Of a stretch of 40,697 nt of DNA, positions 1 through 40,697 are shown one piece after another. Below the pieces are notes generated by a model, which searched no databases, was not told where the DNA came from, and was given only the letters and a program-made list of their open reading frames with translations. The stretch is taken from assembly GCF_016820635.1 (NCBI RefSeq), contig NZ_WSFU01000130.1, positions 1 to 40,697 on the forward strand. The letters are read 5' to 3'. Each line of letters starts with the position of its first letter. Position 1 is the stretch's first letter. The stretch comes from Anaeromonas gelatinilytica. GTDB taxonomy: Bacteria; Bacillota; Clostridia; Tissierellales; SIT17. The position numbers and the translations under genes were made by a program.

Positions 1-150
1 ACGTGCACCTGAGCACCCTTCTAATACGGCAGGGGATTCCATCCCCTACAACCCCTCTTTTTTTATTGTCTTCCAATATTTTCTCTAACTACTAACCCTT
101 GTATTTATCAATAGTCTAAAACTTTTGTTAAATTAACTTTCCTAGACAAT
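1..150 (+). repeat. 3' part of a ~210-bp dispersed structured repeat (copy A)
   Basis: Bases 1-150 match 21494-21643 almost throughout, ending at the same 'cctagacaat'. The first 16 bases (acgtgcacctgagcac) are also the last 16 bases of the window, so this copy is cut by the window edge. It contains the short hairpin aggggat-tcc-atcccct at about 32-48. It carries no open reading frame and lies just past the 3' end of the ATP-grasp gene. A non-coding multi-copy element is certain from the internal comparison; its class is not known to me. Confidence 0.85.
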
Positions 151-183
151 AAAAAAGTCATTTCATTATGAAATGACTTTTTT
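151..183 (-). terminator. Intrinsic terminator overlapping the end of the ATP-grasp gene
   Basis: A near-perfect palindrome (aaaaaagtcatttc-attat-gaaatgacttttttt) has A and T runs on its two flanks. It would terminate minus-strand transcription. The last codons and stop of the ATP-grasp gene lie inside the hairpin. Confidence 0.75.
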
Positions 184-978
184 ACCTACACCTGGATATG
201 TTGGCTTATCAGGGTCCGTATCTTCAACTATATAATTGTATGTATATTCTTCTGGTTTAATACCTAAATATTTTAATCCTTCATTTCCAAACAACACATT
301 AAATTCCAATATATAATATTTCCCATCAACTTCAACTACATCAAAACCTGCATGGTTTATTCCTAAAGTTTTTGCTACCCTATCTATTAAATCTACAGCT
401 GGTAATGGTATATTTTCAAAAGAATAACTGCCACCTTGAGCTATATTATTATGAAATTTACCTTCTGCAGCAATTCTCCAATATGCAGATATAACATTAT
501 TTCCTATATAAACAATTCTTAAATCTCTATCTATTGGTAAATATTCTTGTATATATATAATATCATTTTTTTCTAAATATCTATTTAAATCACTTCTATT
601 TCTTATCAAAAATACTCCCTGTCCCATAGAATTTTTTATTTCTTTAGCAACTACAGGATATCCAAATTCTTCTTCAACAATATCAGTGGTTGAACTATTT
701 TTGCCCATAATTTTTGTATAAGGTGTATTCTCAGGATATGTTGCAATTAAAGCTCTTGTCATCTCTACTTTATCATGACCTAAATGAAAAGTATTTATAT
801 TAGGAAATATTTTTTTCTTAAGTCCATATACTAAGGAATTCACCTGCCAATACTCAGGAAACAAAATGTAATCAGCTTCCTTAATCTTATCTATCTCCTT
901 AAACATATTTTCTGGCTTTATATAAGTTATATCTTTCATACCTATAGTTCTAAATGGATTAAATGATATGATTTTCAT
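166..978 (-). CDS. ATP-grasp domain protein, RimK-like ligase
   Basis: A protein of 270 residues. Residues ~70-235 look like an ATP-grasp fold: FGYPVVAKEIKNSMGQGVFL (105-124) fits the nucleotide-binding lysine and glycine-rich loop, IQEYLPIDRDLRIVYIG (143-159) the hinge strand, and AGFDVVEVDGKYYILEFN (210-227) the metal-binding E/N end. Known relatives (RimK, LysX) join an amino acid or carboxylate to an amine through an acyl phosphate. The substrate here cannot be read from sequence. It stands alone, with no operon partner: a dispersed repeat lies downstream and asnA upstream. The start ATG is the first in frame, ~100 bases past asnA. Confidence 0.72.
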   Translation of the reverse strand: MKIISFNPFRTIGMKDITYIKPENMFKEIDKIKEADYILFPEYWQVNSLVYGLKKKIFPNINTFHLGHDKVEMTRALIATYPENTPYTKIMGKNSSTTDIVEEEFGYPVVAKEIKNSMGQGVFLIRNRSDLNRYLEKNDIIYIQEYLPIDRDLRIVYIGNNVISAYWRIAAEGKFHNNIAQGGSYSFENIPLPAVDLIDRVAKTLGINHAGFDVVEVDGKYYILEFNVLFGNEGLKYLGIKPEEYTYNYIVEDTDPDKPTYPGVGKKVIS

Positions 979-1081
979 TTACAGACCTCTTCTCTATTCT
1001 TTAGCATGTAAATATATTACAGAGATTTCTATAAGTTGTCAATACAATTCTTCTTTATTTTCTACTTTATTTAAATAATAC

Positions 1082-2095
1082 TTATAATAATATAATATTT
1101 GATTTTTCGCATATATCAATCATTTCCTTAGGCCATATAGAAGACTGAACTTCACCTATATGTGCTTTCCTTAAAAAGAACATGCATAATCTTGATTGTC
1201 CAATTCCCCCTCCAATTGTATAAGGAAGTTTATTCTCCAATAATAATCTATGATATTCTAATTTCTTTTTCTCTTCACACTGTCTAGCCTTTAATTGTTT
1301 TTCTAAAGCCATTTTATCTACTCTAATTCCCATGGAAGAAAGTTCTAATGCTCTTTCAAGAACAGGATACCAAAATATAATGTCTCCATTTAAATTCCAA
1401 TCATCATAATCAGGTGCCCTTCCATCATGGGGTTCTCCTGAAGCCAATATATCTCCTATTTCCATTATAAATACAGCACCCTTTTCTTTTGCGATAGCAT
1501 TTTCCCTTTCTTTAGAAGATAAATCAGGATATTTATCTTCTAATTCTTGAGAAGTAATAAAGAAAATCTCTTCTGGTAAAAATTTTGATAATTTATTATA
1601 TGACTCATATAGATAATCTTCTGTATCCTTAAATACTTGATATATTTCTTTAACTATTTCCTTTAATGTCTTCTTATTTCTGTCTTCTTTACTAATTATT
1701 TTCTCCCAATCCCATTGATCTACATAAATAGAATGAGCATTATCAAAGTCCTCATCTCTTCTTATTGCATTCATATCTGTATAAATTCCTTCTCCTACTT
1801 TAAAGTCATATCGCTTCAAAGCCATTCGTTTCCATTTAGCTAGAGAATGTACAATTTCTACTCTTACACCTTTATCACATTTTATATCAAATGATACAGG
1901 TCTTTCTACACCATTTAAATTATCATTTAATCCTGACTCTTTTCTCACAAATAAAGGAGCAGAAACTCTTGCTAAATTTAATCTTTCTGCCAATTTCTTT
2001 TCAAAAAAATCCTTCGTCTTCTTAATTCCTATTTCTGTTTCTCTCAAATCTAATATCGAACTATAATCTTTGGGTATTATTAATCTTTTTAACAT
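1082..2095 (-). CDS. asnA: Aspartate-ammonia ligase (asparagine synthetase A)
   Basis: A protein of 337 residues, the usual AsnA length. It makes asparagine from aspartate, ammonia and ATP in the cytosol. The fold is related to class II aminoacyl-tRNA synthetases. Recognisable blocks are [20 protein letters not shown] near the N-terminus, [20 protein letters not shown] (~105-125), [15 protein letters not shown] (~218-232) and [20 protein letters not shown] (~291-310). The start ATG follows a ggaggaagggat ribosome site. A T-box leader with an AAC (Asn) specifier lies immediately upstream, so uncharged tRNA-Asn should switch it on. No terminator is obvious in the ~100 bases downstream. Confidence 0.95.
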
Positions 2096-2120
2096 TTTTA
2101 TCCCTTCCTCCTATATTTTT

Positions 2121-2400
2121 AAAATAAAAAAAGTCTATCATCTCTATTAAATATAGAGACGAAAGACTTAACTTTCGCGGTACCACTCCAGTTGGTATAA
2201 AACCCACTTTATCAGTACAGAAATATATATAAATTTCGATACTGCCCAATCTATAACGGTTTGGCTCCGTCTAAGCCTACTCTCTTAAAAAGATTTCAGT
2301 TAGAAATTCAAGGATGTTCTTCATTATAAGTATTATATCGGACTTTCACTATAACCGACTCGCTAATATAAGTTCTTATAATTACTCTTCCCATCATAAT
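2121..2400 (-). promoter_or_regulatory. T-box riboswitch of asnA (Asn specifier AAC)
   Basis: Read on the minus strand, the leader shows the T-box core TGGTACCGCG (plus 2176-2185). It ends in a terminator hairpin (plus 2133-2167) followed by a T-run (2121-2132). Stem I begins near 2396. In its 3' side the context gaagAACatcctt places an AAC codon at plus 2316-2318, followed by a purine, as expected for the specifier. AAC is an Asn codon and the regulated gene is asnA, so the two readings agree. A short reading frame at 2061-2249 on this strand is not a gene. Confidence 0.9.
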
Positions 2401-2473
2401 CTTTTTCAAATATATTAGTTTTTATATTTAAACTAAATTATAATAATAAATACATTATATGTCAAGAATTTTC

Positions 2474-3592
2474 TTAATTTATTTTTACATTTAATAAAGC
2501 TATATCATCTTGAGGTGCATCATAATGAAACTCATCCATTGCATCTTGAATATGATCAATAAGATTACCTTTTTTATCTTCTATACTATTTTTTAATCTA
2601 TCTATTCCAAATTCTTCTCCAAATCTATTTCTAAGTTCTATAATTCCATCAGTATAGAAAAGTAATTTATCATTTTTCTTTACCTCTATGGTTTTTTCTT
2701 CATATTCTATATTATCAAATAAATAACATATAGGATATCCAGAGTTCTCTAAAATTTGAACTCCTTTTTTGTTTATTAATAAAGGTAAACTATTATGTCC
2801 AGCATTGGCGTAAGTAAATGTTTTATATTTATTATCCAATACTCCATATATCATTGTAAAATATTTATCATCATCAAAATTTAAATCTAAGAAACTCTGA
2901 TGTAACTCAGACAATACTTTTGATGGTTTAGTTGTAGTATCCATTATAGCTTTCATAGTTTGTCTCACAAACATAGTTAAAATTGAAGCAGAAACCCCAT
3001 GACCTACCACATCACTTATATATATTCCAGTATATCTATTATCTATATTAAATATATCAAACATATCTCCACTTAATACTTCTGATGGTTTATATATATA
3101 ATCTATAGACACAGATCCATAATTTCCTTTAGCAGGCAACATCTTTTTTTGTATTGCCCTAGAATATTTGAGATCTTTATTCATTTTTTTATTTCTTTTT
3201 AATACTTCTTTTTCAAGATTTTTTTCTCTAGTAACATCTCTAAAAACTTCCACAACAGCATATATCTCTCCATTAGAATCCTTTACAGGAGAACTCTTTA
3301 TAGAAAACACTCTATCTCTAATAACTTGCTCTTTCTCAGATATAGCTCCAGTAGCAAAAGCAGTTTCAGTTATACATTTTTTACATGGACATGATTTTCC
3401 TAGAGAAAAATGACATGATTTTCCTAAAGAGTTAAATCCTATTTCTTTTCGCATAGTCTCATTTTCATATATAACTATTCCATTTTTATCTATAACCCTA
3501 ACCCAATCAGCCATACCATCTAATATATCATGAGACAATTTATCATGTATTTGTTCTTCTTTATTTAAAACCATTTCTGCACTATTACTCAT
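2474..3592 (-). CDS. PAS domain-SpoIIE family serine phosphatase
   Basis: With the start at plus 3592 the protein is ~372 residues. That ATG follows gaGGGGGtaataag; an in-frame start 16 codons upstream lacks such a site. An N-terminal PAS-like domain has the cysteine cluster GKSCHFSLGKSCPCKKC, which may bind metal or sense redox. A short coiled linker (LEKEVLKRNKKMNKDLKYSR) leads to a PP2C/SpoIIE phosphatase domain with SGDMFDIF, ISDVVGHGVSAS, YANAGHN, FYTDGI and DDIALL, which supply the acidic metal ligands. Members dephosphorylate anti-sigma-factor antagonists or act in stress and sporulation signalling. No partner STAS or kinase gene is adjacent, so the target is unknown. Confidence 0.85.
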   Translation of the reverse strand: MSNSAEMVLNKEEQIHDKLSHDILDGMADWVRVIDKNGIVIYENETMRKEIGFNSLGKSCHFSLGKSCPCKKCITETAFATGAISEKEQVIRDRVFSIKSSPVKDSNGEIYAVVEVFRDVTREKNLEKEVLKRNKKMNKDLKYSRAIQKKMLPAKGNYGSVSIDYIYKPSEVLSGDMFDIFNIDNRYTGIYISDVVGHGVSASILTMFVRQTMKAIMDTTTKPSKVLSELHQSFLDLNFDDDKYFTMIYGVLDNKYKTFTYANAGHNSLPLLINKKGVQILENSGYPICYLFDNIEYEEKTIEVKKNDKLLFYTDGIIELRNRFGEEFGIDRLKNSIEDKKGNLIDHIQDAMDEFHYDAPQDDIALLNVKIN

Positions 3593-3823
3593 CTTATTAC
3601 CCCCTCGGATAATATGCCTTAAATCAATATGCGTATTCAATATAACAATTATAACATATAAAGAATTTTATTTATATTATAAATATATTTGAGATATAAA
3701 AAATTAAAATTTAATTCTAAAATAAATATAATGGGAAAAAATAAATTAGTAAAGTATATCTTAAAAATGATTTTAGATATTTTTTAATGGGTATAAAATG
3801 AATATTATTAGGAGGTGTTTAGT

Positions 3824-4354
3824 ATGAGGGTGTATACAAGAACTGGAGATAAAGGCAAAACTAGTCTCTATGATAGTAAAAGAGTATTCAAAGATAGTGC
3901 AAGAGTTGAAAGTTATGGGACAATTGATGAATTAAATTCTACTTTAGGATTAGCTAAAAATTTTATTGATGATAAAAAAATGTATGATTTAATACACAAT
4001 ATTCAAAGAAAATTATTTGATGTAGCAGCAGAATTAGCTACAGAAGATAAAGCTAAATTAAAATTTCAAATTACTAAAGAGGATGTTAAATTTTTAGAGA
4101 ACAAAATTGATGAATATTTAGATTTAATTAAGACACCAGATCATTTTGTTATACCTGGTTCAGGAAAGGCTGCAGGGTATATGCATGTGAGTCGTACTAT
4201 ATGTAGAAGGGCAGAGCGTAGAATAATAACATTAGCAAGAGAAATAGATGTAAATGAACATTTATTGAAGTATATAAATAGGTTATCAGATTTAATTTAT
4301 TCTTTGTCTAGATATTTAGAGAATGAATACGAAGAAGTAAAATTTAATAGATAA
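3824..4354 (+). CDS. Cob(I)alamin adenosyltransferase, PduO type
   Basis: A protein of 176 residues, typical of the stand-alone PduO/MMAB family that makes adenosylcobalamin from cob(I)alamin and ATP. The N-terminal ATP loop is clear (YTRTGDKGKTSLYDSKRV), followed by VESYGTIDELNSTLGLA. Near the C-terminus are SRTICRRAERRI and DLIYSLSRYLENE, the conserved Arg/Glu and Asp/Arg positions of the family. The ATG at 3824 is chosen because AGGAGG sits at 3809-3815; an in-frame GTG at 3815 overlaps that site. It is monocistronic and ends at a strong hairpin. B12-dependent enzymes are not in this window, so the consumer is elsewhere. Confidence 0.92.
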   Translation: MRVYTRTGDKGKTSLYDSKRVFKDSARVESYGTIDELNSTLGLAKNFIDDKKMYDLIHNIQRKLFDVAAELATEDKAKLKFQITKEDVKFLENKIDEYLDLIKTPDHFVIPGSGKAAGYMHVSRTICRRAERRIITLAREIDVNEHLLKYINRLSDLIYSLSRYLENEYEEVKFNR

Positions 4355-4473
4355 TTAAAACTTTTATATTGATAGGTAAAACAAGTTGTATTTCATTAAT
4401 GTTACTGGTATAATTTTTGTGTGTTAGTTTATTTATTGGCATATTTAAATTATACACGAAAAACCGGACTCAT

Positions 4474-4524
4474 TTAAGAAAAGCTCCTTGTCCTATATTA
4501 TATAGGACAAGGAGTTTTTCTTAA
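4474..4524. terminator. Bidirectional terminator between convergent genes
   Basis: A long hairpin, ttaagaaaagctccttgtcc followed by tatattata and ggacaaggagtttttcttaa, lies between the 3' ends of the cobalamin adenosyltransferase and the minus-strand aminopeptidase gene. A and T flanks allow use in both directions. Confidence 0.85.
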
Positions 4525-4535
4525 GGCCTTAACCA

Positions 4536-6323
4536 TTAAATCTCCCTTGTATATTTTTTTAACCACTCTACTTCTTCTTCATCTAAATATGGGGAAATCT
4601 TTTCAAATACAGTCTTATGATAATCGTTTAATAACTTTTTATCTTCATCAGACATGATATCTGGATTTATTGCATCTAAATCCATAGGGATATATGTAAT
4701 TGGCTCAAAATACATAAACTGTCCATATTCATTCTTATCTCCCTTATGAACAAGAAGCTCATTTTCTAAACGAATTCCATGAGATCCCTCGATATAAATA
4801 CCTGGTTCGTTTGTAATAATCATATCTTCTTCAAAAGGATGAATTTCATTTGCACGATACTGCCAACGGAAACCTGTTGGACCCTCATGTATATTTAGAA
4901 GATAACCTACACCATGTCCCGTTCCATGATTAAAGTTCAATCCTCTATCCCAAAATGGTTTTCTTGCAATATAGTCAAGATTCATACCTGTAACTCCATG
5001 TAAAAATTTCGCATTTGTAAGCTGCATATTACTAATTGCTACCAGTGTAAAATGATCTTTTATTTTCTGTGGAATATCTCCTAAAGCATATGTTCTGGTA
5101 ATGTCTGTAGAACCTTCATAGAATCCGGCACCTGTGTCTGTTAAGAATAAAGCCCCTTCACGTAATTCTACATCTGTTTCTGGAGAAGATGAATAGTGAA
5201 CAATTGCTGCATGTTCTCCAAAAGAACAAATCGGCTCAAAACTAGGACGTATAAAGTTTCCTTGTTCTTTACGGAACTCATTCAATTTATCAGATGCACT
5301 CATTTCTGTAATTGATATATTTCCAACATTCTCTTTTAACCATTTCATAAATTTCACATGTGCCACACTATCTTTAATCTGTGCTTTACGAATATTTTCA
5401 ACCTCAACTGGATTTTTCATTGCTTTAAATAGTACTTCTGGATTTCTCTTTTCTACCTTTTTAACTTCCTCTGGAATATTATTATAAAGAGCATAATTCA
5501 ATTTATCTGAATCAATTAAAAGAACTTCTTCTTTACTAGTTCCTTTAATATCTTCATATATATCATTATAAGGATGAAATACAACACCATCTTTTGCAAG
5601 ATCAGATCTAATTTCATCACTTAATTTTGCTTCATTTATATATAAGTCCACCTTATCCATTTTAATGATCGCATAGGATAATACAAGTGGGAAAAATTCG
5701 ATATCATTTCCACGAATATTTAAAGTCCAGCAAATATCATCTAATGTTGTTAATACATGAGTAGTGGCACCATTTTCTTTCATAGCTTCACGAATACGCT
5801 CTAACTTACTAGAAACCGTTTCCCCAGTATATTTTAAATCCAATGAAAAAACAGATTCTTCAGAAAGCACTGGACGATCTTCCCAAATTTCATCAATTAA
5901 ATCATAGTCATAAACAATTTTTCCATTTTTCTCATTTATAATGGCTTCATATCTTTGTCCTTCTCCCATGGCAACAACACGTCCATCAAAACCTAATGTT
6001 ACATCTGTAGAAACTACTTCAGAAAGATATTCTTCTATAGTAGGAACTCCTGGTTCTCCCATTTTCATCAATCCAATTGTAGAACCTTCCAATTGTTTTG
6101 CAGCCTGAATAAAATATCTTCCATCTGTCCAAAGATATGCCTCATTTTTTGTGATTACTGCCGTTCCAGCAGAACCTGAAAATCCAGTAATGAACTTTCT
6201 TGCTTTAAAATGTTCTCCAACATATTCACTTTGATGGAAATCTGCGGTAGGAACCACATATATATCAATACCTTTTTTCTCCATCAATGTGCGTAATTTC
6301 ATTAAATTTTCAGTTGCAGTCAT
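4536..6323 (-). CDS. Xaa-Pro aminopeptidase (M24B, long three-domain type)
   Basis: A protein of 595 residues, close to the long aminopeptidase P form with two creatinase-like N-terminal domains (~1-310) before the pita-bread catalytic domain. The dinuclear metal ligands are visible: LTDTGAGFYEGSTDITRTYA gives the two Asp, NHGTGHGVGYLLNIHEGP the His, and TNEPGIYIEGSHGIRLENEL the two Glu. It removes an N-terminal residue that precedes proline. No signal peptide is seen, so it should be cytosolic. A strong ribosome site (taaaGGGGGttatttta) precedes the ATG. Its position beside the proline reductase block suggests a supply role, alongside the smaller M24 prolidase and the iminopeptidase at 18326-20313. 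Confidence 0.9.
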   Translation of the reverse strand: MTATENLMKLRTLMEKKGIDIYVVPTADFHQSEYVGEHFKARKFITGFSGSAGTAVITKNEAYLWTDGRYFIQAAKQLEGSTIGLMKMGEPGVPTIEEYLSEVVSTDVTLGFDGRVVAMGEGQRYEAIINEKNGKIVYDYDLIDEIWEDRPVLSEESVFSLDLKYTGETVSSKLERIREAMKENGATTHVLTTLDDICWTLNIRGNDIEFFPLVLSYAIIKMDKVDLYINEAKLSDEIRSDLAKDGVVFHPYNDIYEDIKGTSKEEVLLIDSDKLNYALYNNIPEEVKKVEKRNPEVLFKAMKNPVEVENIRKAQIKDSVAHVKFMKWLKENVGNISITEMSASDKLNEFRKEQGNFIRPSFEPICSFGEHAAIVHYSSSPETDVELREGALFLTDTGAGFYEGSTDITRTYALGDIPQKIKDHFTLVAISNMQLTNAKFLHGVTGMNLDYIARKPFWDRGLNFNHGTGHGVGYLLNIHEGPTGFRWQYRANEIHPFEEDMIITNEPGIYIEGSHGIRLENELLVHKGDKNEYGQFMYFEPITYIPMDLDAINPDIMSDEDKKLLNDYHKTVFEKISPYLDEEEVEWLKKYTREI

Positions 6324-6426
6324 TAAAATAACCCCCTTTATATACTAAATACATTATATATTATATCACACTATATATTCATAAAAAATTAACAAATATT
6401 AAAGTCTAGGTCCTCAATTTCCTCTA

Positions 6427-6467
6427 TAAAAAAGGCATACCAATTTCATTACGAAATCAGTATACCT
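6427..6467 (-). terminator. Terminator of the TauE/SafE-like gene
   Basis: The hairpin AAGGTATACTGATTTCGTAATGAAATTGGTATGCCTT on the minus strand is followed by a T-run (plus 6427-6433). It sits 15 bases past the transporter stop. Confidence 0.75.
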
Positions 6468-6481
6468 TATACCATGTATCA

Positions 6482-7450
6482 TTAATCTTCATATTCTGGT
6501 ATATAGTTCTCATCTTGATTTTTAAATGCTGATCTAAACATTGTAATTGAAGTATAAAGCACAACCAAAATCACTAGGTAAGTTAATATCTGTAACGGTA
6601 AAGATTTAACAATATAAGCTGCAATAAATACTCCAACTAAACCACCTAGTGTAATTCCCAATGCAGCTTTTCTATTATAAGCTCCTTCTTTTATAAATTT
6701 AACTGAAGCAACTGGCATTAAGAATGCACAAGAACCCATCATAATTGGAAATGCAACCCTTGGTGACATTCCTAATAAATACACAAGAGCCATACAAGGT
6801 GCATATAGACCTATACCAGCAGTCATAAGAGCTCCTAATACAAAGTTAACTATTATAGCTATAACTAATTTTGTGCCACTTACTCCTACTGGTACTCCAA
6901 CCATTTGTCCATCAACTTCCATATTTCTATATACTAAATTATCTCTTACTCCCTCAAAAGTTTCATTTAATGCAACACCACCACCAGGCATCCAACCAAA
7001 TTCTCCTGCTGCCATTAGAAAAGCCGTTATTAATAATGCAATTCCCATTATTAATTGTACTTTCTTCTCTGGAAGTTTAGATACTACTCCAGCTCCTACC
7101 CAAGCACCTATTGTTGCTGCTGCAAGCATAGCGATCAATGTTACAATATCTACATTTATTACAGTTATAAATATAAAAGCTTCTGCAATAACTGGTAATG
7201 AACAACTAACATTCAAAGTTCCAGGTATTACCCTATCTTTTACTTGTTTAAATCCTCTTAATAATGCAGTTGTCGGTGCAAAACTTCCTATACCTAATGT
7301 ATCAAAAAAGTTAGTAAGAAATCCTATTGTAGATACCTTTATCCATGAATTATCTTCAAAATTTTCCTTATTCTGGACTAAATCCTTTCCAAATATAATA
7401 GCAAACCATACTGCAAATGCTCCTAAAACTCCTGTAATAGCACCTACCAT
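6482..7450 (-). CDS. TauE/SafE family membrane transporter
   Basis: A protein of 322 residues with about eight hydrophobic spans and two repeat halves. The N-terminal GAITGVLGAFAVWFAIIFGKD and the internal TIGFLTNFFDTLGIGSFAPT are typical of the TauE/SafE superfamily of anion or organosulfonate permeases. The substrate is not determined by sequence. The gene lies between aminopeptidase P and prdF but has its own ribosome site (GGAGGgttaag) and its own terminator, and a hairpin separates it from prdF, so it is probably a separate transcript. A link to 5-aminovalerate export or sulfur/selenium anions would be speculation. Confidence 0.82.
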   Translation of the reverse strand: MVGAITGVLGAFAVWFAIIFGKDLVQNKENFEDNSWIKVSTIGFLTNFFDTLGIGSFAPTTALLRGFKQVKDRVIPGTLNVSCSLPVIAEAFIFITVINVDIVTLIAMLAAATIGAWVGAGVVSKLPEKKVQLIMGIALLITAFLMAAGEFGWMPGGGVALNETFEGVRDNLVYRNMEVDGQMVGVPVGVSGTKLVIAIIVNFVLGALMTAGIGLYAPCMALVYLLGMSPRVAFPIMMGSCAFLMPVASVKFIKEGAYNRKAALGITLGGLVGVFIAAYIVKSLPLQILTYLVILVVLYTSITMFRSAFKNQDENYIPEYED

Positions 7451-7517
7451 CTTAACCCTCCTATGTTTTTTAAATCTATTTTTATTTTTGTTTGAATATT
7501 CAAAATGTATCTAATAT

Positions 7518-7565
7518 TATAAAAGTGAACTGCAATTTTAGATGAAATTGTAATTCACTTTTATA
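7518..7565 (-). terminator. Probable terminator of the prd operon
   Basis: A 48-base imperfect hairpin (tataaaagtgaa...ttcacttttata) lies 54 bases past the prdF stop. The T-run after it on the minus strand is weak, so termination may be partial or factor-assisted. Confidence 0.6.
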
Positions 7566-7618
7566 GTAAAATGTTAAAAAATATACAAAATCATGTAACA
7601 AAAACTAACTTGCATTTT

Positions 7619-8623
7619 TTATAATGTAAATCCATACTTAACTGGATCATCTTCATCTATTACATATTGGTTTAACCCTGTAATATATGCAGAACCAGTA
7701 ATCTCAGGTATTATAGCATCAAAATCTCCTACCTTTGTAGTTCCAACTATTTTACCTTTGAATAAAGTCCCCGTGATACTTTCATAAGTGAAAATTTCAT
7801 TTTCCTTAAGTTCACCTTTAGAGTGTAATGTAGCTAATTTTGCAGAAGTACCTGTTCCACAAGGAGACCTGTCCACTTGACCTTGTCCAAATATAACTAC
7901 ATTTTTATAATCAGCCTCTGGATGAGTAGGCTCATCATATATCTCAACTAAATCAACAGTATTTATATGGCTTAATTCAGGGTGTTTAATTTCTATTGTT
8001 TCATTGATTATGTCCCTAATCTTTAAACCAATTTTTAATAATTCTTGACTATATTTAGATTCTACCTTTAAACCTAATTCATTTACATTAACTATTGCAA
8101 AGAAACTACCACCAAAGGATATATCTAATTTAATAGTACCGATTTCTGGAACTTCAATCTCAACATCCTTCTTATAGTGGAATGCCGGCACATTAACAAC
8201 AGAAACTTCCTTAGCCTTTCCATTCTCCACTTTAACCTTACCTGTTACAATACCTGCTGGTGTGTCCATTGTTATTTCAGTAAATGGCTCCTTTGCTTCA
8301 ACTATTCCACTTTCTACTGCTACTGTCATAGCACCTATTGAACCATGACCACACATATTTAAGTATCCGCCACCATCCATAAATACTATTCCAAAGTCAG
8401 CCTCATCATTTGTTGGTGAAGTTAATATTGAACCAAACATATCCCTATGTCCCCTTGGCTCTAACATCAATGATGTTCTTAAATGATCCAGTTCATTTTG
8501 TAAATACTCTTTTTTTTCTGCCATTGTTTTTCCTGGAACTTTAGGTATTCCACCAACTACAATTCTTGTAGGTTCACCCATTGTATGGGAATCAATAGCA
8601 TTAATACTTCTTATAAACTTCAT
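7619..8623 (-). CDS. prdF: Proline racemase
   Basis: A protein of 334 residues that interconverts L- and D-proline, supplying D-proline to the reductase. It uses the two-base cysteine mechanism of the family: Cys91 in NMCGHGSIGAM and Cys255 in DRSPCGTGTSAKLA are both present, as is the N-terminal IDSHTMGEPTRIV block. It is the last gene of the prd operon, three bases past prdE, with a strong GGAGG site that overlaps the prdE end, implying translational coupling. The 4-hydroxyproline epimerase subfamily shares this fold; the operon position and the Cys pair favour proline racemase. Confidence 0.95.
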   Translation of the reverse strand: MKFIRSINAIDSHTMGEPTRIVVGGIPKVPGKTMAEKKEYLQNELDHLRTSLMLEPRGHRDMFGSILTSPTNDEADFGIVFMDGGGYLNMCGHGSIGAMTVAVESGIVEAKEPFTEITMDTPAGIVTGKVKVENGKAKEVSVVNVPAFHYKKDVEIEVPEIGTIKLDISFGGSFFAIVNVNELGLKVESKYSQELLKIGLKIRDIINETIEIKHPELSHINTVDLVEIYDEPTHPEADYKNVVIFGQGQVDRSPCGTGTSAKLATLHSKGELKENEIFTYESITGTLFKGKIVGTTKVGDFDAIIPEITGSAYITGLNQYVIDEDDPVKYGFTL

Positions 8624-8626
8624 TAC

Positions 8627-9097
8627 TTAGTCCTCCTTTTTTTGCATCTTTAATTTTAAAAAGGCTAACGCTTTCTTAGAATCTAAACGATTTACGTTAT
8701 TTTCACCTACAACTTCTGTTTCTATCCCTTTTTTAGATTTATTAAAATCTACTATTGTGTCCATATATTTATTCGATACTACAAATTTTGCTTGATTTCC
8801 TATAAAACTCAATCCTACAACTGGTATGTTTTTCTTTCCAATTTCTTCTATAGTATTTGCATAGTCCACATGAGAATTGCCCCAACTATCTACAGATATA
8901 ATAACTCCATCGGCTCTCATTGACTCCATCCATTGAGCTAATCTCTGTCCTACAAAATACTTACTTACATTATCTTGAGGCGTGCCTACTACTACTACTC
9001 CTAAAAGATCTATATCATCATCCTGTGAAACAACATCTAACAATGGGTCTCTAAAATGATGTAGTGTAGTTTCTTTAGTAGATGGACCTATACCCAT
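8627..9097 (-). CDS. prdE: PrdE, PrdA C-terminal-domain paralogue
   Basis: About 156 residues, homologous along its length to the mature C-terminal part of PrdA: MGIGPSTKETTLHHFRDPL aligns with CIGPASKETSRHYWREPL, and later VDSWGNSHVDYANTIEEIG with TEGFGNNHVDFASHIEQVG. The ATG at plus 9097 is preferred because AGGATGGTG is spaced well for it; the upstream ATG at 9109 would lie within that site. The pyruvoyl-forming cysteine of PrdA is replaced by glycine, so PrdE cannot make the cofactor. Its role is unknown, possibly structural or in maturation of the PrdA/PrdB complex. Confidence 0.88.
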   Translation of the reverse strand: MGIGPSTKETTLHHFRDPLLDVVSQDDDIDLLGVVVVGTPQDNVSKYFVGQRLAQWMESMRADGVIISVDSWGNSHVDYANTIEEIGKKNIPVVGLSFIGNQAKFVVSNKYMDTIVDFNKSKKGIETEVVGENNVNRLDSKKALAFLKLKMQKKED

Positions 9098-9117
9098 TTT
9101 TATCACCATCCTAAAAT

Positions 9118-9879
9118 TTAAGTCATCGCTCTTAAAGCGCCATCTCTGTATTCATTTGGAGATAATATCATCGGTACATTACCTATATCTATAATAGACT
9201 TCCCACCAGCAAAGCCACTGGGATCATCTGCTAATATAATATTATCACTCATAGCTCCCTGTCCTGCTATCTGTTTAACGATTACTACCTTTTTCTTTCC
9301 CGGTCTCATCTTGTCATAGTACTCATGTGATTCACTGGCACTTCTGCCATCTATTTCTCTGAGGATCTCTCTAAAATCTTGAATAAACTTATCGCATACT
9401 GTATGAGCTGCTAATGGAAGCTTTCTCTCAAAAGGAATTCCTGCTCTTAAAGTCACATCAACATGAATAATATAATCTTCCTTTGAAGGGGTGCCAGCCC
9501 TTCCAAATACCATCTGTTCCTCTAGTATTCCCTCTGATGAACCAAATTCAGCCATTTGTTTTCCCTCTGCATCTATCCCGGTAAGCATCACATATACACC
9601 AGTTAAAGTATGGGTGACTCCGTCTCCTATTCTTCCCAATACTTTCGTTGATATAGGTATTATATCCATAATACTGTTTACAAACTTGTCATGTTGTCTT
9701 GGTTTGATTATGTCAATTTCTATTCTGTCTATCAAATCTTCTGATTCAACCAGTTCACCTAATACATTCCTATCTATAGTGAGCTTATTATCATTAATTG
9801 AGTTTTTTGAACCAAACTCTACCTTATTAATATGAAAACACTTAATTACAAGTCTCCTCAATAGTTTTTCTCCATCCAC
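9118..9879 (-). CDS. prdD: PrdD, PrdA proprotein-domain paralogue
   Basis: A protein of 253 residues similar to the N-terminal proprotein region of PrdA (residues ~160-408). Shared blocks include EFGSSEGILEEQMVFGRAGT against EFGSSEGSMDRNIMWGRPGS, and RPGKKKVVIVKQIAGQGAMS against KPGRKKVVIIKEIMGQGAMH. It ends in RAMT, exactly where PrdA reads HALT before its cleavage cysteine. It lacks the ~160-residue N-terminal extension of PrdA. The ribosome site GAAGGTGaaagtgtgg precedes the ATG. A hairpin lies between prdB and this gene, so it may be expressed at a different level from prdAB. Its biochemical role is not established. Confidence 0.88.
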   Translation of the reverse strand: MDGEKLLRRLVIKCFHINKVEFGSKNSINDNKLTIDRNVLGELVESEDLIDRIEIDIIKPRQHDKFVNSIMDIIPISTKVLGRIGDGVTHTLTGVYVMLTGIDAEGKQMAEFGSSEGILEEQMVFGRAGTPSKEDYIIHVDVTLRAGIPFERKLPLAAHTVCDKFIQDFREILREIDGRSASESHEYYDKMRPGKKKVVIVKQIAGQGAMSDNIILADDPSGFAGGKSIIDIGNVPMILSPNEYRDGALRAMT

Positions 9880-9933
9880 ACTTTCACCTTCTTTTAACCC
9901 TAACTCAAGACTACTGTAATAAGTTTAAATTTT

Positions 9934-9967
9934 ATAACTTGTCCCCAGTATACTGGAGACAAGTTAT
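9934..9967 (-). terminator. Intercistronic hairpin between prdB and prdD
   Basis: The 34-base hairpin ATAACTTGTCTCCAGTATACTGGGGACAAGTTAT begins 3 bases past the prdB stop. Only a short mixed AAAATTT tract follows it, so it looks like a leaky terminator or an mRNA 3'-end stabiliser that could lower expression of prdDEF relative to prdCAB. Confidence 0.7.
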
Positions 9968-9970
9968 ATT

Positions 9971-10696
9971 TTACACTTCAGCTATATATTCATATGGAAG
10001 ATTAACTATTCTTCCAGGTGTTTGAATTTCAACTAATTGAGCCAAAGTATCCTTTACTATAGCTGTTTGCATTTCTGGATTATTTGGTTCTCCAGCATTT
10101 GCTCCCATTGGTACCAATGGTGCAACAACCCTTGGAGCACCATTTTGACGTACTACTGGAGGAAGGGCTGCAATTATTATTGTTGCAATTCCAGCTTCCT
10201 CAATCGCTCTCTGCACAATCACGGCAGAGCGGTGGCAAGTACCTCAGCCAGCAGTTAGAAGTACTGCGTCTACTCCCTCTTCTTTTAATTGTCTAGCTAT
10301 TTCTGGACCTGTTTCTTCAGTAAATACAGAAACATCTCCACCGCCTCCCATAAAACCAAAGTTTATAGGTGCAAGTTCTTTAATATATCCCTCTTCAGCT
10401 AATTCTTTCATTCTATCTATTGGGAACATACAATTAATATCCTTATTAACATCTCCATTGTCATATCCTCCGTGGGATACCATTAATTCTTTACTATCAA
10501 CATCTCCTGGTATCATTCTAAATGAAGTGTCTCCTGCTAAGTTAAATCTTTTATCTGATTTTAAATGCACCCCAGCAGCAGTAGCTAATGCAACTCTCAT
10601 TTCACTTAGTGGTTTTTCGACAGGAGTCCATACTACTAGAGGTGTAATTGGAACAAATATTTCAGACTGTAATCCTTTTACAACTGTTAAACTCAT
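9971..10696 (-). CDS. prdB: D-proline reductase selenoprotein subunit PrdB (in-frame TGA = Sec151)
   Basis: The reading frame runs through a TGA at plus 10244-10246 and gives 241 residues with selenocysteine at 151 in the context AGUGTCHRSAVIV, a UxxC redox motif. PrdB is the selenium subunit that, with the pyruvoyl subunit from PrdA, reductively opens D-proline to 5-aminovalerate. Both halves are uninterrupted and the downstream half (RAIEEAGIATIIIAALPPVV) continues the family fold, so the TGA is not a nonsense mutation. The ATG at 10696 follows GGAGGtaaatca; the in-frame codons before it are leader. A hairpin just past the TGA fits a bacterial SECIS. Naive translation would split this gene in two. 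Confidence 0.96.
10209..10229 (-). promoter_or_regulatory. Candidate SECIS hairpin of prdB
   Basis: On the minus strand, 14 bases after the TGA, CTCTGC-cgtgattgt-GCAGAG forms a perfect 6-bp stem with a 9-base loop. Position and size suit the bacterial SelB-binding element; the loop guanines lie within cgtgattgt. Confidence 0.75.
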
Positions 10697-10721
10697 TGAT
10701 TTACCTCCTTCAAAATTTTTA

Positions 10722-11003
10722 CTATTTTTCATTTCTTTTTTCTGCTTTTCTTCTTGCTTCAAGTTGTCTTTTGGCACTTTCAGCATAGTCTTCGTCAATT
10801 TCTTCACTTATGACTTCAGGGAAAGTCATTAAAAATCCAACTTGTTGACCTACCTTTAAATCATTATTACTAATAACCATTCTTCTAGGTACTTTTAATT
10901 GTCCTAGTCTACCTTTAAAATCTATCACTACCGCTGCATCTGTTACTTCAATAATTATTCCTTCATAATAACTTTCTGTAGAGATATATTTTAATTTATC
11001 CAT
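10722..11003 (-). CDS. Small conserved prd-operon protein (CBO2463/CBO2479-like)
   Basis: A protein of 93 residues between prdA and prdB, 29 bases past prdA and 25 before prdB, with its own AGGAG site. The first ~65 residues are a small beta-rich domain (EGIIIEVTDAAVVIDFKGRL, LKVPRRMVI, DLKVGQQVGFLMTFPEVI); the tail is a charged helix (ESAKRQLEARRKAEKRNEK). I recall this as the small domain family found in clostridial proline reductase clusters, without a known function. The fold resembles a small barrel of OB/S1 kind by eye only. The basic tail could bind RNA or the reductase, but that is a guess. Confidence 0.8.
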   Translation of the reverse strand: MDKLKYISTESYYEGIIIEVTDAAVVIDFKGRLGQLKVPRRMVISNNDLKVGQQVGFLMTFPEVISEEIDEDYAESAKRQLEARRKAEKRNEK

Positions 11004-11032
11004 TTGGATATCTCCTAACCTATAATTATTTA

Positions 11033-12877
11033 TTAATCATTTTCTACTTCGTATATTTCTCTTCTCTTTTTACTCTTTGGAAGGGACTGCTCATTTTCTT
11101 CTAATTCAATCTTTCTTCCAGTTTCCTTCTCTATTAATTCTACATTGTTTAACTTAACATTTGGATTCCATTTTCTTTCAGGTTCCTTTATATCTTCTCC
11201 AGCTATTTTAGCCTTAAGCATAGCAACAGCTCTTATAGCATCTTCTGGTGCAAGACAGTTATTTGAAAGTATTTCATTTTCTATACCTTGACTTGATTTA
11301 TTATTGTCAATCATAGCATCCATGTACTCATTACCAACTACAAGCTGTCCTTGTACTGCTGAATAAGTCACACCTACTACTGGTACTCCTCTCATGCCAA
11401 CTTGCTCGATATGGCTTGCAAAATCAACATGGTTATTACCAAATCCTTCTGTTGTTATAATGGCACCATCAACATCCATTGCTTCTATAGTCATACCTAA
11501 GAATCTAGATACATAGAATTTTTCAGAATTAGCTTGAGGTGAACCCACAAAGATTACTCCTGCTAAGTCTATTTCATCGTCATTCATAGCTTCAATTACT
11601 AATGGTTCTCTCCAATAATGTCTTGAAGTTTCTTTAGATGCTGGTCCTATACAAGTTAAAGCATGGATACATCCATCTAATACTTGTAATGGAGATGTAA
11701 CTACCGGAACATTTCCAAGATCCACATTAGCTTTAGCTCCTATAGTTCCAATTGGTTCAGTAGGCATAATATAATTATCATGCATAGCTCCTTGACCCAT
11801 AATTTCTTTAATAATAACTACTTTCTTTCTTCCTGGCTTACGCTTTTGAATAAATTCTTCAGAATCAACCACTAAACTTTCATCTGCTTTTTTAAGAGCT
11901 TCTCTTATTTCTTGAGTAATTACATCAGTGGCATCGTGAGCAGCCATAGGTCCTGGTCTTTCCATACCTTTACCTGCTTTTATTTTTACTTCAGTCTTGA
12001 TGAATATTTCACCTTTTTCAGGAGATCCTGGTCTTCCCCACATAATATTTCTATCCATTGAACCTTCTGAAGAACCAAATTCACCTATTTGTACTCCATC
12101 TTCATCAGTACCAGTTACAATAACAACTACTCCATCTAAAACTCTAGTAACACCTTCACCAATTTCTCCTTCTTCTTTAGTAGCAATCGGTTGTACATCC
12201 ATTATAGTTTCACTATATTCACTATATCTATCTTTATCTATGATATCTAATTTCATATCTACAACTAAATTTTGACTGTCTATAGCACCTTCACAAACGT
12301 CTTTTCTTATATAAAGAGTATTACCATCTACTTTTGTCTCTTCTGCTAATTCAACCTTATCTATCTTGAAGTGCTTTCTCACGAGTTTTCTTAAAACCTT
12401 CTCTTGAGCTTCAGCCTTCTCTTCAGCTTTATCTTCAAAAGTGGTAGTCATCGCTTGATTACTTGCTGACTGATTAATAGATCCTGCTATTGAAAGAGGT
12501 ATCTCTAAGTTAATATCTCTTCCTTCTCCAATGTGAATCTTAACAGTTTGTCCTGAAAGGTTTCCAATTGGTGCAACTGGTTCAACTGGAGTTACAGGAT
12601 CAACACTTTTCTCCTCTTCCATTGAAGTATACCCCTCTACCACATCTGGAGTTATTGGAGTTAAAGCGTCAAGAGTTTTAGTTAATTTTGCCCCTAAAAC
12701 TTCTCCTATCTTTAAGCAATTTTCTGGTATCTCTAATAATCTTGAATCTTCTAAATCTGGAATTATATTTGGGTCTTCTAAATTAGAAGGCTCAACCACT
12801 GTTCCAGCTTCAAATCTACAACAAGTTATAGCATTGTCTTTAGCATGCTGCTTTGCAGTCTCGTTAGTAATTGACAT
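11033..12877 (-). CDS. prdA: D-proline reductase proprotein PrdA (pyruvoyl precursor)
   Basis: A protein of 614 residues. PrdA is known to cleave itself at a cysteine, releasing a proprotein fragment and a small subunit whose N-terminal cysteine becomes a pyruvoyl group that binds proline. The predicted site is HALT-CIGPASKET at Cys409 (codon at plus 11651-11653), giving pieces of ~408 and 206 residues. Before residue ~160 is a region with an acidic, proline-rich stretch (MEEEKSVDPVTPVEPVAPIG), followed by a segment with EKAEEKAEAQEKVLRKLVRK. The tail after ~558 is charged. AGGAGGatactat precedes the ATG, 35 bases past prdC. Confidence 0.96.
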   Translation of the reverse strand: MSITNETAKQHAKDNAITCCRFEAGTVVEPSNLEDPNIIPDLEDSRLLEIPENCLKIGEVLGAKLTKTLDALTPITPDVVEGYTSMEEEKSVDPVTPVEPVAPIGNLSGQTVKIHIGEGRDINLEIPLSIAGSINQSASNQAMTTTFEDKAEEKAEAQEKVLRKLVRKHFKIDKVELAEETKVDGNTLYIRKDVCEGAIDSQNLVVDMKLDIIDKDRYSEYSETIMDVQPIATKEEGEIGEGVTRVLDGVVVIVTGTDEDGVQIGEFGSSEGSMDRNIMWGRPGSPEKGEIFIKTEVKIKAGKGMERPGPMAAHDATDVITQEIREALKKADESLVVDSEEFIQKRKPGRKKVVIIKEIMGQGAMHDNYIMPTEPIGTIGAKANVDLGNVPVVTSPLQVLDGCIHALTCIGPASKETSRHYWREPLVIEAMNDDEIDLAGVIFVGSPQANSEKFYVSRFLGMTIEAMDVDGAIITTEGFGNNHVDFASHIEQVGMRGVPVVGVTYSAVQGQLVVGNEYMDAMIDNNKSSQGIENEILSNNCLAPEDAIRAVAMLKAKIAGEDIKEPERKWNPNVKLNNVELIEKETGRKIELEENEQSLPKSKKRREIYEVEND

Positions 12878-12912
12878 ATAGTATCCTCCTTTTATTGAAT
12901 ATATATTAAAAA

Positions 12913-14223
12913 TTAATCTTCTTTTTTCCTTCTATAAAGTTTATGTCCTGTTGCTCTCAAGACATGATCTGTACTGTGATATACCGGAACTCCTAACCTA
13001 GGAGCTACATTCATAACTGTGTTAGTTCAATCCTCACAAGTTCCAGTTATTATAACCTCTGCTCCTTGTTTTTTCAAAGACAGTACCTTTTCAGCTTGCC
13101 CTGGGCAAATTCCTGGTAAATCACATCTATATCTACCATCTACTTCAGTCATTCTCTTACATCTAGTAGAAGCTACAACTTCTCCACCCATTCCTTCTGC
13201 TATTTCTTTTAATCTGTCTTTCTGAGCACCACATTCACATTCTAAAACTCCAATTTTTCTTGTTTCATTAGGAAATGGCATTCCCACAAGTATTCCACCT
13301 AAAGTTTTGGATACTGGAGTATTTTCTTCTCCATGTCTTCCAGTAAATGGTCCTCCTAAAACAATTTCCCCATGGGGCTCTACATATCTACCACATTCTT
13401 CAATGTAATTTACTATAGGCATCCCAATAGGTACATCTAGTATAACTCTTCCATCATGGGCATCTTTGATTCTACCTGCTAATGTGATGTCTTTAGTTAT
13501 AACAGGTTTCCTCTCTTCTATTGCTAACACCACATTTTTTAATGTCTCCACATTAGAGATGATAGACTTTGCCTCTAGTGGTAATTGTCCAGGCTTTAAT
13601 TCTACTCCTAACAATTCCCTAACTATTACCCTCTCATCTCCCGCAGGATACATATTTGGTAAGAATTTAACTTCAATATCTTTTTCCCTCTCACATAACT
13701 TCTCTAATACCTTAACTGCCTTTTCGTTTTTGGCCTTAATAGCAATGTATCCCTTTGAAGCATTAGAAATCTCCATTACATATTTAATTCCTCTAATGAC
13801 TATTTCAGGGTTTTCTTCAATCACCTTTATATTGTGTTTAAGATTTGGTTCACACTCTGCAGCATTTGCGATAACATATCCACCGTCTAAGTCCGCATTG
13901 TATTTAATATGAGTTGGGAAACCAGCTCCTCCTGCTCCAACTATACCTGCCTCTTTAATTGCTTCAAGATTGTCATCTGTATCCTTGATTCTCACATACT
14001 CTTCAGATTGTTCTTTATCAAGCTCTATTACAATTCTGTCTTCTGTAATCTCCACAACTTTACCATATACGCTTGAGTGTATATTTGCCCCTAATCCATT
14101 GGGTTCAGCTACTAATTGTCCTTTTTTCACTTCTTCTCCTTCTTTTACTATTGGATTACAAGGTCCTCCCACATGTTGTTTCAATAGTAATTCAATATTC
14201 ACCCTTTCCACCTCCTTAGTCAA
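12913..14223 (-). CDS. prdC: Electron-transfer selenoprotein PrdC (in-frame TGA = Sec399)
   Basis: PrdC resembles RnfC and is thought to carry electrons to proline reductase. The protein starts with a biotinyl/SLBB-like region (VKEGEEVKKGQLVAEPNGLG) and has the RnfC-like glycine loop AGIVGAGGAGFPTHIKYNA (~91-109). A TGA at plus 13027-13029 follows TGTCED. The same frame then continues for 37 sense codons (UTNTVMNVAPRLGVPVYHST...) to a TAA at 12913, giving 436 residues with Sec399. C396-E-D-U399 is a CxxU redox motif. Stopping at the TGA would lose the tail. Other cysteines (LECECG, STRCKRM, RYRCDLPGICPG) may hold a cluster or relay. It is the first gene of the prd operon, behind a sigma-54 promoter. 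Confidence 0.93.
12990..13004 (-). promoter_or_regulatory. Candidate SECIS hairpin of prdC
   Basis: Twenty-two bases after the TGA the minus strand reads CTCCTA-ggt-TAGGAG, a perfect stem. If the top pairs open, the loop is TAGGTTA with the GG often found in bacterial SECIS loops. Position fits SelB-dependent recoding. Confidence 0.65.
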
Positions 14224-14289
14224 AAATACTTAATAACTATTTCAATTTATGCTTCAACTTTGTTTGTTAAAACATTCACTTATATTAAC

Positions 14290-14304
14290 GCAATATTTAT
14301 GCCA
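14290..14304 (-). promoter_or_regulatory. Sigma-54 (-24/-12) promoter of the prd operon
   Basis: The minus strand reads TTGGCATAAATATTGC. GG at -24 and GC at -12 have the exact sigma-54 spacing (consensus TGGCAC-N5-TTGC). It lies 67-81 bases upstream of the prdC start. The adjacent upstream gene encodes a sigma-54 activator (PrdR), which supports the call. Confidence 0.88.
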
Positions 14305-14412
14305 ACTTTTTAAAAAATACTTTAAAATGGCTCTAATACTACTTTATAAAATATAATTATATTAAATATATACTTATCATTTTTATCTATATATTTATTT
14401 ATAATCAATATA

Positions 14413-14426
14413 GTCAATTTTTTGAC
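14413..14426. promoter_or_regulatory. Candidate PrdR upstream activating site
   Basis: The dyad GTCAA-TTTT-TTGAC lies ~110 bases upstream of the -24 element, in the normal range for an enhancer bound by a sigma-54 activator. Only one copy was seen. Assignment to PrdR is by position. Confidence 0.55.
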
Positions 14427-14495
14427 ACCATTTTTAAAATTTAATCCTATTAAAGACATGAGATTAACCGCCTTACAATAAATTTTTAAAAAAAA

Positions 14496-14529
14496 TGTCG
14501 AAAAATAGACTTAAGTCTATTTTTCGACA
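14496..14529 (-). terminator. Terminator of prdR
   Basis: A perfect 34-base palindrome (tgtcgaaaaatagactt and its complement) begins 12 bases past the prdR stop. T-runs lie on the minus-strand 3' side (plus 14486-14495), separating prdR from the prdC promoter. Confidence 0.88.
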
Positions 14530-14540
14530 CTTTTTTTGTC

Positions 14541-16316
14541 TCATTCTTTTATATCATATTGATTTATCTTATAATGAAGAGTACTTCTTGGTATTTTTAG
14601 TAATTTTGCCGCCTTTGCTTTATTCCCTGAAGATTTATTTAAAGCTTTACTAATTAATTTCATTTCTAAATTTGATAAATATTTATTTAAGTCAAAAGAT
14701 TGTTTTATTTTTTCTTCACTATCTTCTATAATATCTTCATCACTCTTTATATCTTTTTCAACCTCTTCTAATATATGCTTAGGTAACATATCTTCATGAA
14801 TAATATCATCATTAGATAATACTAAGAGATGTTCTATTGTATTCTTTAATTCTCTTATATTGCCTTTCCAACTATATTTTTTTAATATATCTAAAACCTC
14901 TGGACTTATTTCTGGTATCTTTTTACCATTTTTTTTCGATAATTCTTTTAAAAAGTTATATACTAACAATATTATATCTTTTCTTCGCTTTCTTAATGGT
15001 GGAAGTTCTATTTCTATTACATTTAATCTATAAAAAAGATCTTCTCTAAAAGTCCCTTTTTTAACCATATCTAATAAATTTTTATTTGTTGCTGAAATAA
15101 TTCTGACATTTGTATTTATAAACTTTTCTCCACCGACTCTAGTGAATTTATTATCCTGTAGTACCCTCAGTAATTTAGCCTGCATAAACATTGGTAAATC
15201 ACCAATCTCATCTAAAAACAAAGTCCCATTATTAGCTAATTCAAAAAAACCTATTTTCCCTTTTCTATTTGCTCCTGTAAATGCTCCTTGATCATATCCA
15301 AAAAATTCACTTTCAAATAATTCACTTGGAATAGCACTACAATTTACTGGTACAAATAAACCTTTCACTCCACTATGGTCATGTATAGCTCTTGCAAATA
15401 CTTCCTTTCCAGTTCCACTTTCTCCAGTTACTAATACTGAAACCTCAGTTTTTGCTACCTGTCTAGCAACTTTAATTTTTTCCATCAACTTTGGACTTTT
15501 ACCTATTATGTTTCCAAAATTATCGCTTTTAAATTTTTTCACTTCATCTTCCAAAAATTTTAATGTATCATTTGCTTTTTCTAATTCATTTAATAAGTTT
15601 GTAACTTCAGTTATATCCCTATCTGTAGTCAATACTCCTTCAAATTTATCATTTATAAATATTGGTAAAGCATTTATAATAACTCGATAATCTGCTTTGG
15701 GTGAATGACATATGTTATTCATTATTTTTTTTGTTTCTAATACCTTTGAATTTATAGCATCAGGGAAAAAATCTCGTATATTTTCACCTATTATTTCTTC
15801 TTGAGATACATCATATAATTTTTCAGCATTTTTATTCCATATTAATACTTTACCATTCTTATCTATTAAGCATAAAGCCTCATGGATATTTTCCACGATA
15901 TGATGTAGCATTATGCTGATCCTCTCTAAATTCATATAAAAGTGATCTCTTATCTGTTCTACCCTTATTACCCCTATCAATTTGTCATCTTCCATAACGG
16001 GTAGTCTTCCAATTTCATTTTCCATCATTATATCTCTACATTCCAATAATCTATTATCTTTAGATATAGTAATAAGATTATTTACAATAAATCTCTTTAA
16101 TAAGATATCTTTACTTAAATCATCATATACATTAGATATATCAGCTAAAGTTACAACACCTTGTATTTTATTATTCCTATTTTCTATAAAAATTTCTTGG
16201 ATATTATTCTCAAGCATAAGATTTATAGCTTCTTTAAGTGTATGATCTTCTTTTAAAGTAATATATTTACTGTCCATAACATCCTTAACAAGGACCTCCT
16301 GAAATTCAAACAGCAT
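14541..16316 (-). CDS. prdR: Sigma-54-dependent activator PrdR (CBS-CBS-PAS-AAA+-HTH)
   Basis: A protein of 591 residues. Two CBS repeats lie at ~8-125 (VKDVMDSKYITLKEDHTL; DNRLLECRDIMMENEIGRLP) and a PAS domain at ~135-245 (ENIHEALCLIDKNGKVLIWN). A sigma-54 AAA+ core at ~268-500 has Walker A GESGTGKE (298-305), the sigma-54 contact loop GAFTGA (344-349) and Walker B GTLFLDEIGD. A Fis-type HTH ends the protein (NKAKAAKLLKIPRSTLHYKI). This is the known architecture of PrdR, the proline-responsive activator of prd genes in Clostridioides difficile. The sigma-54 promoter it should serve lies just downstream. The CBS or PAS domain would be the sensor; the ligand cannot be told from sequence. Confidence 0.93.
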   Translation of the reverse strand: MLFEFQEVLVKDVMDSKYITLKEDHTLKEAINLMLENNIQEIFIENRNNKIQGVVTLADISNVYDDLSKDILLKRFIVNNLITISKDNRLLECRDIMMENEIGRLPVMEDDKLIGVIRVEQIRDHFYMNLERISIMLHHIVENIHEALCLIDKNGKVLIWNKNAEKLYDVSQEEIIGENIRDFFPDAINSKVLETKKIMNNICHSPKADYRVIINALPIFINDKFEGVLTTDRDITEVTNLLNELEKANDTLKFLEDEVKKFKSDNFGNIIGKSPKLMEKIKVARQVAKTEVSVLVTGESGTGKEVFARAIHDHSGVKGLFVPVNCSAIPSELFESEFFGYDQGAFTGANRKGKIGFFELANNGTLFLDEIGDLPMFMQAKLLRVLQDNKFTRVGGEKFINTNVRIISATNKNLLDMVKKGTFREDLFYRLNVIEIELPPLRKRRKDIILLVYNFLKELSKKNGKKIPEISPEVLDILKKYSWKGNIRELKNTIEHLLVLSNDDIIHEDMLPKHILEEVEKDIKSDEDIIEDSEEKIKQSFDLNKYLSNLEMKLISKALNKSSGNKAKAAKLLKIPRSTLHYKINQYDIKE

Positions 16317-16400
16317 AACCTACCCACCTTTATTTAAACATAAATTGTAACTAACCTTTACATAACTTTATCATATAACAATAAAAAAATATACTAAAAA

Positions 16401-16440
16401 TAAACATAAAACCCACAGATATCTGTGGGTTTTATGTTTA
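16401..16440 (-). terminator. Terminator of the peptide transporter gene
   Basis: A perfect 40-base palindrome centred on acccacagatatctgtgggt, with A/T-rich flanks, lies 19 bases past the transporter stop and 85 bases before the prdR start. Confidence 0.88.
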
Positions 16441-16459
16441 TATAAAACAATTATAATTA

Positions 16460-17815
16460 TTACTCTGTAGCTTTTTCGTCTTCTACAACTAAACCTTTTA
16501 AGTTTTTGTCCATTGCCCAGAGTATAACTCCTGCAACAATAGCAATGGCTGCAATTACACTATATACATGTACAAATTCAAACTTTAATGTGAATTCATA
16601 TACCCATCCATAGGATTTGCCTGCAATAAATACTGCAAACGTCCAAACAGCCATCATAGTTGACAATAATCTAGGTGGTGAAAATTTACTTATAAATGAG
16701 TTTCCAAGTGGCGAGAATAACATTTCACCAAGGGATAACACTATACCAAATGCAACAATCCAAGCTAAGTGTGCAAGGTTTTCACCCCTTAAAATATCAG
16801 CTGCTGCAAATATAACATAGGATATACCTAATGTAATCATACCTAAAGCAGTTTTCTTAAACATGCTCAAATCACCTTGAGGTCTAGCAGCTAATTTAGT
16901 CCATAATTTACCAAGTATTGGCCCTAATGTAATACATATTAAAGCATTTAAAGAGTCAAACCAAATAGTTGGAACTTCAAAATTACCTATCATCCAGTTC
17001 GCATTAGGAGCTGCTCCACCATCAGCGCCCCAGTAAAAATATACTGGCATATAAGCTAAGTACCAGAATACCCAGAATATAACAGAAAAGAAAGATACTA
17101 ATACAATAGCTGCAACTCTTTTCTTTTCGATTGTAGTAAGTGGTTTCTTTTCTTCTTTCTTTTCTTCAACTTTTTCAACTCCTACTTCATTTTCGTCATA
17201 CTTAAATGGCTTCTTACCAGCTTCTCCTAAGAATCTCCATCCAAATATAAACCAAACTGCACCAACAAACATCATGATTCCACAAATTGTAAAACTGAAT
17301 GAATATCCTTGAACATGAGTAATTACACCAATAATTGTAGTTCCAATAAATGAACCAACATTAACGAATGAGTACTGAGTAGAGAATGCTGAGTCCAATT
17401 GATCTTTGTTCTTAAAAAGTCTACCTGTGATAGCATTTGTCTGAGGTTTGAATAATCCAGTACCGATAGATACTATTACTATCATTAGATTAATCATAGC
17501 AGCACTTGTTGCATTAGCTCCTATTAAATAACCTACACCCATCAATACCATTCCAACAGGTGCTAGATATCTTGCTCCTACGAAACGGTCTGATATAACA
17601 GATCCTATAAGTGGCGCAAGATAAGTAAATGCAATTAAGTTAGCAGACATCTTTGCACCATCTGCAGGAGTAAGCCCTAGTCCACCATCTGCTATGCTGG
17701 CAACTACGAATACAGTTAGTAACCATTTTGCTGAATAGAATGCAAATCTTTCAAAGGTGAAAGCAAGTGAGCATACATAAAAGCCAAATGGTCTTCTCAC
17801 TTTTGTGTTTTCCAT
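16460..17815 (-). CDS. POT/PTR2 family proton-coupled oligopeptide transporter
   Basis: A protein of 451 residues with about 12 membrane spans and a charged loop after span six (VEKVEEKKEEKKPLTTIEKK), as in DtpT/POT proteins. PTR2 signatures are visible: IGSVISDRFVGARYLAPVGM and FSTQYSFVNVGSFIGT. The N-terminal ExxER motif that couples protons is altered: the sequence is AFTFERFAFY, keeping ER but with Phe in place of the first Glu. Import of di- and tripeptides is the likely role. It stands between prdR and two prolyl peptidase genes, so proline-rich peptides are a reasonable inferred substrate. GGGAGGaattaaa precedes the ATG. Confidence 0.9.
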   Translation of the reverse strand: MENTKVRRPFGFYVCSLAFTFERFAFYSAKWLLTVFVVASIADGGLGLTPADGAKMSANLIAFTYLAPLIGSVISDRFVGARYLAPVGMVLMGVGYLIGANATSAAMINLMIVIVSIGTGLFKPQTNAITGRLFKNKDQLDSAFSTQYSFVNVGSFIGTTIIGVITHVQGYSFSFTICGIMMFVGAVWFIFGWRFLGEAGKKPFKYDENEVGVEKVEEKKEEKKPLTTIEKKRVAAIVLVSFFSVIFWVFWYLAYMPVYFYWGADGGAAPNANWMIGNFEVPTIWFDSLNALICITLGPILGKLWTKLAARPQGDLSMFKKTALGMITLGISYVIFAAADILRGENLAHLAWIVAFGIVLSLGEMLFSPLGNSFISKFSPPRLLSTMMAVWTFAVFIAGKSYGWVYEFTLKFEFVHVYSVIAAIAIVAGVILWAMDKNLKGLVVEDEKATE

Positions 17816-17937
17816 TTTAATTCCTCCCTAGTAGTTTATTATTTTGTATTTAAAAAAACATAAGCAATATTAATATAGAATAAATGCGAATGTTTTCTAA
17901 CACCATTACTTAAAAATAAAACAACTAACCGAAAATA

Positions 17938-17978
17938 ATAATACAGTATTGACAAAATAAAGTCAATTTATTTTGTCA
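17938..17978 (-). promoter_or_regulatory. Promoter and dyad operator of the peptide transporter
   Basis: On the minus strand TTGACT (plus 17961-17966), a 17-base spacer and TATTAT (17938-17943) form a good sigma-70 promoter. The -35 box lies in the centre of a 29-base dyad, TGACAAAATAAA-gtcaa-TTTATTTTGTCA (17950-17978), whose 12-base arms are perfectly complementary. A protein bound there would overlap the -35 box and spacer. The regulator is not identified. The rest of the 510-base divergent gap (17816-18325) shows only AT-rich sequence and the opposite promoter. Confidence 0.7.
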
Positions 17979-18253
17979 GACTCTTCACAAATATGAAAAT
18001 CTTATATAATTCTTTTATTATTTGGAAAATTTTAATACTATTTCTCGAGTTTTTTCAGAAATAATAACTTTATTTCATTATTATCAGTATATTACCACAG
18101 AATAATAGGTTTATACAATAAAAATTTCATTATTTTTATAATTTTTTTATTTATAAGAAAAATATATTTCTTGGAATTTATTCCCTACCTTTTATTAAAT
18201 GTCTAAATAATGGGAGTTATTATCTAATCAATTTGTAGACGATTGATATATTA

Positions 18254-18282
18254 TTGACATATTTTGATAAACGTATTATGAT
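18254..18282 (+). promoter_or_regulatory. Sigma-70 promoter of the prolidase-iminopeptidase operon
   Basis: TTGACA at 18254-18259 and TATGAT at 18277-18282 are separated by 17 bases, 43 bases upstream of the gene start. Confidence 0.75.
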
Positions 18283-18325
18283 GTTTAATGTATTAGAAAC
18301 TTAAAAAATGTTAGGAGGCACTAGT

Positions 18326-19414
18326 ATGAATCGAAGTAGGGTTAACAGAGTTTTAAAATCAATGGAAGATAATAGTATTCCTCAATTAATTATCTCTGAT
18401 CCAACAGCTATTTTCTATTTAACAGGAAAGTGGATTCATCCAGGAGAAAGATTATTAGCATTATATCTAAATATTAATGGTAACCACAAAATAGTTATCA
18501 ATGAATTATTTCCACAGGAAGAAGATCTTGGTGTTGAAATCATATGGTATAACGATATTCAAGATGGAGTTGAAATTTTATCTAAACATGTAGACAAAGA
18601 TAAAGTTATAGGCATAGATAAGACTTGGCCTGCTAAGTTCCTATTAAGATTACAAGAACTTGGAGCCGGAAGTAAATTCGTAAATGGTTCTTTTATAATT
18701 GACTACGTTAGAATGATTAAAGCCGAAGAAGAAAGGGCTATCTTAAGAGAATCTTCTAGATTAAATGATCTAGTAATGGAAGAATTAATTCCATGGTCAG
18801 GAAAAGGTTTAACAGAAAAAGAATTACACGATAAGGTACTTGAAATTTATAAAAACCATGGTATCACTGAGGTTTCTTTCGATCCAATTACAGCATATGC
18901 TAAAGGAGCAGCAGATCCTCACCATGTAACTGATGACTCTAAAGGAAAACATGGAGACTGTGTTGTTCTTGATATCGGTGGATTCTACAAAAACTATGCA
19001 TCAGATATGACAAGAACAGTATTTATAGGTGAAGTTTCTGAAAGACAAAAAGAAATATATAACATCGTTCTAGAAGCAAACTTAAGAGGTATAGCTGCAG
19101 CAAAACCAGGAAATAGAATGTGTGATGTAGACTTAGCTGCTAGAAACTACATAGAAGAAATGGGATATGGTGAATATTTCACCCATAGAACTGGCCATTC
19201 TATCGGTTTAGAAGACCATGAATTTGGTGATGTTTCTTCTGTAAATGAAGACATTATAAAACCTGGACAAGTTTTCTCAGTAGAACCAGGAATTTATCTA
19301 CCAAAAGAAGGTATTGGTGTTCGTATTGAAGACCTAGTAATAGTTACTGAAGATGGTTGTGAAGTTATAAATAAATTCACTAAGGATATAATCATTGTTC
19401 CTGAATCTAAATAG
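18326..19414 (+). CDS. M24 family Xaa-Pro dipeptidase (prolidase-like)
   Basis: A protein of 362 residues, the usual length of bacterial PepQ-like proteins. The N-terminal creatinase domain (~1-125) is followed by the pita-bread domain with metal ligands in VVLDIGGFYKNYASDMTRTV (two Asp), HRTGHSIGLEDHE (His), FSVEPGIYLPKEG (Glu) and GVRIEDLV (Glu). It would split Xaa-Pro dipeptides or remove N-terminal residues before proline. AGGAGG just before the ATG at 18326 decides the start; an ATG at 18308 precedes that site. It forms an operon with the iminopeptidase 17 bases downstream. PepQ and PepP cannot be told apart with certainty here. Confidence 0.9.
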   Translation: MNRSRVNRVLKSMEDNSIPQLIISDPTAIFYLTGKWIHPGERLLALYLNINGNHKIVINELFPQEEDLGVEIIWYNDIQDGVEILSKHVDKDKVIGIDKTWPAKFLLRLQELGAGSKFVNGSFIIDYVRMIKAEEERAILRESSRLNDLVMEELIPWSGKGLTEKELHDKVLEIYKNHGITEVSFDPITAYAKGAADPHHVTDDSKGKHGDCVVLDIGGFYKNYASDMTRTVFIGEVSERQKEIYNIVLEANLRGIAAAKPGNRMCDVDLAARNYIEEMGYGEYFTHRTGHSIGLEDHEFGDVSSVNEDIIKPGQVFSVEPGIYLPKEGIGVRIEDLVIVTEDGCEVINKFTKDIIIVPESK

Positions 19415-19431
19415 AAAAGGATGATTTTTTT

Positions 19432-20313
19432 ATGGAAATTACTGAAGGATATATGCCTTTTAGAGAATACAAAACTTATTATCGTATAGTAGGTGAATGT
19501 AAAGATGGTAAGAAACCATTAGTTTTATTACATGGAGGTCCAGGTTCTACTCATAATTATTTTGAAATACTAGATAGAATTGCAGAAGATGGACGAGCTA
19601 TTATCATGTATGACCAAATCGGTTGCGGATTATCCTCAATGCCTGATCGTCCGGAACTGTGGAATGCAGAGACATGGACTGAAGAGTTAATCCAATTACG
19701 TGAACATCTAGGATTAGATGAAATCCACTTATTAGGACAATCCTGGGGAGGAATGTTAGCAATCCACTACGCTTGTGAATATAAACCTAAGGGAATCAAG
19801 AGTTATATTTTATCCAGTACTCTACCATCTGCTTCTCTATGGGAAAAAGATCAACGTAGAAGAATTAAATATCTTCCCCAACACATGCAAGATGCTATTG
19901 ATAAAGCAGAAGAAACTGGAGATTACTCCTCAAAGGAATACCAAGAAGCTGAAGCAGAATTTATGCTTCGCTATTGTGCAGATGAAGTTGGACCAGATTC
20001 GCCAGAGTGCCTAAGACGTGAAAAAAACGCTGGCACGCAAGCTTATATAGCTGGATGGGGTCAAAATGAATTCACTCCTACTGGTTCATTGAAAGACTTT
20101 AACTTTATGGATGAAATTAAATATATCCAAGAACCTACTTTAATTATTAGCGGTTCAATTGACCTTTGTTCTCCATTTATTGCAAAGACAATGTATGATA
20201 AAATTCCAAATTCCGAATGGGAATTATTTCAGTACAGTCGTCATATGCCTTTTGTAGAAGAAAATGATAAATATATAAAAGTACTTACTGATTGGTTAAA
20301 CAAAAACGACTAA
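19432..20313 (+). CDS. pip: Prolyl iminopeptidase (S33 alpha/beta hydrolase)
   Basis: A protein of 293 residues with the family features in order: oxyanion segment LLHGGPGSTHNYF, nucleophile elbow LGQSWGGMLAIHY, catalytic Asp in ISGSIDLCSPF and His in SRHMPFVEEN. The HGGPG motif and GQSWGG elbow are typical of prolyl iminopeptidases, which release N-terminal proline from peptides. No signal peptide is visible, so it acts on imported peptides. It is co-transcribed with the M24 prolidase and ends at a strong hairpin. Together the two enzymes should free proline for the reductase. Confidence 0.9.
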   Translation: MEITEGYMPFREYKTYYRIVGECKDGKKPLVLLHGGPGSTHNYFEILDRIAEDGRAIIMYDQIGCGLSSMPDRPELWNAETWTEELIQLREHLGLDEIHLLGQSWGGMLAIHYACEYKPKGIKSYILSSTLPSASLWEKDQRRRIKYLPQHMQDAIDKAEETGDYSSKEYQEAEAEFMLRYCADEVGPDSPECLRREKNAGTQAYIAGWGQNEFTPTGSLKDFNFMDEIKYIQEPTLIISGSIDLCSPFIAKTMYDKIPNSEWELFQYSRHMPFVEENDKYIKVLTDWLNKND

Positions 20314-20327
20314 TTGAGTAGTATATA

Positions 20328-20376
20328 AATAGTAATAGCAGATATTTCATGAAATACCTACTATTACTATTTTTTA
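20328..20376. terminator. Bidirectional terminator between pip and yitT-like gene
   Basis: The hairpin aatagtaatag...ctattactattttttaa follows the iminopeptidase stop by 15 bases and reaches the stop of the convergent gene. Confidence 0.75.
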
Positions 20377-21237
20377 ATTACTATTTATATTCTTAAATCC
20401 ATTCCCTAAAACCTCATGAATATCTGTTATCATTACAAAAGCATTGGGATCTAACCTATGTATTAAATCCTTTAGCTTAACTATTTGTACCCTATTAACT
20501 ACACATAATAAAGTGTCTCTCTCTAATTCAGTATACATTCCCTTTCCTTTTAAAATTGTTGCCCCTCTACCTATTTCACTTAATATAGCAGTTCCTATTT
20601 CCTTTGGTCTTTCAGAAATTATTAAAAACGCCTTTGAATAGCTAAATCCACTCATTATTTGATCAATTGCTTTTACTGAAATATATAGTGCAATTAGAGA
20701 ATATAATGCTGTATCAATTTTTTTATCAACCAATCCAGCAAATATTACAACCATAAAGTCAACAGCCATCATCAATTTAGATGTACTTATACTTGGAAAG
20801 TATTTGTGCAATATAGCTCCTGCTAAATCTGTTCCTCCAGTAGTACCTCCAAATTTAAATATAATTCCTACCCCAATACCTAAAAGTAACCCTCCAAATA
20901 TTGAAGATAATAATAAATTATTTGTAGCCACAGTATTAGATATAATCCTTATGAAAAAAAACAACCCTAAGATTGCATATAAAGTCTTGATTCCAAAGGT
21001 TTTACCTAAAATTATTACTCCTATTGTAAACAATAAAATATTTATCATTAAATTAACTATTTCCATTTTCAAAAAACCATCAGTTACTTTCTCAATAACT
21101 ATCGCAAAACCACTTATCCCTCCTGGCGCAATGGTATTTGGCTCTAAAAACATATTTAATGCTATTGCCATCACCATTGTACCTACCGTTATAGCTACAT
21201 AATCTATAATGTAATTATACCACTTTTTTTTAACCAT
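20374..21237 (-). CDS. YitT family membrane protein (DUF161-DUF2179)
   Basis: About 287 residues. The N-terminal two thirds hold about six hydrophobic spans with the family pattern NMFLEPNTIAPGGISGFAIV and GIIFKFGGTTGGTDLAGAIL; the C-terminal ~90 residues form the soluble DUF2179 domain (KGMYTELERDTLLCVVNRVQ, DPNAFVMITDIHEVLGNGFK). Function is unknown across the family. The ATG at 21237 is favoured because AGGGGG is well spaced for it, while an in-frame TTG three codons earlier abuts that site. It lies between the iminopeptidase and the hydroxyproline operon with no visible link to either. Confidence 0.88.
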   Translation of the reverse strand: MVKKKWYNYIIDYVAITVGTMVMAIALNMFLEPNTIAPGGISGFAIVIEKVTDGFLKMEIVNLMINILLFTIGVIILGKTFGIKTLYAILGLFFFIRIISNTVATNNLLLSSIFGGLLLGIGVGIIFKFGGTTGGTDLAGAILHKYFPSISTSKLMMAVDFMVVIFAGLVDKKIDTALYSLIALYISVKAIDQIMSGFSYSKAFLIISERPKEIGTAILSEIGRGATILKGKGMYTELERDTLLCVVNRVQIVKLKDLIHRLDPNAFVMITDIHEVLGNGFKNINSN

Positions 21238-21348
21238 TTTTCTCAACCCCCTATATAATATATTTAGGTTAATGAAACTAATCTATAATCCTTTATTAAA
21301 TAACCCAAAATAATTATTATAAATTCCAGAAAAATTATCCTTACATTC

Positions 21349-21389
21349 TATTAGCCCAGGCTTCTCAAAAAGAATCTCCTGGACTAATA
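21349..21389. other. Hairpin in the gap 21238-21432
   Basis: tattagcccagg...cctggactaata pairs with one mismatch. It lies upstream of the YitT-like gene, with an A/T tract only on its plus-strand 3' side. It may be a decayed terminator or part of the repeat neighbourhood. Nothing else is recognisable in this gap. Confidence 0.45.
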
Positions 21390-21432
21390 AAAATATTTTA
21401 TCTTAAGCTACCATATAAAATTTTAAAAATAT

Positions 21433-21643
21433 AAAAGGCAAACAAGAAGCATGTTCTCTAGGGAAACCTAGTTTCCCTTCGACGATGCATAAAACATGCA
21501 CCTAAGTACCCTTCTAATACAGCAGGGGATTTCATCCCCTACAACCCGTCATTTTTTATTGTATTCCAATATTTTCTATAACTATTAACCTTTGTATCTA
21601 TCAATAATCTAAAAGCTTTATTAAATTAACTTACCTAGACAAT
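21433..21643 (+). repeat. Dispersed structured repeat, complete copy B
   Basis: This is the only full copy in the window. It aligns with 40614-40697 over its first part and with 1-150 over the rest. Three hairpins are shared: gggaaa-cctag-tttccc (which overlaps an alternative ctagg-gaaa-cctag), tgcat-aaaac-atgca, and aggggat-ttc-atcccct. In the other copies the second stem reads tgcat-aaaac-gtgca, a U-A to U-G change that keeps pairing. No reading frame is present. It lies in the gap between the YitT-like gene and proC. Confidence 0.85.
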
Positions 21644-21750
21644 GAATAAGATGTCCCATAGCATCTAAATAAAATACTAATTTCAGTTTAGATTAAAAAT
21701 ATATGATTTTCAAGCATTTTAAAAAAATTTTTTATACATAAAATTCGATA

Positions 21751-21784
21751 ATAAATCCTTGCCCTGTATAGGACAAGGATTTAT
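21751..21784 (-). terminator. Terminator of the hydroxyproline operon
   Basis: The hairpin ataaatccttg...caaggatttat begins 28 bases past the proC stop, in an A/T-rich context. Confidence 0.75.
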
Positions 21785-21812
21785 TATATATTTCAATTAA
21801 TTTATGAATTTT

Positions 21813-22613
21813 TTAAAGTTCTTTAGATTTTTTTACACAACCTCTAACTGCTTCAATCATAGCACTTCTTAGTCCTTTATTTTCTAATATACTTACTGCT
21901 TCAATAGTAGTTCCTCCTGGAGAACAAACCATATCCTTTAATTCACCTGGATGTTTCCCTGTTTTTAAAACCATTTGAGCTGAACCCAATACCGTTGCAG
22001 CTGCCATCTTATAAGCCTTATCCCTAGGCATACCTTCCAGCACTCCTCCATCAGCTAATGCTTCTATAAACATATATACATATGCAGGAGAAGAACCACT
22101 TATCCCTGTAACCACATCCATAAGTTTCTCTTCTATCAACTCTGCTTCTCCAAAACTTTCAAATATTTCAAGTACTTCTTTTAATTCACCTTCAGAAACC
22201 CTTTCATTAGATGATATTGCTGACATACCTTTCCCTACTAAAGCTGGAGTATTGGGCATTACTCTAATTAATTTTACATCCCTTTCAAATCTCTCTTCTA
22301 ATTGAGATATTTTCTTCCCAGCTGCAATAGATATTATCAATGTATCCTTCTTCACATTATCCTTAATTTGGTCAATTACTATATCACATATATGGGGTTT
22401 CACAGCTAAAATAACTATTTGAGCCTTCCTGACAACCTCATTATTATCTGTAGTAGTATTTACACCATAATTTTTTTCTAACACCTTCAATGAATCTTTA
22501 TTTAAATCCCCCACAATTATATTCTCTGGTGAAAATATCTTACTATCAATTATACCTGCCATCATGGCTTGAGCCATATTTCCTCCGCCTATAAATCCTA
22601 AAGTTTCTTCCAT
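21813..22613 (-). CDS. proC: Pyrroline-5-carboxylate reductase
   Basis: A protein of 266 residues, the standard ProC length. The Rossmann NAD(P)H site is LGFIGGGNMAQAMMAGII, followed by VILAVKPHICDIV and RVMPNTPALVGKGMSA. The C-terminal dimer domain has the family signature ADGGVLEGMPRDKAYKMAAA and HPGELKDMVCSPGGTTIEAV. It reduces pyrroline-5-carboxylate to L-proline. It is the last gene of the operon with hypD (16 bases upstream), so here it is more likely catabolic, taking the HypD product to proline for the Stickland reductase, than a biosynthetic enzyme. GGGGGaatataa precedes the ATG. Confidence 0.95.
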   Translation of the reverse strand: MEETLGFIGGGNMAQAMMAGIIDSKIFSPENIIVGDLNKDSLKVLEKNYGVNTTTDNNEVVRKAQIVILAVKPHICDIVIDQIKDNVKKDTLIISIAAGKKISQLEERFERDVKLIRVMPNTPALVGKGMSAISSNERVSEGELKEVLEIFESFGEAELIEEKLMDVVTGISGSSPAYVYMFIEALADGGVLEGMPRDKAYKMAAATVLGSAQMVLKTGKHPGELKDMVCSPGGTTIEAVSILENKGLRSAMIEAVRGCVKKSKEL

Positions 22614-22629
22614 TTATATTCCCCCTAAA

Positions 22630-24990
22630 TTATATTGATTGTTCTGTTCTAGCTATTATCTCATCCTGTAATTCTTTACTTAAATTTGAGAAATAATCAC
22701 TATATCCTGCTACACGAACTATAAGATTCTTGTATTCCTCTGGTCTCTCTTGAGCCTCTAATAATGTCTCTCTAGTTACTACATTAAATTGTATATGATG
22801 TCCATCTAATTTAAAATATCCGCGTACTAAATTGGCTAATTTATCTAAACCTTCCTCCCCTTCTATGACTGAAGGAGTAACTTTTTGATTTAATAATGTT
22901 CCTCCTGTAATTAAATGATCCATTTTAGAAGCAGATTTTATCACTCCTGTAGGTCCATTTAAGTCTGCACCCTTAGCAGGAGATATACCATCGGCTAAAG
23001 CTTCCTCTGATTTTTTTCCACTAGGTAAAGCTCCTATCACTGATCCAAAATACACATGACATGTTGTAGGTAACATATTTATTCTGTGTTCTCCACCTCT
23101 AGTATTAGGCCTTCCTGTAACCTCATTATAATAGGCCTTAAATACACTTCCCATTATTTCATCTGCATAATCATCATCATTACCATATTTAGGAGTTTTC
23201 TTTTTAATTAGATTAAATACATCATCATGACCTTCAAAATTATCCTTTAAAGCATCTAATAGTTCCTTCATAGACATATTTCTATTATCAAATACATGAT
23301 ACTTTATAGTAGATAAACTATCTGTTATATCTCCTATCCCTACGCCCTGAATATAAGTTACATTATACCTTGCACCCCCGGCATTATAGTCCTTACCATT
23401 CTTTATACAGTCATCTATGATTATAGATAAAAATGGTACAGGCATATTCTCAGCATATAATCTTTCTATAACTCTATTTCCTCTAACCTTAATATCTATA
23501 AAATAATCAAGTTGTTTTTTAAAGGCTTCAAATAACTCATCATAACTGCTAAATTCAGTGGGGTCTCCTGTTTCTATTCCTAGTTTCTTTCCAATCATTG
23601 GATCAACACCATTATTAAGGGTTATCTCAAGAACCTTAGGAATATTGAAGTATCCTGTCAAAATATAAGCCTCTTTACCAAAGGCCCCTGTTTCAACACA
23701 ACCACTGGTACCTCCACATCTAGCATCCACTATATCCTTACCAGCATTTAATAACTCTTGAACAACAGCATCAGCATTAAATAATGATGGTTGCCCCCAT
23801 CCCTTTCTAACTATACTTAATGCCTTTTTTAAAAATCTCTGAGGAGTCTTTTTACTTATCTGAACATTTGAGCTAGGTTGTAAAAGTCTCATTTGATCTA
23901 TTACATCCAATACTAAATAACTAACTTCATTTACCCCATCGGAGCCATCAGCCTTTAATCCGCCACTATTTATATTAGCAAAATCCGTATATGTAGCACT
24001 CTCTTTTAAAGTTATTCCAACCTTAGGTGGGGCCGGTTGATTATTAAATTTAACCCATAAACACTGAAGTAATTCCTCAGCTCTATCTCTAGTTAAAGTA
24101 CCTTCCTCTATTTCCCTTTCATAGAAAGAATTAAGATGTTGATCTAATCTACCAGGATTAAATGAATCCCAAGGATTTAACTCAGATATAACACATAAGT
24201 GTACAAACCAATACATTTGAATGGCTTCCCTAAAGGTTCTTGGGGCATTGGCTGGAATCCAACTACAGGTCTCTGTTATATCTATTAATTCTTCTTTTCT
24301 CTTAGGGTCATCTTCCCTTTCTGCCATCTCCCTAGCTAATTCTGAATATCTTTTTCCTAATATAATTATAGCATCACAGGCTATCTTCATAGCTTCCAGT
24401 TGATTTATTTTATTTAAAGCATCATCATCATTATGAAAATCCAGATTTTTTATTGATTCATCTATTTCCTTTTTAAAATCTAAAAATCCCTTTTTATATA
24501 TTTTATTATCTCCAACAGTATGTCCTGGTCCCCTTTGTTCTTGAAATTCAGTAAATATGCCTGCTTCATAACAGTCCTTCCATTCCTGAGTCATATTTTC
24601 AAATATATGATATCTCATTGATCTTTTTTTCCAGTAAGGTATTATGGTCTCCTTTTGTATTTCCTTTGCCTGTTCATCCACCTTAAAAAATACCTTTTCC
24701 CTATCATTCATTGTCTCCATATCTTCTATTGTATGACAGCATAACTCAGGATAAGTTGGTGTGGCAGCAGGAGATTCTCCCCTTTCACCTACAATAAGTT
24801 CTCCATCATTTATACTTATTTTTTTCTTAGACATGAATTCCTTCAAAACTAAAGCTCTTAAAACAGGCTTCGAAACAGTTCCTTCATATTTTTTATACAC
24901 TTCATCTACTATCTTAGCCCTTTCCATTGAAATATAAGGTACTGCATTTAAACTTTCTTCCCTTAATTTCTTAACCCTTTCACAAATCAT
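22630..24990 (-). CDS. hypD: trans-4-hydroxy-L-proline dehydratase (glycyl radical enzyme)
   Basis: A protein of 786 residues. It has the glycyl radical loop RVAGYSDYF with Gly762, and the active-site loop GTSGCVETGAFG with Cys431 and Glu433. These positions are three lower than those I recall for Clostridioides difficile HypD (Cys434, Glu436, Gly765), a constant offset. HypD removes water from trans-4-hydroxyproline to give pyrroline-5-carboxylate. Glycerol and propanediol dehydratases, choline lyase and other relatives share the fold, but adjacent proC and the nearby proline reductase operon strongly favour HypD. GGGGGttaatattt precedes the ATG; hypE ends 5 bases upstream. Confidence 0.93.
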   Translation of the reverse strand: MICERVKKLREESLNAVPYISMERAKIVDEVYKKYEGTVSKPVLRALVLKEFMSKKKISINDGELIVGERGESPAATPTYPELCCHTIEDMETMNDREKVFFKVDEQAKEIQKETIIPYWKKRSMRYHIFENMTQEWKDCYEAGIFTEFQEQRGPGHTVGDNKIYKKGFLDFKKEIDESIKNLDFHNDDDALNKINQLEAMKIACDAIIILGKRYSELAREMAEREDDPKRKEELIDITETCSWIPANAPRTFREAIQMYWFVHLCVISELNPWDSFNPGRLDQHLNSFYEREIEEGTLTRDRAEELLQCLWVKFNNQPAPPKVGITLKESATYTDFANINSGGLKADGSDGVNEVSYLVLDVIDQMRLLQPSSNVQISKKTPQRFLKKALSIVRKGWGQPSLFNADAVVQELLNAGKDIVDARCGGTSGCVETGAFGKEAYILTGYFNIPKVLEITLNNGVDPMIGKKLGIETGDPTEFSSYDELFEAFKKQLDYFIDIKVRGNRVIERLYAENMPVPFLSIIIDDCIKNGKDYNAGGARYNVTYIQGVGIGDITDSLSTIKYHVFDNRNMSMKELLDALKDNFEGHDDVFNLIKKKTPKYGNDDDYADEIMGSVFKAYYNEVTGRPNTRGGEHRINMLPTTCHVYFGSVIGALPSGKKSEEALADGISPAKGADLNGPTGVIKSASKMDHLITGGTLLNQKVTPSVIEGEEGLDKLANLVRGYFKLDGHHIQFNVVTRETLLEAQERPEEYKNLIVRVAGYSDYFSNLSKELQDEIIARTEQSI

Positions 24991-24995
24991 AAATA

Positions 24996-25898
24996 TTAAC
25001 CCCCTACCTTTATTTTTCTATTTAATATTTTAAATTTCTCAACTAAATTATCCATCTCTTCCTCTGAAGGCTTTTCATCACCTATAAGATTATACTCTTT
25101 AGAAAGTCTCTCATACTTCTCCATTCCCATTCTATGATAAGGGAGGAGGTTAACTTGACTAATATTAAGTTTCTCTAAAAACTTAATTGTACCTTCGATA
25201 TTTTCCATATCATCATTTATACCTTTGATAATAGGTATTCTCACATATATATTAGCTCCAGTTTCAGATAACTTTTCTAAATTTTTTAATATATTTTTAT
25301 TGGAAACCCCTATATATTTTTTATGTCTCTCATCATCTAAAAGCTTTAAATCATAGAGGAATAAATCTGTATAATCTACTATTTTCTTGATATTTTCCCA
25401 TTTGCTATAGCCACTAGTATCAACAGTAGTATGTACTCCTTCAGTTTTTGATTTTTTTAGCATTTCTTCTAAAAAATCTATCTGAGATAAAGGTTCTCCA
25501 CCAGAAAATGTAACTCCACCACCGGATTCTTCATAGAATATTTCATCCTTCTTTATTTCCTTCATCAATTCTGAACTTGTAAATTTCCTTCCTACCAGCT
25601 TCCAACCTTCATTTAAACATAAATCTGCACATTTACCACACAAAGTGCACTTATCTTCATCCCTAATAGGCACCCTTGATTCCATCTTTATAGTCCTTTC
25701 AGGACATCTTTCTTCACACCTGCCACAGCCACTACATTTATCTCTAAAAAACATTAAATCACTATTAAAATTTTGACTTTCAGGGTTATGGCACCACCAG
25801 CAACTTAAGGGACAGCCTTTAAAAAACACAGTAGTCCTAATACCTGGGCCATCATGAACCGAGTACTTCTGTATATTCATTATCATACCTTTACTCAT
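24996..25898 (-). CDS. hypE: Glycyl radical enzyme activase (radical SAM), HypE
   Basis: About 300 residues. The radical SAM cluster motif is GCPLSCWWCHNPES, preceded by YSVHDGPGIRTTVFFKG. An inserted ferredoxin-like segment follows (CSGCGRCEERCPE and CTLCGKCADLCLN), typical of the class that carries two extra 4Fe-4S clusters. EESGGGVTFSGGEPLSQ is the SAM-binding region. It installs the glycyl radical on HypD. The start at plus 25898 (ATGAGTAA) overlaps the stop of the upstream regulator, which implies translational coupling. An ATG two codons earlier is possible. The in-frame codons further upstream lie inside the regulator gene and are rejected. Confidence 0.92.
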   Translation of the reverse strand: MSKGMIMNIQKYSVHDGPGIRTTVFFKGCPLSCWWCHNPESQNFNSDLMFFRDKCSGCGRCEERCPERTIKMESRVPIRDEDKCTLCGKCADLCLNEGWKLVGRKFTSSELMKEIKKDEIFYEESGGGVTFSGGEPLSQIDFLEEMLKKSKTEGVHTTVDTSGYSKWENIKKIVDYTDLFLYDLKLLDDERHKKYIGVSNKNILKNLEKLSETGANIYVRIPIIKGINDDMENIEGTIKFLEKLNISQVNLLPYHRMGMEKYERLSKEYNLIGDEKPSEEEMDNLVEKFKILNRKIKVGG

Positions 25899-26475
25899 CT
25901 TCATTAATCCCTTTATTATCTTTAAAATAATTAGGAGTACTAACAACTAAAACTTTAACTACTTTATTGGTATAATTAGCCCAGTTATGCATTCTTTCTG
26001 AATCATAATGGGCACTATCTCCAGGATATAAATGATATTCCTTAGAATCTAACATCAGGGTGAGAATTCCTTCAATCACATATACAAATTCTTCCCCCTT
26101 ATGACTGTACTCATTGATATCCTCTTCTACACTCATAGGCAAAATATCTATCCTCCTTGGATAAATATTTGCTTTATCTAAAGAATTACTTAAATGATAA
26201 TTAATGAATTTATTATTCATAACTTCATATACTTCATTTTCATAACTTTTTAATATCATTTTTTCGTCAGATTTAGGTTTCAATAAAAAACGGGATAAAT
26301 CTACTTTCAAAGCATCAGATATAACTTGTAAAGAATCTATAGCTATAGTAGTTAATCCCCTTTCAAACTGAGATAAAAACCCTATAGATAAACCTGTTTT
26401 TTCACTTAAATCTTTCAAAGTCATATTATTTGATTTTCTTATTTCTTTAACTTCACTACCTATATTTTCAATCAT
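25891..26475 (-). CDS. XRE-family regulator with C-terminal cupin
   Basis: A protein of 194 residues. The helix-turn-helix lies at ~8-62 (NNMTLKDLSEKTGLSIGFLS, QFERGLTTIAIDSLQVISDA). A cupin domain spans ~115-185 (YSHKGEEFVYVIEGILTLML, LYPGDSAHYDSERMHNW) and probably binds a small ligand or metal. It is the first gene of the operon with hypE, hypD and proC and overlaps hypE by 8 bases, so it is the likely local regulator of hydroxyproline use. The ribosome site before the ATG is weak. The effector could be hydroxyproline or proline, by context only. Confidence 0.85.
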   Translation of the reverse strand: MIENIGSEVKEIRKSNNMTLKDLSEKTGLSIGFLSQFERGLTTIAIDSLQVISDALKVDLSRFLLKPKSDEKMILKSYENEVYEVMNNKFINYHLSNSLDKANIYPRRIDILPMSVEEDINEYSHKGEEFVYVIEGILTLMLDSKEYHLYPGDSAHYDSERMHNWANYTNKVVKVLVVSTPNYFKDNKGINEDE

Positions 26476-26556
26476 AAAACAACCATTAAACTAAATTCCA
26501 ATAATGGTCTTCAATCCCCCTTTTACATATATATAATTTTTTTTATATCTATAAAT

Positions 26557-26585
26557 ATTTTAATCCCTTGTATAGTACTTGTCAA
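26557..26585 (-). promoter_or_regulatory. Promoter of the regulator-hypE-hypD-proC operon
   Basis: On the minus strand TTGACA (plus 26580-26585), 17 bases and TAAAAT (26557-26562) form a sigma-70 promoter about 80 bases upstream of the regulator start. AAGGGATTAAAAT overlaps the -10 box, and an inverted copy lies at 26652-26665. Confidence 0.7.
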
Positions 26586-26903
26586 TATCATTTATGTAAT
26601 TTTTAATAAATAATGGATATAATAATGGATATATTATTAATATGACCGGGTAAGGGATTAAAAAATCTATTGATCAATTTCATAATAGTGAAATTTTCCT
26701 TCTAAAGAAATTTATTATAGGAATGTAAGTAAATCATTTAGTAATAGTGATATTACAAGTGGCAGAAAGACAATACAAAGAATTATAGAACAAAGAACAA
26801 TTAATAATTTAAACTTTATTTAACACTATAACAATATTTATTCATTAATTGAATATATGAAAGGAATAATATAAAATAATATTAAAGAAATGAGGTTGAT
26901 AAA
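26586..26903. other. Divergent intergenic region with tandem 12-mer
   Basis: The gap between the hydroxyproline operon and the Fur-like gene holds two adjacent perfect copies of AATAATGGATAT (26609-26620, 26621-26632) and the inverted motif AAGGGATTAAAAAAT (26652-26665). A short reading frame near 26700-26840 has no start codon. I see no other gene. Confidence 0.6.
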
Positions 26904-27335
26904 ATGCCTAATAAAGAAGATATTATAAAAACCCTTAAAGAAAAGGGACACAGATGTACTAATCAAAGAGAAGCCATATTAGATGTATTAATAAATAATA
27001 AAAGCCACTTTATAAGTGCTGAAGATATATATATAAAAACTAAAAAAATATATCCTAAAACAAATTTCTCTACAGTATATCGAACTCTAGAATTATTAGA
27101 TAGATTAGAAATTATCCACTCTACTACAACAGATGGCAAAAAAACTATATACGAAATAATATGTAAAGATAGCCATCACCATCATATTATTTGCAAAAAT
27201 TGTGGAAAAACTAAAGTAGTAGACTTTTGTCCCTACACAAATATAAAAGAAAATTTAGCTAAAGAAGGTTTTAAGCTTACAGATCATAAGTTTGAACTAT
27301 ATGGATATTGTGAGAATTGTAATGATGATGACTAA
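26904..27335 (+). CDS. Fur family metal-dependent regulator
   Basis: A protein of 143 residues. The winged helix spans ~1-85 (GHRCTNQREAILDVL, FSTVYRTLELLDRLEIIHS), and the dimer/metal domain has DSHHHHIICKNCGKTKVVDF with one CxxC and a second CxxC at YCENC near the end. These cysteines form the structural zinc site, and the histidine run suits a regulatory metal site. Fur, PerR and Zur cannot be separated safely by eye; four histidines and both CxxC pairs occur in all. gaGGttgataaa precedes the ATG. It overlaps the next gene by 14 bases. Confidence 0.9.
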   Translation: MPNKEDIIKTLKEKGHRCTNQREAILDVLINNKSHFISAEDIYIKTKKIYPKTNFSTVYRTLELLDRLEIIHSTTTDGKKTIYEIICKDSHHHHIICKNCGKTKVVDFCPYTNIKENLAKEGFKLTDHKFELYGYCENCNDDD

Positions 27336-28158
27336 TAAAAAGAAAAGCATAATTCTCATAATACTTTTACTTCTGATCATAATATTTATTACTAACTTAT
27401 ACTATCCATTACGGAGTTATAGCATAATGTATCCACTAAAAACTTATTATAAAAAAACAGGACTTTTTAATGATATACCTCTAAGAGTCCCTAGTAGAAC
27501 AATTAATGATAAAGAAAACTTTTATCCTTTTGTTCTTTACTTTAATTCTAATAAAGGCTTTAGTCAGTATATAAATCAAGATGTAGAACTAAGTATAATA
27601 TATAATTTCGGTAATTTTAGTTCTAATAAGAAATACTCTAATTATTTTAATTCTAATTCTGATTATTATTCATCTTTCTATGGAGTCTATGGAATAAAAA
27701 CAAATGATGGTACTCCATTTGGATTTAATCAAGATGATATTGACATAGATTTATTGTCAAAAATGCCAGAATATGATCAGAAATATTTAGTTCTGCCCTC
27801 CATAGGACTTCTCCCAAAAAACGTTACATTTAAATACAAAATAAAAAATATAAAAGAAAATATTAATTATATCGATTCTAATAATTGGATAAAAGTAGAT
27901 TCTATAATAAAAACTAATTCTCCGTTACATAAATATAAAAAACATCATAATGGTTATATCCAATATGGTATTCCCCCAGAATCAAACAACATAAAAGAAG
28001 ATTATCCTATCATAGATTTATATGGTAGAATGTATATAAAATTCTTTGAAGAATATGATTCCACTATTGTTTTTTATATTTTGGCTAACGACAAATCCAC
28101 AGTAAATAAAATTGATAAATATATATTATCTAATTCATATATAAATAAAAATAAATAA
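27322..28158 (+). CDS. Membrane-anchored protein of unknown function
   Basis: About 278 residues that I do not recognise. The N-terminus is a run of Met-Thr and lysines followed by one hydrophobic span (IILIILLLLIIIFITNLYY), so most of the protein should lie outside the cell. The remainder is rich in Tyr, Asn, Ser and Lys, without cysteines, and has no motif I can name. The start is placed at the first of three consecutive ATG codons, inside the last codons of the Fur-like gene, with only a weak ribosome site, so translation is probably coupled. Being co-transcribed with a Fur-family regulator suggests metal or oxidative stress, but this is not shown. Confidence 0.65.
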   Translation: MMMTNKKKSIILIILLLLIIIFITNLYYPLRSYSIMYPLKTYYKKTGLFNDIPLRVPSRTINDKENFYPFVLYFNSNKGFSQYINQDVELSIIYNFGNFSSNKKYSNYFNSNSDYYSSFYGVYGIKTNDGTPFGFNQDDIDIDLLSKMPEYDQKYLVLPSIGLLPKNVTFKYKIKNIKENINYIDSNNWIKVDSIIKTNSPLHKYKKHHNGYIQYGIPPESNNIKEDYPIIDLYGRMYIKFFEEYDSTIVFYILANDKSTVNKIDKYILSNSYINKNK

Positions 28159-28186
28159 GAATTGGAATATTCCAATTCTTATTTAT
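28151..28186. terminator. Bidirectional terminator, 36-base perfect palindrome
   Basis: ataaataagaattggaata and its complement contain the final codons of the upstream gene and end 3 bases before the stop of the convergent Crp-like gene. Confidence 0.85.
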
Positions 28187-28189
28187 CAT

Positions 28190-28900
28190 TTAAGCTAAAT
28201 CTTCTAATTTATTTAATTCCTTTATAATTATTTTTTTATTGCCTATTAATTCTATAATTCCTTCATCCTGAAAAACACTTAATTTTCTACTTACAGTTTC
28301 TCTAGTAGAACCTATATAATTAGCCATATCCTCTCTACTTAAAGGTATATCTAATTCCACAATCCTCTCTTTAGGTGTTCCAAAATCTTTTATAAGACCT
28401 AGAAGTAATCCTGCTAATCTAGATTCAATATCCTTCGTACCAAGACGCTGAACTTGTTCTTCTAAACTAACAACCCTATCATGAATTACCCTTAAAGTCT
28501 TTAAAGCTATATCAGGATTTTCTAAGAGTATTTTATCAAAATCTTTCTTAGTAAGTATACATACATTGCTATCTTCCATAGCTTCAGCATTAAATTTAAA
28601 TTCTTCTTCTTTTATAAGACTCATATCTCCTACAAAATCACCTTCAGCTAATATATATATAATCTGTTCTTTACCATCTTTAGTATACCTAAAAGCTTTT
28701 ACTTTTCCTTTATTTATTAAAAATAATTTATCTGATATATCTCCTTCAAAAAAGAGCATTTCACCTTTTTTAAAAGTCTTTATATTTATTTTATCTGTTA
28801 TTTCAGATAATTGTTCTTCCGGAAGTACTGAAAATATAGATACTTTTCTTGCACAATATCTACCCTGGCATAGATTACAAACTTGTTTGCATTGCTTCAT
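28190..28900 (-). CDS. Crp/Fnr family regulator with N-terminal Cys cluster
   Basis: About 236 residues. The N-terminus MKQCKQVCNLCQGRYCARKV has four cysteines (CxxxCxxCxxxxC), an arrangement that could hold an Fe-S cluster as in FNR-type sensors. A cyclic-nucleotide-binding beta roll follows (FEGDISDKLFLINKGKVKAF, LAEGDFVGDMSLI), then the dimer helix and a C-terminal HTH (SREDMANYIGSTRETVSRKL). The ATG at 28900 is preferred because GGGAG is spaced for it; the GTG four codons earlier overlaps that site. It may sense oxygen or nitrosative stress. Targets are not visible, though a cupin gene lies just upstream on the same strand. Confidence 0.88.
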   Translation of the reverse strand: MKQCKQVCNLCQGRYCARKVSIFSVLPEEQLSEITDKINIKTFKKGEMLFFEGDISDKLFLINKGKVKAFRYTKDGKEQIIYILAEGDFVGDMSLIKEEEFKFNAEAMEDSNVCILTKKDFDKILLENPDIALKTLRVIHDRVVSLEEQVQRLGTKDIESRLAGLLLGLIKDFGTPKERIVELDIPLSREDMANYIGSTRETVSRKLSVFQDEGIIELIGNKKIIIKELNKLEDLA

Positions 28901-28968
28901 GTTCTCTCCCACCTACCTTATTCAATCCGCTTGAATCTATTATACCATATAAACTAAATTTGAAAAAA

Positions 28969-28996
28969 ATAAATAGAATGTTAACATCCTATTTAT
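28969..28996 (-). terminator. Terminator of the cupin gene
   Basis: The hairpin ataaatagaatgtt/aacatcctatttat with one mismatch overlaps the cupin stop codon and is followed on the minus strand by a run of seven T. Confidence 0.75.
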
Positions 28997-29339
28997 GTCC
29001 TTCCTCCGGTACTATACATATAAATTTAAATCTATCTTCTCCAATATTTTTAAATTGATGTATTTTATCTGCAGGTACATAGGCAAAAGAACCTGCTTTA
29101 ACTTCATTATCTTCACCATCAATATGTAATATACCTTTGCCCTCTAATATATAATTAATGTGGGGCCATGGATGACTGTGTTTTGGAGTATATCCTTCTT
29201 TCCCAACTTCCATAACTCTCATCACATGTCCATCCCATCCTTCTTTAGGTGAAATCAATGCTTTCATGATAGCATTTTTAACCTCAGAGTTATTAAATTT
29301 TATGGTTTTAACATTCTTTTCATGTGATACTATCATCAT
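28989..29339 (-). CDS. Small cupin-domain protein
   Basis: A protein of 116 residues with a single double-stranded beta-helix. Metal-binding motif 1 is visible as PKHSHPWPHINYILEGKG (His-x-His and the Glu) and motif 2 as YVPADKIHQFKN (His). The substrate cannot be inferred. The ATG follows GGAGGtcttt. It is monocistronic, between the Crp/Fnr-type gene and the ParB-like gene run, with its own terminator. The gap 29340-29485 shows only AT-rich sequence. Confidence 0.85.
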   Translation of the reverse strand: MMIVSHEKNVKTIKFNNSEVKNAIMKALISPKEGWDGHVMRVMEVGKEGYTPKHSHPWPHINYILEGKGILHIDGEDNEVKAGSFAYVPADKIHQFKNIGEDRFKFICIVPEEGHK

Positions 29340-29485
29340 AAAGACCTCCTATATATTAAATATATATACATTATATACTAATATTCACTCTAATTCATAC
29401 AATATTAATACCCATTAGATATAATATTAAATAATTTATTTATAATATTTTTTATTAGAGTTTACATGTTCACTTACTCCCCTTA

Positions 29486-30175
29486 TTATTGCTTATCTTC
29501 TAAACTCTTGAAGCAATTTTCACATCTTCCTATCCACTTCACTTCATATTCTTTTCGATTTATGAGTCTGCTAGATAAATCCTTAATACTTGTGATGTTT
29601 TCATCCCTGCACCAATCAACAAATACTCTAGAAGTTTCAGAATCTATATCTTTATCCATGTAAATATATACATTTTTATATCCATTGATGAATGCTTGTA
29701 CTAATCTAGTATGACCATCAGTAGAAACATACCTTCCATCAATTTCTACTACAGGGATGATTACTTTCTCATAGGAATCTAACCAACTAGACACTTTTCT
29801 TATCTTATCTTTACTAATATATAGTTGAGAAGGTTGTATATCTTCAATAGATACCACTTCTAGATCACTGGCATTATGATTATTAAATTCTCCTTTTTCA
29901 TATCTAATAGTTTTAAGAAATGGATTCCAATATAATATTTCATTAATAAACTTTATAGTAATTTCATGTTCATTTATTTCTTCTATAGCTATATCAATAC
30001 CTAAATTAGCTTCTTCTTGATTAATTATATCTAATTCCCCTGTAGCTATGATATTATTATTTTTTTCATCAGCAGCTATAAAAAAATTATTACTCTGTAT
30101 CACTCTTCTATCTTTACAATATTTATCATGTTCTTTTAAAGCCCTTCTAACTTTAATATTATTAATATCTATCAT
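29486..30175 (-). CDS. ParB/sulfiredoxin-like domain protein, function unknown
   Basis: A protein of 229 residues. The middle resembles the ParB N-terminal (Srx-like) fold: IQPSQLYISKDKIRKV, VIIPVVEIDGRYVSTDGHTR and LVQAFINGYKNVYIYM match the usual sequence of a specificity lead-in, a 'PI-V-dGhhRl-A' core and a G-x-x-x-I/V-V strand. No helix-turn-helix of chromosomal ParB is seen. The N-terminal ~95 residues are unassigned, and the end has a CxxC (GRCENC). It starts 13 bases past the GNAT gene with a good AGAGG site, so the two are probably one unit. Related ParB-like folds include nucleases, kinases and CTPases. Confidence 0.6.
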   Translation of the reverse strand: MIDINNIKVRRALKEHDKYCKDRRVIQSNNFFIAADEKNNNIIATGELDIINQEEANLGIDIAIEEINEHEITIKFINEILYWNPFLKTIRYEKGEFNNHNASDLEVVSIEDIQPSQLYISKDKIRKVSSWLDSYEKVIIPVVEIDGRYVSTDGHTRLVQAFINGYKNVYIYMDKDIDSETSRVFVDWCRDENITSIKDLSSRLINRKEYEVKWIGRCENCFKSLEDKQ

Positions 30176-30188
30176 TCCTATTACCTCT

Positions 30189-30725
30189 TTAATCTAATTC
30201 TAACCCCATTTGTATAGAACTATAGTATTTTTCATTCACATAGAAATCCCTAGTAATTATACCTTCTTTTTTAAAACCTAGTTTTTTATACAATTCTATA
30301 GCTATTTTATTATCTTCTCTAACCCTTAAATTTATTTTCTTAATTATCTTACCTTCATCTGCCCAATCTATCATATATTTTACTAGTTCCTTCCCTATAC
30401 CTAATCCCCAATATTTCTTTAAAACACTTACACCAAATTCTCCTGTATGCATAATTCTTGGTCTATGTCCTCCTCCAAAATTTAAGCTACCTACGATTTC
30501 ATCATCTATTAATGCTACTATATATAGCATATTACCTGAATCAAAATGATTTTGTAGAATATCTTCTTCCTTTTCTACTGTTATATTAAATTCACCTTTA
30601 CCAAAAGTCAAAAAGTCTGACTCTTTAGCTATTTGATTTACATAGTCTATTAAATCTCTTGCATATTCTTTAATAGCTGTTCTAATAATTAATTTTTTTC
30701 CATTATTAAGTTTTATATCTTTCAT
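30189..30725 (-). CDS. GNAT family N-acetyltransferase
   Basis: A protein of 178 residues. The acetyl-CoA motif is VSVLKKYWGLGIGKELVKYM (Q/RxxGxG/A type loop with GLGIG), preceded by VGSLNFGGGHRPRIMHTGEF and followed by INLRVREDNKIAIELYKKLG. It transfers an acetyl group from acetyl-CoA to an unknown amine. The overall layout is of the type annotated as ribosomal-protein or small-molecule acetyltransferases. GGGGGaaaat precedes the ATG. It lies 13 bases before the ParB-like gene and 80 bases after another GNAT gene. Confidence 0.88.
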   Translation of the reverse strand: MKDIKLNNGKKLIIRTAIKEYARDLIDYVNQIAKESDFLTFGKGEFNITVEKEEDILQNHFDSGNMLYIVALIDDEIVGSLNFGGGHRPRIMHTGEFGVSVLKKYWGLGIGKELVKYMIDWADEGKIIKKINLRVREDNKIAIELYKKLGFKKEGIITRDFYVNEKYYSSIQMGLELD

Positions 30726-30805
30726 ATTTTCCCCCTTACTTACAATCTCACCTATAAATTTACGGTATCACTCTATTAATTTTACTTCTAAAAACGTTAT
30801 ATGCC

Positions 30806-31363
30806 TTAAATAACTTCTTCTCTTAAAATTGAATAATACTTACAATCCACTATTTGATCTGATGAATTCTTTAGTATCTTTCTAAGGGTTCCTTCATAAG
30901 TTAAACCACACTTTTCCATAACCCTTCCAGAAGCATTATTTCCCACTTGATATCGTGCGGTTATCCGTGTAAACCCTACCTCATTGAAGGCATATTCAAT
31001 AATAGCTAAAAATGCTTCAGTGGTGATTCCTTTATTCCAATAATCTCTACTAATGCAATAGCCAATCTCACTATTTTCGTTTCGATTATCTACATCTAAA
31101 AGACCAATTGTTCCAATAACAGAATTATCTTCTTTTACTTCTATCGCCCAATGATAGTTTTCTATACTTTTATTTTCTTCAATCCATAGGTTAATAATAT
31201 TCTTACTTTCATCAATGGACTTATGAGGTGGCCAAGTAACATATCTTGTAACCTCTTTATCTGTTGCCCAGTTGTTATACATATCTATTGCATCCTCTTC
31301 CTTAAATGGTCTTAATATCAATCTCTCTGTTTCTAGTACCTTAGTTCCCTTATGATTTAACAT
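30806..31363 (-). CDS. GNAT family N-acetyltransferase, RimJ/RimL type
   Basis: A protein of 185 residues with the RimJ/RimL-like opening TKVLETERLILRPFKEEDA and the acetyl-CoA site EIGYCISRDYWNKGITTEAF, followed by GFTRITARYQVGNNASGRVM and EKCGLTYEGTLR. Such enzymes acetylate ribosomal protein N-termini or small amines. The substrate is unknown. It sits 21 bases past the ANT(6)-like gene, with GGAGGGGattataa before the ATG, so the two are probably co-transcribed. Confidence 0.9.
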   Translation of the reverse strand: MLNHKGTKVLETERLILRPFKEEDAIDMYNNWATDKEVTRYVTWPPHKSIDESKNIINLWIEENKSIENYHWAIEVKEDNSVIGTIGLLDVDNRNENSEIGYCISRDYWNKGITTEAFLAIIEYAFNEVGFTRITARYQVGNNASGRVMEKCGLTYEGTLRKILKNSSDQIVDCKYYSILREEVI

Positions 31364-31384
31364 TTATAATCCCCTCCAGTAAAA

Positions 31385-32257
31385 CTAAAATATTGACTCT
31401 GCATCCTTTGGCAACTCTTTTATATGCTTTAAAAAATTAAAAGCTCTTTCTAACTCTTCCTCTGGAAATTCAAATTCACAATTCTCTCCTACATATTTAG
31501 CTGTTTCTTCAAACAAATCATGGAATATAAACAAAGATCTCCATATGTTATCATAGTCATAATCTGTATAAGTCTCTTTAAACTGTTCCCATATATTTGG
31601 CTCTAATAATTTCTCTAATTTTTTACCACCTTTACCAATACTATATTTATAATCAGTTTTTATACCTATTGACCATTCAAGCATTTTAATTAATGGTTTT
31701 CTAAGCACAACTTCTATTAATTCCTTTAGCAACGGTAATTCTTTTCTCCAGATTGTCTTTGGTATATGAGATCCTAAGCCCCATATGAAACTATTACAGC
31801 AATCATCATACAGCTTAGGACTAGGTTTTTCTATAATATAACTTTCTTCACTAGGTTCTGGTATATGCGGTATAAAATTATCTTTATCTAGTATTACTTT
31901 AGTTAAGCTATCTTCTATCAAATCATGAATTTTATTTATATAAAGTATTTGCATATCTATTCTATTACCATCCATAAACTGCATCAAATAAGTATAACGT
32001 CCATCTCCTATTGGTACTGGTAATATTTTATCCTCTGGTTTTTGCATAATCATTATCTGGCCAAAGTAAGATACAATATAATCTTCATCTTTAAACGGTT
32101 CTACATCAGTAACCAAATATACAATATCAAAATCTTGAAATATATCCTTTTCTATATTTGGATTTACTCTAGAACCGCTCATCAGAACTCCTCTAATTCT
32201 ATCATCCTGCTTGGCAAAACTAATAATTAAATCCATCATTTCTTTTTCTGTCCGCAT
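31385..32257 (-). CDS. Aminoglycoside 6-adenylyltransferase-like nucleotidyltransferase
   Basis: A protein of 290 residues, the normal length of the ANT(6)/AadS family that adenylates streptomycin. The nucleotidyltransferase site is visible as IRGVLMSGSRVNPN and FQDFDIVYLV, with the two Asp of the DxD-like motif; RIDMQILYI provides the third acidic residue. The C-terminal helical region has GLGSHIPKTIWRKELPLLKE and LEWSIGIKTDYKYSIGKGGK, as in family members. It is first in a same-strand run with two acetyltransferases. Chromosomal homologues are common in Clostridia and may not give resistance; there is no flanking mobile element. Confidence 0.88.
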   Translation of the reverse strand: MRTEKEMMDLIISFAKQDDRIRGVLMSGSRVNPNIEKDIFQDFDIVYLVTDVEPFKDEDYIVSYFGQIMIMQKPEDKILPVPIGDGRYTYLMQFMDGNRIDMQILYINKIHDLIEDSLTKVILDKDNFIPHIPEPSEESYIIEKPSPKLYDDCCNSFIWGLGSHIPKTIWRKELPLLKELIEVVLRKPLIKMLEWSIGIKTDYKYSIGKGGKKLEKLLEPNIWEQFKETYTDYDYDNIWRSLFIFHDLFEETAKYVGENCEFEFPEEELERAFNFLKHIKELPKDAESIF

Positions 32258-32339
32258 TTACTCATCCTCTCGTACTTATATCTTTACTTATTAGAATATT
32301 CTATATACTTCCCTCATATCCTCTTTTATAAAAATGAAA

Positions 32340-32362
32340 CTTAAGGATATAAATTCCCTAAG
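32340..32362 (-). terminator. Probable terminator of the rRNA methyltransferase gene
   Basis: The weak hairpin CTTAGGG-aatttatat-CCTTAAG reaches into the stop of the methyltransferase gene and is followed by TTTCATTTTT. Confidence 0.5.
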
Positions 32363-33494
32363 CCTTATTTGGTCTTGGTCCAAAATATTGATAATAATCC
32401 ACTTTTATTCTCCCATTATATAATTTTCTTCTTTTTGATGCTTTTTTACCATAGAGTCTTTCAAAATTTTCATCAGAAGTAATAATATATTTTGACCAGG
32501 TTCTTAGATTCTTAAACTCTCTTCCCATCTGTTTATATAGATCTTCTACTTCTCTTTTTTCTCCTATTCTCTCCCCATATGGGGGATTTGTTATTATAAC
32601 TCCATATCTATTTTTTATATTTATTATTGAGAATTTCCTCACTTTAAAATCTATACAATCATCTACCCCTGCTTTAAAAGCATTCTCCTTAGCCACGTCT
32701 ATTGCTTTTTTATCCTTATCCGAAGCATATATCATTAATTCTCTATCATGTTTTATTGCTTTAAAGGCTTCTACCTTAGCTTGTTTCCATGCCTCTTTGG
32801 GAATTCTATCCCATTCTTCCGAGGCAAATTTTCTATTTAATCCTGGAGCTATATTTTTACCTATCATTGCTGCTTCTATAGCTATTGTACCTGAACCACA
32901 AAAGGGGTCAAGTAATACTCTATCATGACTCCAAAAGCTTAACTGTACTAAAGCAGCAGCTAAAGTTTCCTTTAATGGAGCTTCCACAGCTTCTTCTCTA
33001 TATCCTCTTTTATGTAATCCAGTACCACTGGTGTCTATGGTAAGTGTTGCGATATCCTTTAATAATGCCACTTGAATTGTATACTTTGCTCCTGTTTCTT
33101 TAAACCATTCTGTTTTATATTTAGATTTCATTTTATCCACTACTGCTTTTTTTACTATAGATTGGCAGTCTGGAACACTATATAATGTTGATTTTATTGA
33201 TTTTCCTGTTACGGTAAATTCTCCATCTTCACTTATCCATTCTTCCCAGGGAAGGGCTTTTGTCTTTTCATATAATTCTTCAAAGGATAGTACCTTGAAT
33301 TCTCCCAATAGTAATAATACTCTATCTGCTGTTCTTAGCCATAAATTTGCCTTAGGAATATCCTCTACATTTGCAGAAAATATAACCTTTCCATTCTCTA
33401 CTTCTATATCAGTAAATCCTAAACTTTCTACTTCTCTTTTTACTACTGCTTCTAAACCAAATGTAGCAGTAGCTATCAACTTTATTTTAGACAT
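32358..33494 (-). CDS. THUMP-domain RNA methyltransferase, RlmL/YpsC type
   Basis: A protein of 378 residues. The N-terminal ferredoxin-like and THUMP region (~1-155; IATATFGLEAVVKREVESLG) leads to a SAM methyltransferase core with motif I LLDPFCGSGTIAIEAAMIG and motif IV VIITNPPYGERIG. NPPY marks an exocyclic-amine N-methyltransferase. The closest known function is m2G methylation of 23S rRNA by the RlmL N-terminal module; the RlmK half is absent, as in Firmicute YpsC-like proteins. It sits upstream of the ANT(6)-like gene on the same strand. Confidence 0.9.
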   Translation of the reverse strand: MSKIKLIATATFGLEAVVKREVESLGFTDIEVENGKVIFSANVEDIPKANLWLRTADRVLLLLGEFKVLSFEELYEKTKALPWEEWISEDGEFTVTGKSIKSTLYSVPDCQSIVKKAVVDKMKSKYKTEWFKETGAKYTIQVALLKDIATLTIDTSGTGLHKRGYREEAVEAPLKETLAAALVQLSFWSHDRVLLDPFCGSGTIAIEAAMIGKNIAPGLNRKFASEEWDRIPKEAWKQAKVEAFKAIKHDRELMIYASDKDKKAIDVAKENAFKAGVDDCIDFKVRKFSIINIKNRYGVIITNPPYGERIGEKREVEDLYKQMGREFKNLRTWSKYIITSDENFERLYGKKASKRRKLYNGRIKVDYYQYFGPRPNKA

Positions 33495-33697
33495 CGTATC
33501 TCTCCTATTTTAAAATATGTATTCATTCTATCAGAAATGAATTTTATTATCCATTATAATGATTCCTTAAAAACATACTATTTAACACGAATGTCTAAAA
33601 AAATTATAGAAAACTAATTTTTTTGTGTTAAAAATGGTTTAAAGGGTATATAGATTTATGAAAGAGAATTTTAATATTAAAGGAGGAATTTTTTACA

Positions 33698-34072
33698 ATG
33701 AAGAGTTTAGGTAATTTTTTACAAACAGGAGATTGGAAAGGCGAAAAACACGTTCCAGTTATACATATTAATGATACAGTTAAAGCTGGAGAATTAACAG
33801 AACTTAAAGTATCTATTGGAGATGAAATAGCTCATCCTAATACTTTAGAACATCATATTAAATGGTTTAAAGTATTCTTTAAGCCAGAGGGAGGAAAATT
33901 CCCTATAGAAATATATACAGCTTCTTTTGATGCTCATGGTGAATCTAATGTATTTGATGAACCTCAAATTGCAACTTATTTTAAAACTGATAAGCCTGGT
34001 ACAATCCATGTAATTAGCTATTGTAATATCCATGGATTATGGGAAAATAGCAAAGATATTAATGTAAAATAA
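33698..34072 (+). CDS. Superoxide reductase (neelaredoxin, class II)
   Basis: A protein of 124 residues that reduces superoxide to hydrogen peroxide without making oxygen. It has the one-iron catalytic domain only; the N-terminal desulforedoxin domain of class I is absent. Ligands are visible: His18 in GEKHVPV, His46 and His52 in AHPNTLEHH, and Cys109 and His112 in YCNIHGLW. The conserved Glu16 precedes the first His. It has AAAGGAGG before the ATG and a terminator at 34079-34101. A decayed relative of its 3' half lies at 34391-34594. Confidence 0.95.
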   Translation: MKSLGNFLQTGDWKGEKHVPVIHINDTVKAGELTELKVSIGDEIAHPNTLEHHIKWFKVFFKPEGGKFPIEIYTASFDAHGESNVFDEPQIATYFKTDKPGTIHVISYCNIHGLWENSKDINVK

Positions 34073-34078
34073 TATTAG

Positions 34079-34101
34079 GAACCCTCTCTTGGGTTCTTTT
34101 T
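34079..34101 (+). terminator. Terminator of the superoxide reductase gene
   Basis: GAACCC-tctctt-GGGTTC followed by TTTTT, 6 bases past the stop. Confidence 0.85.
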
Positions 34102-34104
34102 CAT

Positions 34105-34341
34105 TTACCTTTTTACTATTTGCAATGCAAACAGATCCTCTACTTTATCACTCATGTATGTATGGGCATCATTTACCCCTTGATTATATATATCAGGACC
34201 TAATTTATCTATAAAGAAATTTAATATCAATTCTGCCGCCAAGTCTCCTAAATCTTCATCTCGTTCCTTTACAAAATAATCCTTTACTTCATTTATCATT
34301 TGTTCTTTTACATTTTTATCAATTTGAATTTTATTCTCCAT
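34105..34341 (-). CDS. DUF2164 family protein
   Basis: A protein of 78 residues with the DUF2164 pattern: YFVKERDEDLGDLAAELILN followed by FFIDKLGPDIYNQGVNDAHT. It looks alpha-helical, with no cofactor motif. Function is unknown for the family. It is convergent with the superoxide reductase gene and divergent from the tyrS region. A ggggag ribosome site lies just before the ATG. Confidence 0.85.
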   Translation of the reverse strand: MENKIQIDKNVKEQMINEVKDYFVKERDEDLGDLAAELILNFFIDKLGPDIYNQGVNDAHTYMSDKVEDLFALQIVKR

Positions 34342-34390
34342 ATTATCTTCTCCCCTTATATTAATATCTTGATTATATCATATAAATATA

Positions 34391-34594
34391 AAATTATTTT
34401 ATTTTGCTGAAGATAGAAAATTCCCTATTCAATTAACTAGTTTTAAATTCACTGTCCATGGAAAATTTGATACTTTTATTGAACCAATAGGCGTTACTAA
34501 TGCAATATTAGATAAGCCTGGTATTATATATGCTTTAAGTTATTGTAATATCCATGATCTATGGGAAAATAGTATAGAAATAAAAATACACTAA
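34391..34594 (+). pseudogene. Remnant of a second superoxide reductase gene (3' part)
   Basis: An open stretch of 67 codons without a start aligns with the C-terminal half of the superoxide reductase at 33698-34072. LFYFAEDRKFPI matches VFFKPEGGKFPI, and SYCNIHDLWENS matches SYCNIHGLWENS. The Cys and last His iron ligands remain, but the N-terminal half with the other three histidines is gone; the DUF2164 start region occupies that side. The reading frame has no internal stop, so the truncation may be fairly recent. The tyrS promoter begins 8 bases after its stop. It could be the product of tandem duplication and deletion. Confidence 0.85.
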
Positions 34595-34601
34595 AAAACC
34601 C

Positions 34602-34630
34602 TTGACAATTTCAATATGTTTGTATATCAT
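34602..34630 (+). promoter_or_regulatory. Promoter of tyrS
   Basis: TTGACA (34602-34607), 17 bases, TATCAT (34625-34630). Transcription would begin near 34637, just before the T-box stem I. Confidence 0.8.
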
Positions 34631-34654
34631 GTAGTAAAATTCAATATATAAAGC

Positions 34655-34879
34655 ATAAACATTGAAAGAGATAGTAGCTTTTTTTAAGGACAATAGAGAC
34701 AGATTGGTTGGTGAAAAATCTGCCTTAAATATAAGCGAATTACGACTCTAGAGTTTCAGTAGGAAACTACTGCGATTAGTCATATGATACATGACTTAAT
34801 GAGGCATTTTATTAAATGTGAATTAAGGTGGTAACACGGGTTTTCTCGTCCTTTTGGACTAGAAAACCCTTTTTATTTT
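34655..34879 (+). promoter_or_regulatory. T-box riboswitch of tyrS (Tyr specifier TAC)
   Basis: The leader has the T-box variant core GGTGGTAACACGGG (34827-34840), and a terminator hairpin GGGTTTTCT...AGAAAACCC (34838-34869) with a T-run to 34879. In stem I, gcgaatTACgactc puts a TAC codon at 34741-34743. TAC codes for tyrosine and the gene is tyrS. Uncharged tRNA-Tyr should favour the antiterminator. Confidence 0.88.
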
Positions 34880-34910
34880 TATATGAAAATATTTAAAGGA
34901 GGTATGAAAA

Positions 34911-36134
34911 ATGAAAAATGCATATGATACTCTTGTTGAAAGAGGATTTATTGAACAAACTACTCATGAAGAAGAAATTAGAGAACTTTTAGAAAAGGAA
35001 TCTGTAACATTTTATACTGGTTTTGACCCTACTGCAGATAGCCTACATCTAGGACACTTTGTTCAAATAATGGTTATGATGCATATGCAGCAAGCAGGTC
35101 ATAAACCAGTAGCTCTTATTGGTGGTGGTACTGCTATGGTTGGTGATCCATCCGGTAAGACTGAAATGAGAAAAATGCTTACAGAAGAAGATATAGATAA
35201 GAACGCTGAATCTCTTAAGAATCAAATTTCGAAATATTTAGATTTAGACGGTGAAAAAGGTTATGCAATTAATAATAAGGAATGGCTCAAAGGTTTAAAC
35301 TATATTGATTTTATCAGAGATATAGGTAAACATTTCTCAGTAAATAGAATGCTTACAGCAGAATGTTTCAAATCCAGAATGGAAAAAGGACTATCATTCC
35401 TTGAATTTAATTATATGCTTATGCAATCCTATGATTTCTTAGAACTCCATAAAAGATATAATTGTAAATTGGAACTTGGAGGAAACGATCAATGGTCTAA
35501 TATACTTAGTGGTGCGGATTTAGTAAGAAGAGTTGAATCTGAATCAGCATACGGACTAACATTCAAATTATTAACTACTAGTGAAGGTAAAAAAATGGGA
35601 AAAACTGAATCTGGAGCTATTTGGGTTGATCCTAATAAAACACCTCCATTTGAAATGTACCAATACTTAAGAAATATAGATGATACTAATGTAGAAAATA
35701 CTTTAGCATTACTAACTTTCTTACCTATGGATGAAGTTAAACGATTAGGTTCATTAGAAGGAGCAGAAATAAATAAAGCAAAGGAAATATTGGCATTTGA
35801 ATTTACTAAAATTGTTCATGGAGAAGAAGAAGCTATAAAAGCTCAAAAAGCTGCTAAAGCATTATTCTCTGATGGAGCAGATATGTCTAATATACCATCT
35901 ACAGATATGGATAAAAGTATATTTGAAAAAGGTATTGGTCTTTTAGATCTTATGACTGATTTAGGTCTTACCTCATCAAATGGTGAAGCTAGACGTCTAG
36001 TAAAACAAGGTGGCGTGTCAGTTAATGACGAAAAGATAACTGACTTCAAAAAAGAAATTACTTCAGATGACTTTGAAGATGGAAAACTTATGATAAGAAA
36101 AGGAAAGAAAAAATATCATCAAGTAAAAATTTAA
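34911..36134 (+). CDS. tyrS: Tyrosyl-tRNA synthetase
   Basis: A protein of 407 residues. The Rossmann catalytic domain has the HIGH-class motif as HLGHF in [12 protein letters not shown], the tyrosine site region [13 protein letters not shown] and [10 protein letters not shown], and the KMSKS-class loop as [12 protein letters not shown]. An S4 RNA-binding domain ends the protein ([20 protein letters not shown]). It charges tRNA-Tyr in the cytosol. AAAGGAGGtatgaaaa precedes the ATG, and a T-box lies directly upstream. It ends at a hairpin shared with the convergent fRMsr gene. Confidence 0.97.
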
Positions 36135-36137
36135 ATA

Positions 36138-36165
36138 TTAAAGGTAGCCAAATGGCTACCTTTAA
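36138..36165. terminator. Bidirectional terminator between tyrS and fRMsr gene
   Basis: TTAAAGGTAGCCA-aa-TGGCTACCTTTAA, a perfect stem that includes the stop of the convergent gene. Confidence 0.85.
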
Positions 36166-36662
36166 TTTATATCATTCCAGTTTATATATTTATTTAGTGT
36201 TTCTACAAATTTTTCTAAATACTTACCATCTTCTTCATTAAATCTGTTTAATACAGGACTATCTATATCCAATACACCTATGAGCTTATCATCTTTAACA
36301 ATAGGTATTACTATCTCTGATTTAGAAACTACATCACAAGCAATATGGCCCTCAAACTCATCTACATTTCCTATTATTTGTATTTCTCTTTTTTTGGCGG
36401 CTGTTCCGCACACACCATTACCTATTTGAATATGAGTACATGCTGGTTTCCCCTGAAAAGGTCCCAATATGAGTTCACCATTTTTATACAAATAAAATCC
36501 AGCCCAATTTATATTATCTAATAACAACCAGATCAATCCAGAAGCATTAGATAAATTAGCCAGCCAATCTTCTTCATCACATATTAAACCAGTTAATTTT
36601 AAGTTTAAATATCCATAAAATTTCTTTTTATCTTTAGTATCTATCTTTTTTATTTTTTCCAT
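36162..36662 (-). CDS. Free methionine-(R)-sulfoxide reductase (GAF domain)
   Basis: A protein of 166 residues forming one GAF domain. It carries the three cysteines used by fRMsr: CTHIQIGNGVCGTAA gives two, and HIACDVVSKSEIV the third; NWAGFYLYKNGELILGPFQG and LIGVLDIDSPVLNRF are also family blocks. It repairs free Met-R-sulfoxide. With superoxide reductase and peroxiredoxin it makes a local group of oxidative-stress functions, though not in one operon. A taggagg ribosome site precedes the ATG. Confidence 0.92.
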   Translation of the reverse strand: MEKIKKIDTKDKKKFYGYLNLKLTGLICDEEDWLANLSNASGLIWLLLDNINWAGFYLYKNGELILGPFQGKPACTHIQIGNGVCGTAAKKREIQIIGNVDEFEGHIACDVVSKSEIVIPIVKDDKLIGVLDIDSPVLNRFNEEDGKYLEKFVETLNKYINWNDIN

Positions 36663-36729
36663 ATTAAATTCCTCCTAACATTAGTTATCCACATTATACA
36701 ACTTTTTTATATTTAATTTCAAATATATA

Positions 36730-36778
36730 TTGACTTTTCTTTGAAAAATGATTAGAATTCTAATAGTAAGAATTCTAA
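36730..36778 (+). promoter_or_regulatory. Promoter and candidate MarR operator
   Basis: TTGACT (36730-36735), 17 bases and TAGAAT (36753-36758) form a promoter. The palindrome TTAGAATTCTAA (36752-36763) covers the -10 box and a second AGAATTCT palindrome (36769-36776) follows, centred 15 bases away. This is the usual layout for MarR autorepression. Confidence 0.7.
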
Positions 36779-36811
36779 CTAATAGTGACTCTAAATAAAA
36801 GGGGTGATCTT

Positions 36812-37258
36812 TTGAAAGAAACAGATATAGATGATATTAATAAAAATATGTTAGAATTTAATAATCTATTCCATAGTAAAATAAGTAAAGTATTTAGGGG
36901 AAATATGGATAACAAATATAGATGTAACAAAAATCAAAATAAAGCTATTATGACTATTGGTAAATATGACAATATCTCTCCTTCTACATTAGGTAAATAC
37001 CTAGATATGAGAAAAGGAAGTTTAACTACATTAATAGATTCTTTAGTGGAAAAAAATTTAATTTTAAAAGAAATGGATAATAATGATAGAAGAAGATATT
37101 TATTATCTTTAACTGATGAAGGAAAAAAATATTTTGAAAACCAACGAGAGATATTCAAAAATTCTATTCATACTATTTTTGGAAAACTAAATGAAGATGA
37201 AATAAAAATCTTTTCAGAAAACATGAATAAAATTGTTGAAATAATGAAGAAAGTATGA
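36812..37258 (+). CDS. MarR family transcriptional regulator
   Basis: A protein of 148 residues. The winged helix is visible as LGKYLDMRKGSLTTLIDSLV followed by the wing NNDRRRYLLSLTDEGKKYF, which has the conserved D-x-R-R. The start is a TTG at 36812, chosen because AAAGGGGTGA is spaced for it; the in-frame GTG 27 bases earlier precedes that site and would be poorly placed. It overlaps closely with a MATE transporter (stop and ribosome site share bases), so it most likely controls that pump and itself through the palindromes upstream. Confidence 0.9.
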   Translation: MKETDIDDINKNMLEFNNLFHSKISKVFRGNMDNKYRCNKNQNKAIMTIGKYDNISPSTLGKYLDMRKGSLTTLIDSLVEKNLILKEMDNNDRRRYLLSLTDEGKKYFENQREIFKNSIHTIFGKLNEDEIKIFSENMNKIVEIMKKV

Positions 37259-37268
37259 GGTGAAATAT

Positions 37269-38654
37269 ATGAATGAACAAAAAAGATTAGGTAATGAACC
37301 AGTCGGTAAATTGCTACTTAAGTTTTCCATACCAGCTATAATAGGTATGATGGTAAATGCACTATATAATACAATCGATAGAATATATATAGGTAAAAGC
37401 ATGGGAGAATTGGGTCTAGCAGGAATAACTATAGGTTTTCCTATAATGATTATTATAATGGCATTTAGTATGCTTATAGGTCTTGGAGCTACTTCTTTAA
37501 TATCTATAAAATTAGGAGAACATAAAAAAGATGAAGCGGAAAAAATATTAGGTAATGCTACTGTTTTGCTTTTTCTTATATCTTTAATAATTTCAATTTT
37601 AGGATTAGTCTTCCTTAATCCACTATTAAAATTATTTGGTGCAAGTGAAACAGTATTACCTTATTCTCAAGCATATCTAAGAATAATATTATCAGGAGCT
37701 ATATTTCAAACGATAGGTTTTGGTATGAATAATTTTATTAGAGCGGAAGGAAATCCTAGAACGGCAATGTTAACCATGCTTATAGGTGCTGTATTAAACA
37801 TTATTCTTGATCCAATATTTATATTTGTATTTGATTTAGGCATTAGAGGAGCCGCTTTTGCTACTATATTATCTCAAGCAATAGCTGCTATATGGGTTCT
37901 TTCCTACTTCTTTGGAGGAAAAAGCTCTTTAAATATTTATATATCTAACTTTAAGTTAAAACTTCCTATAGTAGGTAAAATTCTTGCAATAGGATCAGCT
38001 CCATTTCTAATGCAAGTAGCCTCTAGTGGTATAAATGCTTTGCTTAATAATAGCTTACAAACTTATGGTGGAGATACTGCTATCGCAGCATTTGGTATTA
38101 TAAATAGTGTGACTATGTTTATATTAATGCCTATATTTGGTATAAATCAAGGAGCCCAGCCTATTATTGGTTACAATTATGGAGCTAAACAATATGACAG
38201 GGTAAAATCTACTCTTAAATTAGCAATACTTGGTGCAACCTTTATCACTATTACAGGTTATATTGCTACAAGAGTATTCCCTGAGACTATAATTAGTTTC
38301 TTTGGTGGTGAAGATAAAAATCTTGTTAACATAGCTAAAAATGGACTAAATGTATTTCTATTTATGTTACCTATCATAGGAATGCAAATTGTTTCATCTA
38401 ACTATTTCCAAGCAGTAGGTAAACCAAAACATGCTATGTTTTTAAGTTTATCAAGACAAGTTTTATTCTTAATTCCTTCTATACTAATATTGCCAAGATT
38501 CTTTGAACTTAAAGGTGTTTGGATGGCAGCTCCAGTATCTGACGTCCTTGCATCTATAATAACAGGAATATGGATAACCTTAGAAATGAAAAAATTAAAT
38601 AATGATTATAATATTGAACAAAATAATTTTGACCCATTAATTGAAGATGAGTAA
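37269..38654 (+). CDS. MATE family multidrug efflux transporter
   Basis: A protein of 461 residues with 12 predicted membrane spans in two halves. Family blocks are GKLLLKFSIPAIIGMMVNAL and YNTIDRIYIGKSMGELGLAG in the first half, and ITGYIATRVFPETIISFFGG and SSNYFQAVGKPKHAMFLSL in the second. It exports cationic drugs or metabolites with sodium or protons. The ATG at 37269 follows AGGTGaaatat; the GTG at 37260 is part of that site. It is co-transcribed with the MarR gene and ends in a palindrome. Confidence 0.93.
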   Translation: MNEQKRLGNEPVGKLLLKFSIPAIIGMMVNALYNTIDRIYIGKSMGELGLAGITIGFPIMIIIMAFSMLIGLGATSLISIKLGEHKKDEAEKILGNATVLLFLISLIISILGLVFLNPLLKLFGASETVLPYSQAYLRIILSGAIFQTIGFGMNNFIRAEGNPRTAMLTMLIGAVLNIILDPIFIFVFDLGIRGAAFATILSQAIAAIWVLSYFFGGKSSLNIYISNFKLKLPIVGKILAIGSAPFLMQVASSGINALLNNSLQTYGGDTAIAAFGIINSVTMFILMPIFGINQGAQPIIGYNYGAKQYDRVKSTLKLAILGATFITITGYIATRVFPETIISFFGGEDKNLVNIAKNGLNVFLFMLPIIGMQIVSSNYFQAVGKPKHAMFLSLSRQVLFLIPSILILPRFFELKGVWMAAPVSDVLASIITGIWITLEMKKLNNDYNIEQNNFDPLIEDE

Positions 38655-38674
38655 GTCCAATTGGACTTACTCAT
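38647..38674. terminator. Bidirectional terminator spanning two convergent stops
   Basis: A perfect 28-base palindrome (atgagtaagtccaa and its complement) contains the stop of the MATE gene and the stop of the convergent Nudix gene. Confidence 0.82.
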
Positions 38675-39284
38675 TTATTATATCTATAAAATTTTTTGTC
38701 ATTCTTGCTGTCATTCCCCATATAATATAATCTTTATATTTATAAAAAAACACGGGATAAATTCCTGTTCTCCAGTCATATGCCTTACCATTATTTATTA
38801 AATGATAAGGAAAATCTTCTCCTACCTTAGGATCTATTATCATATCATATTGCTTAGGTTTATTTTCTAAAAAGAAATCTAATGGTACTGTAAATATCTC
38901 ATGAACTTCATCTCCATTAAAATCTATATCTTCAAACTCAATTCCTTTAATTATACCTAAAAAAGGATATATACCTATATTAAAAGGCATTAGGATATAG
39001 TCTGTCTGACTTATCACTTCAATATTTTCCTTATCTATATTTAATTCTTCCATGGTTTCCCTTATTGCTGCATCTAAGAAAAATTCTCCCTTCTCAACTT
39101 TACCTCCAGGAAAAGATATTTCTCCAGGTTGAGTTCTTAGATTATAAGCTCTTATTTCATATAAAATCTGTAATTCTCCATTCCTATATATAAGAGGGAT
39201 AAGTATAGCAAAGTCTGCATTAATTCCCATTGGTTTTGCATCCCTATTTTTTACTAAATTAATTATATCATTTAATCTCTTCAT
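38667..39284 (-). CDS. Nudix hydrolase, probable CoA pyrophosphatase
   Basis: A protein of 205 residues. The Nudix box is GGKVEKGEFFLDAAIRETME followed by ELNI, with all the acidic residues. The preceding NLRTQPGEISFPGGK matches the UPF0035/NudL motif that marks CoA-diphosphate hydrolases in this family. It would cut CoA, or oxidised CoA, to 4'-phosphopantetheine and ADP. The ATG has a GGTG ribosome site. It is monocistronic. Confidence 0.88.
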   Translation of the reverse strand: MKRLNDIINLVKNRDAKPMGINADFAILIPLIYRNGELQILYEIRAYNLRTQPGEISFPGGKVEKGEFFLDAAIRETMEELNIDKENIEVISQTDYILMPFNIGIYPFLGIIKGIEFEDIDFNGDEVHEIFTVPLDFFLENKPKQYDMIIDPKVGEDFPYHLINNGKAYDWRTGIYPVFFYKYKDYIIWGMTARMTKNFIDIINE

Positions 39285-39358
39285 ATTATCACCCTAATAT
39301 ATTTTATCATATACTTTAAATGTATAACTAATACTTTATAATAAATTTAAGTAAAACT

Positions 39359-39386
39359 TAACCCCTCGGTTATAACCAAGGGGTTA
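39359..39386 (-). terminator. Terminator of the peroxiredoxin gene
   Basis: TAACCCCT-cggttataacca-AGGGGTTA lies 7 bases past the stop. The minus-strand continuation is T-rich (AGTTTTACTTAAATTT). Confidence 0.8.
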
Positions 39387-39393
39387 GTCTATG

Positions 39394-39915
39394 TTATAAT
39401 AAATCTTCTCCTTCATCCCAATCTACTGGGCATAATCCACCAGTTTTAAGGGCTTTAAGCACACGAAGAGTTTCATCTATACTACGTCCAACATTTAAAT
39501 CATGTACTGCTGCATATTTCACGATCCCTTCAGGATCTATTATAAATAGTCCTCTTAAAGCAACTCCATCTTCTTCTACTAATATTCCATAATTTCTTGA
39601 TATATTCATAGTTTTATCTGCAGCTAATGGAAAATTGAGCTTTCCTAAGTCTCCATTAATCCATGCTTTGTGAGAATGTTCACTATCTGTACTTACTCCT
39701 AATACTTCTGCATCTTCCTTTACAAAGTCTTCATATCTTTTACTATATCCTGTTATTTCTGTTGGACATACAAATGTAAAATCTGCTGGATAAAAGAACA
39801 TCACTAACCATTTACCTTTATAATCATTAAGAGATACTTCTCCAAAATTTTCACCATTTCCGTCTATTGTTGACATTTTAAAGTCAGGTGCAGATTTTCC
39901 TACCAATCTTTCCAT
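39394..39915 (-). CDS. 2-Cys peroxiredoxin (AhpC/Prx1 type)
   Basis: A protein of 173 residues. The peroxidatic Cys50 is in YPADFTFVCPTEITG and the resolving Cys162 in GGLCPVDW, so this is a typical 2-Cys enzyme. It reduces hydrogen and organic peroxides, including those made by superoxide reductase. No AhpF or thioredoxin reductase gene is adjacent. AGGAGGaattttga precedes the ATG. Confidence 0.95.
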   Translation of the reverse strand: MERLVGKSAPDFKMSTIDGNGENFGEVSLNDYKGKWLVMFFYPADFTFVCPTEITGYSKRYEDFVKEDAEVLGVSTDSEHSHKAWINGDLGKLNFPLAADKTMNISRNYGILVEEDGVALRGLFIIDPEGIVKYAAVHDLNVGRSIDETLRVLKALKTGGLCPVDWDEGEDLL

Positions 39916-40006
39916 TCAAAATTCCTCCTTATAATCAAATTTCTTTAACACTATATTCATTCCCAATAAAAAAACTTTTAAACAAATAAATAATAATTAT
40001 TTTCAT

Positions 40007-40249
40007 TTATTTATCACTATCTTCTATCAATTTTACTATTTTCTTATAATCAACTTCTAGCAATTCTTCAACAGTACACTCTAAACCCGCACAAACTTTC
40101 AATATAGTTTCTAAACTAAGAGATTCTAGTTTTCTATCATTATTCAATTTTGTAATCGTAGGATTAGATACTTTACAAATATCCCCCACATCAGAAACAT
40201 TTTTTATTCCTCTTTTTGCCATTATTAATCTTAAATTAGATTTGATCAT
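40007..40249 (-). CDS. Small XRE/Cro-C1-type HTH regulator
   Basis: A protein of 80 residues that is almost all helix-turn-helix: RLIMAKRGIKNVSDVGDICK, VSNPTITKLNNDRKLESLSL and ETILKVCAGLECTVEELLEV. It resembles the YozG/HipB-like small XRE group. The ATG follows GGAGAgttttt. It is divergent from the spo0E-like gene across a 177-base gap holding paired inverted repeats, its likely binding sites. Confidence 0.9.
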   Translation of the reverse strand: MIKSNLRLIMAKRGIKNVSDVGDICKVSNPTITKLNNDRKLESLSLETILKVCAGLECTVEELLEVDYKKIVKLIEDSDK

Positions 40250-40296
40250 AAAAACTCTCCTAAAAATATTCTTAATTACTATTATACATAATTTTT

Positions 40297-40376
40297 AAAT
40301 CAAAGTATAGTTTTAATATTATTAATTATAACTTGTTTTTACCAAACTATACCTTGATTTTTTCAAGTTATAATTA
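40297..40376. promoter_or_regulatory. Interleaved inverted repeats between xre and spo0E-like genes
   Basis: Arms A (40297-40313, aaatcaaagtatagttt) and A' (40344-40360, aaactataccttgattt) pair with one mismatch. Arms B (40323-40335, taattataacttg) and B' (40364-40376) pair perfectly. The order is A-B-A'-B'. A' overlaps the -35 box of the plus-strand promoter, and B' fills the spacer before its -10 box. Confidence 0.75.
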
Positions 40377-40382
40377 TATAAT
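40354..40382 (+). promoter_or_regulatory. Promoter of the spo0E-like gene
   Basis: TTGATT (40354-40359), 17 bases, TATAAT (40377-40382), 44 bases upstream of the start codon. Confidence 0.78.
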
Positions 40383-40426
40383 GATATTAAAGTTAAATAA
40401 ATGACGGACAAGGGGGATAATTAATT

Positions 40427-40606
40427 ATGTATAAACAAAATATATTTTTAAACATGAATGATAAAAGAAATAGTCTAAATGCATTAATAAATAATAATTC
40501 CAATAACCTTACTAGTTTAGATATAATAAATGCCAGTAAAGAATTAGACAAGCTTATAATTGTATGTCAAATAAAAATGAATAAAAAACTAAATAAAGTA
40601 CATTAG
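40427..40606 (+). CDS. Spo0E-like aspartyl-phosphate phosphatase (small)
   Basis: A protein of 59 residues, the size of Spo0E/YisI/YnzD relatives. The two-helix hairpin ends in the family signature, here NASKELDKLIIVCQ (the S-x-E-L-D motif followed by K-L-I). Known members remove phosphate from Spo0A~P and delay sporulation. AGGGGGataattaatt precedes the ATG. A strong promoter lies upstream. This suggests a spore-forming host. It is short enough to be missed by a size-limited gene search. Confidence 0.85.
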   Translation: MYKQNIFLNMNDKRNSLNALINNNSNNLTSLDIINASKELDKLIIVCQIKMNKKLNKVH

Positions 40607-40613
40607 TTCATAT

Positions 40614-40697
40614 AAAAAAGGCGGACTAGAAACATGTCCGCTTCGCTAGGGAAACCTAGTTTCCCTTCGACGGTGCATAAAACGTGCACCTGAGCAC
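40614..40697 (+). repeat. 5' part of the dispersed structured repeat (copy C)
   Basis: This copy begins with the hairpin gcggac-tagaaacat-gtccgc and continues with ctagggaaacctagtttccc and ggtgcat-aaaac-gtgcacc. It then runs off the window at 'cacctgagcac', exactly where copy A begins. It matches copy B from 21433 onward, with copy B lacking a few bases near the first hairpin. Confidence 0.85.

Follow-up and report, generated by a model that had tools for sequence, protein, structure and literature searches.

The repeat at positions 21433 to 21643 of the window, the 40,697-nucleotide stretch of Anaeromonas gelatinilytica DNA analyzed here, is very probably a copy of a chromosomal nonautonomous mobile element that is about 175 to 213 bp long across its copies, has no coding capacity, and targets the T-runs of transcription terminators. 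Compensatory changes across the phylum show that the predicted structured RNA of its interior, the RF02937 core, has been maintained. A first-pass annotation of the window had offered a mobile element or a structured RNA family as alternatives. Both hold, the first from empty sites and near-identical copies and the second from covariation and the match to RF02937. That annotation gave neither the strand nor the Rfam match, and it did not recognize that the element targets terminators and duplicates its target. The RNA core is already known from Rfam.

Copies in the window and the home genome

The window is an entire contig (C34 of the home genome, G000). The central copy had been placed accurately by the first-pass annotation, and the two partial copies are cut by the contig ends (Table 1). 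The central copy has its 5' end at 21643 and its 3' end at 21433. It is old and partly decayed, and its left T-run reads TTATTC. The earlier view that it has no coding capacity is borne out, as no open reading frame of at least 100 amino acids overlaps it. The copy at the left end of the contig (L010) lies directly 3' of the terminator of the gene at 166 to 978 (GTCATTTCATAATGAAATGAC-TTTTTT). The window also contains two ordinary T-box leaders (RF00230), at 2152 to 2406 (minus strand) and 34653 to 34856 (plus strand), each scoring 104 bits.

By the first-pass annotation's own standard, a family limited to these copies, with divergence that destroys the stems, would have counted against its reading. 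This is not the case, and BLAST with the whole element gave 39 matches in the home genome. We estimate that these represent about 25 to 30 elements, because many matches are two halves of one copy on separate contigs. Many contig breaks in the home assembly fall inside the element, including both ends of the window contig. RF02937 matched at 21 places in the home genome; 13 of these were above the gathering score, and the best scored 82.9 bits.

Table 1. Features of the element and its copies in the window
Feature	Position	Strand	Basis
Complete element copy	21433..21643	-	BLAST family of 39 matches in genome; boundaries from copy alignment
5' domain, closed by stem ATTGT/ACAAT (H0)	21552..21643	-	H0 covaries across genera
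A-run of 5' domain	21552-21557	-	Faces upstream T-run in other copies
RF02937 Clostridiales-2 RNA core	21472..21556	-	cmscan 65.3 bits; gathering score 58.6
Hairpin H1 (GTAGGGGATGAAATCCCCTGC)	21522..21542	-	Copy alignment; Rfam structure line
Variable stem H2, between motifs GGGTGCTCAG and CGYCGAAGGG	21484..21502	-	20 distinct arm pairs; covariation
Hairpin H3, GGGAAAC-TAG-GTTTCCC	21461..21477	-	GC/AU double changes at two pairs
Alternative hairpin CTAGG-TTTC-CCTAG, overlapping H3	21458-21471	-	Sequence
3' hairpin and T-run, terminator-like, closing the element	21433..21456	-	Architecture common to 3'-complete copies
Second copy, 5' 150 nt (L010)	1..150	-	BLAST matches; copy alignment
Third copy (L027), 3' portion, including its terminator GCGGACATGTTTCTAGTCCGCCTTTTTT	40616..40697	-	BLAST matches; copy alignment

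Anatomy and RNA structure

The RNA strand of the element is the minus strand of the window, because conservation, the Rfam match, the terminator, and the location behind terminators all point there. On this strand, copy alignments give the order of a 5' domain (a variable stem with an A-run after its second arm), H1, GGGTGCTCAG, H2, CGYCGAAGGG, H3, TAGCG, and a final hairpin with its T-run. A single hairpin of about 38 nt makes up the 5' domain in the genus of G199, and in the home genome the domain is about 90 nt long. By inspection, there are no terminal inverted repeats (left, ATTGTCTAGG or ATATACTAGG; right, as the reverse complement, AAAAAGGCGGAC or AAAAAAGTTGC). The element ends differ between genera, and the interior is conserved.

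Some copies have a variant layout. In two copies of the congener G002 (L034 and L042), an additional hairpin domain of about 55 nt (CCCAAATCTCTGATTTGG...) separates H3 from the terminator. Six G199 copies (L155, L156, L157, and L159 to L161) have internal deletions with both ends kept, and another (L150) is cut down to the 5' hairpin and CTCTTTTTA. G179 copies have CGGAGTC or similar in place of CTCAG (L217, L219, L220, and L225) or GGTCGG in place of CGAAGG (L221 and L226). These replacements might represent a second version of the core internal loop.

The covariance-model search that the first-pass annotation had called for placed the core of the central copy above the RF02937 gathering score (Table 1). 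Because automatic alignment handled the core poorly, the helices were scored from fixed anchors. H2 was 80% paired, versus a shuffled mean of 43% (0 of 1,000 shuffles as high), and in a first test H0 was 89% paired, versus 72% when shuffled (0 of 500 as high); these shuffles ignore the relatedness of the copies. A second H0 test takes the best pairing in each copy and is biased upward. The count of pair types is stronger evidence for covariation than the shuffles. At individual positions, H0 and H2 show as many as four Watson-Crick pair types, and 13 extra types occur across five positions of H2. H3 shows compensatory GC-to-AU change, and relatives read GGGGAAC-UAG-GUUCCCC. The window copy on its own folds at a z-score of -2.7. 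The selection on RNA structure that had been suggested from a single U-A to U-G change is thus supported beyond that change. Both of the alternative hairpins described earlier (ctagg-gaaa-cctag and gggaaa-N5-tttccc) are present in the sequence, and the longer one varies by compensatory change. They had been read on the plus strand, whereas the RNA strand is minus. The form of the element and its Rfam class suggest that it is transcribed. The covariation of the stem beside the T-run could partly reflect palindrome correction at the DNA level.

Insertion behind terminators

Copies begin immediately 3' of the T-run that closes a native intrinsic terminator, on the same strand as that T-run. We scored sites by the presence of a preceding hairpin of -6 kcal/mol or better. 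Fifty-one of 68 insertion sites had such a hairpin, compared to 31 of 454 T-runs of at least 6 bases at large (P = 3e-34) and 13 of 81 intergenic T-runs (P = 2e-13); several of the 17 other sites do have terminators that this criterion misses. By eye, the terminators that precede copies include those of 5S rRNA, tRNA, and T-box-type leaders (L093, L158, L028, and L022). In G481, from another lineage of the phylum, most of the near-identical copies are again behind terminators. Exceptions without a terminator, behind plain T-runs, include L066, L071, L083, L044, L011, and L013.

The nonterminator targets of L018, L011, and L013 in the home genome have GTG-TTTTTT in common. The L018 T-run is a few bases 3' of a promoter-like TATAAT and is therefore an initially transcribed T-run. 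In G039, the element terminator at L033 and L039 is followed directly by a second, different noncoding repeat, whose first ~40 nt are those with which the element there begins; a further insertion or recombination at the element's own T-run could have produced this arrangement.

Because the upstream gene's terminator is left intact and the element adds its own, insertion is probably nearly harmless.

Empty sites and target duplication

Comparison of related genomes shows mobility. Relatives that lack the element retain an intact terminator or T-run at the corresponding site. Empty sites were found in the home genus for L004, L018, L023, and L029 (compared to G001 to G003), and L074 of G199 has an empty site in G197, in which the terminator ending in TTTTTT is present and the element is absent. 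Furthermore, G199 copies that are 98 to 99% identical occupy about 15 unrelated places. Vertical inheritance at orthologous places in all relatives is contradicted for L004, L018, and L074.

L004 reads TTTTTTG on the left and TTTTTG-TAATAG on the right, and three congeners read TTTTT(T)GTAATAG. L018 reads TTTTTTA on the left and TTTTTAAAATATTG on the right, with the congeners reading TGTG-T(3-5)-AAAATATTG or close to it. Therefore, the check for target-site duplications proposed in the first-pass annotation has a positive outcome, with TTTTTG at L004 and TTTTTA at L018, the T-run blurring the exact length. In a tally made by eye, a left G was always paired with a right G (4 of 4, versus 4 of 60 for a left A; P = 1e-4). 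An A follows the right T5 in all 16 G199 copies with a complete 3' end. L101, L216, and L023 had no match past T5. At L219, L029, L099, and L224, the target gives an extra G or A and the facing internal arm is altered to match it. This points to palindrome correction or to an arm templated by the target.

Distribution

The search of related genomes that had been proposed found matches in 18 of 249 genomes of the order (including one or two weak, doubtful cases such as G224) and in 22 of 398 genomes sampled across the phylum (several weak). Thus, its range extends beyond the home family to others within the order and to remote branches of the phylum, and many of these genomes have several copies. 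The highest number in the order is about 45 (G179). Elsewhere in the phylum, the credible multicopy genomes include G481, G456, G529, and G358, with the same layout; G481 has 11 copies and G529 has 8 (these genomes are 96 to 99% complete). Distant copies score 26 to 56 bits against RF02937. Presence is patchy, with no match in two of three congeners. No copy was found in virus, phage, or plasmid collections, and seven pattern matches in viral contigs were due to chance. A lone Aquabacterium match in a contig pattern scan, in which the last base of the pattern was wrong, was also taken as chance.

How the element might move

The comparisons show that the element inserts in one orientation into T-runs, with a strong preference for those of intrinsic terminators, and that insertion duplicates about six bases (TTTTTA or TTTTTG). 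An enzyme acting in trans may recognize the RNA, or its structure formed as a hairpin in the DNA, because a DNA-only miniature inverted-repeat transposable element (MITE) should conserve its ends and not its interior. The conserved RNA probably matters for the spread of the element. Our favored mobilizer is a putative DNA recombinase acting in trans, with the RNA probably involved. BLAST with whole elements in G000, G199, G179, G200, G481, G456, and G529 revealed no autonomous partner with the same ends, and the analysis yielded no mobilizing enzyme. Matches to the 5' end alone were considered as autonomous copies but turned out to lie at contig ends or to derive from deletion; nearly all of these also sat behind terminators.

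Ordinary DNA transposition is a real possibility, with somewhat less than an even chance of being correct. A transposase would read the subterminal hairpins, or CTAGG(R)AA near both ends, and cut at T5R, and the interior would be a passenger sRNA with its own function. This fits the target duplication, the hairpin found at each end, the placement of CTAGGAAAG close to the left end and of inverted CTAGGGGAA close to the right, and amplification in genomes without a reverse transcriptase. However, a standard MITE would have terminal inverted repeats, which the element lacks, the target duplication argues against IS200/IS605, and it is the ends that differ between genera while the interior is conserved. 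Our search gave no transposase family either. In the genus of G199, Y1 transposases showed no correlation with the element, as 18 of 25 genomes have one, positives and negatives alike. Copying through RNA, as in a bacterial SINE, is improbable. The 3' U-tail of the RNA would anneal to the A-strand of the target, a reverse transcriptase would extend it, and a staggered second cut would give the TTTTTR duplication. The missing terminal inverted repeats, the short T5R duplication, the orientation fixed by the T-run, the terminator U-tail as 3' end, and the conserved RNA structure would all be accommodated, and the junctions resemble those of target-primed reverse transcription. Despite this resemblance, G481 and G529 have no reverse transcriptase (PF00078), and element-rich G179 has only a chance-level match (E 0.007), which argues against group II-like or SINE-like copying. 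A reverse transcriptase link was rejected for these three genomes; other element-positive genomes do have reverse transcriptases. L085 and L213 lack the 5' hairpin, as SINE-like copying might produce, but deletion of the hairpin could explain them too.

It is also unlikely, though less so than SINE-like copying, that the element represents a widespread class of bacterial mobile element that depends on its own structured RNA without a reverse transcriptase, the RNA directing a host or other enzyme to terminator T-runs, perhaps by pairing of the internal A-run with the T-run. Two observations raised a guide role for the A-run: the R of the duplication can pair with U, and the altered arms in L219, L029, L099, and L224 match their own target base. 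It was set aside, and palindrome correction is the more likely source of these arms, because G481 copies have no A-run. The least probable reading is a family of trans-acting small RNA genes kept for a host function and dispersed by ordinary gene duplication, which we consider very unlikely. Rfam lists RF02937 as an sRNA, and the RNA is strongly conserved. However, the element has a patchy presence, with no match in two of three congeners, 10 to 45 copies occur at unrelated sites that are nearly always behind T-runs, and many copies are internally deleted. This is the pattern of a mobile element.

If our reading of a mobile element is correct, the Rfam "sRNA" RF02937 is the core of an element for which terminators serve, throughout a phylum, as safe places to insert, and RF02937 counts reflect transposition. 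The element also accounts for many breaks in the home assembly. Its many recent natural insertions, with their target duplications and no enzyme in view, make it directly testable what moves the element and whether the RNA is involved.

Comparison with known systems

The 82-nt Rfam model of RF02937 (Clostridiales-2), which exceeds its gathering score in 13 home-genome copies, covers the core only; the 5' domain, the 3' terminator, the mobility, and the terminator target are outside it. Group IIC introns insert behind intrinsic terminators in a fixed orientation, so terminator targeting is common to the intron and the element. However, the element is only ~200 nt, makes a target duplication, and has no linked reverse transcriptase, and no group II Rfam family (ribozyme core, domain V) matched it. 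Like PATE and other IS200/IS605 derivatives, it has a hairpin close to each end, lacks terminal inverted repeats, and inserts at a short target in a fixed orientation. Unlike IS200/IS605, which does not duplicate its target, the element does. It resembles MITEs in being short and noncoding and in having a target duplication, but not in terminal inverted repeats.

Among small bacterial repeats, bcr1 of the Bacillus cereus group is flanked by TTTAT. The element's terminator T-run target is unlike those described for bcr1, BOX, RUP, SPRITE, and Efa-1. These repeats (BOX, RUP, and SPRITE being from pneumococcus and Efa-1 from Enterococcus) are, like the element, short, noncoding, structured, and dispersed (PMC2267715, PMC3049150). 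In PMC3049150 and PMC2267715, which cover small bacterial repeats, we found no such element with a terminator target. RUP and BOX make target duplications, but they have terminal inverted repeats, which the element lacks (PMC2267715, PMC3049150). Their descriptions also set all of these repeats apart in distribution, as they are confined to narrow groups, whereas the element is phylum-wide (PMC2267715, PMC3049150).
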